Assembly (NCBI RefSeq): GCF_001713355.1
Contig: NZ_CP016448.1
Location: 3,534,001-3,598,000 of the forward strand
Direction of reading: 5' to 3'
Length of the DNA: 64,000 nucleotides
Source: Methyloversatilis sp. RAC08
Lineage (GTDB): Bacteria; Pseudomonadota; Gammaproteobacteria; Burkholderiales; Rhodocyclaceae
Within the stretch, counting starts at the first letter, position 1, and every line of letters begins with the position of its first letter. A program made the position numbers and the translations under genes. A model generated the notes under the pieces. That model searched no databases, was not told the origin of the DNA, and saw nothing but the letters and a program-made list of their open reading frames with translations. Of the stretch, positions 1 to 64,000 are shown piece after piece.

Positions 1-1386
1 GCGATCGGCCCGCCAGTTGCGGAATTCGAAGCGTTCGCGCGCCGAATCGGCGGCATCCTTGTCGCGTTCGCGCGCCCAGATTTCGCTCTTGGCGTAGCGG
101 TAGTAATCGACCAGCGGGATGTGCGACGGGCACACGTAGGCACAGCAGCCGCATTCGATGCAGTCGAACAGCTTGTATTCCTGTGCCCGGCCGAAGTTGC
201 GCGCCCGCGAATGCCAGTAAAGCTCGAATGGTTGCAGGTCGGCCGGGCAGGCGCGCGCGCACTCGCCGCACCGTATGCAGGGCAATTCAGGTTCCGGCGG
301 TGGGAACAGCATCGGCGACGAGGCGAGCAGGCAATTGGTGGCCTTGACCACCGGGGCGTCGATGTTGGGCAATGGAATACCCATCATCGGGCCACCCATG
401 ATGAGCTTGTCGGTGTCGGGCTTGAGGCCGGCGGCGGCGAACAGGTACGCGATCGGCGTGCCGATGGCGACGTCGAAATTGCGCGGCCGCTCGACATTGC
501 CGGCCACAGTGACGATGCGCCGGGTCAGCGGTTCGCCATGCTCCAGTGCGCGCCACACGGCGAGCGCGGTGGCGACGTTGAAGCACTGCACGCCGTAATC
601 GGTCGAGCGGCTGCCGTGTGGCACCTCGATGCCGGTCAGCACGCGGATCAGCTGCTTGGCACCGCCGGCCGGGTAGCGCGTCGGCACCACGACGACTTCG
701 AGCGAGGCGTGGCCCAGCGCCTGTGCGGCGGCCTTCAGTGCGGCAGCGGCTTCCGGCTTGTTGTCTTCCAGCGCCACCAGCACCTGCTTCGCGGCCAGCA
801 TGCGCTGCATGATCAGCGCGCCGCGCAGGATGTTGTCGGGCTCGGCACGCATCAGCATGTCGTCGCAGGTGATGAAGGGCTCGCACTCGGCACCGTTGAT
901 CACCAGCGTGTCGGTGTGACCGGACTTGCCGGGATTGAGCTTCAGATGGCTCGGAAACACCGCACCGCCGAGACCGACCACGCCGGCATCGCGCAGGAAA
1001 TCGCGGATTTCGCCAGGCGCGGCAGCGTGCCAGTCGAACGGCTCGCGCTCGATCGCCGCGTCCAGCCCGTCCGGTTCGATCACGACGGCCGGCGACGACA
1101 GGCCCGACGCATGCGGCATCGGCCGCGGCTCGATGGCGACCACGCGTCCCGACGTGGGCGCATGCACCGCGCTCGACACATTGCCGTCGGCCGCGCCGAT
1201 GCGCTGGCCGCGCAGCACCGTGTCGCCCACGCTCACCAGTGGTCGCGGCGTACCGCCGATGTGCTGGTGCAGCGGAATGACGAGCTGCGGCGGCAGCGCC
1301 AGGCGGGCGATCGGTTCGCGCGTCGATGGCGACTTGTTCGGGGCGGGCTTGACGCCGCCGTTGAACGAAAAGAGCTTGCTCAGCAT
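1..1386 (-). CDS. rnfC: RnfC, electron transport complex subunit C (3' end cut by window edge)
   Basis: Peripheral subunit of the membrane Rnf/Rsx complex, which couples NADH and ferredoxin electron transfer to an ion gradient. About 462 codons are visible, starting at ATG 1386, one base after the rnfB stop. The glycine-rich stretch GLGGAVFPSHLK followed by NGAECEPFITCDD is the NADH/FMN-binding signature. Two 4Fe-4S motifs follow at about residues 368-379 (CIRCGECARACP) and 407-418 (CIECGCCAYVCP). The reading frame is still open at base 1, so the C-terminal tail, often Ala/Lys-rich, lies outside the window. It is the third gene of a leftward rnfA-rnfB-rnfC operon. Confidence 0.95.
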   Translation of the reverse strand, partial: MLSKLFSFNGGVKPAPNKSPSTREPIARLALPPQLVIPLHQHIGGTPRPLVSVGDTVLRGQRIGAADGNVSSAVHAPTSGRVVAIEPRPMPHASGLSSPAVVIEPDGLDAAIEREPFDWHAAAPGEIRDFLRDAGVVGLGGAVFPSHLKLNPGKSGHTDTLVINGAECEPFITCDDMLMRAEPDNILRGALIMQRMLAAKQVLVALEDNKPEAAAALKAAAQALGHASLEVVVVPTRYPAGGAKQLIRVLTGIEVPHGSRSTDYGVQCFNVATALAVWRALEHGEPLTRRIVTVAGNVERPRNFDVAIGTPIAYLFAAAGLKPDTDKLIMGGPMMGIPLPNIDAPVVKATNCLLASSPMLFPPPEPELPCIRCGECARACPADLQPFELYWHSRARNFGRAQEYKLFDCIECGCCAYVCPSHIPLVDYYRYAKSEIWARERDKDAADSARERFEFRNWRADR

Positions 1387-1387
1387 G

Positions 1388-1966
1388 TCAGGCCGCTTCC
1401 TTCGCCGGCAGGGTTGCCGGCTGCACCTTCAGTTCGAACACCGGGTAGCGCCACTTCCAGTTCTCGACCGTTTCGGCCACCGGCACCATGTCGATGCAGT
1501 CGGCCGGGCAGGGCGGCACGCACAGTTCGCAGCCGGTGCACAGGTCGGCGACGATGGTGTGCATCTGCTTGGCCGCACCGACGATGGCGTCCACCGGGCA
1601 GGCCTGGATGCACAGGGTGCAGCCGATGCAGGTCGCCTCATCGATGACCGCCACCGACTTCGGCTTTTCGACGCCGTGTTCGGCATTCAGCGGCTTGTAT
1701 TCGCGGCCCAGCAGATCGGCCAGCTTGCGCACGCCTTCGTCGCCGCCCGGCGGGCACTGGTTGATGTCTGCGTCGCCGCCGGCGATCGCCGTGGCGTAGG
1801 GCTTGCAGCCGGGGTAGCCGCACTGGCCGCACTGCGTCTGCGGCAGGATGGCGTCGATCTTGTCGACCAGCGGGTCACCCTGTGTCTTGAACAGCACCGA
1901 TGCCGCGCCCAGCGTCGCACCGAGCACCAGCGCCAGACCGGCCATGACGATCAGCGCGGTGATCAC
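1388..1966 (-). CDS. rnfB: RnfB, electron transport complex Fe-S subunit B
   Basis: Ferredoxin-like Rnf subunit of 192 residues, the usual proteobacterial length. It has an N-terminal membrane anchor (residues 1-25), then a CGQCGYPGC motif with a downstream Cys forming a Fe-S site (about residues 48-75), and two C-terminal 4Fe-4S ferredoxin motifs, [12 protein letters not shown] and [12 protein letters not shown]. The frame runs further upstream, but that part only shadows rnfA. I chose GTG at 1966 because it overlaps the rnfA stop (GTGA), which implies translational coupling, and gives the family N-terminus. It passes electrons between RnfC and the membrane subunits. Confidence 0.95.
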
Positions 1967-2541
1967 GAATCCAGCCCTGCAAAACCCATGAAGGCAAGGC
2001 TCATCAGGCCGGCCGTGATCATCGCGATGGCGTTGCCGCGGAAGGGCGCGGGAATGTCGGCACCGTCGAGCCGCTCGCGGATGCTGGCGAACAACACCAG
2101 CGCCAGCACGAAACCGGCCGCCGACGCGAAGCCGAACAGCAGCGATTCGAGCAGGTCGTGAGCCATCGAGGCATTGAGCAGCGGCACGCCGAGCACGGCG
2201 CAATTGGTGGTGATCAGCGGCAGGTAGATGCCCAGCACCTGGTGCAGCAGCGGGCTGGTTTTCTGGATCACCAGTTCGGTCAGCTGTACGATGGCGGCGA
2301 TCACCACGATGAAGCTCAGCGTCGATAGATAGCCGAGGTCGAAGGGCTTCAGCAGGAAGGTGTCGATCAGGTAGCTGGTGCCGCACGCCAGCGTCAGCAC
2401 GAACATGGTCGCCAGACCCATGCCCACAGCGGTTTCCAGCTTCTTCGACACGCCCATGAAGGGGCACAGGCCGAGAATGCGCACGAACACCACGTTATTG
2501 ACCAGCGCGGCACCCAGCAGCAGATAGAGGTAACTCGTCAT
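1963..2541 (-). CDS. rnfA: RnfA, electron transport complex membrane subunit A
   Basis: Integral inner-membrane subunit of 192 residues with about six hydrophobic helices. The N-terminus ([26 protein letters not shown]) matches the RnfA/NqrE family, including the conserved [10 protein letters not shown] segment whose Cys is implicated in a membrane Fe-S site in homologues. It is first of the leftward rnfABC group, and rnfB starts inside its stop codon. The rest of the complex (rnfD, G, E) would be expected to the left of the window. About 150 bases without a gene separate it from the next gene upstream, so a promoter probably lies there. Confidence 0.95.
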
Positions 2542-2692
2542 GACGGGGCGAAGGTTCGCCAGAGGTATGCGGCACGTCGCGGCACACAGCGCGCCGCGAA
2601 ACCGTTGAATTATCCGTTACTGCAGCGCAGCACTCAAGCTGCTGTGCGCGGCTGCGACCGGTTATGGTGGCAAAACCGGGCCGCACCGCCGA

Positions 2693-2875
2693 TCACAGGA
2701 AGGTCATCAACCCGACGCTCAGCAGCCCGTAGATCGCGATCACGGTCAGGAAGTAGTTTTCGTCTTCCGCCCGCGTGACCTTGCGGCCCATCACGAAAGA
2801 TCGCGCATACACCTCGCCCTTCACGAAGGCGTACACCGTGTAGATCGCGAGTGCGACGCCGATCAGCTTGAACAT
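2693..2875 (-). CDS. small membrane protein of unknown function (60 aa)
   Basis: Sixty residues with an N-terminal hydrophobic segment (about 3-18), a short basic/polar middle containing GRKVTRAEDENYF, and a second hydrophobic segment at the C-terminus (about 44-60). This suggests a two-helix membrane hairpin. I do not recognise a named family. It lies just downstream of the YidB-type gene on the same strand (14-base gap), so the two may be co-transcribed. Its hydrophobicity pattern supports it being real despite its small size. Confidence 0.6.
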   Translation of the reverse strand: MFKLIGVALAIYTVYAFVKGEVYARSFVMGRKVTRAEDENYFLTVIAIYGLLSVGLMTFL

Positions 2876-2889
2876 GCGCGCCGCCCGCC

Positions 2890-3303
2890 CTACTTGAGCA
2901 GGCCACTAAGCATGCCGAGCGCGTTCTGCATGGCGTCGCCTTCCGGTACCTGACCATTCGGCGTGATGCCGTCGATCACCTGCGGCAGCAGCGTGCTCAG
3001 CTGGCCCGACACCTCCTGCGATGACAGGCCGAGCTGCTGCGCGATCTGGCCGATCTGACCGCTGCCGAGCACCGACTGCAGCTGTTCGGCCGAAATCGGC
3101 AGGTTCTGTCCGGTACCGATCCAGGACGATACGAGGTCGCCCAGGCCCTTGTCCTGAAAGGCGGCGACCAGCCCCTGCAGGCCGCCGGTCTGCGGGTTGT
3201 TGATCAGGCCCATCAACAGTTGCAACAGTCCCGAACCCTGCGCGCCACTCTGGCCGGACAGCGCACCGGCCACCTGACCTGCGATCGAATCGAACAGACC
3301 CAT
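2890..3303 (-). CDS. YidB-family (DUF937) protein
   Basis: A 137-residue protein beginning MGLFDSIAGQV and ending in an amphipathic ALGMLSGLLK tail, typical of the YidB/DUF937 family. The middle is rich in Gly, Gln and Leu (QSGAQGSGLLQLLMGLINN; GSGQIGQIAQQLGLS). The frame opens 24 codons further upstream, but the ATG at 3303 has a good Shine-Dalgarno (CAGGAG, 7 bases away) and fits the family start. The molecular function of YidB proteins is poorly known. No signal peptide is visible, so a cytoplasmic location is likely. Confidence 0.85.
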   Translation of the reverse strand: MGLFDSIAGQVAGALSGQSGAQGSGLLQLLMGLINNPQTGGLQGLVAAFQDKGLGDLVSSWIGTGQNLPISAEQLQSVLGSGQIGQIAQQLGLSSQEVSGQLSTLLPQVIDGITPNGQVPEGDAMQNALGMLSGLLK

Positions 3304-3430
3304 TTGAATCTCCTGTAACAGTAAGGTTTGGCCCGGGTGAGCCTGCCGGAGTGGAAGTGTAGCGTCAGGTCGCACCTGCGATCAGGACAGACACCTGCTG
3401 CCGTCCGTTCCCTGCGGCGTGCTCCGCCCG

Positions 3431-3817
3431 TCAGCCGATCAGCGCACCGCAATCGGCCAGCAGCGTGCGCAGCAGCGAGCGGTGACAGTGCGCCTCGTCA
3501 GTGCAGTAGCAACCGACCGAAAAGTCGGTGCGGTGCGACAGCGCTGCGAGCAGCGCGATCGTATGCCGCGCCTCGGGCGCCGCCATTTCGGCCAGATAGC
3601 GTTTCGAGAACGCAGGCCAGTGCGCAGGCGATGGATCGGCCTTCCATCGCTTCAGCGTGTCCGCGGAGGGCGCCAGATTCGGAAACCACAGGTCGTACCA
3701 GTCGCGCTCGGCGAGCTCGGCTTTCGGTACACCGCGCGGCGGCCGCCGCACGGTGCCCAGGCGCAGTCCTTCACCGGGCAGGCGCGGGCTGCCGAGTTTC
3801 ACGATGAATACGCTCAC
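3431..3817 (-). CDS. DUF488 family protein
   Basis: A 128-residue protein of the DUF488/YeaO-like family. It has the N-terminal VKLGSPR segment, the RDWYDLWFPNLAPS region, the WPAFSKRYLAEM helix, and the C-terminal VGCYCTDEAHCHRSLLRTLL motif containing the family's conserved Cys and His-Arg residues. The biochemical role is unknown. It starts with GTG, 18 bases downstream of the enoyl-CoA hydratase stop. An 11-bp direct duplication covers this start, so two GGAGTGAGC units precede or include the initiation codon. Confidence 0.85.
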   Translation of the reverse strand: MSVFIVKLGSPRLPGEGLRLGTVRRPPRGVPKAELAERDWYDLWFPNLAPSADTLKRWKADPSPAHWPAFSKRYLAEMAAPEARHTIALLAALSHRTDFSVGCYCTDEAHCHRSLLRTLLADCGALIG

Positions 3818-3835
3818 TCCGCGCTCACTCCGCGC

Positions 3836-4675
3836 TCACCCGGCCTGACCGAACTGCGGCCTGCGCCGCGCGACGAAGGCCTGAACGGCTTCCGCGAAGT
3901 CGGCGCCAGCGGCGCTGCGGCCGAAGGCGGCGGCCTCGGCGGCCAGCTGGTCCGCCAGCGGCTGACCCGCTGCGCCTTCGCCGGCGGCGTTCAGCAGCCG
4001 TTTGATTTCGGCGTACGCATGGCGCGGGCCGTGGGCGATATGGGTCACTTCAGCGTCGAGTGCGTGCTCGAAGTCGGCCACCGGCACGACACGCTCGACC
4101 AGACCGAGCGCCTTCGCTTCGTGCGCGTCGAAGCGGCGCGCGCTCCACATCAGTTCGCGCGCACGGCGCTCGCCCAGCGCGCGGCTCAGGAAGGCGGACT
4201 GCCCGCCGGCACCCGGCTGGGCCAGCGCGATGCCGGCAGTGCTGAACAGCGCGTCGTCGGCGGCCACGGCGAAATCGGACGCCAGCATCAGCGACAGACC
4301 ATAGCCCACGCAATCTCCGCGCACTGCTGCGATCACCGGCTGGTGCGCCGCGCGCAGTGCGAGGATGACCGGATTGACCTGGTCGGCGACCAGCGCCTCG
4401 AACGACGCCTGCCGCGCGGCCGGACCGAGGGCGAGGCTTTGCGAGAACTCATGCACGTCACCGCCGGCACTGAAACTGGCACCTTCGCCACGCAGCACGA
4501 GCAGTTCGCAGGCAGGATCGGCGAGCACTTCGCCGATCGCCATCCGCAATGCGCGCATCATCGCCGTGCTGTAGGCATTGCGCCGGGACGGGCGCGACAT
4601 GGTCAGCGTGGCGACGCCACCGTCGCAGCGGGTCAGGATGCGGCCGTCGCCGCCGGCGTCAGTCTGTGCAGTCAC
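3836..4675 (-). CDS. enoyl-CoA hydratase/isomerase family protein
   Basis: A 279-residue crotonase-fold protein. The N-terminal VATLTMSRPSRRNAYST strand-turn, the oxyanion-hole segment SAGGDVHEF (about residues 68-76) and the VRGDCVGYGLSLMLASDFAVA segment (about 115-135) are the expected family landmarks. The Glu pair of classic 2-enoyl-CoA hydratases is not obvious: the position after the second oxyanion loop reads LAQPGAGGQSAFL. The substrate and exact reaction (hydratase, isomerase or thioesterase-like) therefore remain open. It starts at GTG 4675, three bases after the ABC transporter stop, so the two are probably co-transcribed. Confidence 0.85.
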   Translation of the reverse strand: MTAQTDAGGDGRILTRCDGGVATLTMSRPSRRNAYSTAMMRALRMAIGEVLADPACELLVLRGEGASFSAGGDVHEFSQSLALGPAARQASFEALVADQVNPVILALRAAHQPVIAAVRGDCVGYGLSLMLASDFAVAADDALFSTAGIALAQPGAGGQSAFLSRALGERRARELMWSARRFDAHEAKALGLVERVVPVADFEHALDAEVTHIAHGPRHAYAEIKRLLNAAGEGAAGQPLADQLAAEAAAFGRSAAGADFAEAVQAFVARRRPQFGQAG

Positions 4676-4678
4676 GTG

Positions 4679-6376
4679 TCAGGCCTGTGCGCCGAACGGA
4701 CCCGGCGGCTCGATGTTCAGGAAGTTGTCATGGAACACTTCCAGGGTGGTTCGATGCGCCACGCTGACCACGGTACAGCCTGGCAGGCGTTCGACGATCA
4801 GTTGGTACATCTGCGCTTCGGTCGCATTGTCGAGCGCGCTCGACGACTCGTCCATGAACAGGATATCCGGCCGGTACAGCAGCGCCCGGGCAAACGCCAG
4901 CCGCTGCTGCTCGCCGGGTGACAGCTGGTGACTCCAGCGCGCCGATTCGTCGAGCCGCGCCACCAGATGGGGCAGGCGACAGTCGATCAGTGCCTGAGCC
5001 ATGGCCGCGGGGTCAACGCTGTCGGTCGATGCCGGATAGGCCAGGGTGTCTTTCAGCAGACCGTCGGCCAGATAGTTCTTCTGCGGCATGAACATGATGC
5101 GCTTCGCATCGGGCAGCGTGATGCGACCGCTGCCGAAGGGCCACAGCCCGGCGATTGCACGCAGCAGCGTGCTCTTGCCGACGCCCGACGGTCCACGCAC
5201 CAGCCAGCGCTCGCCCGGCGCGAAGGTGAACCCGCGGATGGTCGACAGAAGGCGTCCCGACGGCAGACCGAGCGCGATCGATTCGCCGGTGATGGCCCGA
5301 CTGGCCGGGTCGCGCTCGAGTGCGATGCCATCGGCAGGGGGCTGCGCCATGACTGCCTCCATCGTGGTCAGGCGACGTACCCGCGCCGAAAGCTGGAACA
5401 GGTCGCGGTAGGACAGTGCGAACCAGGCCACCGCCGAGGTCGTGGCGGCGAAGGCGGCGATGTCCTGCATCAGCGTACCCAGAGACAGTTCGCCGGTGAG
5501 CACCTTGGGCGATACGGCGATGATGGGTACCAGCACCGCGATGACGGAGAATGTCGTGGTGGTCAGGTTCAGATACACGTTGTGCCGCATCAACAGCGCC
5601 CAGTTGCGGCGGATTTCACCGAACAGCTGCTGCAGCCTCGTCTGCTCGACCGCCTGGCCGCGGTACAGCGCGATCTGTTCGGCCGCATCGCGCACCCTGC
5701 CGAGCGCAAAGCGGAAATCGGCCTCGCAGGTCTGCTGCACCACGGTGAGGCCGGCCAGACGATGGCCGGCGAAGTGGGTCACCACGGTCTGCAACACACC
5801 CCAGCCGATGGCCAGCCAGAACAGGTAGCCGGGAACGGTCAGCACCGTGCCCCCGACATCGAAACTCATCGGCCCGGCGCTTTGCCACAATATCCAGCCC
5901 ATGGAGCCGAGCGTGCCCAGATTGGCGATGAAACCGAGACCCAGACTGATCATCAGCTTCACGTATTCGCTGATGTCCTGCGACAGCCGCTGGTCCGGGT
6001 TGTCGCACTGCGCGTCGCGCTCCATGCGGTAGAAGGTGTCGTCCTTCAGCCAGCGCCGCATCATCGAATCGGTGAGGCTGCGCCGCCAGCGGATTTCCAG
6101 CGCCTGTTCGAGATAACCGAGCAGCGTCGTCACGATCACCAGAATGGCGACGGCGACGAAGAACAGGGTGATGCTGCTGTTGAAGCCCGGTGCATCGAGC
6201 TTCTGCAGCGCATCGTAGAACGCCTTCTGCAGCTCGTTCAACCACACATTGAGCGCGGTGCTGGCGGCCACCAGTGCGACCAGGATCAGCGCGAGCAGCC
6301 AGTACCGGTAGCGCCCCGGCGCCTCGCGCCAGAAGGGTGCCGCGAGGCGGAAGGTGTGCTTCAGGATGGCGATCAT
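4679..6376 (-). CDS. SbmA/YddA-type ABC transporter, fused permease and ATPase
   Basis: A 565-residue half-transporter with an N-terminal membrane domain (helices at about 27-48, 75-100, 150-175 and 260-300) of the ABC_membrane_2/SbmA-BacA type, fused to a C-terminal ATPase. The ATPase shows Walker A GPSGVGKST (about residue 405), signature LSPGEQQRLAFARAL, Walker B ILFMDESSSALD, and the H-loop VAHR. Such proteins usually act as homodimers moving peptides, long-chain fatty acids or vitamin-like molecules; the substrate cannot be read here. The frame extends 49 codons upstream without family similarity, so I placed the start at ATG 6376 (MIAILKHTFRLAAPFW). Confidence 0.9.
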   Translation of the reverse strand: MIAILKHTFRLAAPFWREAPGRYRYWLLALILVALVAASTALNVWLNELQKAFYDALQKLDAPGFNSSITLFFVAVAILVIVTTLLGYLEQALEIRWRRSLTDSMMRRWLKDDTFYRMERDAQCDNPDQRLSQDISEYVKLMISLGLGFIANLGTLGSMGWILWQSAGPMSFDVGGTVLTVPGYLFWLAIGWGVLQTVVTHFAGHRLAGLTVVQQTCEADFRFALGRVRDAAEQIALYRGQAVEQTRLQQLFGEIRRNWALLMRHNVYLNLTTTTFSVIAVLVPIIAVSPKVLTGELSLGTLMQDIAAFAATTSAVAWFALSYRDLFQLSARVRRLTTMEAVMAQPPADGIALERDPASRAITGESIALGLPSGRLLSTIRGFTFAPGERWLVRGPSGVGKSTLLRAIAGLWPFGSGRITLPDAKRIMFMPQKNYLADGLLKDTLAYPASTDSVDPAAMAQALIDCRLPHLVARLDESARWSHQLSPGEQQRLAFARALLYRPDILFMDESSSALDNATEAQMYQLIVERLPGCTVVSVAHRTTLEVFHDNFLNIEPPGPFGAQA

Positions 6377-6452
6377 GACGACGTGACCCGGGGCAGAAGT
6401 GTAGGCGGGTGAATGCGGGGAGCGCGCGTGCGATGTGTGCGATGTGTGCGAC

Positions 6453-8609
6453 TCAGCCGGTTGGCGCAGCCGGGCCCCCGGTTTCGATGGCGGGCTGCTC
6501 CAGCGTGAACTCGAATACCGCACCGACGCCTACGCTGCCGCGTGCCCGGATTTCACCGCCATGATGGCGAACGATGCGCTGCACGATGCTCAGCCCGACG
6601 CCGGAACCGGCGTATTCGCTCGCCAGGTGCAGACGGCGGAAGGGCTCGAACAGATGCCGGGCGTAAGCCATGTCGAATCCGGCGCCGTTGTCGGTTACCC
6701 GGTACCACTGACGTCCGTCCTCGACGAAGGCGTCGATGGCCACGCGCGGATCCGCCGCCTTCGCCGAGTATTTGCAGGCGTTGCCGAGCAGGTTCTGCCA
6801 CACCTGGGCCAGCATCGCTTCGTCGCCGGTGGCGCATGGCAGGTCACCGATGCGCAGCGTGGTGCGGCCGGTCTCGCCCATGTCGGTCAGCAGCGCCCAC
6901 GCGCGGGCGGCGCTGGCCGCCATGTCGATGCGTACCGGTTCGAGCGGGTGCGGCGCGGCGCCAGCGAGCCGGGTCAGCGCCTCGATGATGTCATCCATGC
7001 GACGCGCGACATTTTCGATGCGTTCGGCATTCCTCAGCACCTTGTCGAAATTGCCCGCCTGCAGATCGCCACGCAGCATGCGGGAGAAACCGCGGATGAT
7101 GCGCAGCGGCCCGCGCAGGTCATGGGAGATCGAAGCGGTCAGCGTTTGCAGCTCATCCTGGGTGCCGGCCAGTGCCACCCGTGCCTGGGCCAGCGCTTCG
7201 GCCTGCCGGTGCGCCGATTCGGTCAGCGCATCGTAGGCGGCACGCAGTGCATCGCTGTCGCGCAGCAGGTCGGTGACATCGCGGATGATGGAAAACACCT
7301 CGCGTGTGCCGTCCGACCGGAATTCCTCGGACGACACCAGACAGGCACGCATGTCGCCGTCTGCCCTGCGCAGGCGCACCGGCGTGCTGCTCACTTCGCC
7401 GTCGGTACGCATCAGTTCGCGCAGGGCGCGCAGTCCATCCGGATCGACGAGCGCCGGCAGCGCGTCGATCGGCTGGCCGACGAGCGTGTCCGCCTCGGCG
7501 CCCGCCAGCCGGCACAGTGCGTCGTTGACGTCGAGTACCCGGCCGCTGTGGTAGTCGCTGATCAGCATGGCGTCCGGGTGATGGGTGAAGGCACACGCCA
7601 GCCGGTCTTCGGCCCGCTGCAGGGCCTGTTCCGCTTCGGCTCGACGGCTGCGTTCGCGCGCGGTCTGCGCCGCTCGGCGACGCAGCCGCAGCGCCAGCCA
7701 GCCCAGTACGACGGCCGCCCCTGCGGCGAGCAGCATCAGGTCCATGCGCTGGGTGACCACGCGCGCCTCGAGCACGCCTTGATCGGCTGCCGCGCGGTGG
7801 CTGCTGAGCCACTTCATGCGCAGTGCGTCGAGCTGGCCGGAGCGTTCGAGTGACTTGAGCGCAGCATTCAACACCTCGCGCAGCGCCTCATTCTCCGGCG
7901 CCACCGCGAAGCCATAGTCCTGCAGCCGCAGCATGAAGTTGCTTGCCACCACCGCGTCGTACTGACCGCTTGCGAGCAGCTTGTCGCCATAGGCGCGCGG
8001 CATCAATGCGAACTCGGCTGCGCCGTCGCGCAGAGCCGCGAGCGCGGCCGCGTGATCGGCGACGTTCAGAAATCGGTACTGCTCGCCGGAGAAGAAATTT
8101 GCCCGCGTTTCGCGCATCGGTTCGCTGTCGGGCACGGCAATCGTGCCATGTGCCAGGTCGGCCAGAGAAACCGGTGCATCGGTGTCGCGACGGTGATAGA
8201 TGGACATGGCGGGTGTGGCATGCGCGGTGGCAAACGCCGCCCACTGTTCGCGGCTGCGCGTGCGCGACATCGCAATCAGATCCAGCCGCCCGGCCTGGAA
8301 ATCGGCTTCGATGGCTGACCAGTCGTCCAGCCGCGGGACGATCTCGAGGCCCGTTACGCGCGCCAGTTCGGCGATCAGTTCGATCTGGAAACCCTGTGGC
8401 TGACCGCTTTCATCGATGAACTCGAAGGGTCGGAAATCGCGGTCGCCACCGTAGCTCAGCGTGTCGGCCAATATCGCACTGCAAGTGCCGAAACAGAGCG
8501 TCACGACAAGCAGCAGGCGCAGTGCGAAATGGAAAAGGCCGCTGCTGCGCAGACTTGACGCCGGCAGGCAAATCTTCGTCGAATGCTTTGGGCGGAACCA
8601 GTGCGTCAT
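6453..8609 (-). CDS. transmembrane sensor histidine kinase with periplasmic solute-binding sensor domain and PAS
   Basis: A 718-residue hybrid-topology kinase. A signal/anchor segment lies at about 25-47. A periplasmic family-3 solute-binding domain (about 50-275, beginning LSYGGDRDFRPFEFID) probably detects an amino acid-like ligand. A second membrane helix spans about 288-308, a PAS domain 335-450 and a coiled segment 450-490. The dimerisation/phosphoacceptor box ISHDLRGPLRIIRGF carries the predicted phospho-His at 496. The ATPase domain shows NLLGNACKYS, DNGAGFD and GSGVGLSIV. The frame continues 103 codons upstream, but ATG 8609 precedes the signal segment. It is divergent from the GGDEF-EAL protein; no dedicated DNA-binding response regulator is adjacent. 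Confidence 0.9.
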   Translation of the reverse strand: MTHWFRPKHSTKICLPASSLRSSGLFHFALRLLLVVTLCFGTCSAILADTLSYGGDRDFRPFEFIDESGQPQGFQIELIAELARVTGLEIVPRLDDWSAIEADFQAGRLDLIAMSRTRSREQWAAFATAHATPAMSIYHRRDTDAPVSLADLAHGTIAVPDSEPMRETRANFFSGEQYRFLNVADHAAALAALRDGAAEFALMPRAYGDKLLASGQYDAVVASNFMLRLQDYGFAVAPENEALREVLNAALKSLERSGQLDALRMKWLSSHRAAADQGVLEARVVTQRMDLMLLAAGAAVVLGWLALRLRRRAAQTARERSRRAEAEQALQRAEDRLACAFTHHPDAMLISDYHSGRVLDVNDALCRLAGAEADTLVGQPIDALPALVDPDGLRALRELMRTDGEVSSTPVRLRRADGDMRACLVSSEEFRSDGTREVFSIIRDVTDLLRDSDALRAAYDALTESAHRQAEALAQARVALAGTQDELQTLTASISHDLRGPLRIIRGFSRMLRGDLQAGNFDKVLRNAERIENVARRMDDIIEALTRLAGAAPHPLEPVRIDMAASAARAWALLTDMGETGRTTLRIGDLPCATGDEAMLAQVWQNLLGNACKYSAKAADPRVAIDAFVEDGRQWYRVTDNGAGFDMAYARHLFEPFRRLHLASEYAGSGVGLSIVQRIVRHHGGEIRARGSVGVGAVFEFTLEQPAIETGGPAAPTG

Positions 8610-9205
8610 CGCTTGAATGAAGTGGGCTGCAGCGGCTGCGGACTTGTTCGTTTTGTGGCCCGGACACCCTGCAGGGCGCAAGACTACAAGATATTTACCC
8701 TGCGGCGTCGCGCGGTGCGCGTCGGTCACTGGGGTCAGCGGCAGCGATGGCCCCCAATCACACAATAATTTTAGGGTTTTTCTGCGGGCGCCTGCTGAAC
8801 TGCAGGATTGGCGCACCCGGCAGGCCGCGCGCACGACCGGGATGTGCGTGCTGGTGAAGGCGGAGCCATGGGTCATGACCGTCCGGCCGGATCCGCATGG
8901 CACGCGAATGGTATTCATGGCTCATGACGGGCGCAAAGGCTTATGCTGATGTCAGACGCCTCGTGATGTGAAACCAGAAAGCCAGTCGGTGCCCGAACAG
9001 ACCGGCCTCGCGTTCATCCGGATGGCGCCGATGCGTCATCGCCACCGGCACGACGTTGGCCGCCGGGTGTCTTTACCTTACGACGCGCTGATCAGCGCCC
9101 GCAGATGCGGCCTGGCGCAGCGGGCTGCTCAAGTGAAGCCGCCTTGCTGCCGATACTCACCCACGTCCCGATCGGCACATGAGGACATCGAGGAGACCAC
9201 ACCCA
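8610..9205. other. intergenic region between divergent signalling genes
   Basis: About 600 bases without a convincing gene. It should hold the promoters of both the leftward kinase and the rightward GGDEF-EAL gene. The stretch around 8755-8780 is the most A/T-rich part (AATCACACAATAATTTTAG) and is the best promoter candidate. The only visible initiation signal is the GAGGAGACC Shine-Dalgarno at 9190-9198 serving the next gene. I found no RNA gene, repeat or clear operator here. Confidence 0.5.
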
Positions 9206-11374
9206 ATGCAGGACACCCCCCGCGACTTGGCGGCGCGCGAGCAATCGGCCTCTCCCGCGGTCACGGTCGCACTACGCGCGCTGATCGTCGAAGACAATCC
9301 GGTCGATCTTTGCGTGCTGCTCGTCCGCCTGAGGGCCGGTGGCTACGACGTCACGTCGGTGTGCGTCGAAACACCGGGCGAGCTGCGCGATGCGCTGGTG
9401 CGAGGGGGATGGGACATTGTCATCAGCGACTACCTGCTGCCGACCTTCAATGGTCTGGACGCACTGAACATCGTCAAGCGCTTCGACCCCGATCTGCCGC
9501 TCATCATCGTGTCCGGCGGCATCGGCGAAGACATCGCGGTCGAAGCGATGCGGGCCGGCGCACAGGATTACCTGCTGAAGAAGAACCTGCAGCGCCTGCC
9601 GGCCGTCATCCACCGAGAGCTGAAGAAGGCGGCGGCGCAGCGCGAGCAGCTGGCGGCGAACGCGGTGCTGCGCGAGAGCGAACTGCGCCTGCAGAGCATT
9701 CTCGCCACGCTGGAAGACATCATCTGGTCGATCGACCTCAGAACGCAGCGACTGGTGTATCTCAACCCGGCCGCGGTCAACATCTATGGCGTACCGGCGG
9801 AGGCATTCCTCGACGGCCGCATCGACTGGCTCGACATGGTGCACCCGGACGATCGCGAGCGCATGCGACATTCGCTGAAGGAAGTGTCGAAGGTCGGCAG
9901 TCTGTCGAGCGAATACCGCATCGTGCGGCCCGATGGCGAGGTGCGCTGGATTCATGACCGGGCGCGCGTGGTCTGCAACGATTCGGGCGCGCGCCTGCGC
10001 GTCGACGGCATCGCCCGCGACGTGACAGAACACAAGTTCAGCGAAGCCAAGCTCTACCAGGCGGCGAACTTCGACGCCCTGACCGGTCTGCCCAACCGCG
10101 CCATGCTGAGCGACCGCCTCAACCGCGCGCTGGTCCGCCAGGCCGACGGGAAAACCATGCTGGCAGTGCTGTTCGTCGACATCGACCGCTTCAAGGTGAT
10201 CAACGACAGCATGGGTCACGATGCCGGCGACGAACTGCTGCGCCAGATCACCGAACGCCTGTCGCTCGCCCTGCGCGCGAGCGACACGCTGGCCCGCCTT
10301 GGCGGCGACGAATTCGTCATCGTGCTGCCCGACCTGCATCGCGTGGCCGACGCCGAAACGGTGTGCCGCAACCTGATGCGCGCCATCGAGCCGCCGGTCG
10401 AACTGCTCGGCCATCCGATCTACTGCACCGCCAGCATGGGTGTAGCCCTGTTCCCGAGGGACGGCGACGATGCGGGCACATTGCTCAAGCACGCCGACCT
10501 CGCGATGTACCGGGCGAAGAAGGAAGGGCGCAACACGTTGCGTTTCTACAATCCCGAAGAAGGGGGTGCGGCCAACAACCGGCTTGAACTGGAACGCGAA
10601 CTGCGTGCCGCGCTGGTCAATGACGAATTCGTACTGCAGTACCAGCCGAAGGTCGATCTCACATGCGACGGACGCATCGCCGGGTTCGAGGCGCTGGTGC
10701 GCTGGCGCCACCCGAGCCGCGGCCTGCTGTCGCCGCTGGAATTCATACCGCTGGCCGAAGAGACCGGCCTCATCGTGCCGATCGGCACCTGGGTACTGCG
10801 CCAGGCCTGCACACAGGCGCGCATCTGGGTGAATGAGTTCGGCCCGCACTTGCGCATGGCGGTGAACCTCTCAGCCCGCCAGTTCGCCGGCAGCGACCTG
10901 GTGGAAACCGTCACCAGCGCGCTGCGCGACAGCGGCCTCGATCCGGGCAATCTGGAAGTCGAAATCACCGAATCGCTGCTCATGCAGGATGCCGGCAAGT
11001 CGGTGCGCGTGCTGCGCCAGATCAAGGATATGGGCGTGTCGATCGCAGTCGACGACTTCGGTACCGGCTATTCCAGCCTCGCCTACCTGAAGCGCTTTCC
11101 GCTCGACGTGATCAAGATCGACCGCTCCTTCGTGCGCGATATTTCGGTCGATCAGGACGACGCTGCCATCTGCGCCTCCATCCTCGCCATGGCGCACGCG
11201 TTGCGCATGGAAGTCGTCGCCGAAGGCGTCGAAACGATGCCCCAGCTGGCCTTCCTGCAGGAGCACGGCTGTCAGGTCATGCAGGGTTTCCTGTTCAGCC
11301 GCCCGCTGCCCGCCGCCGATGCGACGGCGCTGCTCGCCAGCGGTCGGCGCCAGCGGCTCGGCGGCGGCGAGTAG
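9206..11374 (+). CDS. REC-PAS-GGDEF-EAL cyclic-di-GMP regulator
   Basis: A 722-residue cytoplasmic response regulator that should make and/or break cyclic-di-GMP. Domains in order: receiver (about 24-140; acidic pair ED at 29-30, predicted phospho-Asp 75 in VISDYLLP, conserved Lys in LLKKN); PAS/PAC (160-280); GGDEF (285-450; intact GGDEF at 366-370); EAL (460-715; intact EAL at 495-497). Both catalytic signatures look intact, so activity could be bifunctional or switched. I chose ATG 9206 because a GAGGAG site precedes it. The divergent histidine kinase is the natural candidate for phosphorylating its receiver domain. Confidence 0.95.
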
Positions 11375-11525
11375 CGCTCGCCTGATCGGGCGCGGCCGCG
11401 TTACGACCGACCGGATGCAGATGAAGTCGGGGGAAGGCAGCTTGCGTGGCACGGGCTTCCAGCGGACGCGCTTGATGGATCTTGTTGATGTGGGTGTGCC
11501 GCTCGAATGACATCACGATGCGTGT

Positions 11526-11636
11526 TTACACTGCATCGGGCGACGCACCGGCAGGATGCTGCATCACCGGGCCGCGCGGGTCTCCGATCAGTTTGGACAG
11601 CGCGTTGGTGTCCAGTAACCAGATCGGTTGCGCCAT
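11526..11636 (-). pseudogene. truncated VapC-type PIN toxin remnant
   Basis: Reading leftward from ATG 11636 gives 36 residues beginning MAQPIWLLDTNALSKLIGDPRGPVM, followed by a stop at 11526-11528. LLDTNALS is the opening strand and first catalytic Asp of PIN-domain (VapC) ribonucleases, which are normally about 130-140 residues. Everything after the first 25 or so residues is lost, so no nuclease could be made. It lies directly downstream of a VapB-like frame, the usual antitoxin-toxin order. The product is certainly non-functional; the family assignment rests on one short segment plus the context. Confidence 0.6.
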
Positions 11637-11649
11637 CACGAGCCCCACG

Positions 11650-11855
11650 CTACTGGGTTGGCAGGTCTTCCACCTCGGGTAACCCTTTGGCCAGCGGCTC
11701 CCACGAGGCCTGTAGGTCCAGCAGACGGTTCGTGCGGATGCGCGTCAGGATGAGGTTGTCGCCCGCCTTGCGGTTCAGCACCCCGGCACCTTCGAGTTCG
11801 AACTCATGCAGGATGCGCTCCGCCTGATGGCAGCCATCGCGAAACAGCAAGTCAT
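11650..11855 (-). pseudogene. degenerate VapB-type antitoxin remnant
   Basis: The leftward frame ends at TAG 11650-11652 and reads LLFRDGCHQAERILHEFELEG, then KAGDNLILTRI and LLDLQASWEPLAKGLPEVED. This parallels VapB/AbrB-like antitoxins, where the DNA-binding segment is normally close to FRNGRSQAVRIPKEFEL and the tail binds VapC. The vestigial ATG at 11853-11855 is out of frame with the rest by one base, and the recognition motif has lost its RSQAVR core. The frame does remain open upstream to another ATG at 11949, but that extension is not VapB-like. I read it as a decayed antitoxin. Confidence 0.55.
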
Positions 11856-12081
11856 GGGGCTCGGTCGTGGTGCTCTCTAGCTCGGTTGGGATACTGCATC
11901 TCACATGCGCTGGTTTGGCAATGGTCACGTCGGAGGGTTTGTAGAACAAGTCCTACACAAAAGACCGGACAAATCGTGGTTTGTAAATTTACCGCTTATC
12001 CAATCTACATGCCATTTCCCGTCGAAGAGCTCGCTCCGGCAAACCCGGTTGTCCATCTGACACCGGATGTCTGCTTCTGAG

Positions 12082-12114
12082 TTCACGTTTGACCAGAACG
12101 TTACACAACGTGAA
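12082..12114. promoter_or_regulatory. perfect 8-bp inverted repeat upstream of the PEP-CTERM gene
   Basis: TTCACGTT (12082-12089) and AACGTGAA (12107-12114) are exact reverse complements with a 17-base spacer that itself contains AACGTT. The element sits about 85 bases upstream of the start at 12200, in a locally A/T-richer region. It could be an operator for a dimeric regulator or a weak hairpin; no T-run follows, so a terminator is less likely. The binding protein is unknown. Confidence 0.35.
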
Positions 12115-12199
12115 ACGGATACGCATGATGCAAGCTGTAATGCTTATTCAATAGAGTGAAGTGATTGCTTGATAGGTTCTACGAACTAGGGGAAAAGTC

Positions 12200-15100
12200 A
12201 TGTCCGGACGCGCTCCGCACGCAGTACGAAACAAGCGGCTTTCTGATTCATCTCCATCGGCGCTGCTTTCGCTGATTTTCTTGGCTTTGATTCCTTATGC
12301 GCAGGCTGAATCGGTGTTTTCCGCGGGAACCGGCGGTCTGACAGCGGAAGCTCCTGGCGAAGCAGGTACATCCGGTGGAGCCGCCGTTGCGAATGCCAGC
12401 GCACCGGCCGACGCAAACAATGAGGCCTTTGCAGTGGGCGGCGCGGGCGGCAACGGCGCAGTCGGTACGACTGGTTCCGGACAGGTGGCTGGCGGTAAAG
12501 GTGGCAATGGAGGGGACGGGGGCAATGCAAGCGCCTCGGCGACGAGCGTCCAGAGCGGTGGGCCAGCCGTTGCATCGGCGAACGCGACGAGCGGTCGCGG
12601 TGGCGACGGCGGTGCCGGTAATGGCGACAGTCATGGAGGGAATGCGGGAACCGCGCATGCGACAGCGCTGGCCTCCGCGTCGGGACCATTCGACGCTCGT
12701 GCCGCAGCGGACGCGCAGGCAACGGGTCGGGACGGCGGCAGGTCTCACGGCGATAGCGCGCGCGGGGCCCAAGGCGGCACGGGCTCGGCACATGCACAGT
12801 CAAGCACACGTGAAACGCAGGCGGGATCTCTTGCTCAAGCCAGCGTCCGGGGCGGTGCGGGTGGCGAGGGTTGGAGCGGTTCAGTTGGAGGTGATGGCGC
12901 AAACGTCAGCGACGTCAAAGCGTACGCGGAGGCGGATTCAGGTAACACCGGGGCCATCGCTACAGCCATCGCCGGTCGTGGCGGCGCCGCACTCGGCAAT
13001 GCATCCGGCGGGCGCGGTGGTCATGCTGCGCTGACCAATGCGGTTGGTGGTTCAAGCGCGGGTAACCTCTCCCTGACGCAGACGGCGGTCGCCGGTCGTG
13101 GTGGTCATTCCCAGCAGGGCATAGCCGGCGCAGGCGGAACGGCCGAATCCAAGTTGGATTCGGGCATGCACTCGGGTACTCAGCTCTTTCTCGAGTCGGC
13201 TAGCACCGGCGGCTCCGGGGGGAGCACGGATTCTGGTATCGCAGGCAGAGGCGGCAATTCCCGATCTCACGCGTCGGCAACATCAAACGGATTGCTTTCA
13301 ATTACGTCGCAAGCTGTTGCCGGCGATGGCGGGCGCGTTTTTGGAAGTGCGTCCGACGTAGTGCCCGGCGTGTCGGGCGGGCATGCACACGCGACCGCTC
13401 AAGGGGCGGCTGTCGGCGGCGTCTCGGCAGGCATCACTGGCCGGGGTGGTCTCGGCGGAACGGCGCTCGGCACGGGCCAGCGCGGAGGCGACGGCGGAAC
13501 GGTGGCCCTGTTTGCCTCAGCGGAATCTGACACTGGTAACGTCAGTCTGTCGGCAACCGCTTACGGCGGAAAGGGCGGCTACGGCGGTGCAGGTGCCATC
13601 GGCGGCGCAGGCGCATCCGTTTCGCTGACCGACGTAGTCAATGGCCAGACATCCGGCATGCTTGCATTGAACCAGGGCGCGGTCGGCGGGGACGGCGGCG
13701 ACAGCAGCAGCTTTGCCGGCGTCGCCGGCAGCGCATCTAGCCGACTGACAGCCGCCGCTGCTACGCCTTCCGGGGCTTCTTCCATACGCGCGAACGCATA
13801 CGCAATGGGTGGAAACGGTGGGAACGTGTCCATCTATCGAGGTGGCCCTGCGAGCAATGGCGCGGATGCGTTATCCGAACTCAATGTCTTCGGTAGCGGG
13901 ACCGTCTGGGCCAGTTCCACTGCTGCGGGCGGTGACGGTGGCGACGCATCATTCGGCGAACGCGGCTCCGTCGGTGGCCAAGCTACGGCAAGGGTGTACG
14001 GCCAGACCGTCGGCACGCATTCGGTGGACGTCAGCGCACGTGTCTCTGCTGGTAGGGGGGGGCATAACCGCAGTACGGGCACTCGCGGCGGCGATGGCAT
14101 GTTTGCTGGAGATGCCCGGGCTGAAGGTCACTCGGTCGCGGGAAGTGTTGCCGTGACCGCCTCCGCACAAGGCGGTAATGGCGGCAATGGCGGCGCGGGC
14201 GCATATGCTGGCCATGGTGGTGATGCGATATTGATCAACGCCGTCTCTGGTAGCACGACCGGAGTGCTTGCACTCGAACAACGAGCCGAGGGCGGCAGTG
14301 GTGGATTTTCCGACGGCGGAACAAGCGGGCGCGGTGCGAAGGGCTACTCCAGTCTGTCGTTCAACGATACCGATGCGATCCAACTCACTGGCGTCAGCAT
14401 CGCGAAAGGCGGAGAAGCCGGCACGTCCTCCGGGGGCAATACTTCCGATGGTGGCGATGCGCATGCCGTGGTCTCCCTTACATCCTTGCGCATCGGCGCC
14501 TTCACGAGCGCGAGGAGCGAAGCACAAGGGGGAAGGGTGAGCGGATCGCTGAGTCGCGGAGGGGACGCACGAGCGGACAGCTACGCGACTGGAGCCGGTT
14601 GGACAGATAGCGTGGCTGAGGCCAGGGGAGGAGCGAATACGGCGGGACAGGCCGGTGCGGCGAAAGCTGAGGCGGTGTCCGTCACGACGCTCGACAATGG
14701 TTTTGCAAGTGCCCGTGCGGCGGGGTCGAGCCCGTCGAATCAGACCGATGCGATCGCCCGCGCGGAGGCACGTGCGGGTGGCTGGGCAAGTGCATCAGCC
14801 GAGGGCGATGGCCGGAATGGCGAGGTGCATGCTCAAGCGACCGCTAGTGAGTTCTTGGGCAGCAGGGTAAGTACATCGGCCCAGGCAACGGTATCTGGGC
14901 AGACACGAGTCATGTCGATGGTCACGCATGCTGCCGGGCTCCCAAGCTATCCCGACTTCATCAGCGCCGGCACTGGACTCGAAGCCGTTTCGTTCGCGAC
15001 TGGCGTGACATCGGCGTCGCTGATCGCGGATTCGGTCGACCCTGGCAGCTCGTTAAGAAAGTCTCTTGAAGAATCGTCCTCAGACGTCGTCATGGGTTAC

Positions 15101-15553
15101 GGCATGATGGGCGTCAGCTATGGATCGTTTGCACAAGGCACTCAGATCTACAGGGCCAGCGTCGATTTCGAATTCAAACTCGACGATTCAAGCGAGGTCA
15201 CCCTGAGCTTGATCGATTTCGGCGGCCAAAGCGGAGGCGAGACGCTCAACCTGCACTTTCTAGTCTCATCGTTCGGCGGAACCATCCTCGAAAACAACTT
15301 CACCGATCTGAGCGACGCAGCAAACTGGTTTTCGGATCATGCGCTGCTCCTCGGCGAATACACCGGGGCCGCTCAGTTTTCGCTGCAACTTACGATGATC
15401 GGCGATATTGAACAAGGCGCAGGTTTCCGCTACTTCATGTCCAGTACCGCTACCACAGCGCCGATTCCTGAACCGCAAATTGCCGCCATGCTGCTCGCGG
15501 GACTTGGGGTAATGGGAATGCTGATGCGTCGGCGTAGTTTTGGGAGACGCTGA
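12200..15553 (+). CDS. large Gly/Ala-rich repetitive PEP-CTERM surface protein (1117 aa)
   Basis: Secreted repeat protein. Residues 15-37 form a signal peptide (SALLSLIFLALIPYAQA). Residues about 40-890 are low-complexity Gly/Ala/Ser with GRGG, GGNGG and GGDGG clusters alternating with Ala/Ser/Thr-rich strands. A long period is visible: similar blocks of the form x-x-A/V-V-x-G-x-x-x-G-x-L-x-L-x-Q begin near residues 278, 476 and 678, so the unit is about 200 residues. Residues about 915-1085 look like a globular beta domain. The C-terminus has the PEP-CTERM sorting signal: IPEP, a hydrophobic helix, then RRRSFGRR. Exosortase should cut and anchor it outside. A GGGGAA Shine-Dalgarno precedes ATG 12200. 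No exosortase gene is in this window. Function unknown; a matrix or biofilm role is an inference. Confidence 0.85.
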   Translation: MSGRAPHAVRNKRLSDSSPSALLSLIFLALIPYAQAESVFSAGTGGLTAEAPGEAGTSGGAAVANASAPADANNEAFAVGGAGGNGAVGTTGSGQVAGGKGGNGGDGGNASASATSVQSGGPAVASANATSGRGGDGGAGNGDSHGGNAGTAHATALASASGPFDARAAADAQATGRDGGRSHGDSARGAQGGTGSAHAQSSTRETQAGSLAQASVRGGAGGEGWSGSVGGDGANVSDVKAYAEADSGNTGAIATAIAGRGGAALGNASGGRGGHAALTNAVGGSSAGNLSLTQTAVAGRGGHSQQGIAGAGGTAESKLDSGMHSGTQLFLESASTGGSGGSTDSGIAGRGGNSRSHASATSNGLLSITSQAVAGDGGRVFGSASDVVPGVSGGHAHATAQGAAVGGVSAGITGRGGLGGTALGTGQRGGDGGTVALFASAESDTGNVSLSATAYGGKGGYGGAGAIGGAGASVSLTDVVNGQTSGMLALNQGAVGGDGGDSSSFAGVAGSASSRLTAAAATPSGASSIRANAYAMGGNGGNVSIYRGGPASNGADALSELNVFGSGTVWASSTAAGGDGGDASFGERGSVGGQATARVYGQTVGTHSVDVSARVSAGRGGHNRSTGTRGGDGMFAGDARAEGHSVAGSVAVTASAQGGNGGNGGAGAYAGHGGDAILINAVSGSTTGVLALEQRAEGGSGGFSDGGTSGRGAKGYSSLSFNDTDAIQLTGVSIAKGGEAGTSSGGNTSDGGDAHAVVSLTSLRIGAFTSARSEAQGGRVSGSLSRGGDARADSYATGAGWTDSVAEARGGANTAGQAGAAKAEAVSVTTLDNGFASARAAGSSPSNQTDAIARAEARAGGWASASAEGDGRNGEVHAQATASEFLGSRVSTSAQATVSGQTRVMSMVTHAAGLPSYPDFISAGTGLEAVSFATGVTSASLIADSVDPGSSLRKSLEESSSDVVMGYGMMGVSYGSFAQGTQIYRASVDFEFKLDDSSEVTLSLIDFGGQSGGETLNLHFLVSSFGGTILENNFTDLSDAANWFSDHALLLGEYTGAAQFSLQLTMIGDIEQGAGFRYFMSSTATTAPIPEPQIAAMLLAGLGVMGMLMRRRSFGRR

Positions 15554-15691
15554 TTTATTGATCCAAGAGGCGGCCGCCAGAACGGACCGCTACCTCAGCA
15601 GCCCACCCAGCAGGCCCATCGCCGCGTGCAGCTCGGCGCCTTCGCAAGCGTCAACGGAGACGCAGCAACATCTTCCGCGCATTGCGCTTGC

Positions 15692-16273
15692 TCAGAGCTG
15701 ATACGCCACCTTCTCCCCCTCAACCTTCACCTTCCCGGTCGCCTGCAGATGCCTGACGATCGCAGCCACCTCAGCCTTGGAAATACCCTTCGGAAAAAGC
15801 GCAGTAACCGTAGTCGTGAGTGTTTTCAGCGTGCGTGGCCTTGAATTGCCGCGCGTTTTGAGGTTACTGACCACCATCGCGAAGCGGTCGACTTTTTTCG
15901 GGGCAGGTGCTGCGGGGGGTTTGGGCGGCGTGGGTTTTGCGGGTGGGGTGACGACCGCTTTCGGCGCAACGGCGATCGCCACTGTTACGGGAGATACGAC
16001 CGGCTTCGGTGTTGGGGCACTTGCTTTGTTCGGGCATCTGAAGTGCCCCTTCTGATTCAGTACGACTTCGAACTTCTGCTTGATCGACATGCTGCCGAGC
16101 AAGGTATTCACCGTCTTGCAGCACGCCACACAGTTGTCGTCGCCATTGGCGCCGCCCTTCGCAATGGCCATCAGATGTTCAACGCTCGCGTCATCCCGTG
16201 GCAGGGGCTGTTTGCAGAAGAAGCACAGGCCCCCCTGAACGAACAGGAGGCGGTCGAGCGGTTTGGTCGGCAT
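15692..16273 (-). CDS. HNH endonuclease-domain protein with C-terminal helical/winged-helix segment
   Basis: 193 residues. The N-terminal half carries a zinc-HNH-type nuclease motif: CFFCKQPL, then ASVEHLMAIAKGGANGDDNCVACCKTVN, with paired CxxC residues and the His and Asn positions of the family. A Pro/Ala/Lys-rich linker (about residues 85-125) joins it to a C-terminal domain, with VVSNLKTRGNSRPRTLKTLTTTVTALF and KAEVAAIVRHLQATGKVKVEG, which looks like a winged-helix DNA-binding fold. It sits alone between a PEP-CTERM gene and an antitoxin remnant. The biological target is unknown. Confidence 0.75.
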   Translation of the reverse strand: MPTKPLDRLLFVQGGLCFFCKQPLPRDDASVEHLMAIAKGGANGDDNCVACCKTVNTLLGSMSIKQKFEVVLNQKGHFRCPNKASAPTPKPVVSPVTVAIAVAPKAVVTPPAKPTPPKPPAAPAPKKVDRFAMVVSNLKTRGNSRPRTLKTLTTTVTALFPKGISKAEVAAIVRHLQATGKVKVEGEKVAYQL

Positions 16274-16438
16274 GGACGCTGCGATCTCCAGTCGGTCAGC
16301 TGCACCGATATGCTAGCCGATCTGCGTGCGGCGATCCTCTGTGCATCGAATGCAAGCTGCTCTGGACTGCGACTCCTCCCATCGGACGTGTAGGGTAGCG
16401 GTTATGCAGCGCCAATTCCGGGGAGCGTCGCCGCGAAG

Positions 16439-16660
16439 TTACTTCCCTTTCAGATCAATCGTACTGCGCGATGCGGCGCAGTCGCGCAGGTAGAGGTTGA
16501 GCAGGCTCTGCCACGGAATGCCGGTGTCTGTGGCAAATGACTTGAGGTACTGAATCGAATCCGCGTCGAGCCGGATCGTGATCCGCCTCTCGAGTTGTTC
16601 AGCGTGGCGGGGCTCCGATGCCTCAGAAAAGTCCTGTTCAGGTTGTAAGGTTATGTCCTT
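16439..16660 (-). pseudogene. ribbon-helix-helix (CopG/BrnA-type) antitoxin fragment lacking a start codon
   Basis: A leftward frame of 73 codons ends at TAA 16439-16441 and encodes ERRITIRLDADSIQYLKSFA followed by TGIPWQSLLNLYLRDCA. This is a clear ribbon-helix-helix antitoxin domain. Between the upstream in-frame stop (16661-16663) and the domain there is no ATG, GTG or TTG; the best-placed codon is an ATA just after AAAGGAC. Either initiation is non-standard or the original start was lost. No intact partner toxin is present. I annotate it as a remnant, but expression from a rare start cannot be excluded. Confidence 0.5.
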
Positions 16661-16913
16661 TCAGAAAGACGCGGCCTTTTGGTCGTTCCGATGAAGCGGA
16701 TCAAGGCAATGACTTTGCTGCAACGACGATACCGTTACGATTCACGGACGTGACGGACTGAATGAGGGCGTAGCCGGGACTCGCCTGACTATTGATCCGT
16801 TCAGTGCCGGAGTATGACAAAAGGAAATTTCGAGCGAGAAATCCGCGCTGCCATGCAGGTCAGCGCCAGGGCGTGCTGTACACTTCCGCCAACCTCCTTC
16901 CGATCGCTTCTCC

Positions 16914-18860
16914 GTGTCCGACATTCCCACCACCTTTGCCGTCGACGGCCCGCTCGCCCGGGCGATCGACGGGTTCACGCCGCGTGCGCAGCAGACGGAA
17001 ATGGCCGAGCGGGTGGCGGCGGCGATCGAACAGCGCAGCGTGCTGGTGGTCGAGGCGGGCACCGGGACGGGCAAGACCTACGCCTATCTCGTGCCGGCGC
17101 TGCTGTCAGGCACCAAGGTGATCGTGTCGACCGGCACCAAGACGCTGCAGGACCAGCTTTTCCAGCGCGACCTGCCGACGGTGCGCGGCGCGCTCGGCGT
17201 GCCGGTGACGATTGCACTGCTGAAGGGGCGCGCCAATTACCTGTGTCACTACCATCTCGAACGTTCCTTGCACGATGGCCGGCTCGGGTCGCGCGAAGAG
17301 GCGGGGCATCTGCAGGCCATCGCGCGCTGGGCCAAGGTGACGGGCAGCGGTGACAAGGCGCAGTGCACCGAGGTGCCGGAAGAATCGGGTGCCTGGCAGC
17401 TGGCCACCTCGACACGCGACAACTGCCTGGGCCAGGACTGCCCGAACGCGAAGGAGTGCTTCGTGACCGCGGCGCGGCGCGAGGCGATGGAGGCGGATGT
17501 GGTGGTGGTCAATCACCACCTGTTCTTTGCCGACCTGATGCTGCGTGACGAGGGCGTGGCCGAACTGCTGCCGGCCTGCAATGCGGTGGTGTTCGACGAA
17601 GCGCATCAGCTTGCCGAGACCGCCAGCCTGTTCTTCGGCGAGTCGGTGTCGACCTCGCAGATGCTGGAGCTGGCGCGCGACACGCGCGCCGAGGCGGTCA
17701 TCAACGCCAAGGATTTCAAGCAATTGCCCGAAGCCGCCGAGCGCATGTCCAAGACGGCGCGCGACCTGCGGCTGGTGTTCCGCGAAGAGAACGTGCGGCT
17801 GTCGGCGGCGCAGATCGACGAGCGTGCCGCGTTCGCGCCGGCACTGGCGACCGTGCTCGACGCCTTGCGCGAACTGGCCGGCGTGCTCGAAACCCAGGCC
17901 GGGCGAAGCGAGGGGCTGGAAAAGTGCTGGCAGCGTGCGCTCGATCTGGTGGCGCGCATCGAACGCTGGCAGGCGGGCGACAGGAAACAGCCCGAGCAGG
18001 CCGACCGCGTGCGCTGGGCCGAGGTGTACACGCAGGCGCTGGCGCTGAACGCCACGCCGCTGTCGGTGGCCGACATTTTCCGGCGCCAGATGGAAGACAA
18101 TCCGCGGGCATGGATTTTCACGTCGGCCACGCTGGCGGTCGGCGGCGATTTCGGCCACTACTGCGGCGAACTGGGCCTGGCCGGCGCCGAGACGGCGCAG
18201 TGGGGCAGCCCGTTCAACTACGGTGAGCAGGCGCTGCTTTATGCGCCCGAAAACATGCCCGAACCGTCGGCGCCCACGTACGCCGAAGCGGTGGCGCGCG
18301 CCGCCTGGCCGCTGATCAAGGCCTGTCGCGGCGGCGTATTCGTGCTGTGCACCTCGCTGCGCGCGATGAAGCGCATCCACGAACTGATCGAGGACAAGCT
18401 GTCGGCCTATGACCCTGACCGGCCGCTGCTGATGCAGGGCCAGGCCACGCGCAGCGAACTGCTCGAGCGGCATCGCGCCGCCGGTAACGCGGTGCTGGTC
18501 GCCAGCCAGAGCTTCTGGGAAGGTGTCGATGTGCGTGGCGACGCGCTGCAGCTGGTCATCATCGACAAGCTGCCGTTTGCCCCGCCGGACGACCCGGTGC
18601 TGTCGGCGCGCATCGAACACATGAAGCGCGAAGGCCGCAACGCCTTCATGGATTACCAGCTGCCGCATGCGGTGATCAGCATGAAGCAGGGCGCCGGCCG
18701 GTTGATCCGAGACGAGCGCGATCATGGCGTACTCGTGGTGTGCGACCCGCGCCTGATCGACAAGCACTACGGCAAGACCATCTGGCGCAGCTTGCCGCCT
18801 ATGCGCCGCACGCGCAGCGAAGACGTGGCGGTGCAGTTTCTCGAAAGCCTGGGCGGCTGA
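16914..18860 (+). CDS. DinG/YoaA-type ATP-dependent DNA helicase
   Basis: Superfamily-2, XPD-like 5'-3' helicase of 648 residues, starting at GTG 16914. Walker A is EAGTGTGKT (about residue 46) and Walker B is VFDEAHQLAE (about 225). A four-cysteine Fe-S cluster region lies between them: a Cys in LCHYH, then CTE, and the NCLGQDCPNAKECF cluster. The C-terminal motifs WEGVDVRGDALQLVIIDKLPF and MKQGAGRLIRDERD (motif VI) are intact. The length and Fe-S arrangement fit YoaA/DinG, which resolve R-loops and damaged replication structures. It is followed by cfa after about 115 bases. Confidence 0.9.
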   Translation: MSDIPTTFAVDGPLARAIDGFTPRAQQTEMAERVAAAIEQRSVLVVEAGTGTGKTYAYLVPALLSGTKVIVSTGTKTLQDQLFQRDLPTVRGALGVPVTIALLKGRANYLCHYHLERSLHDGRLGSREEAGHLQAIARWAKVTGSGDKAQCTEVPEESGAWQLATSTRDNCLGQDCPNAKECFVTAARREAMEADVVVVNHHLFFADLMLRDEGVAELLPACNAVVFDEAHQLAETASLFFGESVSTSQMLELARDTRAEAVINAKDFKQLPEAAERMSKTARDLRLVFREENVRLSAAQIDERAAFAPALATVLDALRELAGVLETQAGRSEGLEKCWQRALDLVARIERWQAGDRKQPEQADRVRWAEVYTQALALNATPLSVADIFRRQMEDNPRAWIFTSATLAVGGDFGHYCGELGLAGAETAQWGSPFNYGEQALLYAPENMPEPSAPTYAEAVARAAWPLIKACRGGVFVLCTSLRAMKRIHELIEDKLSAYDPDRPLLMQGQATRSELLERHRAAGNAVLVASQSFWEGVDVRGDALQLVIIDKLPFAPPDDPVLSARIEHMKREGRNAFMDYQLPHAVISMKQGAGRLIRDERDHGVLVVCDPRLIDKHYGKTIWRSLPPMRRTRSEDVAVQFLESLGG

Positions 18861-18976
18861 AAGCTTCGAGATTTTCCTGATCGGCGATGGTGTGGATTTC
18901 CCGATCCGCGCCAAGCTCCGCGCGCTAGTCTGGACTCGGTCTAGAATCGTGATTCCGAAGTGCGGGAGGTGTCGCC

Positions 18977-20134
18977 ATGTTGCGCGAAGCACTTTTCAGG
19001 GGACCGCCGCAGGACGACACCCGTTCGTCGAAATTCCGCGTGCTGTCGGGGCTGCTTGCGCAGGCCGGCATCGAAGTGGACGGACCGGAACCGTGGGACA
19101 TGCGCATCCATTCACCAGACCTGCCGGCGCGCCTGCTTGCGCAGGGCAGTCTTGGTCTGGGCGAAAGCTATATGGATGGCGAATGGGACGCCGACCAGCT
19201 CGACGAATTCTTCGCCCGGCTGCTGCGTGCGCGACTGGGCGAACGCGTTCAGCCGGCGCGCATCGTCATGCATGCGCTCAGCGCGCACATTTTCAACCGC
19301 CAGACACGCCGCCGCGCCTGGCAGGTCGGCGAGCGTCACTACGATCTGGGCAACGATTTCTACGCTGCGATGCTCGATCCGCGCATGACCTACACCTGCG
19401 CCTACTGGAAGAACGCCGACGACCTCGCGTCCGCGCAGGAAGCCAAGCTCGATCTGGTGTGCCGCAAGCTCAAGCTCGAACCCGGCATGCGTCTGCTCGA
19501 CATCGGCTGCGGCTGGGGCAGCCTGATCGGCTATGCGGCCGAGCACTATGGGGTGGAATGCGTCGGCGTGACCGTGTCGCGCGAGCAGGTGGAGTGGGCG
19601 CGCGCACGCTACGCCCGCCTGCCGGTGGAATTCCGGCTGCAGGACTACCGCGAGGTCGACGAGGCCTTCGACCGTGTGGCCAGCATCGGCATGTTCGAAC
19701 ATGTCGGGCGCAAGAACTTCCGCACCTTCATGCAGGTGGCGCGGCGCTGCCTGCATCCGGACGGCCTGCTGCTGCTGCACACGATAGGCAAGAACACGCA
19801 GCGCGGCGCGACCGACCCCTGGATAGACCGCTATATCTTCCCCAACGGCGATCTGCCGGCGGTCGGTCAGATCGGCCGTGCGGTCGACGATCTGTTCGTG
19901 GTCGAAGACCTGCACAATTTCGGCGCGGACTACGACCGCACGCTGATGGCCTGGCATGCCAATTTCGAAGCCGCATGGCCGCAACTGGCCGACCGGCTCG
20001 GCGAGCGCTTTCGCCGCATGTGGCGGTATTACCTGCTGTCGTGTGCCGGCGCCTTCCGCGCACGCGACATCCAGCTCTGGCAGTGGGTGCTGTCGCCAGC
20101 CGGTGTGCCCGGCGGCTATCGGCGCATCAACTGA
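18977..20134 (+). CDS. cfa: cyclopropane-fatty-acyl-phospholipid synthase
   Basis: A 385-residue SAM-dependent enzyme that adds a methylene bridge to unsaturated acyl chains of membrane phospholipids. The N-terminal lipid-binding part includes LGLGESYMDGEWD. The SAM site reads RLLDIGCGWGSLIGYAAE (about residues 172-189), followed by GVTVSREQ and the active-site-like ASIGMFEHVGRKNF. The C-terminal FNHADYD-type region is represented by NFGADYDRTLMAWHANFEAAWP. The length matches E. coli Cfa (382). It ends ten bases before the convergent gene on the minus strand. Confidence 0.95.
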   Translation: MLREALFRGPPQDDTRSSKFRVLSGLLAQAGIEVDGPEPWDMRIHSPDLPARLLAQGSLGLGESYMDGEWDADQLDEFFARLLRARLGERVQPARIVMHALSAHIFNRQTRRRAWQVGERHYDLGNDFYAAMLDPRMTYTCAYWKNADDLASAQEAKLDLVCRKLKLEPGMRLLDIGCGWGSLIGYAAEHYGVECVGVTVSREQVEWARARYARLPVEFRLQDYREVDEAFDRVASIGMFEHVGRKNFRTFMQVARRCLHPDGLLLLHTIGKNTQRGATDPWIDRYIFPNGDLPAVGQIGRAVDDLFVVEDLHNFGADYDRTLMAWHANFEAAWPQLADRLGERFRRMWRYYLLSCAGAFRARDIQLWQWVLSPAGVPGGYRRIN

Positions 20135-20143
20135 CGCTGCGCA

Positions 20144-20554
20144 TCAACCGGCATTGAAATACTGGCGGATCGCCTCGTCGGAGGTGTGGGTGTTCAGCTC
20201 GCTGACGTTGATCGACAGGCTGCCGGTAGCCCACAGGTAGTGTTTGCGGAACCACGCATACAGCTCGTCCGAGGCCTTGTCGATGGCGCCCAGGCGGCCC
20301 GACTCGATCAGGTACTGCAGCGCGCGGTCGGCGCCGGGAGTCTGCTCGGTTACGGCGCGATGCTTTTCGAGCGGCTGGAACAGGCGGCCCACATCGAGTG
20401 CAGTGACCGATTGCGGGCGCTCGGCCAGGCGGCGCTCCAGCCTGTCGATGGCGGCCGTCCACGACGGGCTGAGCTTGAAGCGCTGCCGCAGACTTGCGGT
20501 CCAGTTTTGCAGAAGCGCAACATAGGTTTGTTCGGTGGCCTTTTCGCTCATCAT
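20144..20554 (-). CDS. hypothetical cytoplasmic protein (136 aa)
   Basis: No family recognised. From ATG 20554 the protein is 136 residues, mostly helical and charged, with WTASLRQRFKLSPSWTAAIDRLERRL, an ELYAWFRKHYLW aromatic stretch and a polar C-terminus. The frame opens earlier, but AAGGAT lies about nine bases before the ATG-ATG pair at 20554/20551, so initiation there is likely. No signal peptide or membrane helix. It is convergent with cfa. Confidence 0.6.
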   Translation of the reverse strand: MMSEKATEQTYVALLQNWTASLRQRFKLSPSWTAAIDRLERRLAERPQSVTALDVGRLFQPLEKHRAVTEQTPGADRALQYLIESGRLGAIDKASDELYAWFRKHYLWATGSLSINVSELNTHTSDEAIRQYFNAG

Positions 20555-20859
20555 GTTGGCGTTATCCTTGTACGCAGTCGCGGAAGCATTCAGCCGGTGA
20601 CGCAGACTCGCAGCCGACGTCCTCCAGTCCGCTTTTACGACTGCGCAACGATCCGGCTTGAGCAGCCGGTGAGCAGGTTGGCACGGCGAAACGAACATTT
20701 ACTCGCGTGGGGTGCTCCGCCCGCGCTGCATCACGGTCGAGGCCCGATTTCTCGTGAATGATGTCACCACGAGAACCGCATTCTGGTCTGCAGACACGCA
20801 TCCGGTCCTCCCCGGACGGGGTATCCGGATTTTCAGGCGTCAATCTACGGGTTACGCAC

Positions 20860-21069
20860 ATGGTTTTCGAAGTCTACGGACGATTCGAAGTCGAGGTTTG
20901 CGAGGAGTCGGGGGCGTGGGTCGCCTACCGGTTGGGGCCCGGCATGCGTCATCGCGACTATGACGTGTCCTTCCCGCGCGGGCTGGCCGAAGACCGGCTG
21001 GCCGAGGTGCTGACCAATAGTTTCCAGGACCTCGCTTCGCCGGGGCTGAACGTGCGGCGCGTCCGCTGA
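20860..21069 (+). CDS. small hypothetical protein (69 aa)
   Basis: Sixty-nine residues from ATG 20860: MVFEVYGRFEVEVCEESGAWVAY, then RLAEVLTNSFQDLASPG and a basic end. The alternating beta-strand start and helical end resemble a small alpha/beta domain of unknown function. The frame is open further upstream, but that part lacks protein-like composition. It lies 24 bases before the following membrane protein gene on the same strand, so co-transcription is likely. Confidence 0.55.
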   Translation: MVFEVYGRFEVEVCEESGAWVAYRLGPGMRHRDYDVSFPRGLAEDRLAEVLTNSFQDLASPGLNVRRVR

Positions 21070-21093
21070 AGGCTGTCGCACCGAGCACGCGCC

Positions 21094-22161
21094 ATGTTCG
21101 CCTCCCTCGCGCGCCTCCCTGATACGCTGGGCAGCTTCGGTCTGATCTTCTGGGGCAGTGTGCTGCTGGCGCTGCTGTTCGCCATCGGCGTGCTGATCGT
21201 GATCGAACAGCGCATGTTCCGGGCGCGCGGCAAGGGTGGCGGTGCGCTGTTCGTGCGACTGTGCTCATTGCCCATCCTCGCGCTGACCGTGGCCGTCGTG
21301 CTGCTCGTTGCGCGCACCGTGTCGGGCATGGAAGGTCTGGCGGTGTTCTATGGCGCGCTGTTCACGCTGGCGCCGCTGTTGTGGTTCGGTCTGCACGGGC
21401 TGGCCGGGTGGCTCGCCTCACCGCGACTGGACCGGGGTGAAAGTGCGTGGCTGGCGGTCAGTGGTCTGCTGATGCTGGCGCTGCCGGTCGGCCTCGTCAG
21501 CGCTCTGCAAATGCCGTACTTCCATCTGGTGCGCCTGATCGACGGCGCCCGCGTGGCCGCAACGGGTCAGCGGCCGCTGCCGCATGACGTACGGCCGGTG
21601 CTGCGTTTCCGACTGGCCGCAGTCGGTGGCGGGACCGGCGACCTCCTTGTTCAGTCGCTGCGTGCGCCGGCGAATGTGACGGTCGAGCGGGTCGAAGCGA
21701 TGTCGGGCGGTCACTGGGCCGACACCGCGACCCAGATGCATGCATACATGTGCCGTGATGGCGACGACCTGCATTTCGCATGGCGGCCCGGCAGTGCGGT
21801 GCCGCGGCTCAGGCTGCACTGGCGTGACGGCTCCGGCGCCGCGCTGACCGAATTCCAGCCCGCCGATCCGGTTGCGCTGCCGTCGGCGGCGGACTTCGAG
21901 CCGCGCTGGCGTAGCGGCGGCGGTGTCGATCTGCCGGCGCCATTGCCGCGCGACCTCGTCACCGTCAGCGATCAGGCGGGCGCCAGCGGCTATTTCCGCG
22001 CGCTGCCGGCAAGCCTCGATCGCGCGCATGACTGTCTGCTCGGCGGTGAACTCAAGACATCGACGCCTTCGGGCGACGCAGTGAACGCATTGCGGATTTC
22101 GGTCGACCTCACCGCGACCGACCGCGGCTTGAGCGCGCAGTATGTGAGGCCGGATCCTTGA
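21094..22161 (+). CDS. integral membrane protein of unknown function (355 aa)
   Basis: The N-terminal half carries four hydrophobic segments (about residues 14-38, 53-75, 80-104 and 118-140). The C-terminal two-thirds (about 150-355) is polar, beta-rich and probably exposed on one side of the membrane, with GGTGDLLVQSLRAPANVTVERVEA and several Trp/Asp-rich turns. It starts at ATG 21094, 24 bases after a small gene. I do not recognise a family, and nothing in the neighbourhood defines its job. Confidence 0.7.
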   Translation: MFASLARLPDTLGSFGLIFWGSVLLALLFAIGVLIVIEQRMFRARGKGGGALFVRLCSLPILALTVAVVLLVARTVSGMEGLAVFYGALFTLAPLLWFGLHGLAGWLASPRLDRGESAWLAVSGLLMLALPVGLVSALQMPYFHLVRLIDGARVAATGQRPLPHDVRPVLRFRLAAVGGGTGDLLVQSLRAPANVTVERVEAMSGGHWADTATQMHAYMCRDGDDLHFAWRPGSAVPRLRLHWRDGSGAALTEFQPADPVALPSAADFEPRWRSGGGVDLPAPLPRDLVTVSDQAGASGYFRALPASLDRAHDCLLGGELKTSTPSGDAVNALRISVDLTATDRGLSAQYVRPDP

Positions 22162-22257
22162 TGACCGCGCTGCGGATGCGCTGTGAGCGCTGCAACATGA
22201 TCTGCCCGCGGCGGTGATGTACCCTCCATTTCATTCATCCTCTGTGCACCGATCACG

Positions 22258-22782
22258 ATGAAAACCCTTTACGAAGCGGCCAGCCTCGTGGAAGCCCATC
22301 TGCTGAAGGATCTGCTGGCACAGGAAGGCGTGCCCGTGGTGATTCACGGTGAGTTCCTGCAGGGCGGCATGGGCGAATTGCCGGCTGCGGGCCTGGTCCG
22401 GCTGATGGTGGATGATCACCACTATGGCGCGGGGCGCGCGGTCATTGAACGCTGGGAAGCCAGCCCGGTCAGCGACATCCCGGACGTGCCACGTCCTTCG
22501 GCCCGGGACGAGGCGTCGCCCTCTGGCGAGCAGTCCGTGCATCGGCAGCCACACCCGCCTCCGCAGCGGCGGCGCGACGGCCGCAACCCCTTCGGCATGT
22601 GGATCGCCGTGGCCGTGGTCGCTACCGCCTGCTGGCTGTATGCGCGCGCGATCGAAGCGGTTGAGTTGGCTGACGTGGTCGACGTCGACAGCCGCACCGC
22701 CGAGCTTTCGACAAGCGCCGGCATGCGCCATCCGGTGCAGCCGCCTTCACCCGGAAACAGCGCCGCGCTGCGCGTGCGCTGA
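22258..22782 (+). CDS. DUF2007-type (putative signal-transducing) domain protein with membrane anchor
   Basis: A 174-residue protein. Residues 1-70 (MKTLYEAASLVEAHLLKDLLAQEGVPVVI followed by GAGRAVIERWEA) match the small DUF2007 fold also found in some signalling proteins. A proline/arginine-rich linker follows. One hydrophobic helix (about 116-132) then leads into a C-terminal tail. Its stop codon directly abuts the GTG start of pbpC, so the two are translationally linked and likely share a transcript. The function of the family is not established. Confidence 0.7.
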   Translation: MKTLYEAASLVEAHLLKDLLAQEGVPVVIHGEFLQGGMGELPAAGLVRLMVDDHHYGAGRAVIERWEASPVSDIPDVPRPSARDEASPSGEQSVHRQPHPPPQRRRDGRNPFGMWIAVAVVATACWLYARAIEAVELADVVDVDSRTAELSTSAGMRHPVQPPSPGNSAALRVR

Positions 22783-25155
22783 GTGTCCGTGCCGGCTGTC
22801 ACCGATCCGGCGCCGCCGCGCACCGGGCGCCTGCTCAGCCGCGTCCTCCTCATTGCAGTGCTGTTTCTCGGCGCGCTGTGGCTGCTCGATCGCGTTCTTC
22901 CGCCGCCGCTGCCCGGTCCGGACGACGGCTTCATCGTGCTGGCGCGCGACGGCAGCCCGCTGCGTGCCTGGCCGGGTGCGGATGGTGCGTGGCGCTATCC
23001 GGTCACGCTGGCCGACGTGTCGCCGCGCTATGTCGAGGCACTGCTGGGTTACGAAGACCGCTGGTTCCGCTGGCACCCGGGCGTCAATCCGGCTGCGCTG
23101 GCGCGCGCCGCCTGGCAGTGGGCAGGCAGCGGGCGCATCGTGTCCGGCGGCTCCACGCTCACCATGCAGGTCGCGCGCATTCTCGAACCCGTGCCGCGCA
23201 CGCCGCGCGGAAAGCTGCGCCAGATGGCGCGCGCGCTGCAGCTCGAGTGGCGGCTGTCGAAGGACGACATCCTCACGCTGTATCTGAACCACGCGCCGAT
23301 GGGTGGCATCGTCGAAGGTGTCGAGATGGCCAGTCGTGCCTACCTGGGCAAGCCGTCGCGCGCTCTCAGCCATGCCGAAGCGGCGCTGCTCGCCACCCTC
23401 CCGCGTGCGCCCAGCCGCCTGCGCCCGGACCGGGCGCCCCAGGCTGCGCAGGCCGCGCGCGACCGGGTGCTCACGCGGCTGGCCACCTTCGGCATCTGGT
23501 CACCCGAGGTGGTGGCCGACGCGCGCATCGAACCGGTCATCGCACAGCGTCTGCAGGGCGGCTGGCTGGCCCCGCTGGCGGCTGAACGTCTGCGCGGGCA
23601 GGTGCGCCGGTCGGACCGGCGCGGCCTGACCCGCGTCGCCAGCACGCTGGACCGCGAACTGCAGAGCACCGTCGAGCGGCTGCTGGCTGACCGCGCCTCG
23701 GTGCTGCCGCCGAAGGTGTCGATCGCCGCGCTGGTGATGGATGTCGACACGCTGGAGGTGCGCGCCTATGCCGGCTCAGCCGATTTCACCGACGCCGGAC
23801 GCAGCGCCCATGTCGACATGGTGCGCGGCGTCCGCTCGCCCGGCTCCACACTGAAGCCCTTTCTTTATGCGATGGCGCTGGATGACGGCCTCATCCATTC
23901 CGAAAGTCTGCTGATCGATGCGCCGCAGGCCTTCGGCGGCTATCAGCCGGGCAATTTCCAGGCCGATTTTTCGGGGCCGGTCAGTGCCGCTGAAGCGCTG
24001 CAGCGCTCGCTCAACGTGCCGGCCGTCGACCTGCTGGACCAGATCACGCCGCCGCGCTTCGCCGCCCGGCTCGCCACGGGCGGCCTCAAGCTGCGCATCG
24101 CGACTGGAGAGCAGCCCAATCTGAGCCTCATCCTGGGCGGCGCCGGGGTCACGCTGGAAGAACTGGTCGGTGCCTATCGGGCACTGGCTGCCGGCGGCCT
24201 GGCCGGCACACCGCGCCTCACACCGGATGCACCGCGCGTCGAATCGCGTCTGATGAGCGAGGGTGCAGCGTGGATCGTGCGCGACATCCTGGAAGGCGGC
24301 GGCCACCCGGATCGCCCCTTCATCGAAGCGGGCGGCAGCGCGCCGCTGGCCTGGAAGACCGGCACCAGCTTCGGTTTTCGCGATGCCTGGGCGGTCGGCG
24401 TGGCGGGCCGCAACGCGCTCGGCGTGTGGATAGGGCGGCCCGACGGCACGCCCAATCCGGGGTTCTTCGGCGCCAACGCGGCAGCGCCGCTGCTGAAGGA
24501 TATCGCTGCGGCGCTGCCGCGGGCAGCGCCTGCGCCGCGTGACCGGCCGGCGTCGGTGCAGCCGGTCGACATCTGCTGGCCACTCGGCACGGCAACAGCC
24601 GATACCCCGGCACCGCTGTGCCATCGACGTCGCAGCGCGTGGGCGCTCGCCGGCGCCGTGCCGCCGACGCGCCCGGACCGCATCGATGGCAGCAGTCTGC
24701 GGCAGGCCTTGTGGATCGATCCGGCCAGCGGTCTGCGCACCGTGTCCGGCTGCGGCAATGGACAGATGCAGGAATTCGCCCGCTGGCCGGTGCTGCTGCA
24801 ACCGTGGCTTGCCGGCTGGCTGCCCGCCCACCAGCGCCCGCCCGACTGGAAGCCCGGCTGCGCGCCGATGGACACCGCGCCGGCCGCCACGCTGCGCATC
24901 GTCGGCCTCACCGACGGCCTGCGCCTGCGCCCCGCGCCACATCAGCGCCATGTGTCGCTCAAGCTCGCGGCGCGCGGCGCGCAGGGCACGGTGCATTGGT
25001 TGCTCGATGGCCGACGGGTGACGCCGGATGCCGGGGGCAAGCTGCTGCTCGATGACCCTGGCGAGCATCGCCTGACCGTGATGGACGGCGAGGGGCGCCA
25101 TCACAGCTTGAGATTCGTGCTCGATCCGGCGGCTGATGGTCGAGTCCTGCGCTGA
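22783..25155 (+). CDS. pbpC: penicillin-binding protein 1C (bifunctional glycosyltransferase/transpeptidase-like)
   Basis: A 790-residue class A penicillin-binding protein. A membrane anchor lies at about 19-38. The glycosyltransferase domain has GYEDRWFRWHPGVNP (catalytic Glu 91) and the GGSTLTMQVAR motif. The transpeptidase domain has SPGSTLK (nucleophile Ser) and KTGTSFGFRDAW. The C-terminal extension (about 695-785) is the BiPBP domain typical of PBP1C. It starts with GTG immediately after the upstream stop. PbpC is often next to a periplasmic alpha-2-macroglobulin gene; none is present here. Acts in periplasmic peptidoglycan synthesis. Confidence 0.93.
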   Translation: MSVPAVTDPAPPRTGRLLSRVLLIAVLFLGALWLLDRVLPPPLPGPDDGFIVLARDGSPLRAWPGADGAWRYPVTLADVSPRYVEALLGYEDRWFRWHPGVNPAALARAAWQWAGSGRIVSGGSTLTMQVARILEPVPRTPRGKLRQMARALQLEWRLSKDDILTLYLNHAPMGGIVEGVEMASRAYLGKPSRALSHAEAALLATLPRAPSRLRPDRAPQAAQAARDRVLTRLATFGIWSPEVVADARIEPVIAQRLQGGWLAPLAAERLRGQVRRSDRRGLTRVASTLDRELQSTVERLLADRASVLPPKVSIAALVMDVDTLEVRAYAGSADFTDAGRSAHVDMVRGVRSPGSTLKPFLYAMALDDGLIHSESLLIDAPQAFGGYQPGNFQADFSGPVSAAEALQRSLNVPAVDLLDQITPPRFAARLATGGLKLRIATGEQPNLSLILGGAGVTLEELVGAYRALAAGGLAGTPRLTPDAPRVESRLMSEGAAWIVRDILEGGGHPDRPFIEAGGSAPLAWKTGTSFGFRDAWAVGVAGRNALGVWIGRPDGTPNPGFFGANAAAPLLKDIAAALPRAAPAPRDRPASVQPVDICWPLGTATADTPAPLCHRRRSAWALAGAVPPTRPDRIDGSSLRQALWIDPASGLRTVSGCGNGQMQEFARWPVLLQPWLAGWLPAHQRPPDWKPGCAPMDTAPAATLRIVGLTDGLRLRPAPHQRHVSLKLAARGAQGTVHWLLDGRRVTPDAGGKLLLDDPGEHRLTVMDGEGRHHSLRFVLDPAADGRVLR

Positions 25156-25557
25156 CCCCCGGTGGCGCAAGCGGCTTCGGCCGGGCCCCTTGCTGGATGA
25201 GCCGCCGCTCCCACAGGGACAGCTCCCACCGTCGGCTCAGCTGGCGAACGTTGTCTGCGCCAGGCAGGTCGATTGCCGTTGCGCGGCGCGATCGGCGGAA
25301 TCAAATCCCGACCTGTTCCGTTCGCGGGAATCCACGAACGGAAAATGCAGCCACGCCGTAGCGATGTGGTTCGTTTCTGCGATCCCGCGTGGACTGCCTT
25401 GACACGTACGGCAGCGATGGTGACGATGCGTCGCGCGTACCGATCGCGCAGGGCCCAGATGCATCTTTATAGGCGGGCCGCGGATTATCCGGAAAACTCA
25501 ATTGCCCTGAATTTCGCTCCAGTTTTTTTTGCTCTTATTTGAATCACCAACCCGGGA
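25156..25557. other. 400-base intergenic region with REP-like fragment and inverted repeat
   Basis: No convincing gene. Around 25201-25232 there are two copies of the CTCCCAC core shared with the larger REP-like elements near 31200 and 48650. At 25316-25343 there is a perfect 9-bp inverted repeat, TTCCGTTCG then CGAACGGAA, with a 10-base spacer. A TTGACA hexamer at 25399-25404 could be a -35 box, but no strong -10 follows at the usual spacing. The last 100 bases are A/T-richer and probably hold the cupin promoter. Confidence 0.45.
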
Positions 25558-25839
25558 ATGACCATGTCTCAAATCATCGTTGAACACAATCCGTCGGAAG
25601 ACAAGCTCAAGCAACTGGGCGTGTCGAGCTGGGAAATCTGGGAAAAGGAAGTGTCGAAATTTCCGCTAGATTTCGGCATGACGGAAAGCGCCTATCTGCT
25701 GGAAGGCGAAATCCATGTCACGCCGCAGGGTGGCGAAAAAGTCGTGATCAAGGCCGGCGATTTCGTGGTGTTCCCGAAAGGCATGAAGTCGATGTGGGAA
25801 GTGGTGAAGCCCTTGCGCAAGCACTACAAGCACAGCTGA
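25558..25839 (+). CDS. small cupin-domain protein
   Basis: A 93-residue single-cupin protein (91 if the second ATG at 25564 is used). It has the family's two motifs in reduced form: GMTESAYLLEGEIHVTPQGG and IKAGDFVVFPKGMKSMWEV, similar to the DUF861/EutQ-like cupins. The usual paired His ligands of motif 1 are missing, so classic metal binding is doubtful. It is monocistronic, ending just before a strong bidirectional terminator. The role is unknown. Confidence 0.8.
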   Translation: MTMSQIIVEHNPSEDKLKQLGVSSWEIWEKEVSKFPLDFGMTESAYLLEGEIHVTPQGGEKVVIKAGDFVVFPKGMKSMWEVVKPLRKHYKHS

Positions 25840-25865
25840 ACCACCGTGGTGACCCGATGATGGGT

Positions 25866-25897
25866 AAAAAAAAGCCCCGGAAATCCGGGGCTTTTTT
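25866..25897. terminator. bidirectional Rho-independent terminator
   Basis: An eight-base A-run, a perfect stem GCCCCGGA / TCCGGGGC (25874-25881 and 25884-25891) with a two-base loop, then six Ts. Because both A-run and T-run flank the stem, it can stop the rightward cupin transcript and the leftward XoxJ-like transcript, whose genes converge here. Confidence 0.9.
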
Positions 25898-25942
25898 CTG
25901 TCCGCCGGGCCGTCGACAAACTGAGCCGGCCCGACCGGGGCG

Positions 25943-26779
25943 TCAGGGGGCGCGATACTCGACACCGTGGCGCTTGAAGATGTCCTTCAGCTCGCCCTTT
26001 TCGGCAATGCTGTTCATCGCGGCCTGCAGCGACTGGGCCAATTTTTCATTACCTGACTTCACCGCGAGGCCGATGACCCACTGGCGGCGATTGACCAGCG
26101 GAAGCGGCACGTCGGCGATGGCGTAGCCGCTGGTGCCTGCGAGACCGGCCTCCAGTTCGCTCTGCATGGCCATGACGGCACTGACCTCGCCATTCTTCAT
26201 CGCGCTCAGTGCTTCGCTGGCCGATTTGTAATTGCCGACGTTGTTGCGGTAGACGCCCCCATCTGCGGACAGGAGCACCGTGGCAGGGTAGGTTTCCACT
26301 TCGACGCCGATGCGCTGGGTGCGGAAGGCATCGAGCGATTCGAGCTTGTCGAGCTTGTCGACGTTGCGGGCGATGGCAAACTTTTCGCGGTAGTAGGGTG
26401 CGAAGAACATGGCCTTGTCGTTACGAGCCGTGTAGGTCGCGTCGATGGGCACGTGCAGCATGACATCGGCCGGGCCATAGCCGAGCACGGTGCCGCGCCA
26501 CACCATGTTGCGCAGGTCATCGTCCATGTTTTCGTCGGCCGAGAACCACAGGATTTCCAGCTTCACGCCGAGCCGTTCAGCCAGCAGTCTGGCGACGTCG
26601 ACGTCGATGCCGCCTTTGTCCACGTCGGAGAACGGGGTGAACTCCTTGTACAGCGCAACCTTGATCTGACCGCTCTTGATCACTTCGTCGAGGTCGCGGC
26701 CTTGCGCCCATGCGCTGCCGGCGAAGCCGCCCAGCCACATGACGGCACACAGCATGAGCGTGGTTAATCTGTTCTTCAT
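25943..26779 (-). CDS. XoxJ/MxaJ-type periplasmic solute-binding protein
   Basis: A 278-residue secreted protein. The signal peptide spans residues 1-23, ending AWAQ. A family-3 solute-binding fold follows, with KVALYKEFTPFSDVDKGGIDVDVARLLAERLG and MVWRGTVLGYGPADVMLHVPIDATY. The latter segment is typical of the MxaJ/XoxJ proteins that accompany PQQ alcohol dehydrogenases and are thought to help assemble or activate them, rather than feed an ABC permease. No permease or ATPase gene is nearby, which supports this. It lies downstream of the dehydrogenase on the same strand, separated by a terminator hairpin. ATG 26779 was chosen as it precedes the signal peptide. Confidence 0.8.
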   Translation of the reverse strand: MKNRLTTLMLCAVMWLGGFAGSAWAQGRDLDEVIKSGQIKVALYKEFTPFSDVDKGGIDVDVARLLAERLGVKLEILWFSADENMDDDLRNMVWRGTVLGYGPADVMLHVPIDATYTARNDKAMFFAPYYREKFAIARNVDKLDKLESLDAFRTQRIGVEVETYPATVLLSADGGVYRNNVGNYKSASEALSAMKNGEVSAVMAMQSELEAGLAGTSGYAIADVPLPLVNRRQWVIGLAVKSGNEKLAQSLQAAMNSIAEKGELKDIFKRHGVEYRAP

Positions 26780-26958
26780 TCCTGGTCTCCAGAGATATTG
26801 TGTGTGCGGGGAGGATTTACCGCGAGGCCGCATTTTTGCACAGCAGCCCGAAATCGGTTGCAACAACCGCCATGGCAACCCGAGGTGTCAGCGCACGGTA
26901 CCGGGGGCGCTGCCGGGCAATCCTGTCCGCACGCGCGTCGACGAACCGGACAGCAAAG

Positions 26959-26986
26959 AAAAAACCGGCGCCAGAAGGCGCCGGTT
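26959..26986 (-). terminator. Rho-independent terminator of the PQQ dehydrogenase gene
   Basis: On the minus strand a perfect 10-bp stem, AACCGGCGCC / GGCGCCGGTT (26963-26986, four-base loop), is followed by a T-rich run. It sits about 50 bases after the dehydrogenase stop. A second small inverted repeat with CGCCCC/GGGGCG arms lies between them (about 26992-27010). The hairpin may only attenuate, since the XoxJ-like gene lies downstream in the same direction. Confidence 0.8.
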
Positions 26987-27036
26987 ACGGTCGCCCCAAT
27001 AACGGGGCGCAAGGAGGAGTCTTCAGATCTTCTTGA

Positions 27037-28794
27037 TCAATCTTTCAGCAGCTTGAACACCCACATCGAGCCGCCCTGGTTCAGGTAGGAAACCTTCTTG
27101 GCGACGTCGCCGCCCCACAGCGGGACTGCGCCGCCCCAACCGGCCGTCACGGCGATGTACTGTTCGCCGTCCTGATCCCAGGTGATCGGGGGGGCCACGA
27201 TGCCGGTGCCGACCTGGAAGGACCACACTTCCTTGCCGGTCTTGGCATCCGCTGCCTTCAGGTAGCCCTCGGGCGTGCCCCAGAACACGAGGCCGCCGCG
27301 GGTCACCATCGCGCCACCCCACAGCGGGGCGTTGTTGCGGACTTCCCATACGATCTTGCCGGTCTTCGGATCGACGGCACGCAGCGCGCCGATGTAGTCG
27401 CCGCCGATCTCCTTGGCGTCCAGCGTCTTGATCGTGAAGCCGGCACCCAGGTAGGCCGCACCCTTCTTGTAGGTGATCGGCTCGTTCCAGATTTCCATGC
27501 CCCACTCATTGGACGGCACGTAGAACAGACCGGTATCCGGGCTGTAGGCCATCGGCATCTGGTTCTTGCCGCCCAGGAAGGAAGGTGTGGCGAACACGAC
27601 ACTGCCCTTCTTGCCGTCAGCGCCCGCGCTCGGGTCGCCCGGGCGGTTCGCCGGGTCATAGATCGGGCGACCGTTTTCGTCCAGACCCTTGGCCCAATTC
27701 AGGGCCTTGACGAACGGGAAGCCGCGCTCGAACTTGCCGGTGTTGGCGTCCAGCACGTAGAAGAACCCGTTGCGGTCGGCCTTGCCGCCCATGCGCTTGC
27801 CGTTCATGTCGAAGGTGACGAATTCATTCACACCGTCGTAGTCCCAGCCGTCGTTCGGTGTGCTCTGGAAGTGCCACTTTATCTCGCCGGTCTTGACGTC
27901 GATCGCGACGGTGGAGCATGAATACAGGTTGTCGCCCGGGCGCAGGTGGCTGTTCCACGGCGCAGGATTGCCGGTGCCGAAGTAGGCGAGGCCGGTCTTC
28001 GCGTCATAGGTGCCGCCCAGCCACGTCGCAGCGCCGCCGACCTTCCACAGGTCGCCCGGCCACGTGGCATTGGTCGTGCCGCTGATGCCGGCTTCGGTCT
28101 TGTTGCCGTCGGCGTCGTACCTGTAGCCCATGTGACCTTCGATGGTCGGGCGCATCCAGACCATCTTGCCGGTCTTCGGGTCACGTGCCTCGACGCGGCC
28201 GATGATGCCGAACTCGCCACCGGACACACCGGTCAGCAGCAGACCGCCGGCGATGATGGGCGCTGCCGACGACGAATAGCCGGCCTGGTAGTCGTCGATC
28301 TTTTCTTTCCACACGACCTTGCCGGTGGCCTGATCCAGCGCGATGAGCTGGGCGTCGAGCGTGGCGTAGATGATGAGGTTGTCAAAGGCCGCAGCACCGC
28401 GGTTGATCACGTCGCAGCAGGGCATGATGCCTTCAGGCAGACGGTGTTCGTAGGTCCACAGGCGCTTGCCGGTCTTGGCATCGAGCGCGAACACGCGGGA
28501 GTACGAGGCGGTGACGAACATCTTGCCGTCGATGATGAGCGGCTGCGCTTCCTGACCGCGCTGCTTTTCGCCGCCATACGAATACGACCAGGCGGGCACC
28601 AGACGCTTCACATTCTTCGGAGTGATCTGCTTGAGCGGGCTGAAACGCTGACCCTCGGTTCCCATGCCCCACGAAAGAACGTTACCTGTGGTTTTGGCGT
28701 CATTCACGATGTCGGCGTCCGTCACACCGGCATACGCGATGGAGCTGTGCGCGCAGGCGGTGAGGACGAGCGCTGCAAGAGCAGTTCTTTTCAT
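27037..28794 (-). CDS. PQQ-dependent alcohol (methanol/ethanol family) dehydrogenase, predicted lanthanide type
   Basis: Periplasmic quinoprotein of 585 residues with a signal peptide (1-22) and eight-bladed propeller WxxW/YDAKTGK repeats. The adjacent cysteine pair (126-127, [10 protein letters not shown]), metal-ligand Glu in SGGEFG (194) and Asn in GTGNPAPWN (276) are present. The catalytic Asp 318 sits in GWDYDGVNE, and Asp 320 two residues later is the extra ligand that marks lanthanide-dependent enzymes. Overall wording ([41 protein letters not shown]-like) is closer to ExaA/PedH/MDH2-type alcohol dehydrogenases than to XoxF. Substrate, methanol or longer alcohols, is not decided by sequence. 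No cytochrome gene is adjacent. Start ATG 28794 has a GGAG site. Confidence 0.9.
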
Positions 28795-29332
28795 GGATGG
28801 TCTCCTCTGATTTGGATCAGTCGTCTGACTGTCGGATTTTTCGTCGCAACGAGCGACGCCCAAGTGTTGCAAAACGCATGCCATTTATCGGGGTTGCACC
28901 AAAATTCCGGCTCGGGATCGCCAGGCGGGCGGCTGTTCCGGCAGGCATGGCAAAGCCCGGGAGAAGGGATGTCTTCCCTGAGCCGCGCGGACAAAGGCCC
29001 TGCGGTGGGTAGGTCTTCTGGCGGAGTGCGGATGCGGCGTGGATAACGGAACGAGACGGGCGGTCGCGTTCGCGCCGGACAACTTCCGGTGACGGTTGCA
29101 CAAGCGGCTGACCCGTCCGGATTTCAACCGATTCATGCAAATCGTTCGTACAGATATCGAACGTCCGCCAGAGGGGTTGTCCCGGCGAGGGCAGGGTGAC
29201 GCCCCGATTCATCGGGGATTTCTTCACCGCTGCCACCGGCGCATCAGCACGTTCTGGGCATGCGCGGCGCGAACGCAATCCCGACGAAGCATTCGTCGAA
29301 TGCGCTCTTCGCGTTCGTGTACTCGTTGGTTT
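28795..29332. other. intergenic region upstream of the PQQ dehydrogenase
   Basis: About 540 bases without a gene I can support. It must contain the dehydrogenase promoter near its left end. A perfect inverted repeat, CCCCGAT then ATCGGGG with a two-base loop, lies at 29202-29217 and is followed by ATTTCTTC. A smaller one, GCATTCG/GAATGC, is near 29289-29303. Neither can be assigned a regulator from sequence alone. Confidence 0.4.
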
Positions 29333-29354
29333 GCCGGGGCAAGGCTGCCCCGGC
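29333..29354 (-). terminator. terminator-like hairpin after rhlE
   Basis: A perfect 9-bp stem GCCGGGGCA / TGCCCCGGC with a four-base loop lies two bases beyond the rhlE stop codon. It lacks a strong T-run on the minus strand, so it may be a stabilising 3' hairpin or a weak terminator. Confidence 0.5.
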
Positions 29355-29356
29355 GG

Positions 29357-30841
29357 TCAGCGCTTGCCGTTGCCGCCCAGCAATGCGGCAACCTGTCGCT
29401 TGCCACGCCGGGCGCCACCTGCGGTGCCGTCGGACGTTGCGGCCGGGACATCGCCGGAAGGCAGTGATTCGTAAGGCTTGCTGAAGTCGAAACCGTCCGC
29501 CGCAACCTGGCTGGCGGATGAACGCGGACTGCGCGGCGGACGCACTGCGTCGCCCGGCGACGACCGGCTGCGGCGAGCTGCGCTTTCCGGCCGTTCCGGC
29601 CGCTCACCGCTGCTGACGGCACGCTCCCGCGGGCGCTCGCCACCACGCGCTTCGCGCGGACTCGATTCGCGCGCTTCGCGCTGTCGGGCGCGGCCGGGGT
29701 CGAAGCCTTCCGGCGTTGCCGGTTCGATTTCCTTGCGGATGAGCTTTTCGATGTCGGCCACACGGCCGCGCTCTTCCGGCGCCATCAGCGAGATCGCTTC
29801 GCCGCTGCGCCCGGCTCGGCCAGTGCGGCCTATACGGTGTACATAATCTTCCGCGTTGTGCGGCAACTCGAAATTGATGACGAAGGGCAGGTCCTCGATG
29901 TCGAGTCCGCGCGCTGCGACGTCGGTCGCGACCAGCACGCGCACGGCACCGCTCTTGAACGCCTCCAGCGCTTCGGTGCGCTGCTGCTGGCTCTTGTCGC
30001 CGTGGATGGCGTCGGCTGCAACACCCTGACGGATCAGATGTACGGCCAGCCGGCTGGCGCCGAACTTGGTATTGACGAACACCAGCGCCTGACGCGACAC
30101 GTAGTCGGGCTGCGTCAGCAGGTGCGTCAGCAGCGCACGCTTGTCGTCGGTCGCGCAGGCGTGCACCTTGTGCGTGACGGTTTCGGCAGTGGCATTGCGG
30201 CGTGCGACTTCGATCAGCTGCGGGTCGCGCAACATGGCCTGCGCAAGCTTCTTGATTTCTTCCGAGAAGGTGGCCGAAAACAGCAGGCTCTGCCGCTGTG
30301 CGGGCAGCAGTGCGAGGATGCGCTTGATGTCCGGGATGAAACCCATGTCCAGCATGCGGTCTGCTTCGTCCAGCACCAGCATCTGAACCTGGCCGAGCGC
30401 GATGCTCTTGCCTTCGACGTGATCGAGCAGGCGACCCGGCGTGGCGACGACGATTTCGCGGCCTTCGCGCAACTCCTTCACTTGTGCCTTCATGTCCACG
30501 CCGCCGTAGATGCAGACCGAACGCAGCGGCAGGTGCTTCGAATAGGTGCGCACGCTTTCGTGCACCTGCATCGCCAGTTCGCGCGTCGGGCAGACGATCA
30601 GCGCGCGTACCGGGTGGCGTGCGGGCGATGGCGAGCTGCTGGCGTGCGGCGCAAGGCGCTGCAGCAGTGGCAGCGTGAAACTGGCGGTCTTGCCAGTGCC
30701 GGTCTGGGCGCCGCCCATGACGTCGCGGCCCGCGAGCACGATGGGAATGGCCTGGGCCTGAATGGGGGTCGGCACGGTGTAGCCGGTGTCTGCGACAGCG
30801 CGCAGCAATTCGGGGATGAGCCCGAGTTCTTCAAACGACAT
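29357..30841 (-). CDS. rhlE: DEAD-box ATP-dependent RNA helicase, RhlE type
   Basis: A 494-residue RNA helicase. Motifs in order: Q-motif TVPTPIQAQAIP, AQTGTGKT (motif I), PTRELAMQV (Ia), VLDEADRMLDMGF (DEAD box), SATF (III), VATDVAARGLDI (V) and HRIGRTGRAG (VI). The C-terminal tail (about 385-494) is Arg/Ser/Glu-rich low complexity, as in RhlE proteins involved in RNA turnover and ribosome assembly. The frame continues 13 codons upstream; ATG 30841 (MSFEELGL) is the family start. Monocistronic. Confidence 0.92.
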   Translation of the reverse strand: MSFEELGLIPELLRAVADTGYTVPTPIQAQAIPIVLAGRDVMGGAQTGTGKTASFTLPLLQRLAPHASSSPSPARHPVRALIVCPTRELAMQVHESVRTYSKHLPLRSVCIYGGVDMKAQVKELREGREIVVATPGRLLDHVEGKSIALGQVQMLVLDEADRMLDMGFIPDIKRILALLPAQRQSLLFSATFSEEIKKLAQAMLRDPQLIEVARRNATAETVTHKVHACATDDKRALLTHLLTQPDYVSRQALVFVNTKFGASRLAVHLIRQGVAADAIHGDKSQQQRTEALEAFKSGAVRVLVATDVAARGLDIEDLPFVINFELPHNAEDYVHRIGRTGRAGRSGEAISLMAPEERGRVADIEKLIRKEIEPATPEGFDPGRARQREARESSPREARGGERPRERAVSSGERPERPESAARRSRSSPGDAVRPPRSPRSSASQVAADGFDFSKPYESLPSGDVPAATSDGTAGGARRGKRQVAALLGGNGKR

Positions 30842-31141
30842 GTATGCGAAGCTCTTTGTGTAAGGACTTCCGCCTGGCATGCCGGTTCAGGCTGGGGAAA
30901 TCGGTTCCGGAAAACCCGGCGCGAGTGCGCGCCAACGTAAGCTTGGCGCGGGTATCGAGCCCGGGGCGCAGGCGCCTGGGCGGGAGAAGTGGAGGATCTG
31001 GCCGGGCAATCCGGCCGGATCGGAAACTCCGGGCCGCGCCATGACCGGCGAGGCGACTGCGCGCGCATTATCGCACAGTGCAGGGTCGCGCCTCCGCGTG
31101 GCGCTGATTCGCAGTTCAGGAGCCCGAGCGCGACCTCGTGC

Positions 31142-31345
31142 GGGCTTGCTGCGGGAGCGCCGCCCATGGCAGCGGCGGCCTGTTGCAGCGGCGGCCTCGC
31201 CGCGATAGTGCCGTGACCATCATTGTGCAGAGTGCGTATCGCGGCGAGGCCGCCGCTCCCACAGGGGCCGCTCCCACAGGCGCCGGCCGTTCCCAAAGGG
31301 CAGCCCCCGCAACCGGGAACTGCCCTGTAGCCGCCGCTCCCCTCA
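31142..31345. repeat. REP-like palindromic element, copy A
   Basis: Core at 31187-31257: two exact 20-base arms (left 31187-31206, right 31238-31257, core sequence GGCGGCCTCGCCGCGAT and its complement) flank 31 bases. Single GCTCCCACAG units follow at about 31254-31280, and diverged ones lie on both sides. Arms and interior closely match copy B near 48622-48707, so this is a dispersed repeat family, like bacterial REP doublets. It fills most of the gap between rhlE and rlmM. No RAYT transposase is seen. Confidence 0.75.
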
Positions 31346-32443
31346 GCCGTGCCGCCGCCGGGCGGATGCGGATTTGCCGGGCACGCCCAGGTAACCGGTG
31401 ACTTCCTCGCGGTCGTGGTAGAGCTGGCGGAAACGCAGTTCGTGCTTCTTGTCGACCGATTCCAGCGCCTCGGCGATCAGGTCGGAGCACAGCTGCAGTT
31501 CTTCATAACGCCGCTTCATCGGCAGCTTCAGGTTGAAGATGGCGTGCTGGCACAGGCCCTGCGCGATCCAGCGCGCGACCAGTGCGGCGACGCGGCGCGG
31601 CTGTTCGACCATGTCGCACACCAGCCAGTCGACCGGCTTGCGCGGCACAAAACGGAAACCATCTTCCTTCTTGTGCCGCACCTGGCCGGTTTCGAGCAAT
31701 TCGGGCTTCATCGGCCCGTTGTCTACCGCAGTCACTTCGAAATGGCGCGACACGAGGTGCCAGGTCCAGCCTCCCGGTGCAGCACCGAGGTCGACGGCGC
31801 TCATGCCGGGCTTGATCAGCCGTTCCTGTTCGTCTTCGGTCAGCAGGCTGTGAAACGCTTCGGCCAGCTTCAGCGTGGAGCGCGACGGCGCCTCGCGCGG
31901 CATGCGCAGGCGCGGAATGCCACCCGGCCACTCGCTGCGCCGGCCCGGCCAGGACAGCGCCACGGTGGCGCGGTCGGCGGCGGTGAAGAAGATGTGCAGG
32001 CGCGGCGCATCGCGGTCGTCGCTGAAGGCGTTGGCCGTTTCGAGCGCCTGACTGACGAAGCCTTCCAGCTTGCGGCTGAGGCCGGACAGCGCCTTCACCT
32101 TGTCGGTGTCCGGCGTTTCGATCAGGAAGTCGCTGAAGCCCGGCGCCAGTTCGAGAGCGGCTTCGACCACCGGCGTGACGCGGTCGCGCGGTGTCATGCC
32201 TTCGACGGTACGGCCCGCCCACACCAGCTGGCGCGCAAAGGTGAGGTCCTGCCAGCTCAGCTTGCGCATCAAGGCGCTCAGCGTGCGCGCATCGGCAAAC
32301 GCCTCTACGTAGCCACTGCCGGCTTCGGCCTGCGGTTCGATCATCTGGCCGGCGTCGCCGCAGCGGTCCATGATCTCCTGCGCGCATTCGCGTTCGAAGC
32401 CGGCGCGGCAATACAGCAGCAGGCCGAGGGGATTTGTTTTCAA
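31343..32443 (-). CDS. rlmM: 23S rRNA C2498 2'-O-ribose methyltransferase RlmM
   Basis: A 366-residue methyltransferase modifying C2498 of 23S rRNA. An N-terminal THUMP-like part (LLLYCRAGFERECAQEIMDRCG) precedes a Rossmann SAM domain with AVDLGAAPGGWTWHL (about residues 218-232), VDNGPM, and the catalytic region DWLVCDMVEQPRRVA followed by FNLKLPMKRR (catalytic Lys). Length matches E. coli RlmM. The apparent start is TTG at 32443; no ATG or GTG is available close by in frame. A REP-like element abuts its 3' end. Confidence 0.9.
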   Translation of the reverse strand: MKTNPLGLLLYCRAGFERECAQEIMDRCGDAGQMIEPQAEAGSGYVEAFADARTLSALMRKLSWQDLTFARQLVWAGRTVEGMTPRDRVTPVVEAALELAPGFSDFLIETPDTDKVKALSGLSRKLEGFVSQALETANAFSDDRDAPRLHIFFTAADRATVALSWPGRRSEWPGGIPRLRMPREAPSRSTLKLAEAFHSLLTEDEQERLIKPGMSAVDLGAAPGGWTWHLVSRHFEVTAVDNGPMKPELLETGQVRHKKEDGFRFVPRKPVDWLVCDMVEQPRRVAALVARWIAQGLCQHAIFNLKLPMKRRYEELQLCSDLIAEALESVDKKHELRFRQLYHDREEVTGYLGVPGKSASARRRHG

Positions 32444-32553
32444 GGTGTGTCCGTTCAGGGTGAATCCGTGCCGGGCCGACCGGTCTGTGATACATGTCGC
32501 GCTCTTGGGAACGCAATCCGGTCTGCCGCATGAATCTTACGAAAGTTACCGGA

Positions 32554-33612
32554 ATGAAGGATGTCGGCACGAAGGATATCGCGCGCCGACGTCTCGGCCG
32601 CTCGACGCTTGAAGTCCCGGCCATCGCGCTGGGCACGATGACCTTCGGTCAGCAGGTCGACGAGCGCACGGCCCACGCCATCATGGACGAAGCCTTCGAG
32701 GCCGGCATCGACTTTCTCGACGCGGCCGAAATGTACCCGGTCCCGGCGCGCGCGCAAACCTTCGGCGACACCGAACGCATCGTCGGCAGCTGGCTGGCGC
32801 GCCGTCCGCGCGAGTCGGTCATCGTCGCGACCAAGGTGGCCGGACCGGCACGCGGCATCGAATGGATACGCGGCGGGCCGCTGGCGCTGGATGAAAGCAA
32901 TATCCGGCAGGCGGTCGAAGGATCGCTCGCGCGGCTGCGCACTGACTACATTGACCTGTACCAGATCCACTGGCCGGCGCGCAACGTGCCGATGTTCGGC
33001 CAGTATGAGTACGACCCGGGCGGCGAGCGCGAGGCGGAGTCGCTGCGCAGCCAGCTCGAGGCGCTGGGCCGGCTGATCGAGGAAGGCAAGATCCGCCATG
33101 TCGGCGTGTCGAACGAAACGCCGTGGGGCCTGATGACCTGCCTGCGCCTCGCCGACGAAGGTCTGCCGCGCGTGGTGAGCATCCAGAACGCCTACCACCT
33201 GATGAACCGCACGTTTGACGTCGGCCTGTCCGAGGTATGTACGCGCGAGCAGGTGTCGCTGCTGGCGTACTCGCCACTTGGCTTCGGCCACCTGACCGGC
33301 AAGTACGCCGAACGCGCCGACGCGGCCGGTCGCATCACCGAATTTCCGCAGTTCGGCCAGCGCTACTTCAAGGAAAACGTGGCGCCCGCTTCGCGCGCCT
33401 ATGCCCAGCTGGCGCATGAACACGGACTGACGCCGACCCAGCTGGCGCTCGCGTTCTGCTATCGGCGCCACGCCGTGGCGAGTACCCTGATAGGAGTGAC
33501 CACGCGCACCCAGTTGCGGGAAAATATCGATGCATGGACCGTAACGCTGTCGAACGCGCTGAACGAAGCCATCGACGCGCTGCACCTGCGCTACACCAAC
33601 CCGGCGCCGTGA
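32554..33612 (+). CDS. aldo/keto reductase
   Basis: NADP(H)-dependent oxidoreductase with a TIM-barrel fold. Landmarks are RRLGRSTLEVPAIALGTMTFG near the start, FLDAAEMYPVPARAQTFGDTERIVG (catalytic Asp/Tyr), TKVAGP (catalytic Lys), and IDLYQIHWPARN (catalytic His). It resembles the Tas/YghZ group. The frame is open from 32494, but the first 20 codons are not family-like. ATG 32554 gives 352 residues; ATG 32530 is an alternative. It is divergent from rlmM. The natural substrate is unknown. Confidence 0.88.
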   Translation: MKDVGTKDIARRRLGRSTLEVPAIALGTMTFGQQVDERTAHAIMDEAFEAGIDFLDAAEMYPVPARAQTFGDTERIVGSWLARRPRESVIVATKVAGPARGIEWIRGGPLALDESNIRQAVEGSLARLRTDYIDLYQIHWPARNVPMFGQYEYDPGGEREAESLRSQLEALGRLIEEGKIRHVGVSNETPWGLMTCLRLADEGLPRVVSIQNAYHLMNRTFDVGLSEVCTREQVSLLAYSPLGFGHLTGKYAERADAAGRITEFPQFGQRYFKENVAPASRAYAQLAHEHGLTPTQLALAFCYRRHAVASTLIGVTTRTQLRENIDAWTVTLSNALNEAIDALHLRYTNPAP

Positions 33613-33650
33613 CCGGGCGCCCTGCCATGTTGTACAGAGGAGATCTACGG

Positions 33651-35030
33651 ATGTTCATCAAGCCGTTAGCCGCGTTGATCGCGGCCAGCGTCATGCTCGC
33701 GCCGATGTCGGCGGGCGCCAACACAGCAAACCCCAAGCCGGCGGCCAGCGCCAAGGCAAGCAAGCCGGCTGCGAAGGCCAGCGCAAAAAGCACCAAGGTC
33801 GCCGCGCCGAAGGAAGCCGCCGAAGTCGAACTGGCCCACGGTCTGGATGAGGCCGCGGCACTCGCCCTGCAGGCGCTGGTTGATGACTTCAATGCCGGCG
33901 GCAAGGCCAAGCAGAAGATCGTGCTCAGCACGCGCAACTGGGAAGACGCAGACGCTGCGGTTCCCACGCTCCCGGCCATGCTGGTGCTCGACGACGGCGC
34001 GCGTCAGCGCTTTCTGGACGGCAAGCCGCGCTACACCCCGCTGCATCAGGTGATGACGATCGCCAAGGAAAAGTTCGCGCATGCAGCCATCCCTGCGCCG
34101 ATGCCCCCCTATCTGAATGGCGCGAAAGGCCGTCTGAACGCGCTGCCGATCGGGCTCACGACGCCGGTCATGTTCTACAACCGCGACGCCTTCAGCCGCG
34201 TCGGGCTTGACCCGAACGTGCCGCCGACCCACTGGTTCTCACTGCAGGAAGCGCTTGGCACGCTGCGCGATGGCGGCTACGCCTGCCCCTACACCAGCGC
34301 GCGCCCGACGCAGATCCACGTGGACAACATCAGCGCCTGGCATAACGAGCCGTTCGCGCGCAAACAGGGCAAGACCGGCGAGGCGCTTGCGATCAACGGC
34401 CTCGTGCAGGTGAAGCATCTGGCCATGATGTCCTCCTGGTACAAGAGCCGCTACCTGCACATTTTCGGACGCGCCGACGAGGCGGTGCCGATGTTCGCCG
34501 GCGGCCAGTGCCAGGTGCTGACGGCACGTTCCTCGGCCTGGCCGCAGATCAAGCGCGACGCCAAGTTCGACATCGGTGTCGCGGCGCTGCCTTTCCACGA
34601 AGACATCCGCAATGCGCCGCGCCACACGCTGGCAGATGGCGCGAGCCTGTGGGTGAGCGCCGGGCGTGGTGCCGAGGAAACGCGCACCATCGCGCGCTTT
34701 GTCACCTTCCTGCTCGATCCGGACCGCCAGGCCCAGTGGTCGCTTGCCACCGGCTTCATCCCGCTGAACCGCGCCGGCATGGTGGCCATCAGTCCGGTCG
34801 ATGCGCCGACCGCCGACAGCGTCGCGCGGGTGGCGCTGCGCCAGCTGGCCGGGCGCGCCGGTGCGAAGGACGAACAGACCAGCCACGCGGCCAGCAATCC
34901 GCGCGTGCGCGCGGTGCTCGACGAAGAACTGGAAGAGCTGTGGGCCGACCGCAAGCCGGCCAAGGCCGTGCTCGACACGGCAGTCCTGAGGGCAGGCCCA
35001 TGTGTGACGTCGATCAACTCGTCCTGCTGA
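33651..35030 (+). CDS. UgpB-like periplasmic solute-binding protein
   Basis: A 459-residue family-1 extracellular solute-binding protein. The signal peptide is residues 1-23 (ending SAGAN), followed by an Ala/Lys-rich linker (25-60). The binding domain contains the UgpB-like LPIGLTTPVMFYNRDAFSRVGLDP and AMFAGGQ-like FAGGQCQVL segments. The neighbouring ugpQ and glpK suggest a glycerol-3-phosphate or glycerophosphodiester ligand. However, no ugpA, E or C permease genes are nearby, so transport partners would have to be elsewhere. A GAGGAGAT site precedes ATG 33651. Its 3' end overlaps the next small gene by 31 bases. Confidence 0.8.
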   Translation: MFIKPLAALIAASVMLAPMSAGANTANPKPAASAKASKPAAKASAKSTKVAAPKEAAEVELAHGLDEAAALALQALVDDFNAGGKAKQKIVLSTRNWEDADAAVPTLPAMLVLDDGARQRFLDGKPRYTPLHQVMTIAKEKFAHAAIPAPMPPYLNGAKGRLNALPIGLTTPVMFYNRDAFSRVGLDPNVPPTHWFSLQEALGTLRDGGYACPYTSARPTQIHVDNISAWHNEPFARKQGKTGEALAINGLVQVKHLAMMSSWYKSRYLHIFGRADEAVPMFAGGQCQVLTARSSAWPQIKRDAKFDIGVAALPFHEDIRNAPRHTLADGASLWVSAGRGAEETRTIARFVTFLLDPDRQAQWSLATGFIPLNRAGMVAISPVDAPTADSVARVALRQLAGRAGAKDEQTSHAASNPRVRAVLDEELEELWADRKPAKAVLDTAVLRAGPCVTSINSSC

Positions 35031-35236
35031 TCCGCTCGGCCCGCGAGGACGCAACGGTTGGCGAGCCGCTGCGCCGGCTGCTCGCGCTCGACGACGCGGC
35101 GCGCGTCAAGGCGATCGAGAAGTGGGTGCGCGAGGGCGTGGCTGCCGGCACGTCGGTGGACATGCTGACCGCCATCGCCTGGCTGACCGACGACGACATC
35201 GCGCGTCAGGCGCGCGAACTGCTCGATCCGGCCTGA
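35000..35236 (+). CDS. small hypothetical protein (78 aa)
   Basis: Seventy-eight residues, highly helical and acidic: MCDVDQLVLLIRSAREDATVGEP, then AIEKWVREGV and DDDIARQARELLDPA. It overlaps the ubiquitous 3' end of the upstream binding protein in another frame and lies ten bases before ugpQ. This compact arrangement supports it being expressed within the operon. No family recognised. Confidence 0.55.
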   Translation: MCDVDQLVLLIRSAREDATVGEPLRRLLALDDAARVKAIEKWVREGVAAGTSVDMLTAIAWLTDDDIARQARELLDPA

Positions 35237-35246
35237 AGCGGACCCG

Positions 35247-35999
35247 ATGACGTCCAGGCGGTCGCCCTGGCCCTATCCGCTGTGGATCGCCCATCGCGGC
35301 GGTGGCTCGGCGGCGCCGGAAAACACGCTCGCAGCGATCCGTGCCGGCGCGGCAGCCGGCTTCGGCATGGTCGAATTCGACGTCATGCTGAGCGGTGATG
35401 ACGTGCCGCTGCTGATCCATGACGAAACGCTGGAGCGCACGACGGACGGCACGGGCAATGTCAGCGCACACAGCGCCCACGCGCTGCGGCAACTCGATGC
35501 GGGGCGCTGGCACGGCCCGACCTTCGCCGGCGAACGCATTCCGACGCTGGATCAGGCCCTCGATTGCCTGCTGGCGCTGGACATCACCGCCAACATCGAA
35601 ATCAAGCCGGCCACCGGCTTCGAGCGCCGCACCGGCGAAGTCGTCGCGCTCGCGGTCGCGGCACGCTGGCATGCCGGCATGCGGGCGCCGCTGCTGTCCT
35701 CGTTCTCGATGGACGCCCTCGAGGCGGCGCGCGAGGCGGCGCCCGACTTGCCGCGCGGTCTGCTGTTCGAACGGCTGCCGGACGACTGGGCCGCCCGGGT
35801 GCGCGCACACGGCGCGGTGTCGGTGCACTGCGACCAGGCGGCGCTCGATTTGCAGCAACTTCGGGCCGTGCGCGAAACAGGTGTCCCGGTGCTGTGCTAC
35901 ACGGTGAACGACGCTGCGCGCGCCCGAGAGCTGATCGCGGCCGGTGTGGCCGGTCTGTTTACCGACACGCTCGACCTGCCTCAGCGCTGCGCGACATGA
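35247..35999 (+). CDS. ugpQ: glycerophosphodiester phosphodiesterase UgpQ
   Basis: A 250-residue TIM-barrel enzyme that hydrolyses glycerophosphodiesters to glycerol-3-phosphate and an alcohol. The catalytic region is complete: [18 protein letters not shown] (His-Arg, Glu), [27 protein letters not shown] (Glu-Asp metal ligands and second His), and NIEIKP. No signal peptide, so it is cytoplasmic like E. coli UgpQ. Its last 19 bases overlap the 3' end of the convergent glpK gene. Confidence 0.92.
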
Positions 36000-37453
36000 T
36001 CGAGCGTGGCATGCAGGGCGGCCCGCCATTGCTCAATCAGCGCATCGGCTGACGCTTCCGACGGCAGAAATACCCGACCGTCGTCCGCCGCTGTCTGCAT
36101 CGCGATGCCAGCGCCGAGCGCCGCCAGTCGCGCCGCCCCCAGCGCCGTGGTTTCCGCCGCAGGTGCGACGCGCACCGGGCAGCCGAGCAGGTCTGCCTGC
36201 ATCTGCATCAGCAGCGCATTGACCGTGCCGCCGCCGTCGACGCGCAGTTCGCGCAGCGGCGCACCGGCATCGGCTTCCATCGCCCGCATCACGTCCAGCG
36301 TCTGCAGCGCGATCGCTTCGAGCGCGGCACGGGCGATGTGGGCGCGCGTGGTGCCGCGCGTCAGCCCGTACATCGCACCGCGCGCCCCGGATGACCAGTG
36401 TGGCGCACCGAGGCCGGTGAAGGCCGGCACGATGGTGACGCCGGCGCTGTCCGGCACGCTGGCCGCCAGCGCCTCGATATCCCCCGCGCGGGCGATCAGC
36501 CCCAGCCCGTCGCGCAGCCACTGCACCAGCGCCCCGGTCACGAACACGCTGCCTTCGAGCGCGTATTCGATGCGCTCCGACGTCTGCGCGGCACAGGTCG
36601 TGAGCAGGCCGTGCTGCGATTCGATGGCCCGGTCACCGGTATGCATCAGCATGAAACAGCCCGTGCCGTAGGTGTTCTTGGCCAGTCCGGGCGCGGTGCA
36701 GCCCTGGCCGTACAGCGCCGCCTGCTGGTCGCCGGCGATGCCGGTGATCGGCAGCGCGCGGCCGAACAGTGCTGCGCCGGTTTCCGCCAGGGCGCCGCTG
36801 GATGCCACCACTCGCGGCAGCAGCGCGCGCGGAATCCCGAACAGTTCGAGCAGGTAGTCGTCCCACTGGCCGGTGTGGATGTCGAGCAACTGGGAGCGGC
36901 TGGCGTTGGTCAGGTCGGTCAGATGCGCGCACCCGCCGGTGAGCTGCCACACCAGCCAGCTGTCCATCGTGCCGCAGGCCAGTTCGCCGCGCTGCGCGCG
37001 TTCGCGGGCGTCCGGCACATGATCGAGCAGCCAGGCGATCTTGCTGGCCGAGAAATAGGGGTCGAGCACCAGACCGGTCTTTGCGCGCACGGCGTCTGCG
37101 TGGCCTGCAGCCTTGAGGCGGGCGCAGACCTCCGCCGTACGTCGGTCCTGCCAGACGATGGCCGGCCCGAGCGGCTCGCCGGTCGAGCGGTCCCACAGCA
37201 GAACGGTTTCGCGCTGGTTGGTGATGCCGATGGCCGCGATGTCGGCGGGCGACAACGCGGCTCGCATCAGCACCTCGCGCACGCAGTCGACGGTATCCGT
37301 CCAGATGCGCCGGGCGTCATGTTCCACCCAGCCGGGCTGCGGGTAGTGCTGCGGCAGTTCGCGCTGCGCCATCGCAACCATGTCGCCGGCGGTGTCGAAC
37401 ACCAGCGCGCGCGAACTGGTCGTGCCCTGGTCGAGCGCAAGAATGTGACGCAT
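35981..37453 (-). CDS. glpK: glycerol kinase
   Basis: A 490-residue FGGY-family kinase phosphorylating glycerol to glycerol-3-phosphate. The ATPase-type opening [17 protein letters not shown], the [18 protein letters not shown] segment, [13 protein letters not shown] and the C-terminal [21 protein letters not shown] motif are all intact. ATG 37453 is chosen because AGGAG lies seven bases before it; the frame runs 38 codons further without similarity. Convergent with ugpQ, so the two glycerol-related genes are on opposite strands but functionally linked. Confidence 0.95.
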
Positions 37454-37575
37454 GTGTTCTCCTCGTCCGCCTGTCGTATCCACGGCAGCGCAGTCATCGG
37501 GCGCTGCGGGCGGAATGCTAGAATCCGCGGCTGTTTCGCGCAGTTTAGCGCTCTCCTGATTCTCCATTGCCGACC

Positions 37576-40191
37576 ATGACCAGCGCCGACATCCGCTCCG
37601 CCTTCCTGAATTTTTTCGCGTCCAAGGGCCACCAGATCGTGGCGTCCAGTTCGCTGGTGCCGCACGAAGACCCGACGTTGCTGTTCACCAACGCCGGCAT
37701 GAACCAGTTCAAGGACGTGTTTCTCGGCTTCGACAAGCGCAGCTACAACCGCGCGACGACGTCGCAGAAATGCGTGCGCGCGGGCGGCAAGCACAACGAC
37801 CTGGAAAACGTCGGCTACACCGCGCGTCACCACACCTTCTTCGAAATGCTGGGCAACTTCAGCTTCGGCGACTATTTCAAGCAGGACGCGATCGACTACG
37901 CCTGGGAACTGCTGACCGGGGTGTTCAAGCTGCCGGCCGACAAGCTGTGGGTCACGGTGTATGCCGAGGACGATGAAGCCTATGCGATCTGGCGCGACCG
38001 GATCGGCGTGCCGGTCGAGCGCATCGTGCGCATCGGTGACAACAAGGGCGCGCGCTACGCGTCGGACAACTTCTGGATGATGGGCGATACCGGCCCCTGC
38101 GGCCCGTGCACCGAAATCTTCTACGACCACGGCGAAGACATTCCGGGCGGCCCGCCGGGATCTCCCGATGAAGACGGCGACCGCTACATCGAAATCTGGA
38201 ACAACGTGTTCATGCAGTACAACCGCGACGAAGCGGGCGTACTGCATCCGCTGCCCAAGCCCAGTGTCGACACCGGCATGGGTCTGGAGCGCATCGCCGC
38301 CGTGCTGCAGCACGTGCACAGCAATTACGAAATCGATCTGTTCGTCGCGCTGATCGCCGCCGCTGCGCGCGAAACGCACACCGTCGATCTCGACAATCCG
38401 TCATTGAAGGTGCTGGCCGACCACATCCGCGCCTGCTCCTTCCTGATCGCCGACGGCGTCATCCCGGGTAATGAAGGCCGCGGCTATGTACTGCGCCGCA
38501 TCATCCGCCGCGCCATCCGCCACGGCTACAAGCTGGGCGCGCGCGCCGCATTCTTCCACCGCATGGTGCCGGACCTGATCTCGCAGATGGGCGTCGCCTA
38601 CCCGGATCTGGCTGCGGCGCAGCAGAAGGTGATGGACGTGCTGCGACAGGAGGAGGAGCGCTTCTTCGCGACGATCGAAAACGGCATGTCCATCCTCGAA
38701 TCGGCGCTGAGCGCGCTGCCCGAGGGTACCCCGCTGGATGGCGAAACCGCGTTCAAGCTGCACGACACCTACGGCTTCCCGCTCGACTTGACCGCCGACA
38801 TCTGTCGCGAGCGCGGCGTGACCGCGGACACCGCCGGGTTCGATGTCGCGATGGCCCGCCAGAAGGACCAGGCGCGCGCCGCCGGCAAGTTCCGCATGGC
38901 CACGGCGCTTGACTACGACGGCGCGGCGACCGCCTTCCACGGCTACGACACGCTCGACAAGCAGGGCAGGGTGCTGGCGCTGTACCGCGACGGCGCGCCG
39001 GTCGATGCGCTGCACGAGGGCGAACTGGGTGTCGTGGTACTCGACGACACGCCGTTCTATGCCGAATCCGGCGGTCAGGTCGGCGACCGCGGCGAGCTGC
39101 GCGGTGCGCAGGGCATTTTCAAGGTCGAGGACACGCTGAAGATACAGGCGGCAGTGTTCGGCCATCACGGCGTGCTTGGCACCGGCCGTCTGGCGGTCGG
39201 CGACACGGTCAGCGCACGCGTCGATGTACGCGCCCGCGCCGCGACCGCGCGCAACCACTCGGTCACCCACCTGATGCACAAGGCCTTGCGCGAAGTGCTG
39301 GGCGACCATGTGGCGCAGAAGGGTTCGCTGGTCGATGCCGACAAGACGCGCTTCGACTTCGTGCATCACGCGCCGATGACCGACGACCAGATCGCCCGCG
39401 TCGAGCGCATCGTGAACACGGAAATCCTCGCCAACGCGGCGACGCAGGCGCGCGTGATGGGCATCGAGGACGCGCAGAAGACCGGTGCGATGATGCTGTT
39501 CGGCGAAAAGTACGGCGACGAGGTGCGCGTGCTCGACATCGGCTCATCGCGCGAACTGTGCGGCGGCACGCATGTGGCGCGCACCGGCGACATCGGGTTG
39601 TTCAAGATCACGGTCGAAGCCGGCGTCGCGGCGGGCGTGCGCCGGGTCGAGGCCATCACCGGCGAAAACGCGGTCGGTTTCGTGCAGGGACAGGACCGGC
39701 TGGTGGCGCAGGCGGCAGCCGCCTTCAAGGCGCCACCTGCGGAATTGCCGGCCAAGATCGCGCAGACGCTGGATCACGTGCGCGCGCTGGAAAAGGAACT
39801 GGCCCGGCTCAAGAGCAAGCTGGCGTCGAGCCAGGGCGACGATCTGGCGGCGCAGGCCGTGACCGTCGGCAGCACGAAGGTGCTGGCCGCGGTGATGGAA
39901 GGGGCCGATGTGCCGGCGCTGCGCGAAACGCTGGACAAGCTGCGCGACAAGCTCGGTTCGGCCGCCATCGTGCTGGCTGCGGTCAACGACGGCAAGGTGA
40001 GCCTGATCGCCGGCGTCACGCCGGATCTGACGGCGAAGGTGAAGGCCGGCGAATTGGTCAATTTCGTCGCCGCCCAGGTCGGCGGCAAGGGTGGCGGCAA
40101 GCCGGACATGGCGCAGGCCGGTGGAACGCAGCCGGAAAACCTGCCCGCTGCGCTGGCCGGCGTCACGACATGGGTGGAGGGCAGACTGTGA
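37576..40191 (+). CDS. alaS: alanyl-tRNA synthetase
   Basis: An 871-residue class II synthetase charging tRNA-Ala. The N-terminal catalytic core has [28 protein letters not shown] and [38 protein letters not shown]. The editing domain has the zinc-binding HSVTHLMH and CGGTH motifs. The C-terminal C-Ala domain ends near [12 protein letters not shown]. Length matches the bacterial enzyme (876 in E. coli). ATG 37576 gives the family start [11 protein letters not shown]. Divergent from glpK. The stop overlaps the next gene's ATG (TGATG). Confidence 0.97.
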
Positions 40192-40487
40192 TGAAACGGA
40201 TGACGTGCGTGGCGCTGATGCTCGCCGCTGGCGGGCTGGTGCAGGCCGGCGAGGGCACGATGATCGAGGCGACCACAGCGGCCGGGGAGAAGGTGCAGCT
40301 GATGCCGGACGGCCGCTGGAAGTTCGTCGATCAGGCGAAGCAGGTCGAGGCGAAGAAGATTGCCGACACCTATCCGGAAAACCATCTGCGGCCGGAAGGC
40401 GCACAGGGCGGCTGGTTCGGCACCCGTGTGCTCATGCCGGGCGACAAGGACTACAACCGCGGCACGCTGAACCCGAAGATGCGCTGA
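40191..40487 (+). CDS. small exported hypothetical protein (98 aa)
   Basis: Ninety-eight residues with a cleavable signal peptide ([19 protein letters not shown]). A short conserved-looking segment follows, VQLMPDGRWKFVD, similar to the LxPDGTW motifs of DUF3157-type proteins, then a Gly/Arg-rich C-terminus. Its ATG shares a base with the alaS stop codon (TGATG), so it is translationally coupled to alaS. Periplasmic location is predicted; the function is unknown. Confidence 0.7.
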   Translation: MKRMTCVALMLAAGGLVQAGEGTMIEATTAAGEKVQLMPDGRWKFVDQAKQVEAKKIADTYPENHLRPEGAQGGWFGTRVLMPGDKDYNRGTLNPKMR

Positions 40488-40510
40488 CCCGGCACGCCGG
40501 TGGCAGCCGG

Positions 40511-41338
40511 TCAGAGCGCCAGTTCTGCTTCCGCCGCGTGTTCCGCGCAGTACTCGATGTCGGGCAGGATGGCCGTGCGGTCGAGGCCGCACAGGTCGGT
40601 GATGCTGCGGTTCAGGTGCCCGGCGATGTCCTCGGGCTTCACGTCGTCATCGATTTCCGTCGCGATCTGGGCCGCGACATTGGTCAGTCGCGCGAGGCGC
40701 GTGGCGCTGTCGTGATGCGGCTGGCAGTAGTACTGCATCGCCAGGGCGACGTCATCCGGAAAATTCCAGCGCGCCGCAAGTTCGGCACCCACTTCGCAAT
40801 GGTTGGTGTGCAGCTTGAGGTGCTCGACGGCCGCGCGCTCGCCGATACTGAGACCATCACAGTCACGAGCGATTTCCTCGGCAAGACGCGGAAAGGCGAT
40901 GTGGATCATCAGCTGGCCCAGCCGGTGCATCAGGCCGGAGACGTAGGCGTTGTCGGCATTCTCGCCGGCATGGCGTGCCAGCAGCGCGTTGGCGCTGGCG
41001 GTCATCAGCGCGTGGCGCCAGAAGTCCTTCAGGTCGACACCGGGTACCTTGGGAAATGCGCTGCTGACGCCGGCCGAAATGACCAGCGTGCGCAGCACGC
41101 GCGTACCGACCAGGCGGACTGCATCGTCGATCGAACCCACCGTGCGGCGGCTGCCGTAGAAGCCCGAATTGGCAATGCGCAGCACGCGCGCGCTGATGAC
41201 CGGGTCGAGCCGGATATCGGCGATCAGCGGCTGCAGGTCGGCATCTTCATGCTTGAGGGTGTCGATCATCTTCTGCACCACCCGCGGAATGACCGGGAGT
41301 TGGGCGGTGGCGCTGAAGATGCGTTCCATTGCGTTCAT
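40511..41338 (-). CDS. HDOD-domain protein
   Basis: A 275-residue protein consisting of one HDOD domain (a non-catalytic relative of the HD superfamily): LPVIPRVVQKMIDTL, LDPVISARVLRIANSGFYG, SIDDAVRLVGTRVLRTL and FWRHALMTASANALLARHAG. Such proteins act in signalling, for example in twitching motility or c-di-GMP networks, through protein contacts. It is 24 bases downstream of the EAL-HDOD gene on the same strand, so the two likely work together. Confidence 0.88.
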   Translation of the reverse strand: MNAMERIFSATAQLPVIPRVVQKMIDTLKHEDADLQPLIADIRLDPVISARVLRIANSGFYGSRRTVGSIDDAVRLVGTRVLRTLVISAGVSSAFPKVPGVDLKDFWRHALMTASANALLARHAGENADNAYVSGLMHRLGQLMIHIAFPRLAEEIARDCDGLSIGERAAVEHLKLHTNHCEVGAELAARWNFPDDVALAMQYYCQPHHDSATRLARLTNVAAQIATEIDDDVKPEDIAGHLNRSITDLCGLDRTAILPDIEYCAEHAAEAELAL

Positions 41339-41362
41339 GCGGGCTTCCTTTGAGCGTGCTGT

Positions 41363-42595
41363 TCATTGGCCGAGCGTTGCCGCCCAGGCCATGGATTCGG
41401 AGGTGGCGTTCGTGAAATCGGTCAGACCAAGCGCCGGCAATCGACTGAGCGTAAGCGCGAACTCGTGCAGCGCGTTGTCCTCCCAGTTGCGCATCAGCGT
41501 GAGCAGCGCACCGAGGTTGCCCGAGCCATCATTCAGGGCATTCTGGATCGAGGGAGCCACCGCCAGGGTCTTCAGGATTTCGTCCATCCGCACGCCGAGC
41601 AGCGCCGGCAGCAGCGAAAGAATGCCGGTCAGGAAGGCGCATTCGGGGTCGCAGTCACGGCTGTCGCACCTTTCCGCCAGCAGCTCCATCGTGCGGGCGC
41701 GGGTGGCCACCATGGCGAGCAGCGGGCCGCCGGTCTGCTCGCCGCCTTGCGGGCAGAACAGCAACAGCTGCAGCCAGCGCTGCAATTGGGTGCGTCCAAG
41801 CAACGTGATGGCTTCGCGCGCGGACGATATCTGGCGCCCGCCATTGCCGATAGAATTGGATACCCGCATCAGGTTCACCAGCAGCGCCGGTTCCTGCTTG
41901 ATCAGCGGCTCCATTGCGACTGTTTCTGCGTCGCCCATGACCAGGCCAAGCAGTCGCAGCAGCGTCGTTTCACTCGATTTCAGCGCGCGTGTGCTCAGCA
42001 CGCTTGGGCGGGCGAAGAAGTAACCCTGGAAGTAGGCAAAGCCCAGTTCGTTGCAGCGCTGGGCCTGTTCGGCGCTGTCGACCTTTTCGGCCAGAAGTTT
42101 CGCCTTGTAGGGTTTGAAGCTGTTGACGATGGCCGGCAGCGTGTCCGGATCGACGCCCAGCAGGTCGATCTTGACGAAGGACGCAATTTCGATCAGCGGC
42201 CGGAAGTCGTCTTCCAGGCTGAGTACGTCGTCGAGCGCCAGGCGGAAACCCTTGGCCACCAGGTCGCGCGCGCGCTCGATAACAACTGGTGTCGGCGGGA
42301 TCGTTTCCAGAAGCTCGATGACGATCTTGTCCGGCGGCAGCAGCTCGATCGCTTCGGACATCAGCATCTCTTCGCTGACGTTGATGAAACCGAAGGCGTT
42401 GCCGAGCGAATTTTCCAGACCCAGCTCATTGAACACCGTGGTGATCACGCGGGCGGTTGCACTCATGTCGCTGCTGAATTCCGCATGATCCATCTGGCCT
42501 GAGCGGAACAGCAGTTCGTAGGCGTACAGCGCGCCCCTCCGGTCGAGGATGGGCTGGCGACCGACGAAGATGGAAGTGGTGTTGTTATTCGACAT
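41363..42595 (-). CDS. EAL-HDOD (YuxH-type) signalling protein
   Basis: A 410-residue protein with an N-terminal degenerate EAL domain (about 8-210) and a C-terminal HDOD domain (about 215-400). It opens FVGRQPILDRRGALYAYELLFRSG: the EAL signature reads ELL and other catalytic acids are altered, as in the YuxH group, so phosphodiesterase activity is unlikely and c-di-GMP binding or protein contact more likely. ATG 42595 is the family start; the frame extends 26 codons upstream. It probably forms an operon with the downstream HDOD gene. Confidence 0.88.
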   Translation of the reverse strand: MSNNNTTSIFVGRQPILDRRGALYAYELLFRSGQMDHAEFSSDMSATARVITTVFNELGLENSLGNAFGFINVSEEMLMSEAIELLPPDKIVIELLETIPPTPVVIERARDLVAKGFRLALDDVLSLEDDFRPLIEIASFVKIDLLGVDPDTLPAIVNSFKPYKAKLLAEKVDSAEQAQRCNELGFAYFQGYFFARPSVLSTRALKSSETTLLRLLGLVMGDAETVAMEPLIKQEPALLVNLMRVSNSIGNGGRQISSAREAITLLGRTQLQRWLQLLLFCPQGGEQTGGPLLAMVATRARTMELLAERCDSRDCDPECAFLTGILSLLPALLGVRMDEILKTLAVAPSIQNALNDGSGNLGALLTLMRNWEDNALHEFALTLSRLPALGLTDFTNATSESMAWAATLGQ

Positions 42596-42715
42596 GTACC
42601 GGTTTCGGCATGCCGTACTCAAGATTGAGGACTTCCTGATCTTATTTTTCTCCGCCGGTGCCCACTGCATCACCGACAGCCGACGATGCAGCTCGGTGGT
42701 CGGTGCAGTGTCGGG

Positions 42716-44092
42716 TCAGAACGGCAATTTCAGCTCCGGTCGGGCGCGCAGCAGGACGCCACGGAAATCGGCCTGGATGCGGGCCAGCGCGGCGTCGGTG
42801 TCGGCTTCGAAGCGCAGCACGACGACTGGCGTGGTGTTCGAGGCGCGCATCAGGCCGAAGCCGTCGGCGTACTCGACGCGCAGACCGTCGATCTTGATGA
42901 TTTCGCGCGCGCCGTCGAACACGGCCGACTGCTGCATTTCGGCGATCAGCGCATGCGGCTCGCCCTCGTTCATCTTGAGGTTGAGCTCGGGCGTCGAAAT
43001 TGCGGTCGGCAGTGCCTTCAGCACCGCGTTGCCGTCCGGCGAGGCAGACAGGATTTCCAGCAGTCGGGCGGCCGCGTACAGGCCATCGTCGAAGCCGAAC
43101 CAGCGCTCCTTGAAGAACATGTGGCCGCTCATTTCGCCGGCAAGTGCGGCGCCGCTCTGCTTGAGCTTGGCCTTGATCAGCGCGTGACCGGTGTTCCACA
43201 TGACCGGCTCGCCGCCGTGTTCGCGCACCCAGGGCGCGAGCAGGCGCGTGCATTTAACGTCATAGACGATCTGCGCACCGGGCTGGCGGGACAGCACGTC
43301 GGCCGCGAACAGCATCAGCTGGCGGTCGGGGTAGATGATTTCGCCGTCGCGCGTGACCACGCCCAGGCGGTCGCCGTCGCCGTCGAAGGCGAGGCCGATT
43401 TCGGCGTCACCCGCGGCCAGCACGCGGATCAGGTCTTCCAGGTTTTCCGGCTTGGATGGATCCGGATGGTGGTTCGGGAAGTGGCCGTCGACCTCGCAGA
43501 ACAGCGGCGTCACCTGGCAGCCCAGGGCTTCGAACAGCTTCGGGCCGATGTCGCCGGCCACGCCGTTGCCGCAGTCGATGACGATCTTCATCGGCCGCTT
43601 GAGCTTCACGTCGGACGTGACGCGGGCGATGTAGGCGTCGCGAACGTCGGCATGGCGGGTGGTGCCCACGCCATGCACCAGATCGTTCTCGATGATGCGC
43701 CGGCGCAGGTCCTGGATCATGTCGCCGTACAGTGTCTGGCCGCCGAGCACCATTTTCAGGCCGTTGTAGTCGGGCGGATTGTGGCTGCCGGTCACGCTGA
43801 CCGCGCTGTCGGTGCCGAGATCAAAGGCGGCGAAGTACGACAGCGGCGTCGGCACGCAGCCGATGTCCAGCACGTCGACGCCGGCGGCATTGATGCCGGC
43901 GGCCAGTGCGCCCGCCAGTTCGGGGCCCGACAGCCGGCCGTCACGGCCGACCGCGATCGTGCGCTGGCCGCGCTTGACGGCTTCGGAGCCGAGCGCGTGG
44001 CCGATGGCGCGAACCGCCTCCGCGGTCAGCGTCTTGTCGACGATGCCCCGGATGTCGTAGGCCTTGAAAATTTCTGGTGCGGGGAAGGACAT
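42716..44092 (-). CDS. phosphomannomutase/phosphoglucomutase (AlgC type)
   Basis: A 458-residue alpha-D-phosphohexomutase interconverting mannose/glucose 6-phosphate and 1-phosphate, feeding exopolysaccharide and LPS precursors. The N-terminal FKAYDIRGIVDKTL, the active-site phosphoserine loop VTGSHNPPDYNGLKM (about residues 98-112), the metal loop AFDGDGDRLGV, the sugar loop GEMSGHMFFKERW, and the phosphate loop RASNTTPVVVLRFEA are intact. AAGGAAA precedes ATG 44092. Length matches P. aeruginosa AlgC (463). Confidence 0.93.
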   Translation of the reverse strand: MSFPAPEIFKAYDIRGIVDKTLTAEAVRAIGHALGSEAVKRGQRTIAVGRDGRLSGPELAGALAAGINAAGVDVLDIGCVPTPLSYFAAFDLGTDSAVSVTGSHNPPDYNGLKMVLGGQTLYGDMIQDLRRRIIENDLVHGVGTTRHADVRDAYIARVTSDVKLKRPMKIVIDCGNGVAGDIGPKLFEALGCQVTPLFCEVDGHFPNHHPDPSKPENLEDLIRVLAAGDAEIGLAFDGDGDRLGVVTRDGEIIYPDRQLMLFAADVLSRQPGAQIVYDVKCTRLLAPWVREHGGEPVMWNTGHALIKAKLKQSGAALAGEMSGHMFFKERWFGFDDGLYAAARLLEILSASPDGNAVLKALPTAISTPELNLKMNEGEPHALIAEMQQSAVFDGAREIIKIDGLRVEYADGFGLMRASNTTPVVVLRFEADTDAALARIQADFRGVLLRARPELKLPF

Positions 44093-44226
44093 CTGTTTTC
44101 CTTTCTGTGAATTCGGGCGGCACGGTGCATCGGGTGCCATGCGGCAGCGCGGCAATTATCCGTCGCCAGCCGCGAGGGTGACGCGCATCATTGCGCAGTC
44201 TGGCGCGTATTTCAGTGCGCAACCTC

Positions 44227-44805
44227 TCATCCGCCGGTGATCAGGCGCGCGATGAAGGTTCGCGAGACGGCCGGGCGCAGCGCCTCGCGTTCGCCGTCCA
44301 TCATGCCGAGGCCGAACACGTAGGCGTACAGCAGCAGACTGCGGCTGGCGGCTTCGTCGGCGTCGTGCCCTGCGGCGACGAACAGGGTGGTGGCGCAGTC
44401 GAGGCGCACCGCGTCGACGGCGTCGATCACCGACTGCGCCGCTGCGTCGTGGCGCGCCCAGTCGCGGATCGCCAGCTCAACGCGCATGCCGCGCTGGTTG
44501 CGGGCCAGGCTGTAGGTGTCGATCACGTGGTGAAGTTGCGCGATCTCGTGCCCGGGCGCACATTGCGTGCGCTGCGTGATGTCGTAGATGCGCCCGACCC
44601 GCCAGTGATCGAGCAGCGCGTCGAGCAGGGCACGCCGGTCCCGGAAGTGCCAGTAGAAGCTGCCCTTGGTCAGCCCGAGCTGGCGCGCAAGGCTTTCGAC
44701 CTTGACTGCGTCGACACCGCTGTCGGCCAGCGTCTGGGTGGCGGCGCTCAGCCAGGTATCGCGATCCATCTGTGGGCGCGGAGCGAGGGTTTCGGGTTCG
44801 GGCAT
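44227..44805 (-). CDS. TetR-family transcriptional regulator
   Basis: A 192-residue repressor: helix-turn-helix at about residues 33-55 (VESLARQLGLTKGSFYWHFRDR), then a helical ligand-binding domain. The start at 44805 (MPEPETLAP) is likely; an ATG at 44835 would add ten residues. It is transcribed away from etfB, with two 16-bp palindromes between. Its position suggests it represses itself and the etfBA/acyl-CoA dehydrogenase operon, with an acyl-CoA or related metabolite as likely inducer; the ligand is an inference. Confidence 0.9.
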   Translation of the reverse strand: MPEPETLAPRPQMDRDTWLSAATQTLADSGVDAVKVESLARQLGLTKGSFYWHFRDRRALLDALLDHWRVGRIYDITQRTQCAPGHEIAQLHHVIDTYSLARNQRGMRVELAIRDWARHDAAAQSVIDAVDAVRLDCATTLFVAAGHDADEAASRSLLLYAYVFGLGMMDGEREALRPAVSRTFIARLITGG

Positions 44806-44844
44806 GAGGCTATTCCGCTTCCGGCTATTGACCATGGATTCTTG

Positions 44845-44884
44845 CGTACGGTAGCGTATGGACCTTAACATACGCAGCCGTATG
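44845..44884. promoter_or_regulatory. paired palindromic operator between tetR and etfB
   Basis: Two copies of a 16-bp palindrome: CGTACG-GTAG-CGTATG (44845-44860) and CATACG-CAGC-CGTATG (44869-44884). The second is a perfect inverted repeat, the first differs at one position. They start 24 bases apart and lie between the divergent TetR gene and etfB (start 44914). This is the arrangement expected of an autoregulated TetR repressor. Confidence 0.75.
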
Positions 44885-44913
44885 GATGCGGAAGCACCGA
44901 GGAGGCGCGAGCG

Positions 44914-45666
44914 ATGAAGGTACTGGTTCCGGTCAAGCGGGTGATTGATTACAACGTGAAGATTCGCGTGGCAGCCGACGGCAGCGGCGTGGAAACCGCC
45001 AATGTGAAGATGTCGATGAATCCGTTCGACGAAATCGCGGTGGAAGAGGCGGTGCGGCTGCGCGAGGCGGGCGTGGTGACCGAAGTCATCGCGGTGTCCT
45101 GCGGCATCGCGGCCTGCCAGGACACCTTGCGTGCCGCGATGGCCATCGGCGCCGACCGCGCCATTCTGGTCGGTACGGAGGTCGAACTGCAGCCGCTGGC
45201 GGTGGCCAAGCTGCTCGCCGCCGTGGCGAAACGCGAAGCGCCGCAGTTGATCTTCTGCGGCAAGCAGGCCATCGACGACGACGCGAACCAGACCGGTCAG
45301 ATGCTGGCCGCGCTGCTCGGCTGGGGTCAGGCGACCTTTGCGTCGAAGGTGCAGGTGGCCGACGGTCGCGCCGTGGTGACGCGCGAAATCGACGGCGGGC
45401 TGGAAACGGTCAGCGTTGCGCTGCCGGCGCTGATCAGCACCGATCTGCGCCTGAACGAGCCGCGCTACGCCAGTCTGCCCAACATCATGAAGGCGAAGAA
45501 GAAGCCGCTCGACACGCTGACGCCAGACGAACTGGGCGTGGACGTGACGCCGCGCCTGACGACGCTGCGCGTTGCCGAACCGCCCAAGCGGCAGGCCGGT
45601 GTGAAGGTGGCCGACGTCGCCGAACTGGTCGCGAAGCTTCGCAACGAAGCCAAAGTGCTGCGCTGA
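44914..45666 (+). CDS. etfB: electron transfer flavoprotein subunit beta
   Basis: A 250-residue ETF beta subunit that accepts electrons from acyl-CoA and related dehydrogenases and passes them on through ETF-ubiquinone oxidoreductase. The start [17 protein letters not shown], the [21 protein letters not shown] segment, the [18 protein letters not shown] nucleotide-binding loop, and the recognition-loop [20 protein letters not shown] are typical. A GAGGAGGCG-like site (CGAGGAGG) precedes it. First gene of etfB-etfA-acyl-CoA dehydrogenase. Confidence 0.96.
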
Positions 45667-45678
45667 GGAATCCCTGAC

Positions 45679-46614
45679 ATGAACATTCTGGTCATTGCCG
45701 AACACGACAACGCCGCGCTGCGCCCGGCGACGCTGAACACGATCGCTGCCGCCTCGAAGATCGGCGGGGACATCACCGTGCTGGTCGCCGGCCTGGGCTG
45801 CGCCGCCGCAGCGAGCGCCGCGGCGGCTGTCGCTGGCGTCACGAAGGTGCTGACGGCCGACGCGCCGCAATTCGAACACGCGCTGGCGGAAGACGTGGCC
45901 GCGCTGGTGCTGTCGCTGGCGTCCGGCTACACCCACCTGCTGGCGCCGGCTAGCAGCTTCGGCAAGAATTTCATGCCGCGCGTCGCTGCGCTGCTCGATG
46001 TGGCGCAGGTGTCCGACATCGTCGCGGTCGAGTCGGCCGACACCTTCGTGCGCCCGATCTACGCCGGCAATGCGCTGGCCACGGTGCAGAGTCGTGACGC
46101 GATAAAGGTCATCACGGTGCGCGCGACCGCGTTCGACCCGGCGACGGCTGCCGGCGGCGCCGCCGCGATCGAATCCATCCAGCCACCGGCGGCGACCGGG
46201 CTGGCGACTTTCGTGTCGCAGGAACTGTCGCAGTCGGCGCGCCCCGAACTTGGATCGGCGCGGGTCGTCGTATCAGGAGGACGCGGGCTCGGCAGCGGCG
46301 AGGCCTACCACAGCGTGCTCGAACCGCTGGCCGACAAGCTCGGTGCCGCGCTCGGCGCCAGCCGCGCCGCGGTCGATTCGGGCTATGCACCCAACGACTA
46401 TCAGGTCGGTCAGACCGGCAAGATCGTCGCACCCGATCTCTACATTGCCGTCGGTCTTTCGGGTGCCATACAGCATCTGGCCGGCATGAAGGAATCGAAA
46501 GTCATCGTCGCCATCAACAAGGACGCCGATGCGCCGATCTTCCAGGTCGCCGACTACGGCCTGGTGGGCGACCTGTTCGAACTGGTGCCCAAGCTGGTTG
46601 CGGAGCTGGGGTAG
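45679..46614 (+). CDS. etfA: electron transfer flavoprotein subunit alpha
   Basis: A 311-residue ETF alpha subunit carrying FAD. The C-terminal FAD-binding domain is intact: [41 protein letters not shown], then [29 protein letters not shown] and [30 protein letters not shown]. It starts 12 bases after etfB and forms the heterodimer with it. It is followed after about 90 bases by an acyl-CoA dehydrogenase, the likely electron donor. Confidence 0.96.
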
Positions 46615-46702
46615 CCGGCGCCTGACAGTCGCTGCAGGGTTGTCGCCGCGGCGATCCGCGGCACGGCATCAACGGGCCGGCAGAGCCCCGGAGGAGTGAG
46701 CC

Positions 46703-48493
46703 ATGAGTGAATACATCGCCCCGCTGCGCGACATGCGTTTCGCGCTCGAACTGGCCGGGCTGGCCGAAGTGGTGGCGCTGCCCGGGCTGGAGGATTCGAG
46801 CCCCGACGTGGTCGATGCCGTGCTCGACGAGGCGGCGCGCTTCACCTCCGAAGTGCTGTCGCCGCTGAACTGGATCGGCGACCGGGCCGGCGCCACGCTG
46901 GGCGAAGACGGGCGCGTAACGCTGCCGGAGGGCTTTACCGGCGCCTACCGGCAGTACGCGGAAAACGGCTGGAACGGCATGGGCTGCGACCCGGCGCACG
47001 GCGGCGCCGGCATGCCGCATGTGGTGGTCGCGATGATCCAGGAAATGGTGATGGGCGCGAACATGGCGTTTTCGCTCTGTCCGCTGCTGACCGCCGGCGC
47101 CATCGAAGCGCTGTCGCTGTGCGGCTCGGACGCACAGAAGCACCTGTACCTGGACAAGATGGTGAGCGGCGAATGGACCGGCACCATGAACCTGACCGAG
47201 CCGCAGGCCGGCTCCGACCTCGCCGCCGTGCGCACCCGCGCCGAGCCGCAGGCCGACGGCAGCTATCGGGTTTTCGGCCAGAAGATCTACATCACCTTCG
47301 GCGAGCACGAACTGGCCGACAACATCGTGCATCTGGTGCTGGCGCGCACGCCGGGTGCACCCGAGGGCATGAAGGGTATTTCGCTGTTCATCGTGCCCAA
47401 GTTCGTTCCGGATGCCGACGGCAAGCCGGGCGCGCGCAACGATGTGCGCTGCGTGTCGCTGGAACACAAGCTGGGCATCCATGCCAGTCCGACCTGTGTC
47501 ATGGCCTACGGCGACGACGGCGGTGCGATCGGCTGGCTGTGCGGCGACGAGAATCGCGGCATCGAGTACATGTTCATCATGATGAATGCCGCGCGCTACG
47601 CGGTTGGCCTGCAGGGCATCGCGGTGGCCGAGCGCGCCCTGCAGGCCGCGCTGGGCTACGCGCGAGAGCGGGTGCAGGGCACCGAAGCCGGTGTGAAGTC
47701 GGGCGAACGCGTGGCCATCATCCGCCACCCGGATGTGCGCCGCATGTTGATGCTGATGAAGTCGCAGGTCGAGGCGATGCGCGCGCTCGCCGCCGTGACT
47801 GCGGCGGCACTGGACCGCGCCGAACATGATCCCGACCCGGAGGCGCGCGCTCGCGCTCAGGGTTTCGTCGAACTGATGATTCCGCTGGTCAAGGGCTGGA
47901 GCACCGAAACGTCCATCGACATCGCATCGCTGGGCATACAGGTGCACGGCGGCATGGGCTATGTCGAGGAAACCGGTGCCGCGCAGTACTTGCGCGACGC
48001 GCGCATCACCACGATCTACGAAGGCACGACCGCCATCCAGGCCAACGATCTGGTCGGCCGCAAGATTGCGCGTGACGGCGGTGCCGCAGCCCGCGCGGTG
48101 ATCGCCGACATGCATGCACAGTGTGCTGCGCTGGACGCGACCGGTGATGCGGCGCTTGCCTTGATCGCTGCCGCCCTGCGCGACGCAGCGCAGGCGCTGG
48201 AGCGCGGCGTGGGCTTCGTCGTCGAACACTTCCGCAGCGATGTGCGCGCCGTGCTGGCCGGTGCGGTGCCGCTGCTCGGCCTGTTCGGCCGCGCCGCCGG
48301 CGGCTGGCAGATGGCGCGCGCGGCGCTGCTGTCGCACCGTCATCTGGCCGGCGGCAGCGACGACGCAGCCTTCCATCGCGCCAAGATCGCCAGCGCCCGC
48401 TTCTACGCCGACCATGTGCTGAGCCAGTGCGCCGGTCTGGCGCACGTCGTGTGTCAGGGTGCGGCCGCTACGCTGGACGAGTCGCTGGACTGA
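46703..48493 (+). CDS. acyl-CoA dehydrogenase (long, C-terminal-domain type)
   Basis: A 596-residue flavoprotein oxidising an acyl-CoA thioester at C2-C3 and passing electrons to ETF. Landmarks are the FAD-binding MNLTEPQAGSDLAAVRT, the YITFGEH segment, RGIEYMFIMMNAARYAVGLQG, and QVHGGMGYVEETGAAQYLRDARITTIYEGTTAIQANDL containing the catalytic Glu. The extra C-terminal domain (about 465-590) places it among the larger DmdC/FadE-like enzymes. The substrate is unknown. GGAGGAG precedes ATG 46703. Co-directional with etfBA and presumably under the TetR operator. Confidence 0.92.
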   Translation: MSEYIAPLRDMRFALELAGLAEVVALPGLEDSSPDVVDAVLDEAARFTSEVLSPLNWIGDRAGATLGEDGRVTLPEGFTGAYRQYAENGWNGMGCDPAHGGAGMPHVVVAMIQEMVMGANMAFSLCPLLTAGAIEALSLCGSDAQKHLYLDKMVSGEWTGTMNLTEPQAGSDLAAVRTRAEPQADGSYRVFGQKIYITFGEHELADNIVHLVLARTPGAPEGMKGISLFIVPKFVPDADGKPGARNDVRCVSLEHKLGIHASPTCVMAYGDDGGAIGWLCGDENRGIEYMFIMMNAARYAVGLQGIAVAERALQAALGYARERVQGTEAGVKSGERVAIIRHPDVRRMLMLMKSQVEAMRALAAVTAAALDRAEHDPDPEARARAQGFVELMIPLVKGWSTETSIDIASLGIQVHGGMGYVEETGAAQYLRDARITTIYEGTTAIQANDLVGRKIARDGGAAARAVIADMHAQCAALDATGDAALALIAAALRDAAQALERGVGFVVEHFRSDVRAVLAGAVPLLGLFGRAAGGWQMARAALLSHRHLAGGSDDAAFHRAKIASARFYADHVLSQCAGLAHVVCQGAAATLDESLD

Positions 48494-48556
48494 CACAGGC
48501 ACCTTCTGACGCTCGCTCGCTGCAGCCCTTCCTGCTGCTGCGACATCAGTCAATGC

Positions 48557-48707
48557 AGTGCGCCCTGTGGGAGCGGCCCCTGTGGGAGAACATACAAGCG
48601 GCGGCTTGTGGGAGCGGCGGTCTGTGGGAGCGGCGGCCTCGCCGCGATCAGTGCCGCGATGGTCGTTGTGCAGCGTGCGTATCGCGGCGAGGCCGCCGCT
48701 CCCACAG
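48557..48707. repeat. REP-like palindromic element, copy B
   Basis: Core at 48622-48707: two exact 27-base arms (48622-48648 and 48681-48707; the arm reads CTGTGGGAGCGGCGG and continues to CGCGAT) flank 32 bases. The interior closely matches that of copy A at 31207-31237, including GTGCAG and GTGCGT. Three additional TGTGGGAGCGG units lie to the left (from about 48566). It sits after the acyl-CoA dehydrogenase gene. Confidence 0.78.
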
Positions 48708-48783
48708 GCCTGGAGCACAGGCCTGGAGCACAGGCCTGGAGCACAGGCCTGGAGCACAGGCCTGGAGCACAGGCCTGGAGCAC
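48706..48783. repeat. 13-bp tandem repeat array (six exact copies)
   Basis: The unit AGGCCTGGAGCAC occurs six times in a row without a mismatch (78 bases); a seventh copy is diverged (AGCCCTGAACCCT). The array begins inside the last two bases of the REP-like right arm, so it probably expanded from the edge of that element. It contains repeated AGGCCT half-palindromes. Too short in unit and without spacers, so not CRISPR. Confidence 0.9.
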
Positions 48784-48824
48784 AGCCCTGAACCCTGCAG
48801 TGCCCTTCGCAGCCCCCGTTCCCG

Positions 48825-49745
48825 TCAGTCTGCAGTCGTGGTGTCGTCGTCCGGCGCCTTCTGGCGCGCCTTCTCTGCCTTGGCCGCGCGGTCGGCGGCC
48901 AGCATCTTCGCGCGCGATTCGGGCGTTTCCAGGCTGACGCGGCCGATGGCGCCGTCGCGGTAGTCCTGCAGCAGGGTGAACGACGCCTTTTCGTAATCCG
49001 GCGCGCCGCCCTTGATGCGGTAGCCGCGCCGCGCCGCGATGTGCTGGATGACCGACACGCCATCCATGTCCGGCGTGCAGCCGTATCGGGCAGTCATCAG
49101 CGCCGGGTACTTCGCCTGCAGCAGGTTGCCGAGAAAGGTCGCGACCTCTTCGTCGATGATTGCGTTGCGGCCGATGGCGTGGCTGGCCGCCAGCATCAGG
49201 CCATCGCTTTCATGTTCGATCTTCGGCCACATCAGGCCTGGCGTGTCGTACAGCGTCAGCCGCGGCGTCAGGTGGATGCGCTGGATGCTCTTGGTGATGG
49301 CCGGCTCGTCGCCGGTCGCGGCCACGTGCTTCTTCACCAGCGCATTCATCAGCGTCGATTTGCCGACGTTGGGGATGCCCATGATGATGAGGCGCAGCGG
49401 TTTGAGGTTGTCGTCGCGGTGCGGTGCGAGCGACTGCGCAAGCTGCTCGATGCGTTTCGCGTCGCCCGGCTTGCGCGCCGAAATCGACACCGCCTTCGTG
49501 TTCGGCTGTGCGTTGAAATGCTTCAGCCAGGCCGCCGTCGCCTCCGGATCGGCCAGATCCGCCTTGTTAAGCAGCTTCAGGCAAGGCCGGTTGCGATGCG
49601 TGCGGATGGCGTGGATCAGCGGATTGCTGCTCGCGTCGGGTAGGCGGGCGTCGAGCACCTCGACCACCACGTCGACCGACTTCATCGCGTCGGTCGCGTG
49701 CTTGCGCGCGGCGGTCATGTGACCGGGGAACCACTGGATGGACAT
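48825..49745 (-). CDS. ribosome biogenesis GTPase, RbgA/YlqF type
   Basis: A 306-residue circularly permuted GTPase. The N-terminal MSIQWFPGHMTAARK is the family signature. G-motifs occur in permuted order: NKADL (G4), SAR-type G5, then GIPNVGKST (G1) and DTPGLMWP (G3). The C-terminal helix-rich domain contacts the large ribosomal subunit in homologues. An Ala/Lys-rich tail closes the protein. The open frame extends 75 codons upstream, but ATG 49745 is clearly the start. Confidence 0.92.
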   Translation of the reverse strand: MSIQWFPGHMTAARKHATDAMKSVDVVVEVLDARLPDASSNPLIHAIRTHRNRPCLKLLNKADLADPEATAAWLKHFNAQPNTKAVSISARKPGDAKRIEQLAQSLAPHRDDNLKPLRLIIMGIPNVGKSTLMNALVKKHVAATGDEPAITKSIQRIHLTPRLTLYDTPGLMWPKIEHESDGLMLAASHAIGRNAIIDEEVATFLGNLLQAKYPALMTARYGCTPDMDGVSVIQHIAARRGYRIKGGAPDYEKASFTLLQDYRDGAIGRVSLETPESRAKMLAADRAAKAEKARQKAPDDDTTTAD

Positions 49746-49873
49746 GTGAGACAGACAACGGAATAAGGCCGCTATTCTACCGGTCGACCGGCAGCGCACG
49801 TGGCGCCGCACAATTCCTTGTCGCAGCGCCGGGGCGACCATGATCGAATGACGATGGAGCCAGGGAGAGAACC

Positions 49874-50299
49874 ATGCTAGTCCGACTGATCTACGCCAGC
49901 CGCGTCCAGCCCGACGTCGGGCCAGGCGACATCGACCAGATCCTGCAGGTGTCGCAGGCGAACAATGCACGCGACGGCATCACCGGCGCGCTGTGCTACA
50001 CCGGCAGCGTGTTCCTGCAATGTCTGGAAGGCGGCCGCGATCAGGTGAATGCGGCCTATCACCGCATCGTCGCCGATGCGCGGCACAGCGATCCGCTGCT
50101 GCTGGGGCTCAGGGAGATCGCACAACGCGACTTCACCGAGTGGGGCATGGGCTATGTCGGCTACACCGCCGAGAACCGGGCGCTGTTCCTGAAATACTGT
50201 CCGCGCCCGGAATTCGATCCTTACACCATGTCCGGCGCGTCGGTCGAGGCGCTGTTTCAGGCGCTCATCGGCGTGGCGCGCTGGAAGTCAGCGCGCTGA
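49874..50299 (+). CDS. BLUF-domain blue-light photoreceptor
   Basis: A 141-residue single-domain flavin photoreceptor. The residues needed for the BLUF photocycle are present with the right spacing: Tyr 7 (LIYAS), Asn 31 (NNARDGITG), and Gln 49 (FLQCLEGG). Their separations (24 and 42) equal those of the AppA BLUF domain. There is no output domain, so it must act through a partner protein. AGGGAGAGA precedes ATG 49874. Its 3' end overlaps the convergent DUF1223 gene by 35 bases. Confidence 0.92.
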   Translation: MLVRLIYASRVQPDVGPGDIDQILQVSQANNARDGITGALCYTGSVFLQCLEGGRDQVNAAYHRIVADARHSDPLLLGLREIAQRDFTEWGMGYVGYTAENRALFLKYCPRPEFDPYTMSGASVEALFQALIGVARWKSAR

Positions 50300-51080
50300 G
50301 GCGCTCGGGTGCGACGCAGAGGGCCAGTGATGCGCCGAGCCGTGCAGCGCCCGAATCGGCATCGGCCTGCAGCAGTGCCACGCCGAGGTCGGCGCGTTTC
50401 CACGACGGGTCGAGCGCAATCTCGCGCATGAGGTTGAACCGGCCCTGTGCGTCGGGTGCAAACGGGCCGATCAGGGTGCGCACGACGAAGTCGTGTGCCA
50501 GCGTGCGTCCCGCATTTTCGCCACCTGAAATCTTCGACCCCAGCATGCGTTCGTACACGGCGACATAACCCACCGCATCGCCGGGCAGCGTGGTGCGCGC
50601 ATCGACCTTGAGCACATTGCTGCGCACATCGAGCGACAGCATCACGTCGCCGGCTGGCTTCGGTGACTTGCGCGCCAGCATTGCACGCACCGTGTCGGCC
50701 GAGCGCCAGCCGCGGAAGTCGTCGCCCGACAGCCTGACCTGCGGCGTATAGACCACGCTGCCGCCTTCGGCCCGCGCCAACCGTCGCTGTCGCGCCGAAT
50801 GGGCGCCAGACGAAAATGGGTCACGCCAGCCGAGGTAGTCCCAGTAATCGACATGGAAGGCGAGCGGCACGACCTGCTGCGCGTCGGCGGCCTGTGTCAG
50901 CGAACGCAGCCAGTCGTCGGCCGGCGGGCAACTGCTGCAGCCCTGCGAAGTGTAGAGCTCGACCACCGGCACCCAGCTGCGGGTGCCTTGACAGGTCTGG
51001 GCAACCGGTGTCGTCAGGGCGTGGGCGATCGGTGCGAGGGTGGCGACGAGCAGGGTGAGGGTGGCAAGGCGCAGCGACAT
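50265..51080 (-). CDS. DUF1223 secreted thioredoxin-like protein
   Basis: A 271-residue exported protein with a signal peptide (1-21, ending AHA) and the DUF1223 opening VVELYTSQGCSSCPPADDWLRSL. Its CxxC-like CSSC motif suggests a thioredoxin-like fold. HVDYWDYLGWRDPF and the VYTPQVRLSGDDF segments are also family-typical. Periplasmic; redox function is plausible but unproven. It is convergent with the BLUF gene. Confidence 0.9.
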   Translation of the reverse strand: MSLRLATLTLLVATLAPIAHALTTPVAQTCQGTRSWVPVVELYTSQGCSSCPPADDWLRSLTQAADAQQVVPLAFHVDYWDYLGWRDPFSSGAHSARQRRLARAEGGSVVYTPQVRLSGDDFRGWRSADTVRAMLARKSPKPAGDVMLSLDVRSNVLKVDARTTLPGDAVGYVAVYERMLGSKISGGENAGRTLAHDFVVRTLIGPFAPDAQGRFNLMREIALDPSWKRADLGVALLQADADSGAARLGASLALCVAPERLSALTSSAPRR

Positions 51081-51150
51081 GAACGCACTCCGGCAGTTGG
51101 CGATGCGCAGATGACCGGTGCCGGTCTGCCGTCCTTACCGGGCGTACGTC

Positions 51151-52737
51151 TCAGGCGTACTCGACCGACCCATCCGAGCGTGGGTCGGAGGCGCCTTCAA
51201 CGCGGCCGTCGGGGTGACGCACGATCAGGCCGGCGTGGCCGGCGCTTTCGTCGAACTCGAGCAGCGATTCGACCACATGACCCCGATTGCGCAGCGCGTC
51301 GAACACCTCCGGCGCAAAGCGCGACTCCAGTTTCAGGGTGTCGCTGTCCGAGCCCCACGTGCGACCGAGCAGCCAGCGCGGCGCCGCGACTGCGTCCGTC
51401 ACGCTGTCGCCGAACAGCAGGTGGCGCAGCAGTACAGCCGCCTGGAACTGCGGCTGCCCGTCGCCACCCATCGAGCCATAGACGACCGTGCGCCCGTCAG
51501 TCAGCTGGGCGATCGGCGGGTTGAGCGTGTGGAAAGGCTTGCGGCAGGGTTCCAGCGCGTTGAGCGCGCCGGTCGCCAGAGAAAAGCTGATGCCGCGGTT
51601 CTGCCACAGCACGCCGGTATCGCCGGCGATCACGCCGCTGCCGAACTCGTGATAGATGCTCTGGATGAAGCTCACTGCGCGGCCTTCGGCGTCGACCACA
51701 CCCATCCACACCGTATCGCCCGGTGCGCCGCTGACCCAGCCACCGGCACGCTGCAGATCGATGCCGTCCGCCAGCAGGTCGAGGCATTCGTCCGACAGCA
51801 GCGACTGTGCGTCCGTACGCATGCGTGCCGGATCGGTCAGATGACGGTCGCGGATCACGAAGGCCTGGCGCGTCGCCTCGACCGCGCGATGAATGAATTC
51901 GGCGGATTGGCCATGCAGGCCGTCGAGCCCGAGGCGGTCAAGCTGACCGAGTATCAGCAGCGACAGCAGGCCCTGGGTGGGCGGCGGCGTGTTGTAGACG
52001 TGGCCCAGGCTGTGCTCGAGCTTCAATGGCGTGCGCCACTGTGCGCGGTGCGTCAGGAAATCGGACAGGCGCAACGGGCTGCCGGCGGATCCCAGCGCGG
52101 TGGCCATGCGGCGCGCCAGGTCGCCGCGGTAGAAATCTTCGAGTCCGGCGCGCGCCAGTTGGGCGAGGGTGTCGGCCAGCCGTGGTTGACACAGCACGTC
52201 GCCGGCCTGCGGCACCGTTTGGGCCGGCATGAAATGCGCGGAGAAGCCGGGTTGGTGGCGCAGCTCGTCCTGCTTCGTGCGCAGGCCGCGTGCCAGGCTG
52301 CGCGAAACCGGCGTGCCGGTCCGCGCATGGTGTTCAGCATCGCGCAGCAGGCGCGACAGCGGCAGGCGTCCACCCGCCTGCGCGGCCGCGTCGAGCGCCA
52401 GCTGCCAGCCCGATACCGTGCCGGCCATCGTCAGCGCAGCCAGCGGGCCCCGTGTCGGCAGGCGGTTGCGCACGTCGTGATCGGCGTACCAGGTACGGCT
52501 GGCGATCACCGCTGCGGCGCCGCAGGCGTCGATCGCGCGCGGGGGCTGGCCCGGTTCGGCGATCAGCCAGAATCCGTCACCGCCGAGCGCGTTCATGTGC
52601 GGATAGACGACGGCGATCGTCGCGGCGGCGGCGATCATGGCTTCGATCGCGTTGCCACCTTCGCGCAGCACATCGCGCGCCGATTCGCTGGCCAGGTGGT
52701 GCGGGGCGACCGCGATGCCGCGGGCAGTGGGTTTCAT
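51151..52737 (-). CDS. gamma-glutamyltransferase family protein
   Basis: A 528-residue Ntn-hydrolase of the gamma-glutamyltranspeptidase family, acting on glutathione or gamma-glutamyl compounds. Landmarks are the N-terminal SARDVLREGGNAIEAMIAAAATIAVVYPHMNALGGDGFWLI, NTPPPTQGLLSL, the autoprocessing region GDTVWMGVVDAEGRAVSFIQS with the likely nucleophilic Thr, and YGSMGGDGQPQFQA. No signal peptide is evident from ATG 52737, so it may be cytoplasmic, like YwrD-type enzymes. GGAG lies nine bases before that ATG; the frame extends further upstream. Confidence 0.88.
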   Translation of the reverse strand: MKPTARGIAVAPHHLASESARDVLREGGNAIEAMIAAAATIAVVYPHMNALGGDGFWLIAEPGQPPRAIDACGAAAVIASRTWYADHDVRNRLPTRGPLAALTMAGTVSGWQLALDAAAQAGGRLPLSRLLRDAEHHARTGTPVSRSLARGLRTKQDELRHQPGFSAHFMPAQTVPQAGDVLCQPRLADTLAQLARAGLEDFYRGDLARRMATALGSAGSPLRLSDFLTHRAQWRTPLKLEHSLGHVYNTPPPTQGLLSLLILGQLDRLGLDGLHGQSAEFIHRAVEATRQAFVIRDRHLTDPARMRTDAQSLLSDECLDLLADGIDLQRAGGWVSGAPGDTVWMGVVDAEGRAVSFIQSIYHEFGSGVIAGDTGVLWQNRGISFSLATGALNALEPCRKPFHTLNPPIAQLTDGRTVVYGSMGGDGQPQFQAAVLLRHLLFGDSVTDAVAAPRWLLGRTWGSDSDTLKLESRFAPEVFDALRNRGHVVESLLEFDESAGHAGLIVRHPDGRVEGASDPRSDGSVEYA

Positions 52738-52957
52738 CGGGGCATCTCCATGGGCGGCCGCGCGGGCAGGTTCGAATGCCCCCATATGGTGCATCAAGCT
52801 GCATCGCCTGCGCGGCTTTCGGTGATTTTCCCGGGCAAACGGCTGCTTGAACACGGTTACAGTCGCCATGCAGGCGTCGCGGCTGGCGGCATGCATCTTG
52901 CGTCCGGCAATCATCTTCGACGGCGTACTGCGCCATATCCGCTTACGGAATGAATCG

Positions 52958-54346
52958 ATGCGTAACAAGTATTCGCTGTCTGCCTGGCGTACCCGACTTC
53001 GGCTTGCCTGGTTCGATCTCAAGTACCCGACCCTGCGCCGGCGCAACCAGGCCTACTTCAAGGTATGGCTTGGCCGTCTCGTGCTGTGGGGCGGTGCGGT
53101 CGTGGTGGGCATGCTGGCGGTCGGTTTTGCGCAGTTGTCCGACCTGGCCATTCACCACTTCCGCACCATGGCAAGCGAGAACCCCTGGTGGCCCTTCCTG
53201 CTGACGCCACTTGGCGGCGCGCTGTGCGTGTGGGCGACGCGGCGCTGGTTTCCGGGGGCCGAGGGCAGCGGCATTCCACAGACCATCGCCGAAATGTCGC
53301 GACCCGAGGACCGGAGCTGGAAGCCGTTGCTGTCGCTGCGCATCATCATGGGCAAGATCGTCATCGGCACGGCCGCCGTCGGAAGCGGATTTTCGCTTGG
53401 CCGGGAAGGCCCGACCGTGCAGATCGGGGCGTCGATGCTCAATGCGCTGCACCGGCTGCTGCCGGGCGGCCTGCATATTCCGCGCACCCACATGCTGGTC
53501 GCCGGCGGTGCGGCCGGCATTGCTGCGGCGTTCAATACACCGCTGGCCGGCATCGTGTTCGCCATCGAAACGCTTTCGCGCAACGTCGAATCGCGCATGA
53601 GCGGCCTCATCATCACCGCCATCGTGCTGGCCGGCATCGTGTCGCAGGCGTTTCTTGGCAAGGCGAGCTACTTCGGCCAGATCGCCATCGCCGGCACCGA
53701 CCGCGAAATGGCGCTTGCCGTGGCCATCACCGCACTGGTGTGCGGTGTCGCGGGTGGCCTGTTCTCGCGCATGCTCATCATCAGTTCCACGTCGTGGAAA
53801 GGACGGATGGCGGATTATCGACGCGACCATCCGATCCACTTTGCCGCCGCCTGCGGCGTGCTGGTCGCCGCATTGGGCTTCGTCACGGGCGGCAGCAGCT
53901 TCGGCAGCGGCTACGGTGAAACCCGTGCGCTGCTCGAAGGCGACACGTCGCTCGAGTGGTACTACGGTCCGGCCAAGTTCCTGGCCACGCTGATCGCCTA
54001 CCTGTCCGGCCTGCCGGGCGGCATCTTTGCGCCCAGCCTCGCCATCGGTGCTGGCATCGGCCACGACCTGGCGCCGCTGATCGGCCAGCAGGACGCGCCG
54101 GGCATGCTGCTGGTGCTGTGCATGGCGGGCTTTCTCGCCGCGGTGACCCAGTCGCCGATCACCTCATTCATCATCGTGATGGAAATGGTCGACGGCTATT
54201 CGGTGGTGATCGGCCTGATGGCGGTATCGCTGCTGTCGTCGGGGGTATCGCGCATCTTCAGCCAGCCGCTGTATGAAACCGTGGCGCGGCACATGGTGGC
54301 GCGCAACGGCGGACCGATCGTCGCGCAGAAGGAGGAAAAGCCGTGA
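52958..54346 (+). CDS. ClC-type chloride channel/antiporter
   Basis: A 462-residue membrane protein with about ten or more hydrophobic helices and all ClC selectivity motifs: GSGIPQ, GREGPTVQIG (with the gating Glu) and GGIFAPSLAIGAGIG. There is no cytoplasmic CBS pair. The length and motifs fit the ClcA/EriC group, which exchanges chloride for protons. Start at ATG 52958; an ATG eight bases earlier is out of frame. It is divergent from the gamma-glutamyltransferase gene. Confidence 0.9.
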   Translation: MRNKYSLSAWRTRLRLAWFDLKYPTLRRRNQAYFKVWLGRLVLWGGAVVVGMLAVGFAQLSDLAIHHFRTMASENPWWPFLLTPLGGALCVWATRRWFPGAEGSGIPQTIAEMSRPEDRSWKPLLSLRIIMGKIVIGTAAVGSGFSLGREGPTVQIGASMLNALHRLLPGGLHIPRTHMLVAGGAAGIAAAFNTPLAGIVFAIETLSRNVESRMSGLIITAIVLAGIVSQAFLGKASYFGQIAIAGTDREMALAVAITALVCGVAGGLFSRMLIISSTSWKGRMADYRRDHPIHFAAACGVLVAALGFVTGGSSFGSGYGETRALLEGDTSLEWYYGPAKFLATLIAYLSGLPGGIFAPSLAIGAGIGHDLAPLIGQQDAPGMLLVLCMAGFLAAVTQSPITSFIIVMEMVDGYSVVIGLMAVSLLSSGVSRIFSQPLYETVARHMVARNGGPIVAQKEEKP

Positions 54347-54360
54347 ATGACCCGTCCAGG

Positions 54361-54675
54361 TCAATGCGCGGCGTTATCGAACTCGCGCGCCCCGAAAGCG
54401 CGCCACCCTGCCGGAACGACGGAACAGAGCGCAAAACGCTGTCCGTTGGTCACGATGATCAGGTGCTCACGCCGGGCTGCGGACATGACATCGACGACGC
54501 GGTCGTCAGGGGCGACGCTGCGCAGACCGATGGCAGCAATCAGTTCGGTGTCCGGGGTCGCGTCAGCCGTGGCCGTGCGACCGTCCGCCTTGCGCCGGTT
54601 GCGGCCCGGTTTTTCGGTGTTGCACGCTGCGCGCGGTGCAGTGTGTGCAGGTGGGTGACGTCTTGCCTGGCTCAT
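54361..54675 (-). CDS. possible hypothetical protein (104 aa)
   Basis: A leftward frame with an Arg/Ala-rich N-terminal half and a more protein-like C-terminal half (LIAAIGLRSVAPDDRVVDVMSAARREHLIIVTNGQRFALCS). No family is recognised and the Shine-Dalgarno is weak. An overlapping rightward frame of similar length exists, so coding is doubtful. The rest of the gap to 54900 contains only GC-rich inverted repeats such as ATCAGG/CCTGAT at 54734-54750, with no clear function. Confidence 0.3.
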   Translation of the reverse strand: MSQARRHPPAHTAPRAACNTEKPGRNRRKADGRTATADATPDTELIAAIGLRSVAPDDRVVDVMSAARREHLIIVTNGQRFALCSVVPAGWRAFGAREFDNAAH

Positions 54676-54900
54676 GCTCGACCCCGCTGAAGTCAGGCCC
54701 CGGGCGGATGCCCGGTGAATCCGGGCCTGCCGGATCAGGGCAGGCCTGATTCAATTAGCGGTCGCAATGCGTAAAGCCTGAGCGCCGATCTGCACCGGTC
54801 GGCGATTCGTCACGCTTGTTCACATGTCCTCGAGCAGAGGCCGCCGGCAGCGCCGCGGAGGACCGGCCATCAGGTGACGCAGCCTCCTTGACGCCGTTCG

Positions 54901-55611
54901 TCAGACGCCACCCTTGTTCGATCCGCCGGTCTCCACCATCTTCTGTGCCCCGGCCACGAAGGCCCGGGCCTTGTCGTCGTCGGGCTTGGCGAGATCGATG
55001 TCCGACGGCGGAATCACCACGCCACGTCGCGCCGCGGGGCGCGCGTCGATGACATCGAGCCAGCGCTTCAGATGCGGCAGTTCGTCGATGTTCAGGCCCG
55101 ACCACGGATAGGTGCGCACCCATGCCCAGTTCGCGATGTCGGCGATCGAATAGTCGCCGGCCAGGAATTCGTGGTCCTTCAGATGGCCGTCCAGCACGCG
55201 GAACAGCCGCATCGATTCGCCCTGATAGCGGTCGATGACCGATGGCAGCTTCTCGGGGAAGTAGCGGAAGAACACGTTGGCCTGGCCCATCATCGGGCCG
55301 ACACCGCCCATCTGGAACATCAGCCACTGCAGCACGCGCGAGCGGCCCTTCAAGTCCGACGGCATCAGCCGGCCGGTCTTTTCGGCCAGATAGATCAGGA
55401 TGGCGCCGGATTCGAAGACCGCGAAATCGTCTTCCGCGCGATCGATGATGGCCGGAATGCGGCCGTTCGGATTGATCGCGAGGAACCACGGTTCCTTCTG
55501 GTCGCGTGCCGACAGCGACAGCGCATGCACGGTGTAGGGCAGCGCGAGTTCCTCCAGCGCGATGGAAACCTTGTGGCCGTTCGGTGTAGCCGCGGTGTAG
55601 AGGTCGATCAT
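54901..55611 (-). CDS. glutathione S-transferase family protein (YfcG/YghU-like)
   Basis: A 236-residue cytoplasmic protein: thioredoxin-like N-terminal domain ([42 protein letters not shown], and [16 protein letters not shown] glutathione site) and an all-helical C-terminal domain ([32 protein letters not shown]). This matches the Nu-class YfcG/YghU GSTs, which have disulfide-bond reductase activity. AGGGAG precedes ATG 55611. It is separated from fae by a terminator. In methylotrophs such GSTs may detoxify C1 by-products, but that is inference. Confidence 0.92.
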
Positions 55612-55719
55612 GATGCTCCCTTCGATGGAACGGCTCGTCTGCGGACGGACGCCTGAGCGCCGCAGTGTAGCCTCCACGTTGCGTCGGGGCGAATGTACGG
55701 ACGCGCGCATGCATTGGCC

Positions 55720-55756
55720 AAAAAAAAGCCTCCGGCCAGATGGCCGGAGGCTTTTT
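55720..55756. terminator. strong bidirectional Rho-independent terminator after fae
   Basis: An A-run (55720-55727), a perfect 11-bp stem GCCTCCGGCCA / TGGCCGGAGGC (55728-55738 and 55741-55751) with a two-base loop, and five Ts. In the leftward direction the A-run becomes the T-run. It insulates the highly expressed fae from the downstream GST gene. Confidence 0.92.
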
Positions 55757-55776
55757 CTGCAACGAAGCCGTGGGGC

Positions 55777-56286
55777 TTAGTTTGCGGCGAACGGGTGCGT
55801 GGCCGAACCCTTCTTGGCAACCACTTCAGCAGCGGTCGGGGTGCCGGCGACGGCGCGTGCGATCGATTCCTTGACCGCGCGGTAGTTGTAATCCTGGATC
55901 TTTGCGTCGTCTTCGGCCATCCAGTGGATGAACACGCCGACGCAGATGAACAGGTTGTCGGCTTCGTCAGCCGGGATCGTGCCGTCAGCAACGCTGTCGG
56001 CGACGGCCATCGCGACGCCGCGCTGTGCCGGGCCAAACATCTGGACAGCCTGCTTGGCGCCCTTGATGGTGACCTTGTTGAACATGACCGTTGCCGGCTT
56101 GCACAGCAGGTTCGGTGCAACGACGGCCAGCAGGGACGTGAAGCCGTCCTTGTTGTTGACCAGGGCGTTGGCGAAAGCGGATTCAGCAGCGCTGCCACGC
56201 GGGCCCATGATCAGGTCGATGTGAGCGACTTCATTGCCGTCACCAACCAGGGATTCACCAACACACAGACCATTAATCTTCGCCAT
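55777..56286 (-). CDS. fae: formaldehyde-activating enzyme
   Basis: A 169-residue enzyme condensing formaldehyde with tetrahydromethanopterin to methylene-H4MPT. The active-site region [18 protein letters not shown] (His 22) and the highly conserved [41 protein letters not shown], and C-terminal SATHPFAAN are intact. GAGGAG precedes ATG 56286. A 141-base gap before it and its own strong terminator suggest a separate, strong transcription unit, as expected for an abundant enzyme. Upstream lies a GGGG-TTTA-CCCC palindrome (56318-56329) of unknown role. Confidence 0.97.
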
Positions 56287-56427
56287 ATCGAATCTCCTCA
56301 TTACTAGGCAAGTTGTAGGGGTTTACCCCCTGTGGTAACCCGCGTTCCGGGGTACGAAACACAGGATAAAAACTTCGTTGTGGTGCGTTTGTGATGCTTT
56401 CCTGCATTTGGTTGCATCCTGGCTTCG

Positions 56428-57312
56428 TCATGCGCCGGTTATTTCCAGCGCGCCGGCGAGGAAGGCCGTCACAACCGTCAGGTCTGCGCTCGTTCCGGGA
56501 TTGATGCCCGCCGTTTTCAGACGTTCGTCCCAGTCCATCAGCGTGTCTTGCATCATAACCGGATCAACCGCCCGTTCAAACCCGCCCAGCAGGCGTATCG
56601 CCGTGTTGCGCACCGATAGCGCCGTTTCCGGACCATGTTTGCGCATGATGTGGGTGTCAGGAATCAATGCGAGACAGAACATGAACACTGTGGCCGCCGC
56701 CCATGCTTCACTGCACCATCGATCGCGTGCCGCCAGATGGACCGGCAGCAGGTGCCTGAGCACCAGTTCGTAGCGGGCTGCATACAGCGAGGCGATGCTG
56801 TCGCGGTGCGCGGCAAGCTGCATGGCCTGCAGCAGCGTGATCCGTGCATCGCCCGCCACGTCGTCCTCGTCACGCCGGCCCAGCCCGGCTGGCTGGGCCA
56901 GACGGATTGCCGCATAGGCATGTGACGCGTCGGTGACAGTGAGCCCGGCCAGTGTGCGCTGCAACGATGCGCACAGGCTCTCTTCCGGCTGACGGTGCAG
57001 CGCAGCATGGGCGATCGGCGCGCAGCCCAGCACGATGCCCAGATTGGTGTTGCATCCGACCGCCTGCCAGGTGGCACGCATCGCCTGTTCAATGCGTTCG
57101 CCGACTGTCGCATCTGCGCGACAGATCGGCCCGGCAGCGGCTTTGGCGCTGGCGAGGAAATCGGCCACCTGCATGCGGTGACCATCGCCATGATGGCCGA
57201 CATTGCCCGGTTTCAGCGCCTCGACGTCGAGCCGACATGCGTGCAGGAAGGCCGTTTCCAGCGCAGCCTGCAGCGCGATCCGGCCGGTGTCGGGCGGCGG
57301 CGTCATCAGCAT
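56428..57312 (-). CDS. CitG/MdcB-family (triphosphoribosyl-dephospho-CoA synthase-like) protein of the H4MPT cluster
   Basis: A 294-residue protein of the CitG family: AFLHACRLDVEALKPGNVGHHGDGHRM, ATWQAVGCNTNLGIVLGCAPIAHA, and GDARITLLQAMQLAAHRDSIASLYA. Classic CitG makes the citrate-lyase prosthetic group precursor from dephospho-CoA and ATP. No citrate or malonate decarboxylase genes are here; it is embedded between H4MPT genes, so a ribosyl- or phosphoribosyl-transfer step in pterin or methanofuran cofactor synthesis is more likely (inference). ATG 57312 overlaps the preceding stop; ATG 57306 (TGATG) is an alternative. Confidence 0.82.
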   Translation of the reverse strand: MLMTPPPDTGRIALQAALETAFLHACRLDVEALKPGNVGHHGDGHRMQVADFLASAKAAAGPICRADATVGERIEQAMRATWQAVGCNTNLGIVLGCAPIAHAALHRQPEESLCASLQRTLAGLTVTDASHAYAAIRLAQPAGLGRRDEDDVAGDARITLLQAMQLAAHRDSIASLYAARYELVLRHLLPVHLAARDRWCSEAWAAATVFMFCLALIPDTHIMRKHGPETALSVRNTAIRLLGGFERAVDPVMMQDTLMDWDERLKTAGINPGTSADLTVVTAFLAGALEITGA

Positions 57313-58232
57313 GCGATCTCGCCCGCCGCGGGGCAGCGACGCAGCAGGTCGTCCGCCAGCGCCTGAGCGATGTTCAGGCTGGTGACGCCCTGCAGACCCT
57401 TCCAGGCCGGAATGCTGTTGACTTCGAGCACGGTGAGCCGGCCGTGATCGTCGCGCAGGATGTCGACGCCGGCGTAATCCATTCCGGTGGCGCGGGCCGC
57501 ATCGACCGCCAGCCGGGTCAGTGCTTCGTCAGGCGGAATGGCTTCGCAGCGCCCGCCCTGCGACACATTGTTCAGCCAGCTGCGGCCCTTGCGCAGCATG
57601 CCCGCGACCGGCTTGCCGTCGATCACCATGACGCGCCAGTCGCTCCACTCGCCCAGTGCGTCGCGCGAGCGGGCGCTGTAGCGCTGCATGTACCAGACGT
57701 GGCCGACGCTTTCTGCGTTGGGCAGCGCATCGCCAGCCGTCAGGCGCACGATGCCTTCACCCTGCGAGCCGAACAGCGGCTTGACCAGCACGTCGTGACC
57801 AGCGGCGAATTCGCGCATCAGCACGGCGCGCGCCTCGCTTTCGCTCTCGGCCACCCAGGTCGGCGGCGTCGGAATGCCGGCGTGGTGCAGCAGCACGCTG
57901 GTCATCGCCTTGTCCACGCTCTTTTCGATGGCGCGCGCGTGGTTGTAGACAGGAATGCCCAGTTCGCCCAGGTAGTGCAGGAAATCCATGCGCAGCACCA
58001 CCTGCTGCAGCGTGCCGCCGGCCACGCCGCGCACGAAAACGGCCTGCGGCAGCTTCTGTTCGAAGCCGGGCATCATCACGCCCGATACGCCGCGCTGCAG
58101 GTCGATGTGGCACTCGCCCAGACTGACATAGCGCGCCAGCAGGCCGCGCGCCCGGAAGGCTTCGACCAGGCGTTTGCCGTGCCAGCCCGGCTCGTCGGTC
58201 ACGATGGCGATGTCGGCCTGCTGCGCACCCAT
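57306..58232 (-). CDS. RimK-type ATP-grasp ligase of the H4MPT cluster
   Basis: A 308-residue ATP-grasp enzyme: ADIAIVTDEPGWHGKRLVEAF N-terminal domain, SVDKAMTSVLLHHAGIPTPPTWV, the ATP-grasp DVLVKPLFGSQGEGIVRL, WRVMVIDGKPVAGMLRKG, and the metal-binding VLEVNSIPAWKGLQGV. RimK/MptN relatives add glutamate to pterin or deazaflavin cofactors, so it may glutamylate or otherwise extend the methylotroph's H4MPT (dephospho-type). Six bases from the mch stop region and overlapping the next gene, so tightly operonic. Confidence 0.85.
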   Translation of the reverse strand: MGAQQADIAIVTDEPGWHGKRLVEAFRARGLLARYVSLGECHIDLQRGVSGVMMPGFEQKLPQAVFVRGVAGGTLQQVVLRMDFLHYLGELGIPVYNHARAIEKSVDKAMTSVLLHHAGIPTPPTWVAESESEARAVLMREFAAGHDVLVKPLFGSQGEGIVRLTAGDALPNAESVGHVWYMQRYSARSRDALGEWSDWRVMVIDGKPVAGMLRKGRSWLNNVSQGGRCEAIPPDEALTRLAVDAARATGMDYAGVDILRDDHGRLTVLEVNSIPAWKGLQGVTSLNIAQALADDLLRRCPAAGEIAC

Positions 58233-58237
58233 GGCGC

Positions 58238-59236
58238 TTACTGGCCCTCGCCGAACGAACGGCCGAGCAGTTCGGCATTGATCTGGCCGGCACGGAAGCT
58301 CTTGCCGGTGCGCAGATTGCTGACGATGACGCGCGCCGGGGCGAACAGCATCGGGTCGATCTTGTAGAAGTCGTACTTCACTTCCTTGAACACTTCGGCG
58401 AACGGCCGGCCATAGTCGCGCGACGAGGAAGACGGCAGCTTGTGCGCCAGATCGGCCGCCGAATCGTCGTCGCTGTCCACATAGAGCTGTGCCACGCCGC
58501 CGAACAGGATGGCGTCGTTGGTGCGACCCATGGCGTTCAGGAAGTCGGGCGCCGGCGGTGCAACCGGCGCGCTGGCGGACCCGTCGACCACCTGGCTCAG
58601 CGGGAAGCCCAGCGCATGCACCTTGTGCAGCGCGACTTCGAGTACGCGGCCGACCACCTGCACCGTGCCGGCCAGGCTGCGCGTCGGCGTCAGGATCAGC
58701 GTCACGGCGTCGTCGGCGACCCCGCAGTCGCGGCGGATCTTGGCCAGCACTTCGGGCGGCGGCTGGCGATCGACTTCCAGCACCAGCACGGCGTGCTTCG
58801 CGTCGTCCTTGTAGCCCAGCTCCGCAAACAGCGGCTCCTTGACGGCCAGCGCACGGCCCGGACCGGAACCGAGCGCATGGAACGCGTCCTTGCCTTCACC
58901 GTGCGACAGGCTCCAGCCGGCGTACTGACTGGCCAGGCAGGCGACGACCGGGTGGGTCGAATGCACATTGATGGTCAGCGGCCAGTGCGCATCGCGTGTG
59001 TTGAAGGTGGCGGTGCCCAGACCGCCCATGCAGATTTCGGTGATGCGGCGACCGGCCTCGATGCCGCCATGGCAATGGATGCCGGCGTCGATGACGCGGC
59101 CGCCGCCGGGCAGGGCATCCACCCTGACGCGCAGCGCGTCGGCGTCGCGCACCAGGCCATCGACCAGATCCATCACGTATCGGCCCACGCTGGGCTGGGC
59201 GCCGGTCAGTACCGGTCCGTGTTCTGCTGTGCTCAT
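58238..59236 (-). CDS. mch: methenyl-H4MPT cyclohydrolase
   Basis: A 332-residue enzyme interconverting methenyl- and formyl-H4MPT, the third step of formaldehyde oxidation. Signature regions are [70 protein letters not shown], and [33 protein letters not shown] precedes ATG 59236, which overlaps the upstream stop as ATGA. Cytoplasmic, homohexamer-type family. Confidence 0.96.
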
Positions 59237-60396
59237 GCGCTTCTCCTCGGGAATTCAAGCTCGTTGTTATGGTGTGTTGCGACCGCTCCGGCGAACGGAG
59301 CGATCAGGTGCAGCACTTCTGTCTCGCGTCGCTGCAACTGCGCGCGAACGCGGGTTTCGTCCTGGCCGGCTGCGTGGGCGGTGCAGACAGGTGCTGCTTT
59401 CGCGACAAAGCTGCCGGCTGCCGGCAGGTCGGTGCAGCCCTCGGGCCAACGGACGCCGTTGCCGACGATCAGGTCGTGCGGCGCATAGACCACGCGCAGG
59501 CCGCGCAAGGCGCGCGCCGGTGACATCGCCACGTCGGCGAGTTGCCCGGCACAGGCGGCAATGTGGGCCGCGAACAGGCCGCCCGCCACCCGGCCGTCGT
59601 ACAGCGCAAGCGTTGCGGTCGGTCTGGGGTTGATCTCCAGCAGCACGTGGCGGCCGCCCTCCAGCACCAGATCGGCACCATTCAGTCCGCGCAGCCCGAA
59701 CGCCCGCACGATGGCGTCGACATCGCGTTCGAGCAACGCCAGCTGCGCGTCGTCCAGCGGCAGGTCACTCACCGCCTCGCACCAGGCATACGGCCCGGCG
59801 ATCGCGCCGGGAAACTGCCGGCTGACGCCGACGATGCGGCCGCGATGGCCATCGGCGAGAAACAGCACCGACGCCGGAATACCTGCCACGCAGGCCTGCG
59901 CGTGCCAGCCTGTCGGTATTGTTTCGCCGCCTTGCGCCGGGCGCACGTGCGCGCCGCCGCAGGCTCCGGTCTGCTTCATCAGCCAGCCGTCCGGCGCCCG
60001 ACCTTCACTGCGCATCGCCGCATGGCGCACGCCGGCCTCGCGCAGGCCTGCAGCCAGCGCATCCGGTGTCTTGCACTGCTGTACGGTGGCCGCCGCATTG
60101 CCGCGGCGCGGCGCCGATGCGTGAAATGCCCTGTCCAGCGCGGAAAGCAGGTCGGGCCGCGGCTCGAAACCCGATCCGTCGACGATGCCGTCCCAGCGAC
60201 CGGCCATCCCGGCGATCAGCGCTGGCAGTTCATCACCGAAGGCGCCATCGCGAAAGTCCGCCCTGACGGTACGTCGGGCCACTGCCTGTGTGTCCGTGTC
60301 GGCAAATGGATCGATCACATCGCAGGTCCAGCCCGCTGCGACGCAGGATTGCGCCAGCGCGCGTGCGCTGCCCGACACGATGAGCCAGTGCGGCAC
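59233..60396 (-). CDS. ATP-grasp domain protein of the H4MPT cluster
   Basis: A 387-residue ATP-grasp family protein starting at GTG 60396. The N-terminal domain reads [16 protein letters not shown]. The ATP-grasp part includes [69 protein letters not shown], with the ligase NPRP metal site. The C-terminal 90 residues are less recognisable. Homologues are found in H4MPT gene clusters of methylotrophs, where a role in cofactor synthesis is suspected. The four-base overlap with mch implies coupling. Confidence 0.82.
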
Positions 60397-60421
60397 CGCC
60401 GTGGTTTCCAGCCCGCTCCGG

Positions 60422-61324
60422 TCAGGCCACCAGCTCGCGGGCGGTGGCGAAAGCGTCGCGGAAGTCGAGATACACCGGCTTTTCAGTATTGATCATGCGC
60501 TGGAAAAGTCCGCGCTGGCACAGGTACTTCACGTTGCCGATGGCCAGTGCGCCGATGCCGACCGCCTTGCCCGAACCGGCCTCCAGCGGCTTGCCGTCGT
60601 CCATCACGCCCAGACCTTCGACCCCGGCCGGCGGCACGGCGTTCACGTCGGCAGCGACCAGCAGGGAGGTGGCGGACATCAGCTGCGCCTTGCTCAGCAC
60701 CTGGATGCCGGCTTTGGCCGTACACAGGATGATGTTGGCCTGCGGCATCAGGTTTTCCTTCTGTTCGTTCGACCCTGCCTCGACCGGCAGCACCGACGAG
60801 CCGTAGCGGGTGTTCACCACTTCGGACGCGACGCGGGCGCGCATCGCGCTCGAATGGCTGCCCACAAGCACCTTGGCGCCGGCGCTCGAGGCGAGCACGG
60901 CGGCGGCGGTACCCACCGGGCCGGTGCCGCCCAGCACGAGCACGGTCTTGCCTTCGAGTTCGGTGTTGTGCGCCTTGCGCAGCTGGCGTTCGACACAGGC
61001 GACCAGTGCGGCCGCGGTGGTGAAGGCTCCGCTCGGATCGGCGAACACCGACACTTCGAACGGCGGCACCATCGCATTGCGGCAGGCGTCGAGCATGTCG
61101 GCCGCCAGACCGATGTCGCGACCGCCGATGAACAGGCCGGTACGCTTCACGCCATTGGGGCCGCGCGAAAAGATCGCGTCCTGCGTCAGGCCGTAGATCT
61201 GGTCGAGGCCGACGCCGGAGTAGGGCATCAGAACCTGGTAGCCCGCATCACACGCCATGTTCACGTCGAACGGGCTGATGTTGTTGGTCGGGCTGAACAT
61301 GTGAAGGATGTATGGGTTTTCCAT
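60422..61324 (-). CDS. mtdB: NAD(P)-dependent methylene-H4MPT dehydrogenase
   Basis: A 300-residue dehydrogenase converting methylene- to methenyl-H4MPT. The MtdB-type N-terminal domain reads ILHMFSPTNNISPFDVNMACDAGYQVLMPYSGV, with FSRGPNGVKRTGLFIGGRD. The Rossmann site is VLVLGGTGPVGTAAAVLASSAGAKV (about residues 130-154), followed by SHSS-type cofactor-specificity turn. ATG 61324 is chosen over an ATG four codons earlier because it matches the MEN/M-K start of homologues. It precedes the ATP-grasp gene by 25 bases. Confidence 0.95.
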   Translation of the reverse strand: MENPYILHMFSPTNNISPFDVNMACDAGYQVLMPYSGVGLDQIYGLTQDAIFSRGPNGVKRTGLFIGGRDIGLAADMLDACRNAMVPPFEVSVFADPSGAFTTAAALVACVERQLRKAHNTELEGKTVLVLGGTGPVGTAAAVLASSAGAKVLVGSHSSAMRARVASEVVNTRYGSSVLPVEAGSNEQKENLMPQANIILCTAKAGIQVLSKAQLMSATSLLVAADVNAVPPAGVEGLGVMDDGKPLEAGSGKAVGIGALAIGNVKYLCQRGLFQRMINTEKPVYLDFRDAFATARELVA

Positions 61325-61416
61325 GGTCTGTCTCACTCTTTCCGCCCGAAGGCTGCGTACTCTGGTTACGTCGTTGTCAGGTGCGTGCTTGCGTCAACGG
61401 CAGGCCGGCCCGGTAT

Positions 61417-62418
61417 TCATTCACGGCTGGTCGCGGCGACAATTGAAGTCTGTCGCGCTGTCCACTGCGCGCCTTCGTTGCGCGCAGCACAAATCATCAG
61501 TTCGAGTCCCGCCGCATCCGCGTAGCGCTCGCGCACTGCCCGGACCATGGCCTGCGCATCCGTCTCCGATGCAGCCAGCGCGAAGCCGGTCGGACCCCAC
61601 GAACTCTGGCCGATGCAGGCCGCGCCCAGTTCCTGCAGCGTGAGCGCAACCTCGCCGACCCGCTTGCTGGTGTAGCGGCCACCCTGTGCCGGCGAAAAAT
61701 AGTCGCCGACGCAGTGCTGCAATTCATTGATCGCAGCGCCGAACAGGTCGATGTCTTCTTCGGCCAGCGCCGGCAATGCGCGCATCAGCACCAGCCTGCT
61801 GAGCCGGTCGGCCACACCCGTAGCGTAGGGCGGCAGCACGCGAAAAGCTTCCTTCTCTGCGCTGCCGTGCAGGCCGCTGCAGGCGTGATCGAAAATCAGC
61901 ACCATGCGCCAGGCGGCTGGAAAACGCATCTGCGCAATGATCGGCGGTGGCGCATCGAGCGCGCCGCGACCGCCATCGACGATGAAGCCGCCACCGTCGA
62001 AACTGCCGATGCCGATGCCGGAGCGGGCACCCCGGTCGAGCAGGCTGGCGACTTCGCGCGAATCCAGGTTGAGTCCGTACAACCGGGCCAGCGCCATGCC
62101 GACGGCGAGGGCAAGCTGGGTGCCGGAGCCCAGGCCCGAATGCGACGGAATGGCATCGGTCAGCGTGATGCGTGCCGGCGGCAGGTCGAAGCGCGTGCTC
62201 AGGTCAAGGGCGTAGCGGTGGGCGCGTTCGGCGTCGTGGCCGGTGACCTGGAGCACGTCGGATGGCTCTATCTCGACCGCGGTGCTCAACCCGCTCAGGG
62301 TCAGACCGACGCTGCCGAAGCGCCGACCCATGCTGCCGTCCAGGTCGATGAAGCCCAGGTGCAGACGCGCGGGGGCCCGAACGGTCAGGGCGGCGGCGGT
62401 TGCGTGTCTGAAGTTCAT
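61417..62418 (-). CDS. beta-ribofuranosylaminobenzene 5'-phosphate synthase family protein
   Basis: A 333-residue GHMP-kinase-fold enzyme that catalyses the first committed step of methanopterin synthesis: condensation of para-aminobenzoate-type precursor with phosphoribosyl pyrophosphate. Landmarks are VRAPARLHLGFIDLDGSMGRRFGSVGLTL, PSHSGLGSGTQLALAVGMAL (GHMP-like loop), SGIGIGSFDGGGFIVDGG, and QSSWGPTGFAL. The frame is open far upstream, but ATG 62418 gives the family start. The leftmost gene of the divergent pair with fhcB, and first of the leftward H4MPT group. Confidence 0.9.
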   Translation of the reverse strand: MNFRHATAAALTVRAPARLHLGFIDLDGSMGRRFGSVGLTLSGLSTAVEIEPSDVLQVTGHDAERAHRYALDLSTRFDLPPARITLTDAIPSHSGLGSGTQLALAVGMALARLYGLNLDSREVASLLDRGARSGIGIGSFDGGGFIVDGGRGALDAPPPIIAQMRFPAAWRMVLIFDHACSGLHGSAEKEAFRVLPPYATGVADRLSRLVLMRALPALAEEDIDLFGAAINELQHCVGDYFSPAQGGRYTSKRVGEVALTLQELGAACIGQSSWGPTGFALAASETDAQAMVRAVRERYADAAGLELMICAARNEGAQWTARQTSIVAATSRE

Positions 62419-62691
62419 CGCGTCAATCGTGGTCCGAAGAGCGCCGATTATCCCAAATTCGCCCGCAACACAGGGAAGGCTTGGATGATGAGGTGCAGCG
62501 GCGGAGTCCGGTGCTGCCGCGCGACGTCGTTTTCGGATCGTGCTGTATCGCATGTGAAACAGACTGATCTCACGCGTTGGTCGCGGCTTCGATGCTGCAC
62601 TGCGGCACCGGAAGGTCGGTCCGCAACGACTTTTTGCATGTTGTATCGTGGCGGGAGCTGTGTGCGACCCAACTGATGAAACGGATGATTC
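62419..62691. promoter_or_regulatory. divergent promoter region of the H4MPT and fhc operons
   Basis: A 273-base gap between divergent transcription units for cofactor/oxidation genes (leftward) and fhcB (rightward). Both promoters should lie here. The right part around 62630-62655 (TTTTTGCATGTTGTATCG) is the most A/T-rich. No clear operator or hairpin was identified. Confidence 0.5.
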
Positions 62692-63990
62692 ATGACCCAT
62701 GAAGCGATTTCGACTGTCGTCACCGAGGTGGCCTGTCCGCTGTGCGGCCACGCCTGTGACGACCTGAGCGTCGATACCGCCGGCGCGGCACTGGCGGTGG
62801 TGGCCCATGGCTGCGATCGGGCGACAAGCGGATTTGCCCGCCTGGGTGCCGGATCGAACGTCGCGACGCCGCGCATTGCCGGGCGTGCGGCCACGCTGGA
62901 CGAAGCCTGTGCCGAAGCAGCCCGCCTGCTCGCCGCGTCGGCCCAGCCGGCATTCGGCGGCATGGCGCTTGATGTCAGCGGCGCACGCGGTGCGATGGAA
63001 CTGGTCGATCGGGCCGGTGGTGTCATCGACCACATGAACAACGAATTCGGCTGGCGCGCCAGCCGCGTGATACAGGACGGCGGCGGCATCAACACCACGC
63101 TGGCCGAAGTGAAGAATCGTGCCGACCTGATCCTGCTGGTCGGCACCGATGCGGTCAGCGCGCAGCCACGCTTCTTCGAGCGCTGCGTGTGGGTGGAGGA
63201 AACGATGTTCGACCTGCAGCCGGCCAGCCGGCGCATCGTCTATCTCGGCGGCGGACTCGATACGCAGCCGGGCCACTCGCCGGACGGGCGAGCGCCCGAC
63301 GTGTTCGACTTCGATCTCAGCCGCATGCCGGAAGCGCTGTCGGTGCTCAACGCGCTGGCGGCGCAGCAGCCGGTGGCCGGTGACGCCCCGCTGGGCATTG
63401 CACTGGCGCGCTGGCAGGAGCTGGCCGAAGCGCTGCTGGGCGCCAAGTACAGCGTGATCGTGTGGACGGGGCCTGCGTTCGAGGTGTCGCAACTCGACCT
63501 CAATGTCGGCGCCATCGTGTCGCTGGTCCGTCGGCTCAATGTCACCACCCGCTGCAACAGCCTGCCGCTGGCCGGCAACGACGGCGACCTGTCGATGGGC
63601 GCCGTACACACCTGGCAGACCGGCTATCCGATGCGCACCAGTTACGCCAGCGGCGCACCGAAGTTCGACCCGCTGCACAACGGCATCGACCGCCTGCTCG
63701 CGACCGGTGAAGCCGATGCGCTGGTGTGGCTGTCCAGCCTGAACGACCTGCAGTCGCCGCCGGCCACCGGCGTGCCGACCATCGTGATCGCACCGCCGTC
63801 GCTGAAGCTGGCGAGCGAACCGCAGGTCTTCATTCCGGTCGCCACGCCAGGCATGCATCACACCGGTCATTTCGTGCGTACCGACAAGGTCGTGACACTG
63901 CCGCTGCAGGCCTTGCGCCGGAGCGCGCTGCCGGCAGCCGGCGATGTGGCGGTGGCCATCGCCAACCGCCTGAAGGAGGTGCAGTCGTGA
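62692..63990 (+). CDS. fhcB: formyltransferase/hydrolase complex subunit FhcB (formylmethanofuran dehydrogenase B-like)
   Basis: A 432-residue homologue of the FmdB/FwdB subunit of formylmethanofuran dehydrogenase. N-terminal CPLCGHACDDLSVD, then HGCDRATSGFARLG, SGARGAMELVDRAGGVIDHMNNEFGW, and RCNSLPLAGNDGDLSMGAVHTWQTGYP. In methylotrophs the Fhc complex (FhcA-D) makes formate from formyl-H4MPT by transfer and hydrolysis rather than by oxidation (family knowledge). It begins the rightward fhc operon; its stop overlaps the GTG of the next gene. Confidence 0.95.
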   Translation: MTHEAISTVVTEVACPLCGHACDDLSVDTAGAALAVVAHGCDRATSGFARLGAGSNVATPRIAGRAATLDEACAEAARLLAASAQPAFGGMALDVSGARGAMELVDRAGGVIDHMNNEFGWRASRVIQDGGGINTTLAEVKNRADLILLVGTDAVSAQPRFFERCVWVEETMFDLQPASRRIVYLGGGLDTQPGHSPDGRAPDVFDFDLSRMPEALSVLNALAAQQPVAGDAPLGIALARWQELAEALLGAKYSVIVWTGPAFEVSQLDLNVGAIVSLVRRLNVTTRCNSLPLAGNDGDLSMGAVHTWQTGYPMRTSYASGAPKFDPLHNGIDRLLATGEADALVWLSSLNDLQSPPATGVPTIVIAPPSLKLASEPQVFIPVATPGMHHTGHFVRTDKVVTLPLQALRRSALPAAGDVAVAIANRLKEVQS

Positions 63991-64000
63991 GCGTCATCAA
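63987..64000 (+). CDS. fhcA: start of fhcA (cut by window edge)
   Basis: A GTG at 63987-63989, overlapping the fhcB stop as GTGA, opens a frame reading (M)SVI. GAAGGAGG at 63973-63980 is a well-placed Shine-Dalgarno. In methylotrophs fhcB is usually followed by fhcA, and short FhcA starts of this kind are common. Only four codons are visible, so identity rests on gene order. Confidence 0.55.

Follow-up and report, generated by a model that had tools for sequence, protein, structure and literature searches.

A probable genus-level PedH paralogue beside a PedG-like binding protein in Methyloversatilis

The window, a stretch of 64,000 nucleotides from the genome of the methanol-using bacterium Methyloversatilis sp. 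RAC08, contains a gene that probably encodes a genus-level paralogue of the lanthanide-dependent PQQ alcohol dehydrogenases of the PedH/ExaF type. This protein is here called PedH1, and its paralogue elsewhere in the genome PedH2. The basis directly at hand comprises the sequence, the tree, the metal-site residues, the gene order, a kept hairpin and sigma-54-like sites. PedH1 would be exported to the periplasm, would bind PQQ and a lanthanide through E194, N276, D318 and D320, and would oxidise short alcohols in the methanol/ethanol range, perhaps together with their aldehydes. The acceptor of its electrons would be a cytochrome c550 of the PedF type, the gene for which lies in the ped cluster elsewhere in the genome, and the neighbouring PedG-type, XoxJ-like helper may assist in cofactor loading or activation. 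Since it appears to have a sigma-54-type promoter and a terminator of its own, PedH1 would be a separate unit under control like that of PedH2 and PedF, with the helper gene transcribed apart from it. The PedG gene usual behind pedF seems to be missing in this lineage, and the PedH1-linked copy may stand in for it. The features of the locus, in window coordinates, are the following.

25943-26779, minus strand: PedG-like periplasmic solute-binding protein, type 3, 278 aa, with the broad fold of MxaJ/XoxJ
26963-26986, minus strand: terminator-like hairpin (10-pair stem and T run) between PedH1 and the binding-protein gene
27037-28794, minus strand: PedH1, PQQ-dependent alcohol dehydrogenase, 585 aa, with Asp318/Asp320 and a signal peptide recognised by eye
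28869-28883, minus strand: sigma-54 (-24/-12)-like site TGGCATGCGTTTTGC, a putative promoter about 75-89 bases before the PedH1 ATG
29143-29163, strand not assigned: weak candidate upstream activator site, the inverted repeat CGTTCG-N9-CGAACG

The PedH1 enzyme and its metal site

The sequence-only reading had put an ExaA/PedH-type enzyme at 27037-28794, and both the position and the family hold. The open frame of 585 aa is on the minus strand; the plus strand has a stop in the given frame. The protein scores 740 bits against TIGR03075, for which the cut-off is 480. It is 62% identical to PedH, 56% to ExaA, 42 and 38% to two XoxF proteins and 35% to MxaF. Its best solved relatives are 6zcv/6zcw and ExaA (1flg); the former are labelled quinoprotein ethanol dehydrogenase in the database and are taken here to be PedH of Pseudomonas putida.

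The lanthanide-type pattern of Asp318 followed by Asp320, which had also been pointed out from the sequence, is borne out by alignment. The motif W317-D318-Y319-D320, numbered from the ATG at 28794, places the two aspartates on D323/D325 of PedH, D299/D301 of SolV XoxF, D299/A301 of MxaF and D316/S318 of ExaA. E194 and N276 align with the remaining metal ligands of the references, and positions of these four types are presumed to be the metal ligands. The vicinal cysteines C126-C127 align to PedH as well. An aspartate at +2 is present in all 98 PedH-type rows of the tree, 97 of them found by pattern and one (L027, WDFD) by eye.

Tree placement and duplication of PedH

Two trees were calculated, a quick one of 112 rows, from which proteins shorter than 500 aa and identical ones were left out, and a careful one of 44 rows; long branches were flagged in both. 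The XoxF/MxaF side was represented by XoxF5, SolV XoxF, MxaF and the two XoxF proteins of the same genome, with XoxF1, 3 and 4, MDH2 and PedE left out. PedH1 is separated from these references at 100/100 in the careful tree, and the same split is found in the quick tree.

The PedH1 proteins of 11 genomes form one clade, with an SH-aLRT of 99 in the quick tree and 100/99 in the careful tree. The PedH2 proteins of 13 genomes stand beside it as a second group, the support for which falls from an SH-aLRT of 94 in the quick tree to 90/71 in the careful tree. PedH1 and PedH2 are thus two within-genus groups, and the duplication is therefore placed by their sequences inside Methyloversatilis. The weaker support for PedH2 and the scoring of sigma-54-like sites on equal terms, described below, slightly temper the case. 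In the quick tree the clade that includes PedH1 joins P. putida PedH at an SH-aLRT of 86; the careful tree has no resolved branching among P. putida PedH, ExaA and the betaproteobacterial clade.

The binding protein beside PedH1

The gene product at 25943-26779 had been described as an MxaJ/XoxJ-type binding protein. It is a type-3 solute-binding protein, with a match to PF00497, and the resemblance is real in this broad sense. Judged by the curated models, however, it would be only distantly XoxJ-like, because its scores of 48.1 bits on TIGR03871 and 20.7 bits on TIGR03870 fall short of the cut-offs of 212 and 258, respectively, whereas the genome's own XoxJ scores 277.7 bits on TIGR03871. 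For the protein beside PedH1, TIGR01096, a general model, is level with TIGR03871 at 48.8 bits.

The predicted structure gives a similar picture. The AlphaFold model has a mean pLDDT of 83.8, and residues 83-101, which include the conserved loop, are poorly modelled. It superimposes on XoxJ (6onp) with a Z score of 19.1 and an rmsd of 2.8 Å over 203 residues, the lowest rmsd among the matches listed, and on MxaJ (5sv6) with a Z score of 19.1 and 2.9 Å over 218 residues. Amino-acid receptors tie with or exceed both, with Z scores up to 21.4, and XoxJ is not among the best 50 Foldseek matches. As far as the model goes, the fold does not point to XoxJ in particular.

The protein is 45-48% identical to three pedF-linked copies from the genus and 38-52% to eight from outside it, and its signature loop has TV in place of HY. 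Ratios of dN/dS were calculated for seven pairs in all, with a second method giving values for three of the seven; they are 0.04-0.18 in three PedH1 pairs and 0.04-0.26 in three binding-protein pairs. Among plasmid records, none of the 576 with PedH1 homologues reaches 80% identity, and none of the 117 with binding-protein homologues reaches 60%.

The place of the binding protein outside the genus

Relatives of the protein have a characteristic position in other bacteria. Among 69 PedH loci that are neither labelled nor placed as Methyloversatilis, pedF lay within 15 of the fetched stretches, and a binding protein directly follows pedF in all ten loci with more than 600 bases behind pedF. A whole-genome search covered 28 genomes, taken from 29 of the 69 loci with L055 left out; no binding protein had been seen in the fetched stretch of any of these 29. 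One binding-protein match each at E up to 1e-30 was found in 27 of the 28, in every case directly behind pedF and with a sigma-54 regulator on the other side of pedF, so that other members of the PedH clade are indeed accompanied by such a gene. The remaining genome, a Curvibacter MAG, has PedH and gave no binding-protein match. The orders annotated on plasmids are pedF-SBP-PedH on pME152 of M. extorquens, pedF-SBP-SoxYZ-SoxH-PedH in Azospirillum thermophilum, and pedF-SBP in Aquabacterium and Variovorax.

Passages of PMC12997753 describe PedG as a structural relative of XoxJ and MxaJ that has no known transporter, cite proposals that proteins of this type help to insert PQQ and metal, and place pedG in P. 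putida and PedG- and PedF-like genes on the flanks of exaF in M. extorquens. According to a part of PMC7391723, xoxF and exaF clusters often contain xoxJ or exaJ. The binding protein of the window would thus probably be the usual PedH helper in an unusual place.

Gene order inside Methyloversatilis

Within the genus the binding protein adjoins PedH1 in six of 13 genomes (G000, G003, G007, G009, G012 and the divergent G008). The pairing is not chance, because it recurs in this many genomes, the divergent one included, at dN/dS values of 0.04-0.26 for the pairs measured. In six others (G001, G002, G004, G005, G006 and G011) a form about 47% identical to the PedH1-linked one adjoins PedF. The six genomes with the PedH1-linked protein have no copy at pedF, the clusters having been read for four of them. 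G010 (L126; 93% complete) has PedH2 and PedF, and neither a PedG-like gene nor PedH1 was found in it. As no such gene was found in G010 or in the Curvibacter MAG, the helper may be dispensable. Nor is the pairing obligatory, since PedH1 has no binding-protein gene next to it in five of its 11 genomes.

PedH1 occurs in three neighbourhoods: near rhlE and with the binding protein (six genomes), in a second setting in G001, G004, G005 and G011, and in a third in G006. On the 3.94 Mb contig of the window genome, pedF lies at 0.67 Mb and the PedH1-linked binding-protein gene at 3.56 Mb. The complementary distribution (six genomes with the gene at PedH1 only, six at pedF only, one with neither) was set aside as strong evidence, about two events being possible on the PedH2 tree. 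Relocation in a single event was likewise dropped, as the Methyloversatilis copies at PedH1 and those at pedF do not come together in the binding-protein tree, from which cut, identical and long-branched copies were left out. A single clade of the two is not rejected either (p-AU 0.32), and a moved copy and an older paralogue therefore cannot be told apart.

A further related binding protein, 40-44% identical, is encoded elsewhere in seven of the 13 genomes. In the four loci that were read (L128 14583-15428, L129 4977-5822, L130 7151-8002 and L131 5952-6782), where the identity is about 41-44%, its gene is adjoined by two regulatory genes and by a gene presumed to be glpQ, apart from PedH and pedF. 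The window genome has no match to this glpQ-linked protein.

It is unlikely that the protein beside PedH1 is an ordinary amino-acid-type solute receptor whose position there is incidental. The tie between TIGR01096 and TIGR03871, the terminator-like hairpin between the two genes, the five other genus genomes that have PedH1 without a binding protein and the four loci in which a related protein stands apart from any PedH or pedF would all agree with such a receptor. However, in each of the 27 genomes outside the genus in which a relative was located, its gene comes immediately after pedF, the binding protein adjoins PedH1 in six genomes including G008, and these same six have none at pedF. Furthermore, its gene is flanked by PedH1 and a cupin gene, with no importer permease or ATPase gene as an immediate neighbour.

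It is conceivable, although doubtful, that in one Methyloversatilis lineage the cofactor-loading helper of PedH has taken up a new site and a new specialisation. The pedF-linked PedG would then have been lost, and the divergent PedH1-linked PedG would serve PedH1 and also, in trans, PedH2, uncoupled from the transcription of pedF.

Transcription signals around PedH1

Sigma-54-like sites were sought in the 250 bases upstream of genes with a -24/-12 consensus presumed to be the standard one, and scored out of ten matches on equal terms for all genes. PedH1 has a site of at least 9 in ten of 11 genomes, the eleventh scoring 8, and thus keeps a site in all 11 genomes and in all three gene neighbourhoods. 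PedH2 has one of at least 9 in 12 of 12, and PedF in nine of 12, the rest scoring 8. The frequency is lower for SoxYZ (6/12 at 9 or more, 9/12 at 8 or more) and ExaA (1/10 and 4/10), and other genes reach the two thresholds in three and 21 of 206 cases, respectively. No such site precedes the ferredoxin-like gene (0/11) or the binding-protein genes (0/14). The genomes are related and not independent, and the counts therefore overstate the evidence. Neither sigma-54 control of PQQ dehydrogenases nor PedH1 of Methyloversatilis appears in the titles and abstract openings of the literature searched, which was chiefly open literature. A sigma-70 promoter scan found no site (0.6 expected).

All six genomes that have PedH1 and the binding protein side by side retain the stem of the hairpin at 26963-26986, and G008 shows a paired change within it. 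In the second neighbourhood, four of four loci have a similar hairpin behind PedH1; none was found in G006. As the hairpin separates PedH1 from the binding-protein gene, the two do not form a simple operon. The number of terminator-like sites was discarded as evidence: six were found in 25.4-29.5 kb, compared to 4.0 ± 2.1 in shuffled sequences, which is not above chance. What counts is the conservation of this one hairpin.

The terminator-like hairpin is preceded by a CTCCTCCTTGCGCCCC (CTCCTCC) stretch with a first hairpin. This arrangement (26963-27019, minus strand) is kept in all six genomes with the pair; the stretch looks like an anti-Shine-Dalgarno element, and the genome contains one exact 16-base copy of it. 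A search of 24.5-30 kb against Rfam gave no match with E up to 0.1.

Upstream activator elements were also considered. Several loci share elements of the GTTCGAT type and CCGGAC elements upstream of PedH1, yet these are not specific genome-wide (the 11-base motif occurs at 16 places, the 16-base motif once exactly and 23 times with one mismatch) and were rejected. The inverted repeat at 29143-29163 has five exact copies in the genome; it is therefore not specific and serves as a lead only.

These signals bear on whether PedH1 is a superfluous duplicate with little expression that is being lost, with PedH2 and ExaA doing the work. PedH1 is 84% identical to PedH2 of the same genome, and G002 and G010 are without PedH1, as might be expected of a dispensable duplicate. 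Such a fate is nevertheless quite improbable, given the dN/dS of 0.04-0.18 in the PedH1 pairs measured, the promoter-like site kept in three neighbourhoods and the terminator-like hairpin kept in two.

The rest of the system in the genome

No CXXCH motif is present in any of the genes called by a simple gene caller over about 19-37 kb of the window, in keeping with the earlier remark that a cytochrome c gene is not adjacent. The electron acceptor, which the sequence-only reading had left unnamed, has a good candidate elsewhere: the genome has a gene for the cytochrome c550 PedF, which scores 205 bits against a cut-off of 122, and transfer from PedH1 to this protein would be expected.

The ped cluster (L119, 670-689 kb) contains PedF, a sigma-54-type regulator, PedH2, a SoxH-related hydrolase, a SoxYZ-like carrier and an ExaA-type enzyme, together with a pentapeptide protein and a second cytochrome (93 bits, under the PedF cut-off). 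No PedG-like gene lies beside pedF in this genome. The regulator, presumably 'AcoR-like', has no named model over its cut-off among the 25 matches listed. PqqE is above the cut-off in all 13 genus genomes.

A second locus, L122, has two XoxF proteins close to XoxF5, a cytochrome and a XoxJ; the two closely related XoxF5-like genes are adjacent and in tandem (7305-11331). A further PQQ dehydrogenase of 581 aa, with the motif WDYDGNN and with its own binding protein and cytochrome, is encoded at L120 (13371-16391) and sits at the end of a long branch, apart from both PedH and XoxF.

The proposal that the locus is an intermediate arrangement between the PedH and XoxF systems, with an electron acceptor not known, grew out of a PedH-type enzyme adjoining a XoxJ-like protein with no cytochrome gene alongside, but it is very hard to sustain: PedH1 lies apart from the XoxF/MxaF references at 100/100, PedH with PedG/ExaJ is a known module, the genome encodes PedF, and the helper is far from XoxJ (48 of 212 bits, as against 278 for the genome's XoxJ).

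Comparison with known systems and naming

The combination of PedH and an MxaJ/XoxJ-like binding protein has precedents in pedFGH and exaFJG. What is mildly unusual here is the genus-level duplication of PedH, the sigma-54-like site of the copy itself and the PedG-like gene beside PedH1 in six of 13 genomes.

The nearest comparison is with P. putida KT2440, in which passages of PMC12997753 name PedH as PP_2679, PedG as PP_2676 and PedF as PP_2675. PedH1 shares 62% identity and the same metal-site residues with this PedH, and both genomes encode a PedF cytochrome along with a binding protein of the PedG type. In the window genome, however, the PedG-like gene adjoins the duplicate PedH and not pedF, and sigma-54-like sites are present. 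The ExaF system of Methylorubrum extorquens, with ExaJ and ExaG, likewise combines a PedH-type enzyme, a binding protein and a PedF-type cytochrome; the M. extorquens enzyme that is 64% identical to PedH1 is that of plasmid pME152 and not the chromosomal ExaF of AM1. The window locus differs from that of ExaF in having no adjacent cytochrome gene and in the terminator-like hairpin between the enzyme and the binding protein. The XoxF5/XoxJ system at L122 of the same genome has the lanthanide aspartate and a binding-protein partner of the same broad fold, but PedH1 is 38% identical to XoxF5 (6oc5) and belongs to a separate clade, and XoxJ passes the TIGR03871 cut-off, which the PedH1-linked protein does not.

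In passages of PMC5023235 on M. universalis FAM5, Ald, XoxJ3, XoxG3, XoxF3 and Mdh2 are given as METUNv1_590040, 42, 43, 46 and 49. The gene order of METUNv1_590040-51, so far as it can be taken from that source, matches the ped cluster (L119; also L044 and L123), with AFOR, a binding protein, PedF, PedH2 and ExaA. By gene order alone, 'XoxF3' appears to be PedH2, 'XoxG3' PedF and 'XoxJ3' PedG, and Mdh2 would be the ExaA-type enzyme with Ser at the second metal position. The label Mdh2J given there to gene 50 was rejected as a misfit, a pentapeptide protein standing at that place in the loci read. The XoxF3 system of FAM5 would thus correspond to PedH2, the other paralogue, and PedH1 was not seen in the passages of PMC5023235 on FAM5. 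PMC13300288, met in a search for work on MxaJ and assembly, has no bearing on the question.

Implications

According to passages of PMC12997753, the role of the PedG/XoxJ/MxaJ proteins is still unsettled. In the genomes compared here the helper is tied to pedF, tied to the duplicated pedH or, in one genome, not found, so that its role is testable by comparing natural strains. From the gene order, the protein published as 'XoxF3' in M. universalis FAM5 would in fact be a PedH. If the divergent PedH1-linked PedG does serve both dehydrogenases, natural comparisons within Methyloversatilis could show whether PedG goes with the dehydrogenase or with the cytochrome.
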